Part shown: piece by piece, positions 1 to 64,000 of the stretch
Layout of the letters: each line of letters opens with the position of its first letter
Numbering within the stretch: the first letter of the stretch is position 1
Assembly (NCBI GenBank): GCA_946699065.1
Contig: CAMPDV010000011.1
Coordinates: forward strand, 1,054,001-1,118,000
Direction of reading: 5' to 3'
DNA from: Loxodes magnus
Taxonomy: Eukaryota > Ciliophora > Karyorelictea > Loxodida > Loxodidae
Length of the DNA: 64,000 nt
Notes under the pieces: generated by a model
Databases searched by the model: none
Seen by the model: the letters and a program-made list of their open reading frames with translations, nothing else
Told to the model about the DNA's origin: nothing
Translations under genes and position numbers: made by a program

Positions 1-2940
1 TCTAATTTAGTTATAAAAGAGATAATTTAGCTATTCTATTTAGTGCTTAGCTTAGAAAACTCTAAAATATTTAGATAGAATGGAAAATTATCATATAAGA
101 TAAAAGATTGAACCATTCTAAATTAGTATCTTAAGAATTATTTGTAATTTTCTAATTACTTGCAGTTAAAATTTATAAATACATTCTATTTGGATTTTAG
201 CTATATCAATACCTTTAGGATAATTTTAAGCATGACGTATCCAAGATAAGGGAAAAAGGAGAAATTAGTATTTAATAAAATAAAAAGTGCAAAGCACTAT
301 ATAAAAAGGATAAAGATTATACTTTATTAGAAGGAAGTTAATAAAACAATAGCTAGCACATTTATTTTCAAAAATTTAAAGTTGGCTCTTAGGAACTTTA
401 GTAAATTTGAATTGATTCAGATTAGCTTTATATAATCTATTAATAATTACTTTTATCTTATTTTAGCATTTCAATTACTCTTATTATTAAGCAGGTTACT
501 ATTCAAATTCTTAAAGCACTTTGTCTAAGATTTTATAATTTCTATTTAAATAAGAAGTAGTATGTTAATGTCAAGTTATATTAAAATTTGACGAATATGA
601 ATACTAAAATAAAAATACTGCCTAGTTAACTTAAAAATTTAAGATTGAATTCGAGCAAAATTTATTTATTTATTGCGATTAGACTTTTTGAATCATTTAA
701 ATTCCTTCACAATAGAAAAACTTACTAAATGAATAATGATATCAGTTCTATTTTAAAATTTATTTTATTGTGTATATATATTTCAATGAAGATAATAAAA
801 TAACTACAAGAATCTTATTTTTTATTATTTATTTTCTTTGTTTTTATTATAAATCTAAAAATCAAATTTTAGTCAAAATTCGCTTTTTAAACCACAATTT
901 TTATCATTAGTTATATAAGTATTTAAGTATTTCACAGAGATAATTACATGGTTTAATCTAAAGTAAATGCTTAATAATTACAATTATTAATTCTCTTTTT
1001 ATTTAATTTAACAATGCTGAATGTCTTTACATAGTTTAGTTCTTAATTTTTATTTTTTAATCAACAAAGAGCAATTATATCTTTTTCTTAACAAGCTACT
1101 ACTACTATCAAGTTTGAAAACTAAAATTAAACTACTTTTCTTCATTATCAGAAATATATCTTACATTTAAATTGCAAACTGTTTTACATATTGTCTATTT
1201 TAAGCTACTTCATTGGAAAAATAGGATTTACTTAATTGGTTTATCACAAAGTCAATAATCTTAATAGTTATCTTTTTATATAAATTTAAATCTTTCTATC
1301 AATCAAAGATTGATATAGCAAAAGTTTTAATTGTCTGGATTTTACTCTAAACCTTAGAGAAGTTTATATTAATCCTATATAGAAAGATTCCATTATGAAG
1401 ATTATTTGATCTTGTTAAGGTTTTAAGATTATGATTATTAAATAAGCATCATTACACATGTTTGTTCCTTTTAGTAGAAGGTTCTTACTAATGCATTAAG
1501 AGAATGTTCAAACTAAAAGCAATAATATAACTATCTCAAATAATTCCAAGCTAATAATCACAAAACTTTTTTATAAGCTAAAAGTGTTTAATATGTTAGA
1601 TTGCTTAAATTAAAAATTAGAGTTTATTTAGACCAATTAGATTTTAAGAGTAAAATACAGCATTTAATTTGTATTATATTTTGATAGCTATTATTAACTT
1701 TATTTTAAGGAATATAAGAATTAGTTTAATCTTATTAACTTTAAGCTACTAACTTCTACATCAATTATTTATTTTTTATATGCAAATCAGATTAAGATGA
1801 GCTTAGTCTATAATTAATTAGTTTTTTTCTTTAGTTAATAAATTGCAAAATTTAGGAAGCTTTAGAAGAGAATTATGTCAGTTATAATAGAAATTTCTAT
1901 AAAATAAAGTAATAAATGGATAGAATTAAAAAATTAAATTGTTTAATGCTTAAAGCACGTATCTTAATATCTCAAGAGTTTAGTTTATTTCCATAATAGA
2001 AGTCAAATATTTTATTTTTACATGAAATATATTCACTTATCTCTAAAAAGAATTATCTCTTCATTGCTTTGAACCCTTGTTGTTTTTCATATTTATTTTT
2101 GATTTTTAATTTATCTGTCAAAATTCAACAAACGATAGTAATAAACTTTAAATATTTTATAATTTAATTATTTAATTTATTTGCTTTTAATTTTAATATT
2201 CAATTAAACATTTATAAATATGATTCTAGATTTTTTTCTCTATAGATAAAAATACGAATTATTAAATAATAAACCACTAAATTTTATCCAGATTTTTTAT
2301 TTAGTTTTCCTGTCTTGTAGTTTATATTTAATCTTTTAATATTTTTCACTTTTTATTTAGAGAAATATATTTAAGAATTTACCTAGATTTTTAAATAAAA
2401 TTTTTCACTTGTCTATTTTATAAAATCTATATCATCCTAATTTTGTAGATTATCATTTATAATTTCTCTTATTTTAATATCAGAATGTTTTCTAACTTTA
2501 TAGAAATTGCAGCTGAATTTAAAGCTTTTTTATTATATTAAAGAAGAAATTTGCTAAATTTATATTTCTTACATGGATATTTACTTTCTTGCTAAATATT
2601 AATATTCTGATAAAAATATTAAATTTTATTCTTATTTCTACAAAAATCTTACTTTCAACTTAAATTTTACAGTTATCCCTATATATTTATCATAATAACT
2701 ATTATTTATCTTCTTTAAGAGACTGATGAAAAGAGTTAATTTATTCTTATTAGCTCGAAATAACTTTATCAAAGACATTCTTTATATGAATAATTTTTTT
2801 AAATGATATAGAATTTTTTAATTTAATAACTCTATTTAAATTTTGAGTTCCTATTAGATTATAAATTCTAGTATAGTTATTAAAATTAAAATAGATTTAA
2901 ATGGTTTATTTTATAATAATAATTAATTATATTGGCGCTT
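1..2940. other. AT-rich spacer, no gene recognised
   Basis: Very AT-rich sequence with homopolymer T and A runs. I find no conserved protein, RNA gene or clear tandem repeat on either strand. With only TGA as stop, long open frames occur by chance in such DNA, so openness alone was not accepted as evidence of a gene. Confidence 0.5.
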
Positions 2941-3438
2941 TCATTATTAGAATAACCACTTAAACCTTAATTGCATTTGGTCTTATAATATTTCTGTTGC
3001 TTCTTACGAAGCTACTTAAAGTTATTGTTCTATTTTTTCTACTGTTCAATCTTCTTCTTGTTAGTAAAATAAGCATTTATGCTCTTTTTAACAAATTTTC
3101 TCATCTTAATAATATTTTTTCAGTTATTGCTTCATGTAATTCTAATTCTTAGTAAACCTTCTTCTGTAAACTTGTCTTTATTGTGTATTTATGGTTAACT
3201 CAATATATTTCAAAGTTTTATTTCTTCTATCTTCTTTATTTTAGTTAATTATCAGCATTATTTGACTAAGTGCCCTATTTTCTTACAAGACCATTATCTT
3301 GGCGCCTTTCTCTCTTTATAGGTTGGTATTTGCCTCGTCTTAATGCGATCAGATTTTCATTGTATTAATTTTTAAATGTATTTATTGCCTATATGATGTA
3401 ATTTTATTAATCTTCTTTTTTTCTTATGCTATTGACAT
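2941..3438 (-). CDS. Hypothetical coiled-coil protein, 165 aa
   Basis: Reading TAA/TAG as Gln, an ATG at 3438 opens a 165-codon frame ending in TGA at 2941-2943. The protein is rich in Lys, Gln and Glu. Its C-terminal half (about residues 95-160) has the charged, amphipathic pattern of a coiled coil, including the run EKIEQQLQVASQEATEILQ. Two in-frame TGA codons fall where Trp is acceptable (KIWSH and EEDWTV). The frame continues open upstream of the ATG, so the start is not certain. No family was recognised. The better codon composition and amphipathic pattern set it apart from the surrounding spacer, but it could still be a chance frame. Confidence 0.4.
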
Positions 3439-4387
3439 ATTCACTTCCAAAGATTCAGTTTACTACTAATTTCCTCTTTTAATTAATTATTGTCTTGATG
3501 AATCTTCAAAACAAATGATAGAAGACTCTTATATTTTGTTTAGTATTTAACTTAATTTTAAAGATCCTAATTTTCAGAATATACTTTCTACAATTTTTAA
3601 GTAATTTAGATTTAAAGTTATCTATATAGTTCTTTGCTCTAGTAAAAGTAATGCTTTCTATTTTCTTACTATTCCCAATAATTAGCTTATTATAAATTAG
3701 AAATATTCAGATAATTAAGTATAGCTATAATTCTTTAATATAACTATTTTTTATTAAGTATATCTATCTTTTATCTTTAAGTTTGCCTAAATATAAAATA
3801 TGTACTTTTAACTAAGCTAGTTAGTATAAAATAATAATTATTAATAACTTACAAGTTAAAAATCAATTTACTAATCCAAATTCTTAGTTTTATATTTTAA
3901 TTAAAGCTTTATTTAAATAACAAATAGTACTTTCTTTTTAAATCTCCTAATGATAAGCCTTAACTAGATATCTCCTATTATAATAATATTAGATCTACAT
4001 ATCTAAATTAATATATACTGCAATTATATAATTCTAATGCATTGGCTATTTGTATTAATGTTATTAAATACTTAATTGTCTTTTATATTGATTCACCTGC
4101 TTAAGCCTTTTAATTTTATATAATCCTAATTCTTTATATTTAGATATTTCCTGATATTCTATAAACATTTCACATTTAGGGCTACCTTTAAAAATACTAA
4201 CATATAGAGGTAAGAATTTAGATTGTTGATTTAAAGCTTTATTATTAACAATATTTCTTTATTATTGCTATTAATTAGCTAAAGCTGTTAGAATTGTATC
4301 TAAGTAACGGATATTTAGTAAGATATTATATAAATAATGCAGCATAATAGCTAAGTAAGCAGCAGATTCATTACTAAATAACTTACT
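3439..4387. other. AT-rich spacer
   Basis: About 950 nt of low-complexity AT-rich sequence between two coiled-coil hypotheticals that point away from each other. It presumably holds both promoters. I see no distinct element. Confidence 0.4.
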
Positions 4388-6051
4388 ATGCAGAGTGACA
4401 AAGAATGCAAAGCTCATATATATGATAAATCTTAAGTACTATTAAGTACTAAATTCCTAAAGTCCAATGAATCTAAAGAAGTTAGAAAAGAGGAAAAAAA
4501 CTAGATGAACTGCTCTCTATAAATCAATCAAGAAGGTTATAAATATGGCTAAGTTGATTTAGAAGCTCTAATTCATTAGAAGAGTTAAGAAGTAAAGAGA
4601 ATAAGAACTGAAATATAAAAGATTTGAAGTGAGAACAAAGATTTATTTAAAGAGAATGATATTCTAAGCAAAGAATTAATGTATTTTGAACAGGATAATT
4701 CAATCTTTAAGCAATAACTTAGATAACTCTAGGAACAATTGAAAAGTTATTAGCTCTAAATATTTGAAGATGATTTTACTCAAAATATGGAAATTTTATA
4801 ATTCAAGCTTGAATAAGCATGCAGAAGCGAAGAAATTTACTAGATGGTAAGTTAATTCTAAATTTATCTACTAGTATAGAAGCTTTCAACTGCTTAAAAG
4901 AAGTTAATTGAAACTAGAGATAAAAACAGCGCGTAAATTATTTAAAGATACCAAAATCTTTTATAAGAATGCGATTAAAAGGGCAAAATTATAGAAGATC
5001 TTAATATAAAAATCCATACCGTGCAAAATGTTCAAATTCCAGACTTAATTTAACAAATTGACTAAGAAAAAGACGAAATATAAGAACTGTAAGGACTAGT
5101 TTTTACTTATTAAGCAGACCTGTAGATCATGCAAAGCAAATTAAATAGAAAAAAATAGGAAATAAAATAACTAAAGGAAGCAAAAACAGTTTATCCTAAG
5201 CTATTACAACATAAGATATCTTATAAAAGCTTATCTACTAGCAATTCGTTGAATAAAACTTGTAATTCCTTGCTATCAAAATCCTTAGTTAACTCACCTA
5301 AAGCTAATCATTCTCAAATCTTTTACAGATCGAAATCTCCTTAAAATTAATTATCCTCAAGTTATTTAAATACATCAAAAAGTATTTTGAAAAGATAGAT
5401 AGAAAAATGGTTCGGAAGTAGCAAAAATAACGATAACGGAAGCGTAAATAATAAAAATGTGCTAAATTAAGGTAAGAATAAACTAAATAATAGTTAATTT
5501 ATTTGCCTTCTATTTACTATACTATCTTCTTTAAGTTATTCCATAGTGCTACTACGAAATTTATTAATAAGGTATCAACAAAACATTTTAAAGCTATATT
5601 CAATCATAAATAATGTTAACTATCTATATCTAATGCTATAAATAGTTATATTCTTTACAAAGTAAAAGCTAAGAGTATATCTCCTAAAGATAAGTATATG
5701 TTAGAGAGAATATAAATAAAGCTGCAAAAGAATAATTAGCTTAAAATAATAGTAAAGAGGTTAAAGATTGATAAGCAGCAATTAAAAGAGTTAAAATTAA
5801 TTAATTTTATAAGTAAATAAATTAGTAAATATAGTAGCTAAATGAGTAATTAAGATAAGAAACTTAAATAGAATAAATCAATAAAAATAAATTAAATTTA
5901 AGAAATATAATTAAATTTAGCTTTGATACTTTAAAAATAAACTGATTATTAATTTATAGTATTGCAAGCTATTTTAGATGATTCTGTATTCTATTCTCGT
6001 CTAAGCAGTTAGATTTAATGTATGATATTGATTATGTAGATAAATTTTTGA
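4388..6051 (+). CDS. Hypothetical coiled-coil protein, multi-exon
   Basis: An ATG at 4388 starts a Gln/Lys/Glu-rich frame whose first 300 or so codons look like a long coiled coil. A Ser/Asn-rich stretch follows (around 5220-5460) and then a second basic amphipathic region. A gtaag...ag element near 4854 is probably an intron of 28 or 33 nt. Two candidate 22-nt introns near 5471 and 5572 are needed to reach the final, better-looking frame, which ends in TGA at 6049-6051. No conserved domain was recognised. Cytoskeletal or basal-body coiled-coil proteins of ciliates look like this, but that is only a resemblance of composition. Exon boundaries in the 3' half are uncertain. Confidence 0.5.
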
Positions 6052-6903
6052 ATAGACATTTCATTTTCCTTTAGAATTTTGTTAGATCTTTATTTTTATT
6101 TTGTCTTAAATCTAATAATCTGATTTAAGGTAGTGAAAAGTAAATTAAATAAAAATATAAAAAGTTCTAAGAGAAAGTGAATTAGCTTAGAAAAAGTTAG
6201 GAATATTTCTATTTTATGAAGCTAAAGTTATTTAAGACATTTTTAGTCTCTTGAGTGGCAAATTTTTTATGATTTCATATAAGTCAAGACTTTATTTTCT
6301 ATCAATTTAATATAAGATAATTAAATAAATTCAAGTATAATCAGTCACTTTAAGGGAAAAAGATAAAATAACTTTTCCTTTTTTTCTAATCTGATTAAAA
6401 ATGTTTAATAGCAAAGAGACAGTTTATAAGCCTTAGTTATATTGATATAATTAATAATTATACTTGACAAATTTTATTTTTTATTACTTTTAAGTTAAAT
6501 AATATTGTAATTATAGACTTAATTATTATTTAATATAAAATAACAAACCAAATGAGCTAACTAAGCTTTTTAATCAATCATTATAAAAGTTATTCTATGC
6601 GGAAAATTTTCTAACTAGCATTAATATTAGCTATATAAATTAGAAACTTTCATATAGCGTAACTCAATTACTTGTCTCTTGCTATAACTTGTAAGCTCTT
6701 ACATTCAGATTAAATATTCCTTAATTAATAGCATCATCTTATTTAATTAAAATACCTAATTTTTGGCATTGTTTTAATGAAAGGAAATAATAGATAAATA
6801 TAATAGCTAATTATTTAACGCAAAGTGCTTGTTACTTTATATTTGAAGCAATCTTTTAAATAAATATTCCTTTAACTTCTATTTAATTTAAAAAGGATAA
6901 TAA
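6052..6903. other. AT-rich spacer
   Basis: No coding or RNA signal was recognised. It contains the 3' flank of the coiled-coil gene and the presumed promoter of the LMBR1-like gene. Confidence 0.4.
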
Positions 6904-8564
6904 ATGGACCTAATAAATCCTATGTTTCTACCCTATCTAATATTTGCTGGATTGATAATTGTAAGTTTAAGTTTATAGCTTTGATAATTATATATTTAGC
7001 TTATCTTGTCTTCGAATTATTTACTTGTCAAGCATTATACAGATCCAATGGAATCATATTGCTTTGCATCACTTACTAATACCATAACTCTATCAGTCAC
7101 ATTGATAGCAGTTCTAATAATCCCAGTGGATATTTATATAACCTCTTAAGGAGTTTAAAAGATAGCAGATTTCTAGATAAATGTAGATGTTATCTACTAA
7201 CTACTTATCATCATATTTATCGTTATCGTTGTTCTACTGTTCTTCATCATGCCTTTTGCTTATTTTTATGGTGAAGAACATTTTGATGAAATAGATACAG
7301 AAGATGAAATTGAAAAAATTTGCAATTCGTGTAAATACACCCTTGGGTTTATATTTGTATGTGTAGGACTTATCACATTTGGCCTTATTTTTAAACCTAA
7401 TATAGATAATTAAAATAAAAGCCAGTTTTGAATCCAACAAATTTTTGATACAGAGCATTGAGGAGAAGGAACCATTCAATTCGTTATTGCATGTTTACTA
7501 GTGGCAGGAATGGTAGCTTGAAGCTTCTATTCGGCCTATGGACTAGCTGCTTTGCCATTTAAATTAATAAAAGGAAATAAATCATTTTTCGAAGCTAAAG
7601 AAGAGTTAAACACAGATATCTCAAAAATCAGAGAGAAGTATAGAGAAATATAAATGAAAGTAGCTCGTGCATCAGGAAAAATTTCTTAAAAGGAAAAGAA
7701 GCAGCTGAACTATCTAAAGCGAAAGGAGAAAAATATGACTTAGAAGTCAGAAAAGTTAGAAACGTTAGACAAAAGCTAAGGGATTATAAATAAACTTCTG
7801 ACTATTCTAGTTCCCTTTAGAGTTTTAATTGGAATGGTTTGCTTAGTTTTATCTCTTCTACTCTTCCTGAGTATTTTCTTTAGTTGTTTACACAGAATAA
7901 TGTATAGCGAATGTGGATATAAATGTGGATTCATAACAAGCACATCTTCAGAGTATAACATTCTAGATAAGGTTTTAGTATATTCAAGTGAAAAGTTTCC
8001 TTTGGATTATCTTACTTTCGCAATAGTTTTCTTGTACATGTTTATTGCCAGTTTGTACGGTGTAATTCATTTAGGCATTAAAATTTTCATTTTCACGGTA
8101 TAATTTTTTATATCTACAGATATGGAAAATCAAAAAGAAACAGACAATGCCTCAAGCACTTTTAGTAGCTTCCGTCATAATCCTATTAATATTTCTGGCT
8201 GTAACAATGGAAATTTTGACAATATTGCCTTAGTATGCAACATTTGGATCTCAAAAGACAAAAGTAAGTTGATTTAACTAAAGCTTAGTTAGGAGATAGA
8301 TGTACTCTGAATTCAATAGAAAACTCTAGTTACTGTAAAATGAGTAATGTGTCTAAGTTCTTTAACAAAATCTCATTAGGTATTCCACTCTTTAGTACTA
8401 TCATTTTCTGTTTAAACTGAACTTTCATTTCTGTCTATCTTATAAGTTCTATTTAAGCAGCCTTTTCAAAGAAAAAACTAGACTTAGGCTAAGTAAGTTT
8501 ATTACTGTCATAGGACGATTCAGATAATAGTGACGATGAAGACTCACTGCTAGTTCAAACCTGA
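6904..8564 (+). CDS. LMBR1 domain-containing membrane protein, LMBD1-like
   Basis: This is a 537-residue polytopic membrane protein of the LMBR1/LMBRD1 family. Family members include the lysosomal escort needed for cobalamin export and lipocalin receptor-like proteins. The N-terminal half has five hydrophobic segments and the acidic loop after FFIMPFAYFYGEEHFDE. The family signature SAYGLAALPFKLIKG lies near residue 209 and is followed by a charged coiled coil (about 225-295). Four further membrane segments surround the motif MPQALLVAS, and an acidic Ser/Asp tail ends the protein. Two introns are required: 8098-8119 (22 nt) and 8264-8288 (25 nt). Removing them leaves exactly 538 codons, ending in TGA at 8562. 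TGA is read as Trp at several sites. The length matches LMBRD1 (about 540 aa). Lysosomal or endosomal location is inferred from the family only. Confidence 0.85.
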
Positions 8565-8713
8565 GAGACAAATAATTTCAAATAAAACATTTAAATATCC
8601 AATTATCTTATAACCTCGCTAATTTAACTTTTCCTTTTCTCAAAAAAGCTGAGTTTCTTTAAAAGCTGGTACTCAAAGCTTAAAGTCAAATTGTTTATTT
8701 AAATATAATAAAA

Positions 8714-9418
8714 ATGCTAGCCAGATCTTCTAAGATGCTTTTCAATCCTAAGTTAAGTCTTCCTCAAGCATTCCAGTATAAAATGGTTTACCCAGCAATG
8801 CGTTATTTTTCAGCAGGTACTGGAGATTTCTTGAAGATCTTGCAAAAAGAATTAAAATATGAGAATGAAAATTACACAGTCGATGAGGGTTTATAGAGCT
8901 ATATATAAAAGCAGAAGCTGAAAGTAATTGAAAATGCAAATACTTCAGAAATAAGAATTTAAAAATAGATTAATCAAGAATAGGCTCTTGAGATTATTTT
9001 TAAAGCAGCTCCACCTCCTTTGATAGAAGAGGAGGAAAACAAAGGGGGAGAATAGTAATAAAAGGAAGATTAAGAATAGCTATAGGCTCAATATAATGAC
9101 TTTCAGATTAACATTATAAACCAGAAATAAAACTAAGGACTAGCTTATTTTGTAACAGCTGTCAATAATGATCTTTAGATAAACTAAATTCAATTTTTAC
9201 TTTAAATTAAACAATCAGAGCAGTAAAATTAGGAGCTATATCTAGGACCTGATTTTGAAACTCTTGACTCGGAACTCTAAAATTCATTTTTCGAATTTTT
9301 ATAAGCTTGTGGAGTATCCTAAGAACTAGTTGAATTTATTCAAGCATATACCGTAGATAAGGAATAGAGACTTTATATCGAATGGCTAAAGAATCTTAAT
9401 GATTTTATAGAAAAGTGA
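8714..9418 (+). CDS. Mitochondrial p32/MAM33 family protein
   Basis: This is a 234-residue acidic protein of the MAM33/p32 (C1QBP, mitochondrial glycoprotein) family, a doughnut-shaped trimer of the mitochondrial matrix linked to mitoribosome function. The first 35 or so residues are rich in Arg, Ser and hydrophobics, as expected of a mitochondrial presequence. The middle is a Glu/Gln-rich acidic loop. The C-terminal block is diagnostic: YLGPDFETLDSEL, FFEFLQACGVS, then the YTVDKEQRLYIEWLKNL helix. There are no introns, and the single frame ends in TGA at 9416. It lies 149 bp downstream of the LMBR1-like gene on the same strand, with no evidence of co-transcription. Confidence 0.88.
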
Positions 9419-10634
9419 GCAAAAGTGAATTAACCTTAGTAACAATTTTTAATTTTAAATCTTTAATCTATACCATTTAATCATACTTTCAATCAAGTTA
9501 CATTCTAACTTCATCAAGTATCTTTGTCCTTCAAATCAAGGAGATGAAAATAGAAAAATCTAAGGAAAGAAAAATAGATAAGATACGATATATTATAAGA
9601 TATTCAATTATCCTATTTAGTTCATAATTTTATCATCTCATATCTAGAAATTGAAGAAATTCTAGAATGTTAATTAATCTTAAATATTAAAATAATAGAA
9701 GGAAAGAACCAAAAGATATTATTAATTCATATTGCTAGATTATAATACAATGCTTCATCTAATTACTTTCCTTTTGCCTTAATTAGTCCTGCATCTAGTG
9801 TTTCTAAAAGAATCTTTATAAAAGTATTAAAATAGCAGAAATAAAAGTCTTTATGATACCTTTTACACTATAAACTAATATCCATTACTAAAGTTAATTG
9901 AGCAGCTATAGTAATAGTATCACCATAATACTTTAGTGAAATTTTTCTTTTGATATACACTTCTTATCTTATTAATTACTTTCTAAATACTTTTTATTAT
10001 ATATATTACTTTCTAAAGGAAAAATTTAAACTAAGTAAAAATTTTATCAAATAAGATACATCTTAAAGATCAAAAAGTGTTCTAATCTAGATAAGATATA
10101 ATTCTCTTTTTAAATAAAGCTTTTTAAAAGAATTGCTGAAAGATAAACTAAAATCTTAAGGAAACTAAGATAGAAATGATTTAAAGAATCATTCTAAAAG
10201 AAGTTTGGTCTCACTTAATTAAGTAGCAAGATATATTTAAAGGCTTAAATTATGCTTGGTAAGTATTAACTGACAAATAGGAAGGATATATTATTCTATA
10301 AGCTACTTTTATACTACTCTCTATGATTGTATTTATCTGATAAGGCTACTTGTAAATGTTTTACTATCTTAATTTCGACTGGTAATTTATATTTTCTAGA
10401 AGTAAAAGTAAAGAAGCAAGAAAGGGAGCTAAATCATAGAGACAAAGGTAATGAATCATATGCACTATAGATATAGAATTAGCCTGGACATCAAAGTAGC
10501 ATAAAGTTGGTAAAAGTTCATTATTTTAAATAATTAAGAGTTCTTTAAATGTCTAACTGACTTTTAGAGCTTATGAACAAAAGTTAAATAAATTAAAGTT
10601 TAATTTAAATAAATTTAAATCTCAAATAGTTATC
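9419..10634. other. Spacer with a possible small ORF
   Basis: Mostly AT-rich. One open frame from ATG 10252 to TGA 10558-10560 would give 102 residues with a charged C-terminal half, but nothing in it was recognised. It may be a chance frame or the end of an unannotated small gene. Confidence 0.3.
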
Positions 10635-12188
10635 ATGATCTCTCTCGACTAGCTTAAAGAATTAGCTGATTTGGAGGACGAAACTTCAGATTACGAACCA
10701 GTTCTGAGCAAAATAATTGAGAAAAGGAATTAGGAAGGTTGTGCTTAGTATAAAGTAGAATTAAAACAGGGAAGTAAGAAATTAAGATAATGAGAAACTG
10801 CTGGGAACTTGATTAGAATGGATAAAAAGAACTAATAAAAGATCAAGTAGTATGATAAAGAGAATTTAAGCTTAGAAGTGGAATCAACTAAATAGTAATC
10901 AAGCAAAAAGAAGGAATCTATTGGACATAAAAGAAAAAGAGATAAAAGCTTATCAGAGCTGTAAGAAGATGAGCAAATTGATGATGAACCTAAAAAAAAA
11001 TAAACTTAAAACTCTAAATATAAAGTTAGGGTCATTTCAAGAAAAAATATTCTCAAAATTACGAAAAGCTAATGTAAGAAAAAGAAGGAAAAGCCAGTAA
11101 TGAATGGATAAACAAGTAAGAGGAGAAAAATAGATTAAATTTAGGAAGTTGAACTTTCTATTTAAACTCCAAGTATTTTAGTAAAAAAATAAGGGAAATA
11201 AGAAAAATAAGAATACAAACCATAGAAAAAATAGTAGAAATAAGTAGATAAGGTTAAAAAATAAGCAGAACTAAAATAAAAAAAGAGTAAATATTAAATC
11301 GAAAGAATTATAGACAGCAGAATAAATAAAAATGAAAAATAGTATTATGTAAAATGAGAAGGAAGAGATAATAAACACAACACTTGGGAATCAGTATAAA
11401 ATATGAAAAAGGCAGATAAATTGATTAAGAAATTTGAAAAGGAAAATTAGAAATTATTGTTAGTTAAATAAAAATTGAGAAGCCATTCTAAAATTGAAGA
11501 AAATCACAATAAGAAAGATCAAAAGAATAAGAAAAATCAGAAAGAGTCTAAAGTAAAGAAAAGAAATTAATAAAATGAAGTTTTGTAAATAAAGTTAAGA
11601 AGCCGAAGCTTAGAAGAAAGATAAAAATAAAAAATTTAAAATAAAACTAAGAAAAATTTGAAAGTCAATGCTAAAAAAGAAAAAGAGATAGAAAAAAATA
11701 ACTTTAACAAAAAAGTTTTTTCAAAACTAACTGTCAATTAAAATTTGATTACAAAAACTTAAACAGGTAATAAGAAAGATAAATTGAGAAAAGAAGAATT
11801 AAACAAGGAAGGAGAAAAATAAAATGCTACCAAATCTTAAATTGGTAAAGAGAAAAATAGAAGTAAAAGCATAGAGCATCAAGTTCAAAAAGAAGAAGAA
11901 TAAATTGAAATTGAAAAAAAAGAGAAATTAATATAAAAGCTTGCTAAATATGATTAAAGCTATGATTTAGAAACAATATTGAAAAATAAAATTTATAGAA
12001 TTGACTATGTTCGATATAATAAATAAACTAAAGAACTTCAAGCTAATGTTGAATGAAAGGAAAATACAAAAGGAGAAGCTAAACCCAAAGAAAAACTTTT
12101 GCCTTTGTTACTATTACATAGAATTGATCCAAAATTGGTGTGCGAATTCTACCTACAGCATATGCAATTTATCCTTGATGACGATTGA
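10635..12188 (+). CDS. HP1/Pdd1-like chromodomain and chromoshadow protein
   Basis: A 517-residue, Lys/Gln/Glu-rich nuclear-type protein with no intron. A good chromodomain lies at about residues 219-272 (YQIERIIDSR, QYYVKWEGRDNKHNTWE, then ADKLIKKFE), the module that binds methylated histone H3 tails. A weaker chromodomain-like block sits near the N-terminus (about 15-72: YEPVLSKIIEKR through the QWE motif). The last 80 residues resemble a chromoshadow domain (VEWKENTKG, then DPKLVCEFYLQHMQFI), the HP1 dimerisation module. This CD-CD-CSD order recalls Pdd1 of Tetrahymena. The third aromatic-cage position after KWEG is Arg rather than Tyr or Phe, so methyl-lysine binding by this domain is not assured. 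The basic linkers contain several nuclear-localisation-like clusters. Confidence 0.8.
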
Positions 12189-13552
12189 TCTTAATTTGTA
12201 AACAACTTTTTATATAGCATTTTAATTCATCATTTATAACCATAAAGTAACATCATTTAAATTTAACGAACTCTTCTATTAGATATCCTTATTTAATTAA
12301 AACCCTATAAAATTATTTAAAATTAAATTACTAAATCTCTAATTTTTCTTTTAATAATAATTTAAACAAGAAAGATGTCTATAGTTAGGAGTGCTAGAAA
12401 TCACTTTTTTAATTCTATTCAATTATATATAAACGAAATTTTTTTACTTATATCAATAAAGTTTTTCTAGATCAAATCTTTTGTTACTGCAAATTTCATA
12501 ATTATGTCGTCAAACTTCTAACGATAATATTTTCCGTTAATTTCATTTGATAGCCAATTTTATGACATTTCAACCATATTAATTGAAAGTTATTCTAATA
12601 ATGGTAAGCTCCACTAATAAAAATGATAATGACTTTACTTTTTGAAGAAAAATTACTAGAGTAACAAGTATAAAACAATCCATATCTTATAATATAATCA
12701 AAAGTTATAAAACCAGTCATTACTATTTTACAAGCTAAAGTCGAAAAAAATTTCTAAGCATATTTGAAATAAAAAGGGGAATAATTAAGGAATTATTAAT
12801 TTAAACATTAATATAATAAAATTTAATATTAAATTTATCAAAACTTAATTGCTTCAAATTATCATTTTTAATCGTATCTCATTTTTAAAAGCATTTTATA
12901 TAGTCTTGCAAGTAATTTCCAATATCCGCTATTATTTAATTATAGACTCTATTATTTATTCTTAGATTTAACTTTAGCATACTTTTACCAAGTACATTCC
13001 TTATTATTTTAAGAAAATAGACAAAAATATTTTTGAGTGAATACTTTTTAAAGAAAATTCTAGTTTTTAATTAATCTTAGCCACTATTTTAAATTAAAGC
13101 TTAAATTATCTCAGATCTATATCTTTTTAAAGATTATTCAAATGTTTTAATTTCAAAGTTTTAAAAAAAAAAAAGTACTTTGATAAAAGAATAAAATGAG
13201 TAAATTCTAAAAAATAATAGTAATATGGAGATGTTTCATATTTAATAAACTACATTAAGTTTATTTAGGATACAGAATTAGTCTTTTAAGTTAAAATTGC
13301 TTCGCTAAAGCACTTATAGAACAATTTACTTCATATGTTCAAAATATTAAGATATTATACTATGGAAACTGTAGAAAAATTAATTTAAAAATCCCTTTTA
13401 AATAGCCCATCTATAATAGCGCTGCTTTGCTTGCATACCATATTTATAAAAAAACTTACTATTATGAACTTCTTTACCAATAATTCTTCTAATTTTAGAT
13501 AAAAAAACAGAGAAAATAGATAAATTTATTATATAATATACAAATTGCACCT
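12189..13552. other. AT-rich spacer
   Basis: About 1.36 kb of AT-rich DNA with a 12-A run near 13170. No gene or RNA was recognised. Confidence 0.45.
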
Positions 13553-14410
13553 ATGAAATAGTAATCTCTTGGCTCATTCGTTAAAAAACAATAATCTAAT
13601 CCAACTGAACAAGAGACTCAATAAGCTTAAGAAATATAATCCAAGGAAGCTTAAGTATAATTGGTGCAACAAAAAACAACAAATGCATAATATGAATTAA
13701 TTAACAAAGATAAAGGATAAAAAACCATGAACAAATGCAATAAAATCTGTCTGAATAACTAGATCTATAATTCCATCTATAGAGGAAACTTTAATAAGAA
13801 ATAATCTTAAATAGTAATTAAAATGGAAGAAATTGACAAATAATTCAATGAAATCCCTCAAATGTTTTAATCCTAATTTTCTAAATTTTAACAGCAAATA
13901 AAAGAAATGTAAGAAAAGTAAGTTTTATAATAAGTAGTAAATTAAAAACCATTAAATTAGTAATCAAGTATTCCAATGGAAATTGAATCTGAATATCAAT
14001 AATAAGATATAAATAAGATAAATTTCTATCATAAAAAAATCCTTAACTACATATGTTAGAAGAGTAACTGCTGAAAAAATGTTGAAAGAAAACAGAAATA
14101 GATAGAAATAATAAGAAATAAATATTATAAGAGCATTTCTGCATTTGACCAACAAGGACAGGATAAATATACAAAAATTCTATAACTCAAGAATAAACTA
14201 GTAGAATAACAATTGTAAAAGAAACCAGAAGGACAAATGGATTTTGGGGAGAAGTAAGGATGGAGGACTAATGAAGTCTACGACATCCTTTAGTTTAGGA
14301 GAGAGTAGGAAAAAATAGAAGTTAATTGTGAAGCTCTTCTCTAAGACTATAAACTTAATTTTATCCTTTTTTAATTTAAATTTTGCTTCAATAAGTAAAC
14401 TTATGAATAT
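13553..14410 (+). CDS. Hypothetical Gln-rich protein, 3' end unresolved
   Basis: ATG 13553 opens a Gln/Lys-rich frame of about 260 convincing codons. The N-terminal half is low complexity. The C-terminal half contains a Cys/Trp segment (YICQKSNCWKNVERKQ) and a helical block (KYTKILQLKNKLVEQQLQKK, then GWRTNEVYDILQFRREQE) that looks like a folded domain. I do not recognise the family. The frame stays open past 14345 into clearly non-coding sequence. A small intron or an out-of-frame TGA after about 14340 probably supplies the real end. The end coordinate given is only approximate. Confidence 0.5.
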
Positions 14411-14602
14411 TTTTTTAATTTTGCTTCTTTAATGTGTTTACAGTTAATTAACTATTAATATAAATATTATTTTTTTGAATATTATGCAAAAATAAATTAG
14501 AGCGTGATGTCATGTAATATCTATTAATTTTATCTATAGAAAATGTAAGATAATAACAATTTTTTAAATAAAAATATTTACCATACATCAACATTTTTCA
14601 TT

Positions 14603-15559
14603 TCACTTTTTTCTATTTATTCTTTTCTTCTTTCCTTCAATATTTTATACTTTTGTGCTTTTTATCTGCTTTTTCTTGCTTTAATCAGATATTTCTACTA
14701 ATTCTTATTCTCCTTTCTCTTCTTTTTTGATATTTTTTGATAACTAACGCTTTTAATTGTTTTAGTTCGTAACTGATTCTTTTTGCTCTTCTTCATTATT
14801 TTGCTAATTATCACTTGAAGAATCCATACTTTTATTGTAAGATTACTATGATTATCCTTCATTATACGCAAATTAATTTAATGATGAAATAGAAGACTAT
14901 TTTGAAATAGTTTCTTTATTGATTTCTTAATCAGCTACTCCTTTACTTTTGCTAACATTTTTATTCCCCTTAATACTAAATCTCCAAGGTAGTTTTTTAT
15001 CTTCTCCTGCGTAGCCAATTCCTACTCTAGTTCCATACTATATTTATTCTTATTTAATAACTTCTCCTCTATCTTCAATCCATATTAAATCACGTAGTAG
15101 TGATTATCCATTAAATTTATCTACTGTAATACCTAGAGCTTATGTTAACAGACCTGGTCCACTTCCAAGTTTCTATAAATTAGTTTACCCTCCATGTCTG
15201 TTTTTTGATATTTCAATTCCATCAGAAGGCTAAATAGCTCTTATTAGAATACAATGAGCAATTCCTTCTTAATTAGTAATAATATTTAGCATGTGATATA
15301 TATGACATCTGTATACATAAGCTACTCCACCTTCACTAAACATAACTTAAGTCCTTTTTGTCTTTTTATTGTTATAAGCATGGCATGCTTTATCTTCAAC
15401 TCCATTATAAGCTTCAGTTTCTACTATCATGCCTCCTGTTATTTAGTTATCAACTTTTGTCATCAAATACTTTCCTAAAAGCTCTTAAGCAAGTTGACAT
15501 AAGTCAGTGCGAAGGTAGAAATTTAAATCTAGCTTTTTAGCCTTTGCTGGTTCTACCAT
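14603..15559 (-). CDS. DNA-3-methyladenine glycosylase (AAG/MPG family)
   Basis: A base-excision-repair glycosylase that flips out and removes alkylated purines such as 3-methyladenine and hypoxanthine. The first 205 or so residues carry the family blocks: [20 protein letters not shown], the catalytic-loop motif [30 protein letters not shown], the HMLN motif, CILIRAIQP and [14 protein letters not shown]. The general-base Glu of the VETEAY motif is present. The residues after about 205 form a long Gln/Ser/Lys tail with no counterpart in the core family. It looks nuclear-targeting and disordered. The gene is a single exon of 318 codons, start 15559, ending in TGA at 14603-14605. It is convergent with the Gln-rich gene at 13553. 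Confidence 0.92.
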
Positions 15560-15990
15560 TTTGTGAAATTTTCTAAATGTTAAGCCTAACATTGCTTGTA
15601 CTTAGAAATTTGAAATTTTGAATTCCTTTAAATTTCAAATATTTTAAGATTAAAATCTTCCAACTTATCAACTAAAAAGAGAATTCAAATTATTTTGAAT
15701 GTATAAGTGATTATATCTACATTAACTGCTTGATTACTTTAAGCTTTATTTAAATTATTTATATCTTTTACAGCATAGCTTTATTATTATTTATACTCAT
15801 TTATCTATTTCCAGATCATATTTATCTCCTTTAACTTGACTTTTATAGTTTATGTATAAGTTTAAAATATTTAGTGATACACTAATAGAGAAGATAACAG
15901 ACATGTTTTGTGCTTTAATTAGAAGAATGTAAGATTGAGATTAAAGATTGGATTTTTAAACTTAATTCTATTTAAAAATCAATATGAAAC
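15560..15990. other. Short spacer
   Basis: About 430 nt of AT-rich DNA between the ETF-QO stop and the glycosylase start on the same strand. It must contain the glycosylase promoter. No distinct motif was identified. Confidence 0.4.
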
Positions 15991-17735
15991 TCACATTTCG
16001 CCACTATATTTAATACTTACTAATTAGGACCGCCACCTCCTTCAGGGCATGTCCATTCTATGTAATTCCATGGAGTTTTGATATCGCATGTTTTGCAATG
16101 AATGCAATTCTAAGCGTTTATTTATAAAAATTTGTCTCCGTTTTTATCATCTAGAAATTCATATACACCAGCTGGACAAAATCTTTGCTCAACTCCTTTG
16201 AATTTATTCCAGCTTTCTAGAGGTTTTCTGTCCATATCTTTTTTGATTTATAGATGACATGGCTAATCCTCTTCATGGAAAGTATTTGTTCTATTTACAT
16301 TAGTAAGAATATCAAAAGTTAGCTTGTTATCTGGTTTAGGATATTCGATACGAGGGTTATTATTAGCAGGAAGAGTATATAAAGAATCCTTTTTACTATG
16401 ACTTAACTTTGTTGGTTCAATAAAGCCTCCTTTAGTTACATTTAGAGACATTCCACTTGTTATCATGCCTGGAATATTTCCATTTTCGAAGCAACTTCTA
16501 ATGTTCCTTGTTTGATTCAATTCTTCATAGATTGGGCTTTTTTTGAATAAATCATAATATTTGAATATTTCTCTTCCCTTACCTCTAGGATACCTCTCTG
16601 AATCATTTAAAATTGCTTCGGCAGTTGCTTCAGCTGCAAGAATTCCTGATTTCATGGCATTGTGGACACCTTTAATTTTAGGTACGTTAAGAAATCCTGC
16701 AGAACATCCAATCATCATTCCACCTGGAAAAGTTAACTTTGGAATTGAGTAAAATCCTCCTTCGTTCAAAGCTCTAGCTCCATAAGCAATACATTCTCCT
16801 CCCTCTAAAAATGTACGTATAAAGGGATGTGTTTTAAACTACTAAAAGGTCTAATAAGGAGAAAGCCAAGGATTAGTATAATCAAGTCCTACTACAAGAC
16901 CAGTATAAATTTTTCTATCTGCTTGGTGATACATAAAAGTTCCTCCATAGGTATTTAGATCAAAAGGCCATCCAACAGAATGCATTATTTTACCTTTTGA
17001 ATACATTTTATGTCCTTCAGGTAACTACCATATTTCTTTCATTCCAATACCATACGTTTAAGCAGCCACTTTTCTCTCTCCATCTTTCCATTAATCAAGC
17101 TTATAGTGCTTAATAAGCTTCTATGCTAGAAATCCTCTAGCTCCTTCTGCAATTATAGTTTGATTAGCTCTAATTTCAATTCCAGGTTAGAAAACACCTT
17201 CCTTAGGATTACCTTTTTTATCACGGCCCATATCAGCAGTAGCAATTCCTTCTAAGTAATTATTTTTATTAAAAAGAAGCTCATTTGCTGCAAATCCTGA
17301 ATAAACCTCTACTCCTAGTTCTTCTGCATGCTTGGCAAGCCATTTGCACATTTCACCTAATGAAATGATATAATTTCCATGGTTATTAAGTACTGGTGGA
17401 AGAGTAAATGAGGGTACTTCTAGATAAGAATCTTGAGTAAGTCAATAAAAATGTTCAGAAGCTACTTACGTTTTAACAGGACATGTTTCATCTGTTTTCC
17501 ATTTAGGCATTATTTCGCTTAGATAAGTTGGCTAGAAGCAACACCCAGAAATAATATGAGATCCAACCTCAGAACCTTTATCAACTACTAATACATGCAA
17601 ATCAGGGGCAAGTTGTTTTAGTTTTATAGCTGAAGAAAGTCCAGAAGGACCTGCTCCTACAATGCAAACATCAACTTGAACAGACTCTCTTTTTTAAGAA
17701 AATAATCTAATAAATCGACGAGTCTATTTAAGCAT
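15991..17735 (-). CDS. ETFDH: Electron transfer flavoprotein-ubiquinone oxidoreductase
   Basis: A mitochondrial inner-membrane flavoprotein that passes electrons from ETF (fatty-acid and amino-acid oxidation) to ubiquinone. It is 575 residues long, as expected. An Arg-rich presequence (MLKQTRRFIRLFS) is followed by the FAD dinucleotide motif IVGAGPSGLSSA near residue 24, the conserved blocks NNHGNYIISLGEMCKWLA and GGEC...GGFYSIPKL, and the 4Fe-4S ligands CPAGVYEF and CIHCKTCD near the C-terminus. The end PEGGGGPN-YGEM is reached only by removing a 17-nt GT-AG intron at 16004-16020, which lies just before the last four codons. Without it the frame runs on with no TGA. TGA is read as Trp in HFYWLTQ. 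The start at 17735 is supported by the targeting sequence. Confidence 0.96.
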
Positions 17736-18287
17736 TTTTAACTAAATCAAAGAAAGAGAATGAAAAGCTATATAAAACTATTTTATGCTAATTACTCCTA
17801 TTCTTACCTTTTACTTTTACTCTATTACCTACAAATTTTATAAGCGATACTTAAATTTAATTTGCTATGATAAAGCTATGATTTGTATCTGTTTTATCAG
17901 CCAAAGATCTTGCGAAGATTCTTAATCTGCTGATTATTTTATTAAGCACTTATTTCTTACAATTATACCAATCTTTTATTAAGCTCCTTTAGATTAATTC
18001 TAAAATTGCTTACACTGAGAATTAAAGTGCTCTATATGTTCCTTTCTAATATATAGATTAATTAAGATATGCTATAGTTATATATTAGAGGGCTATAATA
18101 GGAATACTTTATTAGCCATTTAATAAAATCCTATTTATGAGATAGTTGCTTTAGCTAGGAACTGATAATAAAGCATAAAAATAAGCTAATTAACAAAAAG
18201 ATTAAACTAGTTTTAAGTAGTGACTCTATATAAAAGTAAATGGTAGATTTCTTAATTTACACTTTTTATTCTTTATAAAGCATTAAC
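17736..18287. other. Divergent intergenic region
   Basis: About 550 nt between the divergently transcribed ETF-QO gene and the large orphan gene starting near 18288. It presumably holds both promoters. Nothing else was recognised. Confidence 0.4.
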
Positions 18288-21200
18288 ATGCTACTTCAAG
18301 TAGACAAAGCAGAATTGGATATAAAGAAGTCTCTTAATTAAATTGTACTATTGCAAAAGCAAAAGTTGACAGTAAATTATCTTATCTATGTGATAATTCT
18401 ATCTTATCTGACTAATTAATAAGGAAATTCATTATAATAATCTTTCACACTTTGTAAACTAAGAATTTGATACAGACTATTAGTTATTTCTTATTATAGT
18501 AAGGAAATTGAATGCTAAAAACATAGTATTATATATTAAGCTATAGAGTGAAGCCCTTAAATATAGCTTTATTTTAAAATAATCAAGAAAGCTAGATTCT
18601 GGTAAGAAAGGCAAAATAAGCAATAAAAGTTCTTAAATTTGCTTACTCACAATTTAAGTGTTTAAATCATTTAAATATTCTTGCTAATTTCTTCTTCTCT
18701 GGAGCTTCTATCTTAGAATGGAAAACACTTTAAAGCAAATGATAAACTAAAAAGAAAATACAACAATTAGCTCCCTCTCAGTTAGAAATGAAGTTATAGA
18801 GTAAAATAATAAAGATTAATGCATAAAATCTTGCAAGGTAATAGGAATAGAAATTATTTAGTATCAAAAATAGTTTTAGTTAAATCAAAAAAATTGAAGG
18901 AAAAATTTAAAATCCTAAAAGGTAAAATTTTAAAGCGAGATAAACAGAAATTGATATCAAAGAAATGAAATTTTTCCTCTAAAGCAGTAGATTCATTAAT
19001 AGATTATAATCACCTGAAGTTTCACAAAGGAATTAATTATTTTCTATAGTCATTAATATAATTCCTAAAATAAGAAATTAAAATCTCTATTAAAAGCAGC
19101 TACACTAAATACTCAGAATTAAAACTATTTTAATATTAAATTTTGCAGCATAAGTAACATAGGAAAAGTAGGTTATTCTATAAAGAACTCACAAGCTATT
19201 TTATATATTAGAAATACTTAAATAATACTATAAAATAAAAGGCTAAAAAAGTCAAATAAGATAGTTAATTAAATCTACTCAGTGGATATTTCAAGGAATT
19301 AATTTTAAGTTATGGTACTATAGTGATTCTAATTGTAAAAATTGGATAAATCGTTTAAAAAATGGATATTCTATAGCAAAACTGAAGATAAAAGTAAAAA
19401 GCTGTTTTTATGAAAATTAATCAATATCCTTAATGATACAAGAAAATGCTTTAGTAAGATGGGTTGTAAATCATTTTGCAGACTTTAGGCAAAGAATATG
19501 AATTAAGTGATCTGTTGGACTTTTTTACTTAGTAAAGCTTATAGTAATTCTAGGAAGAGGATTTAAATTGACCTACTTTAATTAATTTCGAATTTTTTAG
19601 AGCTCATCTTAGAAGATATTTCGTTCTTAAAATTTATGAGTAGGAAAAGCCAGATTGTAGGCTAAATGAATTCTACTAAAATGAACTTAATTTAAAGGAG
19701 AAAAGAAATGAGCAAGAAAATATTTAGGAATAATAGTAGAAGCAAGAGAGCACCTCTTTCATTGAAATAAAAGAAACATCTCCTAATTAAACTTAAAAAG
19801 CTGAATTAGATCCTATTGACTAGTGGATTTCTCAGCATGGAGAAATCATACTAAATGAGTACCAATTCAATATATCCAACTAAAAAATTTCAAGTAAGAA
19901 GTTAGTTTAAGTTCTTGAAAAACTGGAGCTGAAAATGCATGGTTAGCCCGTCATAGAACCATTATAGCAATTCGTTAAATAATACTTAATTAAGCTTGAT
20001 AGGGATAAGTCATAGAAAAAGAAGGATAAAATGACATATGAAGAATTTATTGAGCTTTACAAGTAATATATAAGGAATAAAAAGATTAAGACAGATATAC
20101 TTCCTACTTTTCGAGCTTAATTATAGTAAACTATTTAAGAATATCAACAGATACTTAAAAATTAAATAGATAACGAATATATGAAAAATAGCATTTAGTC
20201 TTTAATAGAAAATATGCAAAGCTAACTTGCTGTTTATGATAAGCAAATCAGAGCTGTCTAAAATATTCAGCCTTAGATAGATGAAAAACGGTAAAAAAAA
20301 CAGGCAAAAGGATTAAGAGAAATTTATGATTTTTATTGCAAGTTGTCTATTTAAAGCGGAAAGAAGGAAACATTTGAGTAAACTTAATATTAGAAAGAGC
20401 TTTTAAATATTGCTCAGTTTTTCAAGTTTTTAAAAGACTTTAAAATAGTTTGTGGAACTCTTTCTATTCATTAGAAGGATTTTAAAGTCAGACGCTTTTT
20501 AAAAAGAGATCAAGCTTGTTTAATATTCACCAAAAACAGCTCTAATTCCAAATTTATGAATTTTGAGCAGTTTGTTAACTCCCTCAAAATGATTTCAGAT
20601 ATAATATTTAACAAACAGTATGATATCTTATACCCACCTATTGAGCCTAAGTTTGCAGTTGCAGAAAAACCCCTCGAAAAAAAATTTCAATTCTTACTTA
20701 CAAAAATAGGAGCTCATGATGCCAATTTTCTGAGAAGTATGATGAAGTCAATTTAACCTCGTAAAAATGTAAGTCGTGAAACAAAAGAATTATAAAAGGA
20801 TGCTTACTAAAAGAAAAAGATAAAACTACATACAATGCCTAAAAACCAGAACACACAGTAAAAATAAGAAAAATAATCTAAAGAGAATTAAAATAAATCT
20901 TTAAGTTATGCTAGTTAAAAAGAAATAAGTGAGGATGTATTATAAGAGAGGCAGAATACTAAGATAATGGAAGAATTTATGTAGAATAATTAATAATTTA
21001 AGGTAATAACTCCCAAACTAGATAAGAAACCCTCTACAACTATAGTAACATGATAGAAATTAGAAAGCTTAGAATATACCTTTTTTCAGGATAAAAATGA
21101 GAGTTTTGACTTATAAGAACTTATAATTTATGATTCTAGCGATTAAGAAAACTTTAATGCAACTTCAATGCCTAATAATTATATGTAAACTGAGAACGGA

Positions 21201-21607
21201 GAAAAGAAAGGGAATATCTCTTTTCAAAATCAATCAACGAAGGTTCAACGGATGAAGCAGCCACTAATATCTAAAAAAGCGCCTAAACTAATTAATAAGA
21301 AGCAAGTTTTGAAAATATAAAGTATGAGTCCTAAAAATCTGAGCTAAACTAAAAAACTGAATTAGAAATAAAAGAAAAAATCAATTTCAATAAATTAAGA
21401 TGAGAAAGAAATCAAACTCATACAGAGTAGTGCTCAAATACTTTAAAATATTAGTACAAAGGCATAAAAAAGAGTAAAAGTAATTGAATAGCTAGAAAAA
21501 TAGAAAAAATCATAAGTAAGCTCTTAATACAGAATATGTCACTTATAATTAATAATGCTTATAACAAGCGAGGCAAAGCAATGAAAATGATAAGCAAACA
21601 AAATTGA
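18288..21607 (+). CDS. Large conserved-looking hypothetical protein with EF-hand-like region
   Basis: A long protein-like frame runs from ATG 18512 (1020 aa). A 16-nt intron at 19466-19481 is required. A 17-nt gtaag...ag intron at 21516-21532 is likely, moving the stop from TGA 21582 to TGA 21605. An upstream exon from ATG 18288 may join through two small introns (about 34 and 22 nt), which would add about 55 residues. The N-terminal third has alternating helical repeats reminiscent of TPRs (KQAIKVLKFAYSQFKCLNHL). Two segments near 19850-20060 and 20320-20630 resemble degenerate EF-hand or TPPP-like helices (KKDKMTYEEFIELYKQYI; KFMNFEQFVNSLKMIS). The tail is Lys/Gln-rich. I do not recognise the family. 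A ciliary or cytoskeletal role would only be a guess. Confidence 0.65.
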
Positions 21608-21688
21608 TAATTAGTAATTAAAATAAATTCGCCATTTTTTTAACTTACCTTAAAAGCATTTTTTTCATTTTATTTATAATAAGGAAAG

Positions 21689-21766
21689 ATGAGAGAGAAG
21701 TGAAGGAAGAAGAGAATGAGAAGACTAAAGAGAAAGAGAAGAAAGATGAGAGCTAAGGCTAAGTGA
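21689..21766 (+). CDS. RPL41: Ribosomal protein eL41, 25 aa
   Basis: This tiny, almost entirely Lys/Arg/Met helix matches eukaryotic ribosomal protein eL41, which bridges the two subunits. From the ATG it reads MREKWRKKRMRRLKRKR and continues in the family pattern for 25 residues before TGA at 21764-21766. The invariant Trp at position 5 is encoded by TGA, so the same triplet means Trp at codon 5 and stop at codon 26. There is no intron. Its GA-rich composition stands out from the surrounding AT-rich DNA. It lies only 81 nt downstream of the large orphan gene on the same strand. Confidence 0.95.
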
Positions 21767-22915
21767 GTAGAATCTAAATACTTTATAATTATTTTAACAA
21801 CATTTAATCTTTTAGCTTTGATCAAAATAAACGAGTTTAGTTTTAAGTCAAAACATTGCTAATATAAAAGAATTTAAGCTAAAAAGTGATTTTCAAGATT
21901 AAAATCTTGCATGAAGGTCAATCTCAAATCATTTAGTGCTTAAAGAATTGTTTACAAAGTATAAATACTCATTACCTTTACATATTCCCATAGATGCATT
22001 TAAAACTTTTAGTTTTTTTTTGCATAATTGAATTCAATAAGGTATTTCATTAAAATATAAAAAGTAAGGTAACAAGCTATTAGCATGCATTATATTAGGC
22101 TATTATATATAGTCTCTTTCGGATCATTTAAGATTATAAGCAGACTTAATGTTGTTAATTTTAGCTTGCAGTTTGAAGTCTTTATAAGTATAAAAAATGA
22201 CTAACATAGTTAGTAGTTTTTTTGGTAATTAAATCTAGCATACACTTATAGTCTAATAAATATAATTAAGCTCTCATTATTATTAAACAAAATCTCTTCA
22301 ATAAACTATATCATAGAGATTTATTTAAAGCTTATCCATATAAATGCAAGCTAAGGGTCTCCTTATAAAAAATCTATTATATTTTAAACATCTAGAAACA
22401 AATATGCCTTCATTATCTTCAAATAGATTTTAATATATATTTCTAAAAGAGTAAGTTTATCATTAATTAATTAAAAGACATCATTATTTTAAATGCTGAT
22501 CTTAATCCTCAACTATCTATTTTAAGATTCATAAGCACTTACAGAGATAATTAGTTTAAAGACATTTTATTAGGAACCAAGCCATATGAAATAAAGAATA
22601 GTAAATTATATGCTCTAATAACTTTTCTAAGGAAGATAAAAATTAACACTTTAACTAAAAATATAAGAGTCTGTACTTCACTAGCAAGTGTTTACTTTTT
22701 TTGAAGGTCTTTAGTGAAATATGCTATTTAGATATTCATACTCTTATAAATCTAATTATGCAACATGAATCGCAGAGTAATTATTTGTTTAAATAAGTAG
22801 AAGTAGGATATAATATTTAAACTTGTGAAACTTTTAAATATAAGTAGTTAGTTTACTGTTTGGTTGAATATATAAATAAGTTTAATTTATAAAAGCTAAA
22901 ATACTTTTATTAATA
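21767..22915. other. AT-rich spacer
   Basis: About 1.15 kb without a recognised gene or RNA. It includes the promoter of the first GST gene. Confidence 0.4.
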
Positions 22916-23962
22916 ATGTCACAACTTACTATATATTTCCATCCTTTCTCTCCTTATGCACGAGCTGTTCTTTCATTATTATATGATGCTGATGTTTAGT
23001 TTAATGAAAAATTCGTTAATTTGTTTGCAGGTGAACAAAAGAAAGAGGAGTATTTAAAGATTAATCCCGAAGGGAAAGTTCCTGCTCTTGTAGATGGAGA
23101 TTATTAATTAACGGAAACTCCAGCAATTTTGAAGTATATTGTACGCACTCAAAATATCAATAAGAACTATTACCCAGAAAATGACGCAAAGAAGGCAGGA
23201 TATGTAGATTTCTTTATAGCTTGGTTTTATGAGGCAATAGCTGGAACTTTTAATACTGCTGTATTTAAAAAAGCAATTTTACCAAAGTTTGGAATAATTA
23301 TTCCAGAAGAAGAAATTAACAAACTCGTCTAATAAGGATGTGAAAATTTGAAAAAGCTAAGTAGTTATATGAAAGGAGATTTTTTGGCAGGTACAAATGT
23401 CACAATTGCCGATTTCTTTTATTTTTGTGCCATTCAAGAAGCTAATTTTATATTATAAGTTGATTTATCCCAGTTCCCTATAATAAACGATTGGTTTAAC
23501 AGAGTTAAAGCTCTCAAAGGGCCAACAAAAACTTCTCAGTAGTTTTATGAAACTATGAGTCAACTAGCTCAAAGTTAACATTAGTAAACTTTTAATTCCA
23601 ATTAATGCTTTCTAATATTTTTAATTAGGGCTTTTCTAAATAAAGAAGTTACTTTTTAAATTATTTCATCTTTAAGATATTTCCAGCTATTACAAACTCT
23701 TAATTTAAACTACATTGCCTAGGTAACTAACTAAAATGCTCTCATTAAGCTAATAATTAACTATATTAAGCATATAAGCATAGACCTATAAGTGGCTATT
23801 ATAGTTGCAAATATGCTAAACATAAAGATAATTAATTTCATAATTAGATTTAATAATTTAATTGTTCCTTTAATATTATCTAATTCAATAAAAATTACCA
23901 TTTAATGTGATGTTTTTAACGGACTCTAAAATTTTTAACTTCCTTATTAGCTCAATAAATGA
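22916..23962 (+). CDS. Glutathione S-transferase, copy 1, ancestral stop lost
   Basis: A cytosolic-type GST. The N-terminal thioredoxin fold has the start FHPFSPYARAV and the glutathione-site motif NPEGKVPALVDGDYQLTETPA. The C-terminal helical domain contains NVTIADFFYF. It is closely similar to the copy at 62770-63471, whose TGA stop aligns with TGC (Cys) at 23606-23608 here, in the context aataaatgattt against aattaatgcttt. No TGA occurs in any frame for about 300 nt after that point. The first in-frame TGA is at 23960, giving 348 codons whose last 117 are low-complexity and look non-coding. It is therefore either a stop-loss allele with a C-terminal extension, a decaying copy, or an assembly error. 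The first 230 residues are secure. Confidence 0.85.
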
Positions 23963-24060
23963 GAATTAAGTTGCCTTTTAAAATTTAAATAATTTTAAGT
24001 AATATTAGAATAGATGCGTATAATAAAGCAATATTCAACTAATATTTTAGATGTCAAATA

Positions 24061-24068
24061 ATTTATAT
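24061..24068 (+). promoter_or_regulatory. TATA-like element before the GC-rich RNA
   Basis: A TATA-like run (ttatatta) lies about 25 nt upstream of the abrupt rise in GC content at 24088. That spacing suits a polymerase III type 3 (U6-like) promoter. In DNA this AT-rich, such runs are common by chance, so the call rests on position alone. Confidence 0.3.
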
Positions 24069-24087
24069 TAAGTCTAATAATTGAAAA

Positions 24088-24368
24088 GATGGTGGGAGCT
24101 GAGAATGATCTTCGTGACAACACTTTCTGGCTTTATGGGTAGGAACAAGTTCCTTTCCTGTCGCTGAGAAAGTCCCTGGTCAGAGTCATTTTCTGAAGGG
24201 AACAATGTCTTTGAGATTATCCGCTCTTGGTAGGGGCTAGAAGCCTGGCTGCTCATAGCGATAGAGCTCCCTAGCAGCTGTGCCTGGAGCACAACAGGAT
24301 ATCCCCGTTATTCCATAAAAAGAGAGCGTCGGGTCGTGCAATCGGAAGGGAGTTTCCGGTCCAAAAAC
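24088..24368 (+). ncRNA. GC-rich structured RNA gene, possibly RNase P/MRP RNA
   Basis: About 280 nt of roughly 50 percent GC stand in otherwise about 25 percent GC DNA, the usual sign of a structured RNA in an AT-rich genome. The plus strand ends in a six-T run, as expected for polymerase III termination. Complementary segments include GGGAGCT near 24092 with AGCTCCC near 24265, and a small hairpin GGAAC...GTTCC near 24141. The motif GAGAAAGTCCCTGG near 24167 resembles conserved region I (P4) of RNase MRP/P RNA. AGGGAGTTT near the 3' end could pair with it, with one mismatch. I do not see a convincing CR-IV/V, so the identity is tentative. U snRNAs and SRP RNA signatures are absent. A 72-codon standard-code frame on the opposite strand is judged incidental. 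Confidence 0.6.
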
Positions 24369-24374
24369 TTTTTT
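24369..24374 (+). terminator. Poly-T polymerase III terminator
   Basis: Six consecutive T at the exact 3' edge of the GC-rich block fit a polymerase III terminator and set the transcription direction as plus. Confidence 0.5.
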
Positions 24375-25127
24375 AGTTGAAATTAATTAATTAATTGATA
24401 TTAAGTAAAGAAGTAAAGTACAAAAGAAAGAATAATGCTAGCTATATATCATAAGATAACTCTTATTTTAGTAAACTTAAAGCAAATCATTATTATATTT
24501 TATATTATATTTCCATACAAGCTAGATTAATTATTTCTCCTGGCTTGACAGAATATTATTAGCATCAACTTTTATTATATCAAAATTCTTATATTTATAT
24601 ATTATATCTATTTGTTATATAGTATATACAATAACGTAGGTATTATATGATCATTTCTCATAAAAATTAAGAAGTTTTAACTAAATATCTTAAGTTTAAA
24701 TATTTTTTGCCTTTAAGTATAATTATCTAATTAATTAATAATTTTTAATATTTAAGTAGCCTTCAAACTTAAAATATTGCTTTTTAGCTTCTGCTTTTGC
24801 TTTTAATAAGTATTAGAAGTTTACTTAATATCTTTACTCTTTATTATTTAATTTCTTAAGAGTTATAAAGCTTGTTAATGTTCTATAATTTATTTATTTC
24901 CTCTTACTAATATTATAAAATTAGAGTTCGTAATTTACTTAAATTTCAACAATCAAAAAGCTGTTTGAGTTAAATGAATATGTTTATTTTGAAAAGTTAG
25001 TTATAAATAAATAAAAGCATCATTGTAGCATATTTATTTTTAAGTTATTCTAAAAGACTGTAAGCAATAATTCTAATATCAGTCACAATATAATATCAGA
25101 AAGCCAATAATAAGAAATATATACTTA
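24375..25127. other. AT-rich spacer
   Basis: No gene recognised. It contains simple AT repeats such as aattaattaattaa just after the RNA gene. Confidence 0.4.
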
Positions 25128-26639
25128 ATGGAATCTAAATTAGCTGATGAATAAGAAGTAAAGCACTAGGACTTAGTAGAAATAATTTACTAATATATAA
25201 TTGAGAAGTTTTTATATTTGCTCTAATAATAGAAAAACAATTAAAGGTTTGATTCACTATAAAGAACTTATGCAATAATCATAGTATTAAACTTATTATA
25301 GTTATTATTGGGTTTAAATAGCCAGCTTTATTAATTTGAAATAAGTTTGATACTGCTAATTATATTTAGTACGTTCTTTAATTTAAATGCTGATATTTAC
25401 AATCCATCTTTTATACTGAATATTTCAAGTATAATAAATTAGACTAAGTATTTACTTTAAACTCTTAAGTTATTTGCCTCTATGTTTGATGGCAAAATTT
25501 TAAAAGATATCAGATTGAAGTTTAGATAAGTTGACGAGCATAATCAGAGAATTATTTCTTATAAATCAAACTTAATTAGATAAACTGAGTTGATTAACTA
25601 GTTATTTAAAGATTTTAGCTCTTATTTCTTAATTATGATTCCATCTCTGATACTAGATTCGAAGCATTTTCTCTTGCTTATATAGATTACAACACTTTAC
25701 TTTAGATATAATTTAATTTTCTTCTTTCATTTTTTGTTTTTCATTATCAGATACAATTTCTTTATCGATTTCAAAAATGGTAGTATTTTCATTTCCGTTC
25801 TATGTTTATGAATTTTAAATCTCCTCTGGTCCTATTGCTTATCTATTCTTCTCATCAACATTCAGGTTTTCTATCTTTAACTTTAGAATGTCTTAAAGTT
25901 AAATTTATCTTTGATGATTATCATTATCATTGCTATATGAGTCTAAAGATAGAGAGTTCTATCTAAAAAAGGGCTATCTTTAATATTTACTATCTTCTTA
26001 GGACTTTAATAGGAAGCTGTATTTTCTCATTGATATTCCTAACTTAAATTTTATATTATATTATTTAACAAATTCGATGTAGTTTGGTGTTCTATTTCAA
26101 AACGAAAAGGACCTTGGAATATTTAACTTTATTAGTTATCTACTATATTTTTAGAGTACTTAGATTAAGATTATTATGTTATCTATTAAATCTAATTTCT
26201 AGTTGCTGGATTCGCTTCTTTGTAGGAATTTGTTGGCTAATTGGATCTATTTTAAGCTTATTATTGTCTAGGATTTTTAGCATTTGCCACTCTTTTTCTC
26301 TTCTAAAACTAAATTCAGATATTAGTAGGAATCTTTAAAAGAGAACATGAAATTAGACTACCTATCATCAGAGTTAGTCCTACTGTTATACATTCTTTTT
26401 CAAAAAACAATAAGCTTCATAATATTGATCAAAGCATAAGCATCTGCTTTAATGCTTTTATTGATTTTAGGCAAAGCTTTATTGAAGCTAGTTTATTATT
26501 GGTATAAATTCTAAGGGCAGAATATTTGTCAATTCAATAGATTAATAAGAATGCTATAAAGCATAATAAGACAGAAGGGGGATAAACAATAATTGTTGCA
26601 AATGAATAAGAAACTAAGAAGCAAGCATCAGCATAGTGA
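25128..26639 (+). CDS. Orphan multi-pass membrane protein, 503 aa
   Basis: A single uninterrupted frame of 503 codons from ATG 25128 to TGA 26637-26639. It begins with a short charged cytoplasmic segment (MESKLADEQEVKHQDLVEI) and then has eight to ten hydrophobic segments, for example AIIIVLNLLQLLL, FFFHFLFFI and LMIIIIIAIW. A soluble C-terminal stretch of about 100 residues carries REHEIRLPIIRVSPTVIHSF and a charged tail. Trp is encoded by TGA at several membrane positions. I recognise no family. It is convergent with the OSCA-like gene, with only about 166 nt between the presumed stops. Confidence 0.65.
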
Positions 26640-26805
26640 CTTGCAAAAGGAAAAGGAATATCCTAATATCCTAATTAAGCTATTATTAATTCATTATTAA
26701 ATGGTTTAAATTTCTGGTTAGGTAGCTTCTTTTCAATATTTATTATATTTGCTTCCAATTAATTATGTGAGAGGTAGGTATATAGAGTACGCTTCAAATT
26801 CATAT

Positions 26806-28230
26806 TCAAAATAAATTTTAAGTAAGCATCTCGCTTTGTATTATATCCCTTTCTTTATAACAGTGAACAAACAAACATCCAACATATAAATATCAGTAAC
26901 TTCAAGTCTAGTAAATAAAATCTAATTCTTCTCTTTAAATTAGGGTTTGTAACTTTTATTTACTTAAGAAGATAAAAATTATGTACTATATAATGCTTTT
27001 AACTAATGAAATATAAGTAGCTATTATGACTGAGAAAATCTAACTTATATTATCGTTCTTTTATTACTATTGGTAGTAAAGAATTAACTCTAAAATACAG
27101 TAATAAATAACAAAAGTAGCAATCGAGATACTCAAAAGCTTAAGTTTATATTTTTATTTTTTTCCTTCTTTTTATAGGAAATGCCAATTTATCTCATTAG
27201 GTTCTACAGCATTTTAGCATCTAACCAACTTATTTTGCTTAAAGAGTTTATTTTAATGCTTAAGTTGATAAAATTTCTTTAGTAGTCTTATAAAATTTCA
27301 GCTCTTAAATTTAAATTACTTTTTTAGGCTTTCTACATCTTCCATTTTTTGTAGAACTACCAAAACTTAATCAATTTGCTACTTTACTGAGAATGATTTA
27401 AAATCCTACTAAAAGAATTGTTCAAATTTATTAAAAATTTACTTTTATTCCTATAAAAAATGCTAAATATCTACCTCTTTAAACATATATTCTTATCGTT
27501 TTACTTATCTACTTGACTAATTACCAAACTAAACTATTCTGCTTAAGTGCTGTTAGATAGCATGAAGCTATATTATTTAATCACATATTTCCTATATGCA
27601 TATTATGTCTGAAATTTCTGCCTTTGGAACAAAGATTTGTAAATAGTCTTTAACTTCTTTAGGACTAAATTATTATCCTAAATTTTTGAACCACAGGGTA
27701 TAGTCACTAATTTTATACTTTCTGTTGATTTTATACTTTAGAGTGAATCTAACTGATTGGAATATGATTATGATAAGTACCAGCAGCTCAATTACTAAAA
27801 ATAAGAGACCTACGTATCAAGGAATATCTTAGTCTTGATAATTTTGTAATTAAAACTCTATTTAGATAGCCATTCAAAACCCATCATCTTAGTTTCTGAT
27901 TGATTTAAAGAGGTAAAGTAAAATACTTCCTCATGGAGCTAAAATGAGTAGGAGTCCTACAATAATTACCTTTAAGAACTGAAAGTAAATACAGTATTCC
28001 ATCTAAAACTATTTAAGATCTTATATGCTACAATTCAGACCTAAATAGAACTCTCCTAATGGACATTAGCAACATCTGCATACTTAATAGCATTTCACAT
28101 TTTACACATTTAAGATTTTCTATGAAAGCCTGTGCTTTTAAGCTAGTTCTAAGTTCAATGGCAAAAGTGTTGCATATTAATGTATCTAATCAATTAAAGA
28201 ATGAAAGTTATACGATTGAGAGGACTCCAT
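26806..28230 (-). CDS. OSCA/TMEM63 (DUF221)-like membrane protein, 3' end uncertain
   Basis: The frame starts at ATG 28230. A Cys-rich segment (VCRCCQCPLGEFYLGLNC) precedes the first membrane helix. A second helix follows, then a 220-residue cytoplasmic helical region and further membrane helices. The block FKNLGQQFSPKEVKDYLQ and the motif NAVEPNEINWHFL before a membrane helix resemble the RRM-like loop and the AP(E)-D-W-N motif of OSCA/TMEM63 hyperosmolality-gated cation channels. Three in-frame TGA codons lie within 12 nt at 26794-26808, any of which could be the stop or Trp. The coordinate given uses the first. At about 474 residues it is shorter than typical TMEM63 proteins, so an unrecognised 3' exon, or a different family, remains possible. 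Confidence 0.5.
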
Positions 28231-29713
28231 TTTTTATTTAATACTTGAAAGGAGATAATACAAATATTATAAGTGCAATTATTTTTACCAAGCTAAGCAT
28301 TTAAATCTTATTTTGCTTAATTTTTAATTAAAGAGACTCTTAAAACTTATTTCTAGCTAAAAAATTTATAGATAGGAACTTAAAAATAGCTATGACTTTA
28401 TAATTTATTTGATCGTATTTTTTATTATCTTTTAGCTTGAAAGTAATTTATCATGCTTGTCAAATTACTTATTTCGTAGCTTGATTTAATAAGTCCAAAT
28501 AAGTAAAAATATTTAACTTGTCTGTTTAGAGTGAATTACTTATAATATTAGGATAATTAGTAGTTAATAGAATTATTTAAGAGACTGAGATTGAACAAAT
28601 TTTATATAAATTATCAAAGTTGAAGTATCCAAAAAAAGATAGTAGAAAGATATTTTAATTAGCCTTACATTTGCACATTAAAAGGCTATTACTTCTAATT
28701 ATTGATATTGAAGGTATTTTCATATTCCCTAGATTTAGTTTTCTTAATAAAATACTAATATGGCTATTAATATATGCTTGATTAAATTAATTAGCTTCAT
28801 TAAAAGAATACAGTGGATTAAGTTTAGATTAGCCATTAGTTTAATGCCTTAATCTTGTAAAATGTTAGTTTAAGTTATAAGACTAGAAATATAAATGCTA
28901 GTTGATTTATTCTGCTAAAGTTGATAATGAATTTTATGGGAAATTATAAAAGCAAAATTACTAAAGATTAAGAATTTAATTATTATTAAGAGCAAGTATA
29001 TTAAGTACTGCTTTAATACCAATTTAGTTAATTTATTACTTCATTTAATGCTTTAACTAACTTTAGCTTAAAAATATCCTTATATTACTATTCAAATAAT
29101 TAAGCAACTTAAGCTATGATATTCAAATAATTACTTTTAGTTACTATCTAAAATTTGTTATTTTAGACTTATTTCCATAATATATATCTTATAGGAATAA
29201 TACTGATCCATTAATACTGATGTATATATCCTTAATATTTTACTTCTTTGAGTTAGCTAATTACTATTAATAGAATTAACACAAGCAAAAAGATAGAAAA
29301 TGCTTTATTATATATTAGAGGATATAACTTTGAGCTACTGAAATGAAATAACTAAGGAAAGGACTACAAAATTAGATTTTACTAAAAGTATGCATTATAT
29401 CTAATAAACTAATTTTTGTAATTTAAATAATTAAGATAATCCAAGTGACTACTTCATTGCAATATTTCCGCTCTTTATGAGATCATTAAATTAATTTTTC
29501 TTAATCTATGTATTTTAGTAAAAAGGATATAAGATAGACAAAAACTTAATAAATTTATAGGATTTGCTAAGGTTTTATTTTATAAAGCTTAATACCTTAT
29601 ATAATTATTATTGCTAGATGAGTTTAATGGATTACTATAATTTTTAGTATAAAGAGCCTTTTAATTATTAAAAATTAATTAAATTTGATAAGCTTATAAG
29701 TAATGTGCATAAA
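28231..29713. other. AT-rich spacer
   Basis: About 1.5 kb with no recognised coding or RNA signal on either strand. Confidence 0.45.
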
Positions 29714-30070
29714 TCACTACAAGAATAATAGCGTTATAGGGCCTATTTGTATAACACCTCTACTTTTTAATAGTACTGCAGGATCTTTCCTTTTGTATAC
29801 TTTGCCATCTACTTTGATATGGCCTTTCTTGCTAAGCACTTTTATTTCAAATCTTTGAATCTAGAAATTATACACTATTAATGCATGCTGTCTACTAACC
29901 TTTCTACTGTTTATAGCAACATCTATCTACCAGTTAGTAGAATTATTAGCATTGGATGATGATTTTCTACCGATAATAATATTAGGATGTCTTATTGTAT
30001 ATATTCAATGTTCTCCTCTCAATTACGCAAACCCGGCACTTGCAAAGCTATGAGAAATTTCTTGAGTCAT
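29714..30070 (-). CDS. Minimal FHA-domain protein, 118 aa
   Basis: The whole protein is one forkhead-associated domain, a phosphothreonine-binding module. It has the strand IYTIRHPN, the invariant IIIGR (Gly-Arg), WQIDVAINSRKVSRQHALI with the conserved Ser-Arg-x-His core, FEIKVLSKKGHIKVDGK and a closing LKSRGVIQIGPITLLF. The key GR, SR/H and the GH...NG-like loop (here VDGK) are present, so the phosphopeptide site looks intact apart from the usual Asn. The frame is single-exon, start 30070, ending in TGA at 29714-29716. Partner proteins cannot be deduced from the sequence. Stand-alone FHA proteins often act in DNA-damage or kinase signalling. Confidence 0.85.
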
Positions 30071-31380
30071 TTATATTTTGTAAATCTTAGATTTTAATTG
30101 TTAATTTAACTAAAACTATTTCTATAATAATAGATACTCTAATCTATTATACTTTAAACATACTTTTTGAGATATACCAAACCTTTTTAAGAGCTAAGCC
30201 TTTTTATCTGGGTATTTATAATAATTAGCTAATATAATTCACTTATGTGAATAACCTAATGTTTACAGTTGATTTAATGCCTTTAAGAATTATATCTGCA
30301 ATACTTTATAACTGATGATACAATTACATTTACTAAGTTGCATATCTTAATTATGTAATAATCTTAGAGAACTTAATTAGTTTAGTTCTTAATTAACTAG
30401 ATATGTAATATTCTTTTGCTACACTCTACCAAGCAAAATGAAATAGCTTGCCTTTAATTATTTTCACTTACACATTTATGATTTTATTAAATATTAAAAT
30501 AAATATCCTAGAAAGATAATTTTACTTAGATAATCCAAGTTTTAACTCATTTTAAAAGAGCTGCCTCATTAAAGCTATTAACTTTAAACTAGTTCTATAT
30601 AATAAAATTAGCCTATTACCTTTTAGTTTAGTATCAATGTTTCCATTTTAACTTGAGAGTTATACAAAAGTAAGATAGACTTTTATAGCTTAGATTTTGT
30701 AATTAAATAGCTAATAAATTACGCAAAAGGATCTAAAGAATAAATAAACTAAATAAAGAGCAAATGTAAGTACAGATATTAAAGTCACATTAGAAATGAG
30801 AAATTATTAAAGCATTAAACATTTAATAAGTTGTCTCATTAGCCTCTTAGAGAACCATTAGGATAGCATATTATACTTTAATATACAATAGTGTATCTAT
30901 ATTTATAACTAGTTATTTTTTCAACAATATTAAGAGTTATAAAGAGTTAGCCATTTTAAATAATCTAACCAATTATAAGAACAAATTCTCAATTTTATGT
31001 ATAATTTTAGTTTGCTTTTGTACTTTTATAACAAGCTTCAAACTTAAAATAAAGATAAGATTAATACTGTTAAAAGTTTGAATAGTATAATCTAGAAGGT
31101 TTAATTAGAAATAGAGCTATTAAGCAATGCTTTTATAATTATTACTATTTAGATGGTATTCCTTCGTATGGCTTTTTGAATATATATACTTTATTTAACT
31201 CCCTTAATAGATAAAAATTACCGTGGCATATTAATATGACTCTGAATACTTTAAGCTATAGAATGATTGTTAGATAAGATTTATATTTAGGTGATATCAA
31301 GGAGGAAAGAATATAAAATGAGTAATTATAAGCATAAAATAAAAAATATCTTCATTTATAAAAATTAAGAGAAACATTGT
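30071..31380. other. AT-rich spacer
   Basis: About 1.3 kb between two minus-strand genes (FHA and NAD kinase). No gene recognised. Confidence 0.4.
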
Positions 31381-32325
31381 TCATTTGCTAATCTTATTAA
31401 TAGGAACTTTTCTAGTGTTCCAGTTTAATTCATTACTTAGTTTATTTAGCCATCCTGTTAACTCAAATTTATTAGCCAGCCCTGTATTAATAGCTTACTT
31501 TAAAAGGAGTATTTCGACTTCTTTATTTATAATGTTTAGTTCTTTTCTAGGTAGGCTTTCTAGCATCCATCTAAACACATGTTGAGGATTAGATTTCTGC
31601 TATCTTTAGGTATTTATAGTTTGAGGGTTATGTCATCTGGAACTATGATAGGTCTAAAGGACAAACTAAAAGGAGCAATAGGTGTGATTAATAAGCAAGG
31701 TACCTTTATAAAGACTTACATATGGACTAACTATAGGTCCATGACAAGCTAGATTATAAGCTGTACTTCCTGATGGTGTACTTATGATAATTCCGTCACC
31801 TTATACTTAAGTGAAATTGGTATCGTCTACAAAGCAATCAATTGTACACATTTAGGAGCTTAATCCTCTGTTTAAAGTGATCTCATTAATTGCTTACGAT
31901 TGAAATTGCAATTCACCTGTTGGTTTAACGATTTCACATTAAAGTCTTTAGCGTTCATCTATTTCAAGTCCTTGAGAAAAAAGTTACTCTAAAGTTGGTT
32001 CAACATCATCAGCTTAGAAAGCAGGAAGAAATCCGAGAGTACCTAAATGAAAACTTAGAGTTGGAGGCATTGATTTGGAGTTAAAAAGTCTGCCAGCTCA
32101 CAAAATAGTTCCATCTCCTCCCAAAGTAATAATCATATCAACATCACTTCCTGCTAGATACTCTCTAGTACAAAATGTTTCAACTTAAGTTAAAACTTCA
32201 CATTCACGATCTTGTAAATATTTTATAGCTTTAAAATAATAATGAAGCAGAGTAAAATTTTCCCCTGGTTTCCTCAATACTAAAACTCTTTATTTAGGTA
32301 GAAGCTTAAATATCTTAGATTCCAT
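31381..32325 (-). CDS. NADK: NAD kinase
   Basis: Phosphorylates NAD to NADP using ATP. The 303-residue protein has the signature [14 protein letters not shown] (GGDG near residue 70), [17 protein letters not shown], the NE motif in [11 protein letters not shown], and [26 protein letters not shown], followed by [17 protein letters not shown]. The C-terminal helix [16 protein letters not shown] matches the family. Two introns are required, 31704-31719 (16 nt) and 31482-31498 (17 nt). The second restores the conserved C-terminus. With both removed the frame is exactly 304 codons, ending in TGA at 31381-31383. TGA is Trp in TILWAGR. No targeting sequence is evident, so it is probably cytosolic. 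Confidence 0.95.
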
Positions 32326-32463
32326 TTAAACTAAATTTTAAAATAAGCTACTTCTTAATATTTTAAACTTATCTATTTTCTTATACTTTATTAACCTTTC
32401 CTTTAACTTATCTAGCTTTGGTACTTTTATATCTTTTCTAGTCTAAATTTAAATCAAATCTTG

Positions 32464-33069
32464 ATGGATATTATTACCTATCTTGGATTTAACTGCTATC
32501 CTGCTTTGTTAGATTTTGTATAATAAGTATTGAAAGATTATGGAAGAGCTTTTGTTTCTATCTTGCAAGACAATTTAGCTTTAGGAGTTTTAAATATCCA
32601 CTCAAGTTGCTAGTTCTAAACAGTAGAATTTATAAATTTAGATCTAAAAATATGAACTTAAAGTTACAAAAGGATGCGAATAATTTAAAAAGCCTTTTAT
32701 AATAAATAGCTTTACAAAAGTGAATCAATTAGATTTCAAAAGAAAGCAGGAGCACATTCTATTTAATCCTAGAATCAAGAGATAAAAATATTGAAAATAT
32801 AGAATACCATACAACACAAATAATCAATAAACTCTGTTTAATATACTAAATTTAGTTTAAATTAATTAATTGCTACTTAAAGGCAATGCTCTAATTATAG
32901 CCTAATATCCTTATTAATATAAACCATTATAGATTTTACCTTAGTTAATATAGCTAATTATAATGCATTAATTGTAACCATTATATAAGAAATTTCTAAC
33001 TTATTTATATAGTTAATTAGATCTATTTTTAGTATTTAACTGATGCTAATAAACCCAAAAAGGGCATGA
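32464..33069 (+). CDS. Possible hypothetical protein, weak
   Basis: ATG 32464 opens a 201-codon frame to TGA 33067. The first 130 or so residues look protein-like (MDIITYLGFNCYPALLDFVQ, SYKRMRIIQKAFYNKQLY). The remainder is low-complexity AT-derived sequence. It lies head-to-head with NAD kinase (139 nt between starts). No family is recognised, and a chance frame is possible. Confidence 0.3.
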
Positions 33070-33327
33070 ATATTCTAAAGTTAGATATAGTGTCTTATTA
33101 TTATATACTTAAATGCAAGTAGATAAGAAGATAGTGTAATTATATGTTTTAACTATCAACTAGAACTAATAAGATAATAAGTAATACCAATGAGTTATGC
33201 TAATAATCTATAAGAATATCTTATTTTATAGTTGATTCTATAAACTCTATTTTATATACTTAACTATACTATGCTAATTCTAGCTTTTACATATATAAAA
33301 TAGAAAAATTGCTAGGAGCTAAATTAA

Positions 33328-35408
33328 ATGATTGATATCTTTAGAATCTTTTAATTTGGATTTGAAGATACTGATACTATTTTAAAATAAGACCATTATA
33401 TTTAAATAATAAAAGCATGAATTGGATGTAAGTTTGCTGATTATTTAGGGGAGGAGTTAAAAAGAGACTTAAGAATAAAGTGAATACTAATGTTAAGCTT
33501 AATAAATCTTAGGTAAGCTTTACTTTTAATTTATTAGGTTGGAAATTAAGTTAATAAACTGGCTCAAAATGGTTGTTAACCAATTCAAAATATGACAATA
33601 TAAAAGAAAAATAACCCTTAAGAGAGTACGTATGAAACAGTTAATGTCAGCAAGATGAAACCTAAGGGTTTGTCATTGGATATAGCGGGAGCTATGCTTT
33701 TTTCTAATTAAAAACTAAAAGATTAAGTAAAAAATGCTAAGCATAAGGAAAGAAGCTTCTTGATTCTGGATTAAAATGAGATTAATATGGAGCAAGCATA
33801 ATAGTAATCTCCAATATTTGTGAGAAATATTTGGAAATAGAGAATATAAGAAGGCTAAAATGTAGCTAAATAAGAATAGTAGGATAATCAAATTCCTAAG
33901 CAAAAGGCTTAAATGAATGGCATTAACTTCAAAGAATATTACCACAACTTTCCAAAAAATCAAAAGAGTATAAATTTAGAACTGATAGACAGAGAACTGC
34001 ATCTGAAAAAATAAACCAATCAATTTAATTATTAGTCTCACTAAGATTTTTAACAAGAATATTATCAGAATTAAAATACCAATTTATACTCAAATAACAA
34101 CTTATCTATTTCTGAGAATAGACAACCAAATTAACAGCATTTTATAGCAAATCAAGGTAAAGCAGTCATAGACAGGAGTCCTATAAATAACAAAATTCCA
34201 TTTGAAGTATAAAAAAATCCGAAGCTAGATAATAGTCCACTTATCTTATAAAGACTTTAATAAGTTTAATATGAAACTAATCCCTTTAAGGATATTTCTT
34301 AAAATGATCCTCCTTAGTACAAATTCTAATAGCTTCATCAAAGATTAAATTTGTAGAATGAGGATCAAAATGATTCCTATAATCTACTATAAGAAAGCAA
34401 TACGAATTATACTCCTTAGAGTTATTAAGCAGTTTAGCAAAATAGCTAATTCAATTAATTTTAGAATAGTTAAGATAAACACGATTAATAAAATAGCTTA
34501 AAGAGTTACTAAGAACTATAATGAGCAAATTATCTGGAAAGCTAGCGATAATTTTAAGTAAAGGAAGATAAACCAAATTCCAATGTCAATAATTTCTTAG
34601 TTTCTCCTAATAATTTTTCCAGTTAGCTGAGTTTCTAGAATCCTTATTTTGATATAGATAAAAATCATAATTTTGAATAAAATTTTTATTAGACTCATAC
34701 CTAAAATTCTAAAAATTAATAGATATGAAACTATAATTAATAGTCTGATGAGAAAGATTGTGATATTGAAAAAGTAAAAAATAAGACTCAAGATCTAATA
34801 GGAATCCATAGCAACTAAACTAATTTTTCATTTTAAGATGAACCAAATCAATAGCCTATTTGCTAAAGCAGTTAGTTCGATAATTTTAACCATCTACAAA
34901 GCTAGTATAATAATAACTAATAAGAAACTTAGTAATATTAGGATATACCTTTCGAGGAAATATTTAATAATCCAGTATAGATCAATAACTTAGATGCTAC
35001 TTAGAATTTTGAATAAAATTTTAGAAACCAAACTGAACATTCAAATTTATTTAAACAGCATTCAGCATAAGTAAAAAATAATTTCTATACCCCTAAAAGT
35101 AACATCACCAAAACAGATGTCTAATAACAAGTGAATTATCCTTTGCTTTTAAATAATTTCTAAACTCCTTTAATTAAAAATCAGAAAGAATTAATTAAAA
35201 GGTAGCTTCTAGATTTAACTCCAAATTCAAACATTCATATGAACATTAGTTATAACTTTAATATTTATCAAGATTAGAGAAAGAATTAGAGCTTGCAGTT
35301 AATGAGTAAAGATTATGATTTCATTTAAGAAGATTTGCATAAATAATAAAAGGTGTAAGTATTAGAGTCAAATTAAGTAGATCCTAAAACATAATAAGTT
35401 TGCAGTTG
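33328..35408 (+). CDS. Gln/Asn-rich prion-like protein
   Basis: A long low-complexity frame dominated by Gln, Asn, Ser, Tyr and Phe, running from about 33600 without interruption to TGA 35406-35408. A less certain 5' part begins at ATG 33328 and needs one or two small introns; a good gtaag...ag candidate is 33521-33545. The most conserved-looking stretch is near 33650-33760 (MKPKGLSLDIAGAMLFSNQK, then KHKERSFLILDQ). The rest resembles the intrinsically disordered Q/N-rich domains of RNA-granule and transcription proteins. Because TAA and TAG encode Gln, AT-rich drift itself feeds Gln and Asn content, which may explain the composition. Function unknown. Confidence 0.6.
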
Positions 35409-36515
35409 AAGAGAAAGATAAGCTTAATAAGATTTAGTCAAACTGATTTGATTTAAAAGTTAATTGTATTGCATATCTATAATATTTCTAATTATTTCCT
35501 TTTTTTCAATAGCTAAAGCACAGTTTATTATGTTTAAATTCCCAAAGCATGTTTTAATGGAAATTTTACTATAACTCTATTTTAAAGTTTTATAATACTT
35601 AATAAATATCTACTAAATCTTCTACAATTAAGCAAGTTATATTAGCATATCTTTCTGAAGAAACTTTTTTAAGAATGTATTAGATAACTATTTCAATAAA
35701 ACATTTAGAGGTGCCAAAAAGCTAATTGTTATAAGTAAGAAGAGACTAATTAATAAGATATTAGCAAACAGTAAAGTTAAGCCTGCTAAGTTTAGATCTA
35801 TTTAAATGCCTTTAGCAAATTAATTTTTATTTTATATTAAATTAATTATTTGTTATCATATATCAATTACAGTAATTAAATCTAACTATCCAATAATTTT
35901 AACTTAGCTACTAAGCTCTACTCTTTTTATTCAAATAGATAACTTTTTTATTTGAGTACTAAATTAGCATAGCTATTATGTATAAAACGAAATAATTAAA
36001 AGGGTATTATTTATTCTATAATCTTTTGATTGATTATATTAAACTCTTTGCTAAATCAAAAACTTTAAATAATAATAGAGGAATCTTAAAATAATATGAG
36101 TTAGTATAGCAAGCAATATTCTTTTATAGTTAACTTAATAAACTATAAAGCTAGAGTTAATTTATCAATGAACATAAATCTAATATTATAAAACTATAAT
36201 TCCTTTATCAAAATATTGGAATCTCCATTATGTTCTCTTAATAGGACTATCATAATATTCTTTATTTTGATAAATATAACTTAATACTTATTCTACTTAT
36301 TCTACCTAGTTCTGTCAAGTTCTATCTATTATTTATATTTCCTACTTTCAAATTTAATCTTGTTAGTTAAGAATTATTTGAATTGGATTCTAACCACATC
36401 AAAGTTATCATGCAATGCAAGACAGAAGAACAATGTCCCTGAAGCAATAACTGATGATGCTACATAGTTAAATTTCATATTTATTAAAAATTAAAACTTT
36501 AAATTGAAAAATTCA
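35409..36515. other. AT-rich spacer
   Basis: About 1.1 kb between convergent genes. A short t-t-c-t-a/c rich tract occurs near 36290-36340. No gene recognised. Confidence 0.4.
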
Positions 36516-37049
36516 TCAGAAAGTTCCATACTTTTCTGGCATTTGTACTTCAACATACTTAGAGTCGGCAAACCAGATAATTCCAAAGATAGGTAGAATT
36601 TCGTATCTAATTTTAACTAAAATTTTAGAATTTAGAAGATCTGTATGTCTGCTTCTTAGAGGATATTTGCTTTTAGTATTTTTATAAGTGAGTATTCCAT
36701 TTTTCTAATCATACTAGTCTCTTGATACTATTTTATCTCATATCACTACTTCATTTTTACTTTCTCGCTCTGTAGAATACTCAACTACTATCCATATAAA
36801 AAACTGCTTTACATTCCAGTTGAATACCTCAGTTAAATTCAAATCCATGGTAAGATAAAGATCAGCTTCATCTCAATTCTGCATCACATTTTTTCTGACT
36901 GTTTTAACTTCAACGTTAGAGAATTTAACCTAGCCTTCCCTCTAGTTGTATATGACATAAGTTGATAAGTGGTTAAGAGATACGAAAAATAGTAAAGTCA
37001 TTACACCAAAGAAAAAGGAAGAGCTTAATCTATTTCAAGCAGTGTACAT
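36516..37049 (-). CDS. SPCS3: Signal peptidase complex subunit 3 (SPC22/23)
   Basis: A 177-residue ER membrane protein, an accessory subunit of the signal peptidase that cleaves signal sequences from secretory proteins. It has a short N-terminus (MYTAWNRLSSSFFFGVMTLL), one membrane helix and a lumenal domain. That domain has the family core NVMQNWDEADLYLTMDLNL, VFNWNVKQFFIWIVVEYST and the motif NEVVIWDKIVSRD. The length equals that of other SPCS3 proteins. TGA is Trp at several conserved sites, including NWDEAD and VIWDKI. The stop is TGA at 36516-36518 and is preceded by another TGA in the DNA (tgatga), a tandem stop. There is no intron. Confidence 0.94.
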
Positions 37050-37920
37050 TATTTTAAATAAGTTTATTTATTTAATTACTTCTACTACACTAGTTATACC
37101 ACTCACTCTTATTAACCCTTATCAGTACTTCCTCTACTAAGGCAAACCTTTACTTTCTTTTACTCCTTCTTTAGTCCCCTTTGATGTAATTAGCCTTATG
37201 AGTCTTACTTCTAGTCTTCTTAAAGACAAAATTAGTTAAAAATAGATAAAGAAATTTAAATTAAAAGTTTAGCTAATTGAAGGACACTCAGCAGAAAAAA
37301 TAGCTTAAAGTAGCTTATACTCTGCTAGTATAGTGACTAGGGATTTTAGAAGGGTTAAGTTGATAGTCTAAAGTAAATATATTTAAATAGTTTTGCTCTT
37401 TATATCTTTATCTTGATTAGACAGATAGAATGTTCTCATCATTATTGCCCTATATATTCAAGGAGATTTTCCAATTAAAGATAAATTAAGCCTTTAACTT
37501 TTAAAATTTTTCGTAAAGCAAGAATGTGAAAACTTGTAGTTAAGGACCTTAGCTAATAATTTATAGCTTAAGAGTTATTAGTAAATCTAATAAGATGATT
37601 AATACATGCATACTAAGCCTATTTCTAGACAGGTAATTTAATGAGGAATAACAATAAAAAAGAAATTAAATAATAAAAGATAGTAAGCAGCACAGTCTAT
37701 ACTTAAAAGGATAAGTAAACTAAGACTCTAGAAGATAGTAAAGTAAATGATAGATAAATAAGAGGAGTATAATAGGCAAGGATATTTAGTGATAGAGATT
37801 AAATTAAATATATTGAAGAGGATTCAAAATTCTTTAATTAATTTATTAAAATAAATGGGTACCAGTTTAGGACTTTAGACTTCAAGTGAAACTAATAATT
37901 CAACACTTCAAAAAAAATAT
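37050..37920. other. Divergent region with upstream open frame of the kinase
   Basis: Between SPCS3 and the kinase. From ATG 37641 a protein-like frame (YQFRTLDFKWNQQFNTSKKI, then YELEIETFITPLK) runs into the kinase N-terminus but in a different phase. It may be a first kinase exon joined by an intron I could not place. The part before 37640 is AT-rich spacer. Confidence 0.4.
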
Positions 37921-40900
37921 ATGAACTAGAAATAGAAACTTTTATTACTCCCTTAAAACTAAATTAAAAGGCTCAATGTTGAAATAAGTGAACCAGGCTC
38001 TACAATTAGATTTCTTGAATTGTAAGTTCCAGACTCTAGTTTGACTTGTGGATGATTGTTAAGTGAAGTTATTAGAAAGCATTAGGAAAGAGCTAAAAGT
38101 AAAATTCCAATAGTTTCTCTAAAAACTAAATCTAATAATGAAATTTTAGACTATATGCTATTAATGTTTGATAGAACTATCTAACCCTTAGTTGATGGAG
38201 AGGTATTGCAGGCAATTTTTGCTGAACATGTATAGAATTAATAAATGATGGCTCTTTTCGAGCCAATTAAGGTAATAGGAAAAGGGGGCTTCAGTAAAGT
38301 TATTTAAGTAAGGAAGAAGGACACAGGTAGGATATATGCTATGAAGATCCTTAATAAAGAATTCATCGTTTAAGAAGAAAAAATTTTGCAGATCATGAGT
38401 GAACGAAGGATTATAGAGAAGCTTAATAATCCTTTTATTGTAAAGTTAAGATGAGCTTTTTAATCTGTAAGTTTAATTAAGCTTTAATCAGAGAAAGGAA
38501 TTACACTTTGTATTGGATTTCTGTCCAGGAGGAGAGCTTTTTTTCCACTTACATAATATAGGAAGATTAACTGAAGAATAGTCAAGGTTTTATTTCTCAG
38601 AGATCCTTTTAGGGTTAGAATATATTCATAATAATAATATCATTTATCGTGATTTAAAGCCTGAAAATATCCTATTAGATATAGATGGCCATATTAAATT
38701 AACTGATTTCGGCCTTTCTAAAGACAATATGCCTAAGAGTAAGAGAACTAATTCCTTTTGTGGAAGTCCTGAATACATGTCTCCAGAAATGCTTAAAGGC
38801 GCAGGTCATAATAGAAGTGTAGATTTTTATAGTTTAGGAGCGTTACTTTATGAAATGCTAACAGGACTTCCACCGTTCTATGATAGAGATAGAGAAATAA
38901 TGTATAACAATATTCAAAACCAAGAAGTTAAATTTCCCTCATATGTTTCTTAGCAAGCCAAAAGCTTAATTACTCAACTATTAATAAAAGAACCTGAGAA
39001 AAGAATGGGAAGTTTAAGAGGTGTATAAGAAATAAAAGATCATCCATGATGCTCAAAAATAAATTGGTAATAAATAGCTATAAAAAAAATACTTCCTCCC
39101 TTTAGACCAAACCTAAGAAAGTCAAATTTTGATTAAGAATATTTATAAATGCCACTTGATATTGATCCTGAATGCTACTTAGAACATAATAACACTTATT
39201 ATACTTGCTTTCGAGGGTTTGAATACTAAGACGAGCACGAATAAAAACTCTCCAAATCTTTACTAGAAAGAACTCCAAGAACTGTTAATAGAAGTTAAGT
39301 AGATAGTGGAGATGCTAACAAAGCCACGTAAAGCTTAAATGTGATAATGCCTTATGATGAAAATTAAGTAAATGGCAAGAATCTGCAAAATAAAGAGCCA
39401 GCAGGTAATTATTATTATATAAGTAGAAGTAGGGGTAGAAACAGCAAGCATTGCAGACATTATGTAAAAATCCCCATCATAAGAAAATATAAGTATTAAC
39501 TACTGCTCCTCTCCTGAAATAATCTTTTCGTAGTATGTAAATCAGTAATCCTTATAAAAATAGTTTGAAAATAAGAAAAGCTAAAGATCAAATAATAATA
39601 CTTCATAAGAAACTAACTCGTAAAATTAAAGCAACCTTCCTAGTAATTAACAGAAGAATGAAGCTGAATCAGATGAGATGACACAAAACGACGCTCAAAG
39701 TTTCGCAATGGATTATGAATCAAAAAACGATATATCTGACTATCAATCTGAAGCTGATTATATTCCAAATAAAAACAAATGAATGTTCAGTTCTTTCAAG
39801 CAAAGAAACAATATACCTCTAAATAACATATTAGAATTAAATAGCCAAAATGCAAAACCTGTTAAGTTTTTTGACGAAGAAAAATTTACAGATGCAAAAA
39901 AGCCACGTGGCTTTAATAATGATGTAAGATAAAGCTTGGATATTAAAAAAGATAATGAATATCAAAATAACTAACTGAGGCAACTTAAAAAAAAGGGCGT
40001 TGATTTATTTGAAAAAAAAACATCTAAGCTAATAAAAAACTTTTAGAAATGCTAAGAAGACTTTCATCTCTCTGATGAAGAGATCATACCTAGTGAAGAG
40101 TTCACTTAAAATAAGTCAATTTCTCCTAACGAATTCCAAATAGTAAAGCCTGGCTCTTTAGAAGAGAAAATGAAATCAATTCAATCTCCATCTCCTGAAC
40201 TTAATTTTCAAGGTCATTCATCAAAAAATTCCAAGAAAGTTAGAAAAAAACAATCTTCTACTTAAAAAGTTTCAGTAGAGGTATAGACAGACTAGTCTTT
40301 TATCTAAGAGCAGAAGTTTAGGAAGTTAAAGTAGAAATTGGAAAAAGAACAAAATTTTCAAGCAGAACAAAACTAAATAATAAAGGATACTGCGTAAATT
40401 AGAAAATTTTCACAGCAGAAATTAAACAAACCATTTTCATCATAACCTAATAACTTAAGATAAAGTCAAGCTTATATGTTAGATAGAATAAATCAGGAAA
40501 AAACTCCTAAAATACCAATTAAAGCTTCACAAATTCATCCCAGAAAATTAGAAATTCAAAGTTAGTAAACGGAAACATTGGCAACTTAAGGGTTTTCCAA
40601 CTTTGCTAAAAAGGCACAAATAAAAGAAATTACATCTAATAATGATTTAGAACCTAGAACTCTATAAAGTGAGATAGATCTAGTAGAGATAACTCCATCA
40701 GCGAGCATTAAAGAGTTTTCATAAAATAGTAAATAAGAGTAAAATGACTTTGAATCTGACCATAAGATTAAGACATTCTAGCAAAATACGCCTTTTTAAG
40801 AAGAAAGAAATGCCTAAACACCTAATCAATTAATTAAATCTAATATAGACTAAAACAGTTCCTCTAATAGCAGTAGCATATCTAATAATAAATACTCAGC

Positions 40901-41174
40901 TAATTCTAGTATGTAGCATGTTTAAAATATAAGAGAAATATAATCTTTAGTCTAGAAGCAATAGAAGTACAAAGGAAAGTAAATAAGAAAAGTTAGTGCT
41001 GGTTAACCAATCAACTTAAACTCAGAGAAGCATTAGGAGACAGGACTCTCAGAAATGCAAAAAAAATTAAATTAAGTTAAATTAAGGGATGGAAAACTAG
41101 CCAATTTATAGAATAAGCAGCCTTAGGATTTTCCAATTAAGAACAAAGTGGTTTACAGAAGAAATCACAACTGA
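37921..41174 (+). CDS. AGC-family Ser/Thr protein kinase with long disordered tail
   Basis: About 1069 residues from ATG 37921 (the start may lie further upstream). Residues 15-100 form a beta-rich module (RLNVEISEPGSTIRFLELQV). The kinase domain (about 113-390) is complete: GKGGFSKV, ATP-binding Lys in YAMKILNK, YRDLKPEN, LTDFGLSK, activation loop TNSFCGSPEYMSPE and VDFYSLGALLYEMLTG. The AGC tail with the hydrophobic motif CFRGFEY lies near 421. The remaining 640 residues are Ser/Gln/Lys-rich and probably disordered. Introns 38467-38491 (25 nt) and 39405-39423 (19 nt) are needed to keep frame. With them the coding length is 1070 codons, ending in TGA at 41172. TGA encodes the conserved Trp in VKLRWAFQS. 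The closest look is RSK/S6K/PKA-like; the subfamily was not resolved. Confidence 0.9.
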
Positions 41175-41640
41175 TTGAAATTCTCTGTTTTTATTATGAA
41201 CTTTTATAATAGTTTAATATAATAAAGAGTACAATATTCTCTATTAGCCTAGTATCTTAGTTTTGGTTTATATCAAAAGCTTCATCAAATAGCATTCTTT
41301 TTCTTTAATATTAACATTAACCATATAAGTATAGAATAGCACTAAGCATATTACTTTAATTACATACCACCATTTAAGGCTGAATGATTTCATTTTATAA
41401 CTGTATAATAAACCTATCTTAGCTATTTTTCTTTAAAATGTTTCAATCTTTAATCTAAATAAAATTATTAGCAAATAAGCTAAAATATACTTATATATAA
41501 GTTTTAAAGCTTTACATTGTCTAAAGATGAGCATTAATTGGATATACTTATTATTACTCAAAGCATTTTGTATAATACTAACCTTACAGTCTTTATAGGC
41601 ATGCCTTTATTTGATTCGTTCCATTTTAAAAACTCGTAAT
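41175..41640. other. AT-rich spacer
   Basis: No gene recognised. Confidence 0.35.
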
Positions 41641-42910
41641 ATGCAACTTAATCTAGATTTGAGAAAAATGCTTGGTTAGGTAAAGAAAGCATATATTTTA
41701 TAAGTATTAAAGCACTCTAGCATGTAACTTCAATTATTACCTCAACCCTTAAAGAAGTATCCTAATAAAGATATTAGAAAGGTATAAAGTTAGATATAAG
41801 CAAAATACTAAATTTCAGCTATCTTTAAAAAGCAAAGCGTATAAATACAAGAAACTATAAGAAAAGCTTTTGAGTTACTAGCTATTAAATTAAATAGCGA
41901 TAGAAGAACTACAAATAATAAATTTAAAATGCGCAGAAAATGAAAGCATTCAATATTTACTTCACATACATTTAAAAAATATCCTTGCAGAAGTTGCAAT
42001 TAAAAGGAAGAATATTAAAATGAGATTAAATCTAAAGAAGAAGCAAAGGAACTTTAATAAATGAGATGAACTAACTATATTAATAGGAATTGCAGCTTCT
42101 TGTGTAAAAGAATAAGCTGAAAAATTCCTTGCAAATTTACAGAAAAAAGACAACGTTACAGTATGAGAAGAAAAAACGGATTTTAATACTGAGACTGCAC
42201 TCCTATGTTAGAAGAAGGTTACAGATGCTATTTGAAAAAAACTCCTGGATATCGGAAATATGACCTTGTAAAATAATAGTTAAGAGATGAATTTATGGAA
42301 ATTAGTTCTAGTCTTAGAATCTCCTATATAAGACAATTAAATTAAAGGAAATATATTCAATAGCACTAACTTAACTTAAGCATTTCTTTTATAATATAAT
42401 TGCATTTTTGAAGGGTAATACTAGCACGTTTTCTCATTTAATTTCTCTTTATTAAGTTTTGCTTTTTCTATTTAGTTATATAAGTCTAAGTGATAGCAAA
42501 GGAATACTTTTTTCTATTATTTCTTTGATCTTATAAAAGTAAGAGAAAAAGGTTATTAAATTCTATTAATACCTAGTACAAAACTTAGTTTGCTATTAGG
42601 AGTTATTTCTTTGCTTAGTTTCAATTATTTTACTTAAGAATGGTAAGAAGTTAAGGTATTAATCCAAGTAATTACTTTTGTTGGAATTTCTTTACTAGCA
42701 AGATCCAATAACTAATAATATGAAGTATCATTCTTTGAAAATTAAATAAAGGAACTTCTTAGCATAAGAGAATGTAAAATGCAAATTTCGTTCTTGATTC
42801 TTTATATAATTTCTATATTCTACTTCTTAGAAACACTAATTTTTATCAGTGCCAAAAATAAAGGGTTGTAGAAAGTGAGATTCTAAACAGTGAGTAGCTG
42901 TTTAAATTGA
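41641..42910 (+). CDS. Hypothetical protein, multi-exon, possibly helical repeat
   Basis: The first exon begins at ATG 41641 (MQLNLDLRKMLGQ). A frame change is needed before about 41810. Candidate introns are a 25-nt gtaaag...ag at 41680-41704 or a 19-nt gtataa...ag at 41787-41805. From there one frame runs to TGA 42908-42910. The protein is helix-rich with repeated Leu/Ile blocks (AIEELQIINLKCAENESIQ, LTILIGIAASCVKEQAEKF, KLSLLLGVISLLSFNYFTQ, VITFVGISLLARSNN) that suggest an armadillo/HEAT-like solenoid rather than membrane spans. No family is recognised with certainty. It is convergent with the eS8 gene, with 202 nt between stops. Confidence 0.55.
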
Positions 42911-43112
42911 GATAGTATTTTTTGTTTTAATATATCAAACCAAAAGTAAAGGCTTTAATTTTGGAAGCTAATATAAAAGAGCTACCGCTTTTAATTAAGC
43001 TAAAATAAGTAATCTCTTATTAGAAATTAATTTCCATGTATTACTTGGATTTATTGGCTTAAGAGTGTTTTTGGATTTAAATTTAGATTTAATTTAAAAG
43101 TTAAAAGTTTGT

Positions 43113-43715
43113 TCACTTCTTCTTCTTTTCGAGTTTTCTCTTGTAAAACTCAAGTTCAGTTCCTTCAAGTATATAACTGTCAGCTCTGCCGACTTATCCA
43201 GGTCTGGACGAAATCTTAGCTAGAAGTCGTCCTGATTTAAATTATTCTTCTACAAGTGGATCTATGAATCTATCTTGTTATCTTTTTTTAAGTTCCTCTA
43301 ATTGTTCTGGAGTTCTCTATATTTCTTGTTGGTCAGTTTCCTTCTTCTTTCCTAGTTCTACACCATAGTGTTGTAAATACCATTGCTAAAATGGATGGGC
43401 ATCAATTACAACAATAGTTCCTTTTGTTAATGTTTAGGTTCTTACCAGTTCATTGTTAGTAGCATTGTATACAACATCCAATATTCTAGTCTTACGAGAT
43501 ATAGCTTCACTTGCCCAAACAGAGTTACCTTGATCTAAGCGCATAGCTCTGTATTTCTTATTGCCACCACGGCAGCGAACAACATGAACTCGTTCTGCTC
43601 CGAGTTTAGTATTAGCTGGCTATCTAGCTTTCTCGTAAGCTCTCTTTTTCTAATGAATTGGCATTCGTCCACCTGTTTTGCGTCGTTTGTGCCTTGAATC
43701 TCTACTTATTCCCAT
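43113..43715 (-). CDS. RPS8: Small-subunit ribosomal protein eS8
   Basis: A 200-residue cytosolic ribosomal protein of the 40S subunit. The start [20 protein letters not shown] is almost invariant in eukaryotes. It is followed by [59 protein letters not shown], the [13 protein letters not shown] block and a C-terminal [17 protein letters not shown] with a basic end. TGA at 43113-43115 follows KKKK. A single exon with no intron, and codon use is less AT-biased than in its neighbours, as expected for high expression. Confidence 0.97.
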
Positions 43716-44126
43716 ATTTTATAAATGGTTTATTAAAACCCTTTTTATTTAAATATCATCTTTTAATTCCACACCAAGCAATATCACTCCGCTTTTAAAC
43801 ATTACTCTACAAAATCATTTCACTAAAGTAACTGATTAGCATTTTTAGAGCCTTCCTTTTCAAATATTTTTCTTTTGAAGAACTAATGAAATTAGTAATC
43901 TAGATAGTGCTAGGAATGTAAAAAGAACAAAATTAGGATATTTAGATTAGTAACTAGTCATTATAGACAAAATTACTTAAATAGAGTGAAGGCATTTAGA
44001 TATTAAGAATGCTGATTATTCAAATAGATCCATATTTTAAATATAAAAGATCTCATGTCTTGATTTACATATTGGAACAGAGCTAAATCAACCCTTTATC
44101 TACTATATGAATTACTATTATTTTTT
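43716..44126. other. Divergent spacer
   Basis: About 410 nt upstream of eS8. It must contain the eS8 promoter. No distinct element recognised. Confidence 0.35.
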
Positions 44127-44651
44127 ATGGGAAATATTTCTAAAAAGCAAGCAAAAAATGTTATTAACTAAAAAATTAAATAAGTTTTAAAGTAAACCTT
44201 AAAGCTTCCATACACTAATCAATTAGTTAAAGATCATTATTAGGGATTATGGAAGCATTAACAGATAAGACATTAAATTAATTTAAACTTATATGCAAAT
44301 GTTTATAGACTTAATTTAACTATCAATGCAATTGTTTTAATAAACAAGTACATCTCTAAGCTTTTTCGAATTTTAGTAAACCAATCTTATTATAAGAAAT
44401 CATAGCGTAATTAATCAATGTTTTGACTTTTGAAAAGCATAAGAGCTTTTAGTATTTATCCATAGTAACTTAAAAATTAAAGTATGCAAAGAGTTAAAAA
44501 TAAAGCTGTACTATAATAAGCATTTGAATAAGGCAATATATTTCCCTTAAAAATATTTGAATTTACATAAGAGTCTTATGAATCATTCTAAGCAAATAGA
44601 TTATCACTTAATATTAATTTCTAATAACTCTTTGATGGGATAATTTTATGA
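44127..44651 (+). CDS. Possible myristoylated hypothetical protein, 174 aa
   Basis: ATG 44127 to TGA 44649-44651 gives 174 residues starting MGNISKKQ, which fits an N-myristoylation signal (Gly2 with Ser/Thr near position 5-6). The rest is a basic, Gln/Asn/Leu-rich helical sequence (LPYTNQLVKDHYQGLWKHQQ). No family is recognised. The complete frame with a terminal TGA and a sensible N-terminus favours a gene, but composition is close to that of spacer. Confidence 0.38.
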
Positions 44652-45652
44652 AGCACAAAGTATATAATTTAAATATAAAATTTGATTATTTAAGTATCCT
44701 ATAAAAGCTTAAAATCATAATTAAATAAGGTATCTCTTCTATGTCACTTAAGTAGAAGCAACTGATATTTTACTTATTGCATGGTCAATTAAATCTAATA
44801 AGATAAAAGCTTAATAGAAAATTTTATTTAAAGTAGTCTAAATTACAAAAATAAAATTTTTAATTTATTCGTCTGAATTAGATTTAGAGAAATCGAATTT
44901 AGAATAAAGATGCCTTTGACTTAAGATTAAAGTAGCCTTAATTAGCTAAGTACTAATCTAAAAGCTCCCTCCCAATTTAGAAATAACTTGAAAGCATTAT
45001 AATGTAATTAAAGCTATTTATTAAATTAATTGATCTACTGAAGAACTCTTTATGATGTTTCTAAAAAGTTTTAATAGATTTACTTAAAAAGATTTCTTAG
45101 TTAAGGTGTTTTTCTTTAGAATAAGTTTTTAAAGTATAAGGCTGAATTATTATAATATTTGATAATGAACCGTTCTCACAATTGAGCTACTGTATACATA
45201 AATACTAAACAATAATAAAATAGATTAAATTGCAAGCTTAAGCATATTAAAAGGCAAGCTATTGCTAAATATTTCTAAATGATGTAATCTAACATATTTA
45301 GAAATTGCTTTCAACTAAAATTAGCAAAATAATTTATTAAAGTTACTGTTTTATTTCTAAAATCCTTGTAATTACTTGTTTCTAGTCCTGTATACATATT
45401 GCTTATTTAATCCTCTTGTAATTATAAGATTATTATTAATCCTCATTCCGTAAGTATATTCCCTTAGTACATTTAAATAAACTCTGTCGTTGTACTTCTA
45501 ATTACCTTGAGATCTATGACTACTCAGAGTTTCTACCTTTATAACTTAGAGATTTTAGTTAAAGTATCTGAAAAAATAACTTTGAAATATTGATTAAAAT
45601 AAATAGAGCCAAGTAAAGTAGAAATTGTAGATTATAATTCTTCCTTATAAAA
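44652..45652. other. AT-rich spacer
   Basis: About 1 kb upstream of the receptor gene. No gene recognised. Confidence 0.4.
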
Positions 45653-48600
45653 ATGCGTTAAGCTTTTATTATGATATTTAGTATCCTTTTACAATAAACT
45701 ATATAGATTAACTTTGGATTTCTGCATTTAGGAGGATAAGTAAAAGAAATCGTTAACTACTTAGAGATATAAATAAGCAGCTAGTTTTCTGGTTCTCTTT
45801 TCTAAACTGCTTAATTATAATCTCAATTCTAGATTTATGATTTGCTTAGTTCCTGGAAGGAAAACTACAATATCTAGGTGGTTATTGATTTGACTTTTTC
45901 TCCTACGTACACTTATCATATAAGCCTTTAGTCTGTTTAATACTCACTATTGCATTTAACTGCCACAGGAAATGAAAAAGGTTAGTAACAGTAAGGAAAT
46001 AGCTTTAGTTTTTTAATGGACTCTTTCTTAGAAGCCTAAGCAGTTTCTATCTTTTTGAATAGCTATAACTGAAATAATATTGGGATTGTATAAGATGAGA
46101 AGATCTATTAAGTCTTAGAGTAGTTAAAGTATTAGTTCCACCTGAATATTAGAGCTGATGCTATTCTAAGCTCAAAGAATGAAATTAATTAGCAAATAAT
46201 TAGTGTAGGAGGGTTTATTAAGTCTTTAGGAATCAGCATTTTCATCTTTGAATCCTCTTCAGATCTGGTTAAGGATATTTCAATTCTTGCTAACAAACTA
46301 GCAATTGATTAAAAGGGATATCAGTGAATTTACTGCTCTTAGAGCTCTATTTAATACAACCGATTGAAATAGAAAGGATAGGAACTAAAGGAAGGAACTA
46401 TCTTAATTTCTCCAGGGTAGTTTTATTCTTAAGGAGAGTATCTATGGTTCTTTTTAGAAAAGCCTTTATCTTTACTTCAGTAATTCTTAGCAAATGGGTA
46501 CATAATACAAAAACAAGAATTAGAATACTTTCGTTATTAATATGAGAATATGAAGTAAAACTAGAAATATCATTTATACAACGTTTAGCAAAAGGAAATA
46601 GTAGATATTGGGTATCTGGACTTGAATTAGAAAATACTTGTGTTATAGAAGTAAATTTTATTCTAGGGTTCTACAATTGATCCTCCAAATGATGAAGAAG
46701 TAACAATAGAAGTTTCATACTAATCTTCAACTACAAATTGAGATGGAAGTACTAATGATTTTTGAGAAAATATATTGACTGGATTTGAATTGGCTTTTAT
46801 AGAAGTTAATAAGAGAGAAGATATTCTACAGAACTATATAATTAAAGCTAATGGATATAATGTAGGTGCTGCTAACTGGAATATTTCTTGAGTTACTTAA
46901 GAGTATGAATCGAAAAAAAATTCTTTTGGAGTTGCAATGCTGTCTCCGTTAAGTAGTGGGATATCTTATTAATGAATGGTATTTTTAGCTAAACACAAAG
47001 AAACTAGACCAATTGTAAGTGGTACTAATACAATTGATTTATTCAAGTTAAAAGATAAATTTCCCAATTTTGTTCGAGTAATTCCTTCAAATCTTTATAT
47101 GGCGGAATTAATTTTCCGTTCAATAAGAAACTATAATTGGGAAAGAATTGGAATCCTTTATTCTAACGACTCTTGAGGAAATTCTTTTAATGGAGCAATA
47201 TTGAATTTATCAAAATAATATAGAATTTAAATAATGAACCCAGAACCTCTAAGAGCAATTCCGCCTGAACTGCAGTCTGTTGATATAGGAAAATGAAGTC
47301 CATAAGTTTAAGCTTTACTGAAAAGTGATACAAGAATTTATGTAATATGTGTATATCCTGATGATATGTTCGATTTTTTACTACCATTTATGTATGAATA
47401 AGACATACGAAAAGGAGATTTAGTGATAATAGGCTTTATGTGGCTTGATAAAACCATCGTTGATTTAAGTTATAACAAAACTGATGGATGAAAAAATGTT
47501 GAAGTTATGGCAGGATCCTTTACATATAATTATGCAAGTTATGTTGGAGAGTATGGGCAATAAGTATTCTAATAGCATTTATAAATATTTGGATAAGAAC
47601 CTGTTTGATTGACCAGTTATGCGTATGATGCAGCAATATTACTAGCTGGGGCACTAGATTATGCGGTTTCAAATGGCCTAGACTATTCAAATAATTAAGT
47701 TCTTAATAGCCTTCTTCGTTAAATTCAAATATAAGGAAGTGTTGGAAAAATATCCATTGATTAAAACACCAACGATCCTATTCTAAAAACTTTTGATTTA
47801 GAAAATTTAAGAGATGATGAAGGAGACGGTATATGATAAGTTGAAAAAATAGGGAAATTTTGTGCTACTTGTTCAATAGTATGAGTAATTGAAAAAAAAA
47901 TGATGTGAGGAGATGGAACTACAAATGTTCCAAATGATCAAATTCCTAAATAAGAATGTCCTTTCAAAAAAAGAAACGTTGAAGATTTCTCAGATGGAAA
48001 GATTATTGGAATGCTAATGATTCTAATTCTAGTTTTACTAGTGCTAGGTCCATCAGTTTTAGGTAAATTTTGTTGAAGAAATGAAAAAATAAAGTAAATT
48101 AAAGAGAAAACTCTCATAACTTAAGATGATGGTATTTACTTATTATGTTGCTTATTATAGCAAATTCAAATACTAGCTCTTGGACCAAATCTTAATAAAA
48201 TAAGTAATTTGTTTCATGATTTTGTATAGATTTGTATACTTAATGTTTATGATTATTCAGGTCTAGGAACAGATACATTTTACGTTGTGTTTTATAGCAT
48301 GAGCATTATAAGTTTAATATGGGTTTTTCTGCTAATTCTCTTATTTTTTAGATTTGAAACGAAGTATAAAAGCAGTGATTTATTCACAAATTTGTCGTTT
48401 ATTTCATTTATCGCTTTGCCCATATTTGAGTAAATTCTTTTCATTCCAATAATTTTTTAGTTATCTGACATTTTTTTATGCACTTAAGCAATTGATAATA
48501 ACAAAGATGATGAATTAAGTTGGTAGGAAAGTTTTTTAGATGTAAATTGTTAAATTTATTGCTGGAAAAATGATCATTTATTTTATTTTGTCTTTGGTAC

Positions 48601-49695
48601 CTTTTGTGTTTTTATTTTCACTACTCTAGCAACTATATTTCGTCCGATCCTCTAAGAAGTTCAACTAAACACTAATTTAAAGGAAAACCATTCCTTTATC
48701 TTTATGAAAACAGTAGTAACAATTGTACTGATATTTACTAAGAAGGTTGTTATACTTTTCTCAGAAACAGCCTAAGCAATAACTTATAACATCATCATTG
48801 TTACTTTCATCATTATAGTCACTTAAATTAATTCCTTTAATTATGTTAGAATGCTTTGTCTATGGATAGTTTTAATGTCTGCTGTTAGTTGAACTGCCTT
48901 TATAGCTCTTCTCAGTATTATACTAGATCATCACGATATTTGGCTGATTTTATGTATTTGTGGAAACTCCTTGATTTTTATTTTTGGTATTATCTTATTA
49001 TTTAATAAGCTTCCTTAGTATTTATATAGAAATAAGTAGGATAACACTCTCTGATTCAGATTCGGTTTTAAGCCTATGGCAGATCCTATGATGCTGTAGA
49101 ATACTATAAAGCAACAAAATAAGAAAATATCAATTTAAAAGCAAAAAGAAAGTGATTAGAGCAGCATTTCTGGAATATTCTTTACAAATAATAGTTTTAA
49201 AGAAAATTAAAAGGAAACCATTTAGCAGAAAGAGGAAGGTTAGCTCGGAAACTATGAAAATTAGTTCGATGATACTTTGGAAATTGTAAAATAGTCTAGC
49301 AGTGCTTAAATAAATAAAGCTGATAGTGAAAAACTTTTTTTTCAGTCAAATCAATAAATAAATCATTTTAAAATTAACTTTATGGCTTAAGAAAGTTAAG
49401 TAAACAATAAGAAGGATTAGAAAAATCTCATAATAATAGAAGAAGAAAATAGTAGCATAAGCTAGGAAATGATAAAGTAACAAGTTTCTTCGTAAACAAT
49501 ATATAAACTTAATTTTAAGGATTTATTGCATTAAATATTTAATATTAAGATATTAATTATATAGATGCCAAGTGTTAGTTTTAAATAACAGGATGTAGAG
49601 GAAAAATAATTTTAAAGGCACAAAATAAATATCATTATCTAAATTTCTCAAGCAAATAGACAGCTAGAGTTGCTAGAATTATTCCAGTCCATTGA
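45653..49695 (+). CDS. Receptor with two tandem periplasmic-binding-protein-like ectodomains and polytopic membrane domain
   Basis: One frame of 1314 codons runs unbroken from ATG 45653. A 23-nt intron at 49595-49617 then leads to TGA 49693-49695 (1339 aa). The signal peptide is MRQAFIMIFSILLQ. Ectodomain 1 (about 15-340) has type I PBP/ANF-receptor features: VVIDLTFSPTYTYHISLQSV, SYNWNNIGIVQDEKIY, SLGISIFIFESSSDLVKDIS, GYQWIYCS and the closing ILFQGSTIDPPNDEE. Ectodomain 2 (about 345-725) repeats the fold: FELAFIEVNKRE, MLSPLSSGISYQWMVF, RNYNWERIGILYSNDSWGNS, SYAYDAAILLAGALDYA. A Cys-containing linker and eight or nine membrane helices (about 780-1120) follow, then a charged, Gln-rich cytoplasmic tail. 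The helix count and pattern do not fit the class C GPCR 7TM domain. Ligand unknown. TGA is Trp at many sites. Confidence 0.85.
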
Positions 49696-49763
49696 GTTTT
49701 TTTTCTTTAGTTCTTTTAAATTTCTTCTTTATAATCCATAATTTTTTGTTATTCTTAGCTGTC

Positions 49764-50985
49764 TCATTGTCTATATAATCTTTTGACGAAATCTATGCTT
49801 GGAAGTGCTAAATACCCTATTAAAAGTTTGTATAAAAGAACAAAATCACTGTGACTTGGGTTCATAAAATCAACAGTTCCTCATGGATATTTCCTACCAT
49901 ATTTACTTTATGAAATTTTATTGGTAGAAGTCATAATTGCAAAAGGAGGACAAGGCCCTAAAGGTCCATTTGCCAGCAAATGTAACTTCTCCTAAGGCAA
50001 AAATTCTTTGCATGGAAATCAAGAAATTCCAGCTAATAAAGCATCTGCCATTGCATTTATTTTAGTTTCAAAAATTTCTTATTAAGTCATTGAATCAGTT
50101 TTAGCAATTATAGGGATAATTGGAACTTTCTTTTGCAACTCAAGCATAAACTATTTATCTACCTCTGTCATTCTAGGCCCTGCAAAAAAATAAAGACAGA
50201 GGTGTATTCTGCAATCTTAATGATTTCATTCAGGATGCCTCTTCATAATCTTATACTAATTCAACTAAAGTTAACAAACTTACTTTAGAACTTATATAAG
50301 TTTAAATTTATTGTTTTCATACTGAAACCTTTTTAAATCCGTATCCTGGAGTGTCAATTAAGGTTAGATTAAATGCTAAACCCCCTTCTATTCTAATCCC
50401 TTAATATTCCGCTATATTTTCCGTTTAAGTTTAAATTTATTAGTTTATTAGTTTGGCTATATTTGGCTGCTATTGCTAACTTTATTCTACTTAGCATTCT
50501 TTAAACTTAGTCATTAGAAAGGCCTTTATAAAAGTAGTTTTACCTATTCCACTTTCTCCTATGACTATTATATTAAAATGCAATGGTTTTTCAGCGTGCT
50601 TTTTGCATATATTTTAGCTCAAAACCGCGAACTCACTTGACATAATAGGTTTTCGCTGTCTTTTGCTGTCCCATAAACCATTAATAGTTTTTTCTAATTC
50701 TGAAAACGAAATTGCTTCTGAATCTCCTAGTAAAAGTTCATTTTAGGTATCGTTTTATAACGTATAATTACAGTTTTGTTCAGACTAAGTTTACAAATCA
50801 CTTTCTGTTTTATAAATAGTTTAGATAGTGTCATGACTGCATATCTACGCATTCTAATTTTACTGACTGCCGGAAATTAACGAACTTTGATCTTCATTAG
50901 CTTAACTCTCTAAAAAAGCGCTTTTAATTTGTTAATCTTCTGATTGATCTGATTGCTAGAAGCTATTATTAAATTACTGGGTCAT
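49764..50985 (-). CDS. Septin family GTPase
   Basis: A 400-residue septin, a filament-forming GTPase that scaffolds membranes. The N-terminal 125 residues are a Gln/Ser-rich extension. The G domain has the P-loop VIGESGIGKTTFIKAF (near residue 143), the switch IEGGLAFNLTLIDTPGYGFK, DCRIHLCLYFFAGPRMTEVD, the septin-type G4 PIIPIIAKTDSM and LLANGPLGPCPPFA. The septin unique element KYPWGTVDFMNPSHSDFVLL follows. A 19-nt intron at 50265-50283 is required between YISSK and LNQYK. With it removed the frame is 401 codons including TGA 49764-49766. G4 has Thr (AKTD) where most septins have Ala. There is no C-terminal coiled coil. Some ciliate septins locate to mitochondria; location here is unknown. 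Confidence 0.92.
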
Positions 50986-52520
50986 AAATTTCTACAGTCT
51001 AAACTGCTAAAGATACTAGCTATCATAATTTTACAAAATATTCAAAATATCTTTGGAAAGTTTTAAGGGTTTTATTTAAGTTTAGTCCTAATTGGCTTAC
51101 TTTTCCATTATTCTCTTTATTCAAAAGCTGATTATTTAATTTAGGGATAATTTCTGCATTTAAGAGTTAAAGAAATACTTACAAATTAATAGTTAAACTA
51201 TTTCTTTATTATAAATGCAGCGTTTACATACTTTACCTTATTTTATTGGAGCATGTTCATCTGATTCATTCAAATATTTACATCAAAAAGAGCTCTTAAC
51301 TTGCAATTAACTGTGTATTTATGCAATTTGTTGTGTGTAGTATATTTTATACCTCCATTTAATGAGTTTGCTAAATCTGGTATGAATTCATACTTCCATT
51401 AAGTCTAGTATTCTACTTAATTAGTAGTATAAAGATAAGAAATTGACTGAGGGCAAATAATAATTAAGATTAGCGAAGTTTCTAATTAGAATTGACTAAG
51501 TAAGTTATAAATACTTAATTTTAGAAAATCATAATTATGGAATCTAAGAGGCAAAATAAAAGATATTTAACTTCTTTAAGATAAAAGTATAGATATGTCT
51601 AAAATTTTATGCCTTTAGTTCACTTTATTAGAGAATTTAGATATATGATTTAGTTAGCAATTTATTTAATAAATTGGCTTTATTTTAATTTGTAGCATGA
51701 TATCCATAAAATCTACCTATCAAATAAATAGAATGATAAGTATTTTAGAACTGTTTTATTTTTTTCAGATGTAAATACTAAAAAGATCAATAAATCTAAA
51801 CTTGGGAATAGATGATTTTTTAATTATTTAATGATGCAAATTTATTTAAAGGAATTGATTGAGCAAGCTCTAATCTTAGCTTTAAAAGATTAGGCTCATA
51901 GAACATTTAGAAGTATCTTTGGCTAAAGTAAATTATCCTTTTTACTTTCTTATTTGCATCCTTTATGTTCTTCTTAATAAAATGCTTATTTAAATAATAT
52001 TCCTTACTATTCACTTATGCTAGAATATTATTATAATAGTCTTTCATTTTAGATATAAAATATCAAACACTTGAAAATTAGTCTTATCATAGAAATGAAG
52101 CTAAGTGAAATCTTAAATGCTTAAAAGTATATATAACATAACGTTATTTAAATGCTAATGCTTGATATCTAATTGTTTAGTCATTAAAACCAAGTTATTT
52201 AAAGGTAGCCTATTAATTATGAATGCTTTACATTCTAGATAAGTATTTTGCTTAAACTGAATTGAGATATTTGCTTATATCCTTATAGCTTGATAGTTAT
52301 GCATATAACTTATCAAGCTAGCTAATTTCAGCCAATTTCTTAAGGAATTTTTAAGTTTCTTGCTATTGTTTTGCTCTAAAAAGCTCTTGAGTAATAGGGT
52401 AATCTAAGGAATCAGATGCCTATTTCCTTCTTATATTATAGCTTAAAGTAACTTTATTTACTTAGGTGAATAAGAATAAATAGAGACTTAAGTTTTTATT
52501 AACAAGAGGTCTTTATTTAA
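50986..52520. other. AT-rich spacer
   Basis: About 1.5 kb between divergent genes (septin and BI-1). No gene recognised. Confidence 0.45.
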
Positions 52521-53305
52521 ATGTAAAATAAGGAAGAAAGTGATAACATCTACCCTGGAGTAAACTGTGATAAAATATCATTGGAGATAGAATCATCAGA
52601 TGAAGTATTTAGACTTTATGAGTAGAAACTAAAGAATAACTTTATAAAAAAGGTTTACTGCGTATTAACTTTGTAAATCCTAATAGTCACCTTTATCACT
52701 CTGGTTGTGTGTAATAATGACAATTTTTACCAGTTCATCTTCACTTAGGATAGAATTGCTTAAGTTGCTATCTCATCTTTGATAATAACACTATTTGTAA
52801 CTATTTTTTGTTAGTACACTGTAAAAAACACAGCAATAATGTGATTTATACTAATGACAATTTCTATGAGTTGGACTGATGCCTGACTGGCAACTTAATC
52901 AAATGCAATAATAATTTCAATAATTTTGCTTACAACCTGCGGAGAATGTATTGCAATGACGTTTTTCGTATGTATGGTATGCCTTTATTTAGAATAATAA
53001 ATTCTCTTTTGTAAAAGCTCTTTTTGTAGTCTTTTTTACCTGCTTGTTGCAATTACTTGTTTTCTAATACTTTTTTAGCTTGGGAGTTTTACAAGTAAGT
53101 TACTATATAGTTTGGCTGTACTATATGAAATTTAATATTTGGTCTTTACTTAATTATAGATGTAGATCAGCTATCTGGGAGTAAAACTTATAAAATCAAC
53201 CATGACGAGTTTTTGTTTGCAGTAATGATTTTGTATGTGGATTATTTAAGATTAGCATATAAGCTATTTACAGGGCTTATGAAGAACAATATATTAAGAA
53301 TTTGA
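52521..53305 (+). CDS. Bax inhibitor-1 / TMBIM family protein
   Basis: A 249-residue polytopic ER or Golgi membrane protein of the BI-1/lifeguard family, calcium-leak channels that modulate cell death. A cytosolic N-terminus is followed by the family start FIKKVYCVLTLQILIVTFIT and six to seven membrane helices. The signature NLIFGLYLIIDVDQL and HDEFLFAVMILYVDYLRL near the end corresponds to the conserved D-T-Q and E-Y-x-x-A-x-x-L-Y-x-D motifs. Here the Asp pair is present with a Val between. Introns 53011-53029 (19 nt) and 53095-53110 (16 nt) are both needed to join the frames. The spliced length is exactly 250 codons, ending in TGA at 53303-53305. Confidence 0.9.
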
Positions 53306-53465
53306 AACTTTCAATTAACCTATACAGATTAAATTACTCTCAAATAAATTCCCTTCTCATTAACACTTTTATAATATCAATGGTTATAGTCTATTAATTC
53401 ATTATTTCGATAATTGCCTTCTTAACAAAGAAGCATCTAAATGGTTATCTATTTTATTCATAGCT

Positions 53466-53872
53466 ATGTAAAATCAAGTATAGAATATCTAAGAGCATTA
53501 CTATTTGAATCTTATGCTGATCCCTTCTATTAAGAAATTAACCTTACTATTTCTATTTTTTTACATCCTTTAGCTGCTTCTTTTAGCTCTTTTGATTATT
53601 ATGAGTCTTATTATTTAAGTTTGATATATTAAAAAAGAACTATACTATCTCTACCCACTTGGAAATAAAGCTGATATTTTATACAATTTTTCTATTAGGA
53701 ACATTCAAAACGTAAAGGAATTAAAATTAATAGAGCGGTAATATGTGAAGCTATGGCAAATAATATGAAAGTGAAGAAGAGAATAGAATTAAGAAAGAAG
53801 GAGTTTAATAAATAGAAATTAAATTAAAATACTGTCTTCTTTGATTATTATACCACAAGACTAAATGACTTC
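53466..53872 (+). CDS. Possible small membrane protein, weak
   Basis: From ATG 53466 a frame reads a hydrophobic helix (LTLLFLFFYILQLLLLALL) followed by an amphipathic charged region (SIRNIQNVKELKLIERQYVK). It looks like a single-pass protein with a cytoplasmic tail. The TGA that ends it cannot be fixed, because two frames remain protein-like to about 53860, where the convergent phosphatase gene ends. A small intron may be missing. No family is recognised. Confidence 0.3.
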
Positions 53873-55120
53873 TCAAATAACTCGCGATACTACTACGGTT
53901 ACATCATCTTACTTTCCTCCCATGAATTTTTTATTTTACTCAAGACATTTCTTTGAAAAAGGACTAAGAAAAGTCTTGTTTTATGAGCACATCCAGGCTA
54001 TTTTGCATAATTTTTTAGATAAAACTTAGGCTGATATATTTTCATTAGAAGTTAGCTTTTGGTTTATGAACTTTTCAAGAAAATCTACTGAGAAATTATC
54101 AAAAAAGCCATCAGAAGCACAGATCACTAAGTCTCCTTGCTAAATCTTGAAGCTTATATTAGTTAATTGACTGGGTAAAGAAGCATTTTTCATTATTTCT
54201 ATTTTCTTTTCTTTCAAATACTTAGCCGCGCTAGGGTTTTACATCTCAATTTAGTTGATTTATTATGGAGTTGGCCATCTCATTATTTATAAAGGGGTAT
54301 TAAAAGAAATCTAAGTTGGTTTTGTTCCTAAAATCATTTTATACTATCCTACTATATCCTTTCTGAGTATTACAAGTTGAGAGTCTCCTATGTAGCTGCA
54401 GTGAAGTATATTATTTCTGACAAAATAGAAAATAATAGTACTACTTCCAGGGCTAGTGCATACTCTTAATGATTTAGAAAGAGATTCCTCACTCAATTAG
54501 TTCAAGATATCCTGATCCATTGAATTGTTTTAGTAGCTTTGTAGATACTAGCTGGCATAATTACAAGTATTGCTTAGTATCTACTCAGCAAAATTCCTTG
54601 GATTTATACTCCATTATTCCCAGTTTCCTACTCCGTCGGCAACTCCACAAATATTATCTCTAACTACCATAAAATCAGAACTTAAGCTTGGATCATCTGA
54701 TTCTTTTTTTGGATTTGGAAGCATGAAACCACCAGATTCTAGCCTTAATTCATTTTAGGTTTTAGTATTCTGCAGGCTTGATTAATTTAGAGTTATGTCG
54801 TTTAGACTTGGGTTGCAAGAATTAAAGTTCTATGCACTAGTCAGCAAGAATGGATCTGATTTTGATTTGGTAAATTGATTTGTTTCAATTTTTATGTGAG
54901 ACACGCCACTTTAATTTTCCCAGTAGTCATCGTCCCATATATACTGCTTAACATAACTCAAACTCTTAAATAAGAAACGATTGAGCCAGTTTCTCTTTAT
55001 TGGCCTACCTTAATTACATTATCCTTATCCTATTTCCTATTTTTAGGATTTATCCAGGCTTAAATCTCTACCTACTTCACTAATCTAATTTTCATTGGAG
55101 TTCTGATAAACGACTGACAT
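53873..55120 (-). CDS. PP2C-type protein phosphatase, PTC7/PPTC7-like
   Basis: A metal-dependent Ser/Thr phosphatase of the PPM family. The 415-residue single-exon frame (start 55120, ending in TGA at 53873-53875) has a 145-residue low-complexity N-terminus. The catalytic core follows: FMVVRDNICGVADGVGNWEQ (metal-binding Asp in ADG, with the PTC7-type GVxxW), SPGSSTIIFYFVRNN, HCSYIGDSQLVILRK, GDLVICASDGFFDNFS and the final KQDDVTVVVSRV (Asp-Asp). The acidic metal ligands are all present. PTC7 homologues act in mitochondria on coenzyme Q biosynthesis and other targets. The N-terminus here does not look like a classical presequence, so location is open. Confidence 0.9.
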
Positions 55121-55210
55121 TTTATTAAAAGGCTAGAAGAAGGGCTTTAAATATCTCTTTAAAACACTTTAAACGTATAATTATTAAACGCCTAATTTAT
55201 TGTTAAAATT

Positions 55211-56554
55211 ATGAGAAATTAAAATGAAAGCATTACTATTATTTTTAATTATAATCCTTCCTTTTAAAATTAGCCGATTCTTTATTAAACTGATATTTTT
55301 CTGGTAACATTTATTTAAAAGAATTTGACAGCCTTGCTAATGATAATTTAATTAATTATGCATAAGTAAGTTTATAAAGAAATATTCAGATAATTTACCT
55401 TTAGTTTGTTGCTACTTACTTTTTATTTTTTATCTTGGATTTTTTTAATTATTTTAAATCAGTTTGTTGTTTACTAGCTAGAATTTCCATTTACGAGCTT
55501 ATTATTTTTGCTAAACCTTAAATCTTAAAATATTTAGGGTAAATTTATGTATTCGTTTTTCCTTTTAATTGTCTCAAAGCTATTAACTATTTAAGAGTTT
55601 CTTGGACTATTTTTGTATTTTAGAATTGTGTTTTTATTATAGTATTATTCTATAGGTAAATAAGATAGATCAATAACTTTGGAATCTAAGATTTTTGTTG
55701 AATTTCCTTTGCTGATTTGTATCAAGGACAACTAAGAATAGTTCAATGCTTTGAGTCTAAATATAGTTCCGACAATTCATTAAAGTAGAGTAAGCTTATT
55801 CTGTTTCTTGATAAAAGATCCTACTTTTTATTATATATATTGCATTATAATACTCCCTTTAATCCTTATTTTCAAGCACTTCATTCCATTACGCCTAGCC
55901 GCTTGACTAAATAAATCCTGTGATATTATACTAATGCTTGCTTTAAAATTGCCCATATTTGCTATTTTTATTTTTGACTATCGATTATTTACGGATACAC
56001 TAGTTTTCCAATTATTAAATAAAAGATCAATAAATTATTACTTTACATCCCTATTTTAATCTCTAATAACTAGTCTCTTCAAAAACTTTCCATTATGAAT
56101 GCCTACTTTATCTCTTTTCTTTCTATTACATTCTTCCTTTTAGCATGGTAATTCTTGTAAGTACAGTTGAGATAGTAAAGATTTAATAATGCAGAAATAG
56201 ATATTATAACATATTAATAAGCAATAGCTTAGAACTATTGCAAGCTGTATTAGAGCTGATAAAAGTTAAGTGTTAAACATATGGCTGTAGCAACATTCTG
56301 ATAGATGTTAGTCTAGTTTATTCTTCTACATTTATTATAAGTTAAAAAGCTACTTTATGCATGATGCAGCAATTTATAATAATGTATTATAAAATATTGA
56401 CTAAAAATGTTTAGTGCTGCCATCCTATTATAATAGCTTCTTAGTCCTAAAGTAAATAATTATCAAAGCTAATACAAGAGAGAAGAATAGATTATACGGC
56501 TGTAGTAGTATTTTATTTATATATCAACAAAACTAAATCAAAAAGAGAATATGA
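55211..56554 (+). CDS. Orphan multi-pass membrane protein, 447 aa
   Basis: A single frame of 447 codons from ATG 55211 to TGA 56552-56554. It starts 91 nt from the divergent phosphatase start. About seven hydrophobic segments (FSLLLLTFYFLSWIFLII, MYSFFLLIVSKLL, YYIYCIIILPLILIF, LLHSSF) alternate with loops. The C-terminal 130 residues are soluble and Cys/Tyr-rich (IASCIRADKSQVLNIWLQQ, LYGCSSILFIYQQ). TGA serves as Trp at least four times. The family was not recognised. Confidence 0.6.
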
Positions 56555-58214
56555 GAAGATAACTTTATATAGCATTTCAATTGCTTATGTAAAGAGAGAG
56601 TAATAAGATACTTATCTAAAAGCAGATATATTTTAGTTTAGTTAATAAATCTTAAGCTTTATCTTTACTTTCAGTTTTAATTAAAAATTAAGGAATATCC
56701 AAGAGCCGATAAAAGAGAAATATATATCTAAATATAGGGGAATTTAGATAATATAATAGAAGTGATTTATGAAACATCAGTAGAAAACTTCGATAATATC
56801 TTATATAAAATTAACTTCCAAAGAATTTAAAAAGCAATATCATAGTTAAAGCTAACTAAAGACTTTAAATATTCATTCTATTTTACTTATCTGATAGCTT
56901 TATTACTTAAAGGACATAACTGCTCCCTTTGGTTTTCTCATATATTTCCTATTTTATAATAAAGAGATATTAAAATTTGCTGTTTATATTAGTTCAACTT
57001 TATATTTTTGAAATAAATAGATTTACAAGCCAATAATTTCACGTTTAGCAAACGTTAGATCAAATTGTGATAACTAAAATTTGTAAGCTAAAATAAGCGT
57101 AATAAAGTAGAACTTAGTAGTTTGTATATCTTCAATAATAAAGGCTTGCTTATTATATAACTTCACTATCATTATTTCTACCTTATAGTTTTCCATCTGC
57201 TAAGCCTATTAAAAAATACATTCTACTCTTAAGCAATCTTGATAATATTCTAGTATCATAGACATAAGTTATGTCAATAAATCTTGAAATCTACATTTAT
57301 AAAATAGCTTAAATTAATCCTAATGCTTTAAAGTAAGAATTTGAATTAACTTATAAAAGCCTTATATGTAATATAAATACTCACTAATAGGTTTAGCTAT
57401 TACTAGCATTTAATGAAATTGGCTAATAAAAGAAGCATAGCTTCTAGTACTAAAGATTAATTAAGTATAATAGTTTATTTTTCTAAGTAGTTAATATCAG
57501 AAGCATTCATCATTAACAGTTTAATAATTTAGACTAAATCTAAGGAAGATTATCTTATAGAGACTTTAGCAGAACTAGATCTTTAAAAATATTTTAAATT
57601 TAAGATTTAAAGAGACAGATATGAGGCTATTTTTAATTAACTACTTAAAAATCCTATAACGACTTTTTGATTTGGGCAAGAGATTAATTAAAATATATAT
57701 AAGGGAAACAAATGAATCTTAAAAGCCAATCATACTCTTAATCATTAAATTAAAATTGCAAGGAGAATAATTTTATATTTGGTAAGGCTTTTTCAATATA
57801 TGATTTAATTTATAATTAAGAAGAAAATATATCCATATAATATTAGTTAAACTTATTTAGGCAGCATTTCTTTGCTTATCCTGATATCCAAATTAATAAT
57901 TCTAAAATATGTGCTTTTTAATGCTACCATTATTATATAGCTTGAAGAAGCAATTTAAAACTTTAATTTAAATCCTTTATCTTTTATAAACTTGTAAAGA
58001 TGAATATCATTTATTGCTTTATAAAGAACTAATACTAATTTAAGCTTGGATGCTTAATGCTAAGTAATTTGGAGATATAATATATAATTTTAGTTTGAAA
58101 TGGAAACTCCAAATAGATACTTAGTAAACAGATAGAAGTTATCTAGAATTTAGTAGTATATTTATGTATTTTTATTAATTTAAATAAATTATCAATGCTT
58201 TTACCTAAAGCCTC
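56555..58214. other. AT-rich spacer
   Basis: About 1.66 kb between convergent genes. A slightly richer segment near 57520-57680 could be a gene remnant, but nothing specific was recognised. Confidence 0.4.
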
Positions 58215-59189
58215 TCATCTTTTTTATTCCTCTTCGTATAATCTAGAACTCCTAAACTCTTTAAAATCTTTATATTTAACATAAGCAAATTCTCCTAAAA
58301 TATAGCAAGCAGGTAGCATAAAGAAGAGAGACAAAACAAGCAGAATGATACCCATGGTAGCTATTTAATTATCACTATTTCCAACTTTGTAGGTTCCATT
58401 TAGAGCAAACTGGACAAAAGGATCTTAAAGTAATCTTACTTCAACTTAAACTCCTTCATAGATATCATTCATTGATAAATATGGAGGCTCATAGTCATAT
58501 TATCATTCGTAGCTAGTAAAAGCTTCATATCATCTAAAATACCGAACATTTAAATCACAGGAAACTAAGGTTTTATACCCTTAAGCTAAAATCCATTAGT
58601 CACCATGCTTTTCTATAATTAAACAAAGACGACCTAGCTTATTAAAGTTATAGCAGTTACCATCTTTCCATTACCCTTAGAAATTTAATCTACACATCTT
58701 TTGGTTTAACAATCGTCTAAATTTCATGAAAAGAGTAACGTTTTGAACATTAATATGAAAATTCGAACTATTTTAGTCAAGTATTTCCAAAATGAAATTA
58801 GAAGTAACATTGTAGAAATTATTGCTTATAGATCCACTTAATTAAAGCTAATTAGTATTTTAATCTATGTCTATGACTTTTCCAGATCCTAAGTATTTAA
58901 GGTGGATATAATCATGTATGTCGTCATTATTTTAAGTTCATGAATTTTCAACTTTCTTAGAAGCAGGAAGCTCTATAACTGAGGAGCTGCTCTTAAAAGA
59001 GACATTAAGATTCATAAACATGGGGTAATAGATATTTTTTCAGTTTACAACAGCAACATTAAAATTATCAATCTCATTTTTGTATTCGTGCTTGCTTGCT
59101 AATTCTATCAAACTAATACTATAGCTAGCTAGCCCAATACATACAAGAAAGAAGCCAAAGCAGATAAGGACTAATTTATTTTCCTTCAT
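58215..59189 (-). CDS. Two-pass membrane protein with large extracytoplasmic domain
   Basis: A 324-residue single-exon frame from ATG 59189 to TGA 58215-58217. A hydrophobic helix at residues 5-28 (LVLICFGFFLVCIGLASYSI) and a second near 285-305 (MGIILLVLSLFFMLPACYIL) flank an approximately 250-residue domain. That domain has several Cys (MCRLNF, GNCYNF, GRLCLI, VSCDLN) and potential N-glycosylation sites, typical of a lumenal or extracellular fold. A short charged cytoplasmic end follows. I do not recognise the family. TGA is Trp in VVNWKN and other sites. Confidence 0.65.
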
Positions 59190-62100
59190 TAATTAAAGTA
59201 TGAAACTAATGATACTATAAAATACTTTAATTATATCTTTATATTATCCTATATGTTTAAAAATAAGTCACTCTTTAATAATTAATCTTATTCTATCTAA
59301 TTTGATATTTCAGCCTATTTAAAAATTATGATTTACAAAATTTTAAAAGCTTAAATTGAGATTAATTTTACTAAGAGAGACTTATTTCTACTCTTATTGA
59401 ATAAACTATACCATAGGATTGAAATATTTATATACTCTGATATTTTAAATCCTTATTCTAGATATAAAAATCATTTTATTACTTTTCTATATAAGCAAGT
59501 TTAAAATTTTGCTTTTGCTAATTTAAATATTTAGAGAGCTTTAATTTATCTAGTAAAAAGGAAACAATATAAAGTTTAGATGAAAACATAAAATAGTCAT
59601 TCCTTTATATATAAGTATCTTGCATTTTGTATTAAGTATTAATTTTATTTAGACCCATCACTTTCTCTCTCTAGCAATACTTTTATATTTTATATATATT
59701 TTTATGAATTAGTTACCTTTAGTAAAATAAAATAAGTTAGTTTAGTAAAATAATAAAGGGAATTAAAAATTTAATTAATCGAAGTGATGCTTACTCCTGT
59801 GTTTGCTTTGAGCACAGTTAAGATTATTATAAATTTCATTTTTTAATTCTAATTTCTAGCATGCCTTTTACTATTTTTATAATTATCCTTTAATTACCAT
59901 CTCAATCCTTTTACTTCTTAGATTTTCTTTATAAATATTGCTTATGAAATCTACCTTATTAAATAGTTGAAGCAGATATAAATTGTTTTATCTATGCTTA
60001 ATAGATTATTTGGATATGATTCTAAGCTAATATGTTTTTAAATAAATTAGAAAGAAGATCGCTTTAATAAGTTCAATGCACTTCTTACATTAAGTCACTT
60101 GATATTTCTAAGTTTAAGTGATTATATTTTTAAGCAAATGCTTATCCTTTTATTAGATTTTTTAGCCCTAGAGTTTCTAATTGCTTAAAGTTTTAAATAT
60201 ATGTCTTTCTAATATAAAGATAGGGTTGATATTTTATTTATGCATAACTATTTTTTAATTAGCATAAGGAATGATAAATATTATAATAATATCTTGTTCG
60301 GAAATCTGTATTAAGAATATTAATAGGACTGCTTAATTAGCATATAGTTAATTTAATGATTTAATGTAATTATTCATAATATATTAAAGCTAAATACCTA
60401 AACTTATTATATTAAATTTATATCCTTTTACCTTCTTCTTTTTCTTTATCTTTTCTTCTAGTAGTATTTCCTATTTTTTCAGAATTAAGACATAAAAATT
60501 TGATGTATATAAGCAGACCGTCATTTTCTTATAAATGAAGATAATACAGTTATTTCTTCAATTTATGGAAGTAAGCGTAATAAGAGAATTTTCTTAGTGA
60601 TTATATTTTATAAATAGCAACAATAATATATTTTCTTTTAACTAAGTATTCTTAAAATGTGGCAGATATATAAAACTATTTTACTATTTTTTACTTTATT
60701 TGGATCTACCATACTCTTTATATTCTTGAGAACTTAAATTAAAATTATATTTTTCTGAACCTTCAACATCTATATTTCCTTCCAAAAGCACGCTACTATG
60801 TTTATTTTTAATGTTTCTAAATAATCTTCTAAAAACTTTCTCATCTTAAAAATAATTTTTATTCATTTATTTAGAAATAAATTTATCCAGATTTTAAAAT
60901 AATAAATTTAGACACTAAACATAATTATAAAGATGTAACGCTCAGAAGTTTGCAATCATAGATTTATTAATATATTCATTAATATTTATATTTTAATTAT
61001 TTTTATCATTCATTGCTTATTTATCATTTATATCAGTATGAAAGCGATTTAATATTATTAATTATTAAAACCTTCTCAATAGCCTGCATACCAGCTTTTT
61101 GCTATCTTTTATAGGCAATTTTGGTAATTATCTTTCATTCTAACTTGTTTTTAATAATGTGTAAGTTATTTTATACCAACATTCAAAAAATTTACTTTTA
61201 TCTTTATCTTTTGGCTAAAAGAACCCTAAAAATTGATATTGAGAAATAGGTATCTTTATTATAAGAATAGCTCTTTATAAATTAAATTGAAAGCTTGTTT
61301 AATAGTATTAATACACTAGCAATCCTATTTTTACTTTTCCATTATTATTAATTTCCTTGAGCACCTTAGACTAGATTTATTTGCAATAACAAATTCTAGA
61401 TTTTGATTCTTATATCTTAAACATTTGGCAAAGTATTGTATTTTGGTTATAATATATAGATAGAATGAAATTTAAGTAGGGATAACTAAAATGCGATAGT
61501 TATCTTCTATAGCTATAATTAATTTTCACTATTGCAAATTATGCTTTCAATTAATTTTAATAGATACAACTAATTTTCTAGCTATTTGCCTCTATTTACT
61601 GCTATTACGTTATGATGCTAATATAAAAATATCTAGAAATCTACTATTTTTAATTTAAGTTTTTGGATTAAGGATATTTAAGTTTATCTCTAGAACATTT
61701 GCTTTTGATTCATTAGTTTATTCATTATTATCTACAAATATAAGCAAAATAAATCATCAAATAGATAATAAATCTACATACAAAGCTATTCTCTTGCTAT
61801 AAACTTATATATTATTCAGCTTTAGTCTAAGGATCTCAACAGATTCTGATATAATAAGATTTTTACTTATAATTGAGTAAGGATAATCTAGTTGAAAGTA
61901 AAGGGAGTGCTACAGGTACTAATTGTATTGAGTAATATTAAGATTTATGATCTTATATTTCAATAAAGTTTTTCTAAAGTAACTCAGTGATTCTATCAGT
62001 AAATAACTTTTCTCTGTTCTATTTATAGTATTTCAATGCTATTACTGTAAATTACTTTAAAGCTCAGTTTATATTAATAATCAGCAGTACTAGCTTGCTT

Positions 62101-62769
62101 TTCCTTCAAGTAATGGGACATTCTTAGTTATTATTATTGCCTCTCAACTGCTATTAAATTAATTAGATATAACAGTTTGAACTATCAAAAAATGGGAATA
62201 TACTTTAATAGTTATTTCGCAAGCTTAACTTTATTTGATTATACTTCTAATTTATCTATTGAACATACAAAAGAAATAAAAATGCAAGCATTTAAAATAA
62301 TAACTAAGAACAGTCCTTAAATACTAAGCTTTTAGTAGATTACTGTAGAGTAAAAGATAAAACGAATTAATCAAACTATAGTTAGATTACAGTATAATTT
62401 GGATTTATCTATATAATGAGTTAAGAAATTAAATATAATATCTAAACTTCTTTTATCAACTTTAACGAGTTATTATAAGAAACTTGTTAGATCAAAAAAG
62501 CTAAGAATGAAACAGCTTAGAGTGATTAGCTATTCTAGCTTATATTTAAAAATGGTCTTATGGTCCATTTTTATAATTTATTTATTCTATTATATTTTGC
62601 TTAAATAAATACGTTTTTCAATAAAAGCTTTAGTACCTACTGAATGCATTCAATTGCTTGTAATACCTTTAAACGTTGTATTTTAATATTTAACCAAGCA
62701 GAGTAATTTCTTTACATATTTACTACGTGGTTTTAGGTTTAAAAGAGATATACTAATCTTGCAATAATA
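59190..62769. other. Large gene-poor AT-rich region
   Basis: About 3.6 kb in which I recognise no gene, RNA or mobile element. Composition is uniformly AT-rich with many T-runs. It separates the orphan membrane gene from the second GST copy. Confidence 0.5.
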
Positions 62770-63471
62770 ATGTCACAACTTACTGTGAGTTTCCATCCTT
62801 TTTCTCCATACTCTCGAACTGTTCTTTCTTTATTATATGATGCAGATGTTTAGTTTAATGCGAAGTTTGTTGACTTACTTGCAGGAGAATAAAAGACAGA
62901 GGAGTATTTAAAGATAAACCCTGAAGGGAAAGTTCCTGCTCTTGTAGATGGAGATTATTAGTTAGCGGAAACTCCAGCAATTTTGAAGTATATTGTACGC
63001 ACTCAAAATATCAATAAGAACTATTACCCAGAAAATGACGCAAAGAAGGCAGGATATGTAGATTTCTTTATCGCATGGTTTTATGAGGCAATAGCTGGAA
63101 CTTTACATTTGGCAGCTGTTAAAAAAATAATTTTACCTTAATTTGGAATAGTTACTCCAGAGGAAGAAATCAACAAGCTCATCTAATAAGGGTAAGAAAA
63201 TTTGAAGAAGCTTAGCTCTTATATGAAAGGAGACTTTTTAACAGGAGAAAATGTCACAATAGCAGATTTTTTGTATTTCAATGTAATTCAAAGCGCAAGT
63301 ATCGGTTTATAAATGGATTTATCTTAGTTCTCTGTAGTAAATGACTGGTTTAACAGAGTTAAAGCTCTTAAAGGTCCAGCAAAAACTACCCAGATGCTAA
63401 TGGATGTTATCGCTTCCATGAATCAAAAATCCTAAAATTAACGTTTTTAAACTTCTTTTATCAATAAATGA
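62770..63471 (+). CDS. Glutathione S-transferase, copy 2
   Basis: A 233-residue GST with an intact frame from ATG 62770 to TGA 63469-63471. It has the N-terminal thioredoxin-like domain (VSFHPFSPYSRTVLSLLYDA), glutathione-site motif NPEGKVPALVDGDYQLAETPA and C-terminal helical domain (NVTIADFLYF, then FNRVKALKGPAKTTQ). It is a close paralogue of the gene at 22916, with the same flanking sequence just before the ATG (taataatgtcacaacttact), but it keeps the stop that copy 1 has lost. The class is not certain; the Ser-Pro-Tyr start is compatible with omega/theta-like forms. Confidence 0.92.
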
Positions 63472-64000
63472 TTTAAAATATTAGAAATAAGTTCTCTTTG
63501 ATATTAATCTTAATGAGCATTAGCTTCTTTAATATAATAATTTGGTGTAATACTAAAAATAAATCTAAAGAGCATTTTAATATAATAATGAAGTACTCTT
63601 TAGAAACATCTTAGAAAAATACAAGCTTCTATATTTTATAGAGTTTACTTTATACATAAGGCATATTCCTTGTTATATACTTGCTTATTAGATTATTATC
63701 AGTTTTTCTTTCAAACATCATTTCATTTTTACTACACTAATTTTACACATTAAAATGAAAAGTATGCTTTAAATATATATTTTAAGCTTAGAGTAAGTAA
63801 AAGTCTTGTTAATATGAGTAAATATAAAAAGAGTTATCAATTATATTCAAAATGAATAAAGATGAAACTCTTCATAAAGCTTCGCTTATAAAATTGCAAT
63901 ACTTGCTTTGATTTTATTTCTATATCAATAAGATAATATGCTTGCTTTGAACTAATCAACATTCCATTTTTAAAAGCCTTTCATTTTTTTGCTAAAATAA
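63472..64000. other. AT-rich spacer to window end
   Basis: About 530 nt of AT-rich DNA after the second GST. No gene recognised. Confidence 0.4.

Follow-up and report, generated by a model that had tools for sequence, protein, structure and literature searches.

In the window analysed here, a stretch of 64,000 nucleotides of the Loxodes magnus genome (bases 1054001-1118000 of contig 11), we found an intact frame for the ribosomal protein eL41 (Table 1). An ATG is followed by 24 codons and a TGA, and the translation of the forward strand is MREK(TGA)RKKRMRRLKRKRRKMRAKAK(TGA). The starts of the TGA at codon 5 (TGA5) and of the TGA at codon 26 lie 63 nt apart; the translation thus confirmed the placement that the first-pass annotation had given to these two codons. 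When TGA5 was given as Trp, the peptide matched the Pfam family Ribosomal_L41 (PF05162) over 25/25 positions, with an E value of 2.6e-9 and a score of 37.3 bits vs a cut-off of 22.3. With Trp at position 5, it also matched solved eL41 chains of 30 distinct sequences up to an E value of 10 (best E value, 8.3e-6), and Trp5 was present in both of the two alignments examined from this set of 30.

Table 1. Positions of the eL41 locus and of the other features discussed in the text, in window coordinates unless a contig is named.
Feature	Position	Strand	Basis
eL41 frame of 25 residues and its TGA stop (contig 11:1075689-1075766)	21689..21766	+	Translation; PF05162; PDB eL41 chains; eight genomic copies
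Codon 5, TGA (TGG in the seven other copies)	21701..21703	+	Comparison of copies
Codon 26, TGA stop followed by G (same place in 8/8 copies)	21764..21766	+	Comparison of copies; alignment
Upstream 57 nt that align with L001, the closest paralogue; probably promoter/5' leader	21632..21688	+	Local alignment
Downstream 53 nt that align with L001; probably 3' UTR, as judged from sequence	21767..21819	+	Local alignment; published 3' UTR lengths
eS8 ribosomal protein gene with in-frame TAA/TAG	43113-43715	-	Pfam match
In-frame TGA of ETF-QO (ETF-ubiquinone oxidoreductase)	17442-17444	-	Between the Pfam matches of the frame at about 16020-17738
Tandem tRNA-Trp(CCA) arrays, units of about 187 and 241 bp	contig 67:482321-491198; contig 148:155462 onwards		Pattern matches, among those listed

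We searched the genome (705,730,643 bases in 7,843 contigs) with an eL41 codon pattern in which codon 5 could be either TGG or TGA and up to 2 mismatches were tolerated. Eight places were recovered, each with 0 mismatches, and the reversed control gave 0, which argues that the window frame is not a chance match. A Pfam search of the genome for eL41 with stops counted, in which 9 candidates were scored, retrieved 7 places, and the window copy was absent from them. Codon 5 is TGG in seven of the eight copies and TGA in the window copy alone, codon 26 is TGA in all eight, and the encoded 25 residues are identical throughout if TGA5 is Trp. The first-pass annotation had referred to the eL41 gene, with an invariant Trp at codon 5. 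The gene in the window turned out to be one of eight, seven of which use TGG; therefore, it is not the only source of eL41 in the cell. The invariance of Trp5 is borne out in part, by both structural alignments examined and by the seven TGG paralogues; in the window copy it requires that TGA be read as Trp.

The genetic code of this genome bears directly on that reading. In-frame TAA and TAG were observed within the Pfam matches of eS8, ETF-QO and NDK, indicating that UAA and UAG are read as sense. UGA occurs as Trp inside genes, in the manner of table 27, at the kinase motif SD[IV]WSLGC, and as a stop at the expected ends of eL41 (8/8), eL39 (4/4), NDK (4/4 genes with a clear C terminus) and eS8 (1/1). 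A code in which TGA is only Trp and both TAA and TAG are stops was discarded: it yielded 4 frames of at least 120 aa in the window vs 327 under table 6, and given that a code with one stop lengthens frames anyway, the weight against TAA and TAG stops comes from their in-frame occurrence inside Pfam matches.

A rule in which the base at +4 marks the stop was also rejected, since G follows the final TGA in 8/8 eL41 copies but A does so in eS8, T in 4/4 eL39 genes and A or G in NDK, so that G is not required. Regarding gene ends, the four eL39 genes (L016-L019) all finish with a tandem TGATGA, and the eight eL41 copies with a single TGA followed by G. The insertion of selenocysteine at codon 5 found no backing in Rfam, which includes the SECIS families: there were 0 matches in the window at the gathering thresholds and 0 between 21600 and 22400 up to an E value of 1. 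The removal of TGA5 by an intron is not favoured; a GT...AG stretch is present there, yet the TGG paralogues share the same layout, as judged by eye.

We then compared the use of TGA and TGG at Trp codons in other genes. The kinase motif gave 610 matches in the genome and 0 in the control; the 100 matches listed comprise 51 distinct strings, of which 37 have TGA and 14 have TGG at the Trp codon, although these strings are not independent because many kinase copies are repeats. One identical string with TGA as Trp appears in many copies among the matches listed (contigs 389, 529, 544 and others), which suggests an amplified kinase or repeat family. In the four eL39 copies, both Trp codons are TGG (8/8). 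For NDK, eight domain matches were obtained in the genome, and the C terminus is clear in four genes (L080-L083), whose 11 Trp codons, at distances of 4 to 20 codons from the stop, are all TGG. The other matches add 5 TGG (three in L084, one each in L085 and L087, none in L086), for a total of 16/16 when an ambiguous TGA of L084 is left aside. In L084, this TGA comes after WFYDAK, and a long, apparently coding frame continues beyond it, which would suit a sense codon; this gene was left out of the NDK stop count. Of two genes of the window, eS8 uses TGG at 2/2 Trp codons, and ETF-QO uses TGG at 9/10 and TGA at 1/10, if the latter is read as Trp. A Trp is usually found near the start of eS8, and the window gene carries Arg where it would stand.

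Hence, TGA is common at the kinase Trp and absent at eL39 (0/8), at the NDK ends (0/11) and in 7/8 eL41 copies. This distribution agrees with the depletion of coding UGA in L. magnus over the ~20 codons that precede the stop, as described in PMC11441545. The same preference for TGG may reflect avoidance in highly expressed genes, as stated for the reassigned codons of Blastocrithidia in PMC12153298; the data are compatible with an effect of either stop proximity or expression.

The history of the window copy was examined by comparing it with L001, its closest relative by flanks. The alignment of both copies takes in 57 nt before the frame and 53 nt after it, and the flanks showed 18 mismatches in 101 aligned columns plus 10 gapped columns. 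In a tree of the eight eL41 units, L001 was likewise nearest by path, and the group holding both copies was weakly supported (75/87). Within the coding sequence, the two differ at 6 bases, codon 5 included, and table 27 makes 6/6 of these differences synonymous; with TGA as Trp, all the coding changes that separate the window copy from the other copies are synonymous too. The window copy carries the combination of TGA at codon 5, AGA at codon 12 and CTA at codon 13. Codons 2-25 admit 216 single-base changes, of which 38 are synonymous. A window branch free to change ever since the two copies separated should have gathered ~6.0 nonsynonymous changes, vs 0 seen (P ~0.002); the flank rate behind this figure may be lower than the neutral rate, should the flanks themselves be under constraint. 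A long-dead copy is therefore disfavoured, and the purely synonymous divergence suggests that the window copy most likely still works as a paralogue.

A more recent loss of function is harder to dismiss, although we regard it as unlikely. According to this explanation, the window copy would be a young pseudogene or a silenced copy in which the change from TGG to TGA was tolerated thanks to seven backups, being either unexpressed or largely terminated at UGA5. The probability of observing 0 nonsynonymous changes rises to ~0.05 if constraint was lost for half of the window branch and to ~0.22 for its last quarter, TGA is present in just one of eight copies, and the sampled conserved genes use TGG at nearly all Trp codons. 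Moreover, the seven TGG copies, with their identical protein, make the window copy dispensable, which counts against its being functional. On the other hand, the single base that distinguishes it from the other seven falls among the 38/216 synonymous changes, AAG is used at 8/8 of its Lys codons, and its start, its stop and the G at +4 are all intact. A trivial origin of TGA5, as a consensus error or a minority allele, would suit the fact that a single base is involved and the k-mer heterozygosity of ~0.6% given in PMC11441545. We consider this highly improbable, because the window copy has its own diverged flanks, the pattern search recovered one such locus, and its remaining differences are clean synonymous changes. 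Taking this evidence together, the window copy, one of eight eL41 paralogues, probably still makes eL41, and its change from TGG to TGA would be synonymous in this code.

A tRNA able to read UGA5 was sought with a tRNA-Trp pattern, which gave 178 matches in the genome and 0 in the control. The anticodon is CCA in all of the 100 matches listed of these 178, and tRNA-Trp(UCA), which the pattern permitted, was not found among those 100, which lie in tandem arrays on contigs 67 and 148. ARAGORN identified eight tRNA-Trp(CCA) genes at locus L050 and drew the first of them with an anticodon stem of 4 pairs, the would-be fifth pair being A.C. This same A.C pair was marked as non-standard in the Rfam alignment of the L050 tRNA-Trp, and the genes of the array examined are identical to each other. 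Efficient reading of UGA by tRNA-Trp(CCA) with such a 4-bp stem has been described in some trypanosomatids and ciliates, and its presence has already been reported for Loxodes, as indicated in PMC13092985 and PMC12005148 with citation of Swart et al.

These observations can be assembled into a probable explanation. A G-to-A change would have turned the Trp codon TGG into TGA, synonymous in this code; UGA5 could then be read as Trp by the 4-bp-stem tRNA-Trp(CCA), and UGA26 would terminate because of its closeness to the poly(A) tail. A part for the tail in the choice of stops was proposed by Swart et al. 2016. The first-pass annotation had stated that TGA serves as both Trp and stop in this gene. 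The stop is found at codon 26 of every copy, and we infer the decoding of TGA5 as Trp, rather than observe it; the reading is supported by the ambiguous use of UGA in this genome, the synonymous-only divergence, the Trp codon of the seven sister copies and the presence of a tRNA-Trp of the type that reads UGA.

The same annotation had called 63 nt a short distance and the gene close to the smallest possible test of how the two meanings are told apart; neither an unusually short distance nor a near-smallest test is supported by comparison with published cases. In Condylostoma magnum, sense "stop" codons located 24-66 nt (mean 50) before the true stops, in 16 of 1,672 transcripts, are efficiently translated, and ribosome profiling revealed no appreciable premature termination at them, according to PMC4967479. 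In addition, the gene finder used for L. magnus accepts in-frame UGA everywhere but in the last 21 nt, and the 3' UTRs of this species have a mean of 53 and a median of 41 nt (PMC11441545). If the conserved 53-nt flank is the 3' UTR, the tail would lie about 116 nt from UGA5 and about 53 nt from UGA26; distances that differ twofold should be comfortable for a rule based on them. UGA5 lies 21 codons before the stop, that is, at the edge of or just outside the reported depletion zone of ~20 codons.

This border position also gives rise to another reading, in which UGA5 is a leaky attenuator that is mostly read as Trp and sometimes causes termination after MREK, so that the output of the gene would follow the levels of tRNA-Trp and release factor. 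The retention of TGG at codon 5 in the paralogues would be in line with this proposal, as would the location of UGA5 relative to the zone depleted of UGA (PMC11441545, as cited above). We find it very unlikely, given that the C. magnum codons lie within a comparable distance of their stops and are translated without appreciable premature termination in the account of PMC4967479. The related proposition that the TGA copy acts as a translational sensor, with codon 5 placed where UGA begins to mean stop and an output that varies with tRNA-Trp and release factor, unlike that of the seven TGG copies, must be taken as a long shot.

Returning to the interpretation of the window copy as a probably functional paralogue, its main value resides in the company it keeps. 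The eight eL41 copies constitute a natural matched set with the same protein, length and stop, and with one UGA vs seven UGG at codon 5. This set could provide the cost of a sense UGA near a stop without a reporter, through footprints around codon 5. Mass spectrometry cannot separate the window copy from the other seven, because, with TGA as Trp, the eight products are identical. The terms RPL41 and ribosomal protein L41 were not found in the top-ranked literature on ciliates, Loxodes and karyorelicts; an earlier mention of this copy, for instance in Seah et al. 2022, the principal account of the karyorelict code, is possible.

The eL41 gene of the window is a new example of a known ambiguous code and a handy matched-pair test of it, and not a new mechanism. 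In the karyorelict code (table 27), described for Parduczia and Loxodes in PMC4967479 and PMC11441545, UAA and UAG are sense and UGA is Trp within the frame and stop at its end, as seen here. There is no difference in kind; what is particular to this case is that the frame has just 26 codons and that TGG paralogues encoding the identical protein are available as controls. The tRNA-Trp(CCA) with a 4-bp stem also resembles those previously reported, the topmost pair of its anticodon stem being an A.C mismatch, and may differ in that its copies, among those listed, sit in long tandem arrays. As for the sense "stop" codons of C. magnum, these share with the window eL41 a sense and a stop reading within tens of nucleotides of one mRNA; the C. 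magnum case rests on ribosome profiling, whereas the eL41 copy is known from its sequence alone, and its 63 nt correspond to the long end of the range observed in that ciliate.
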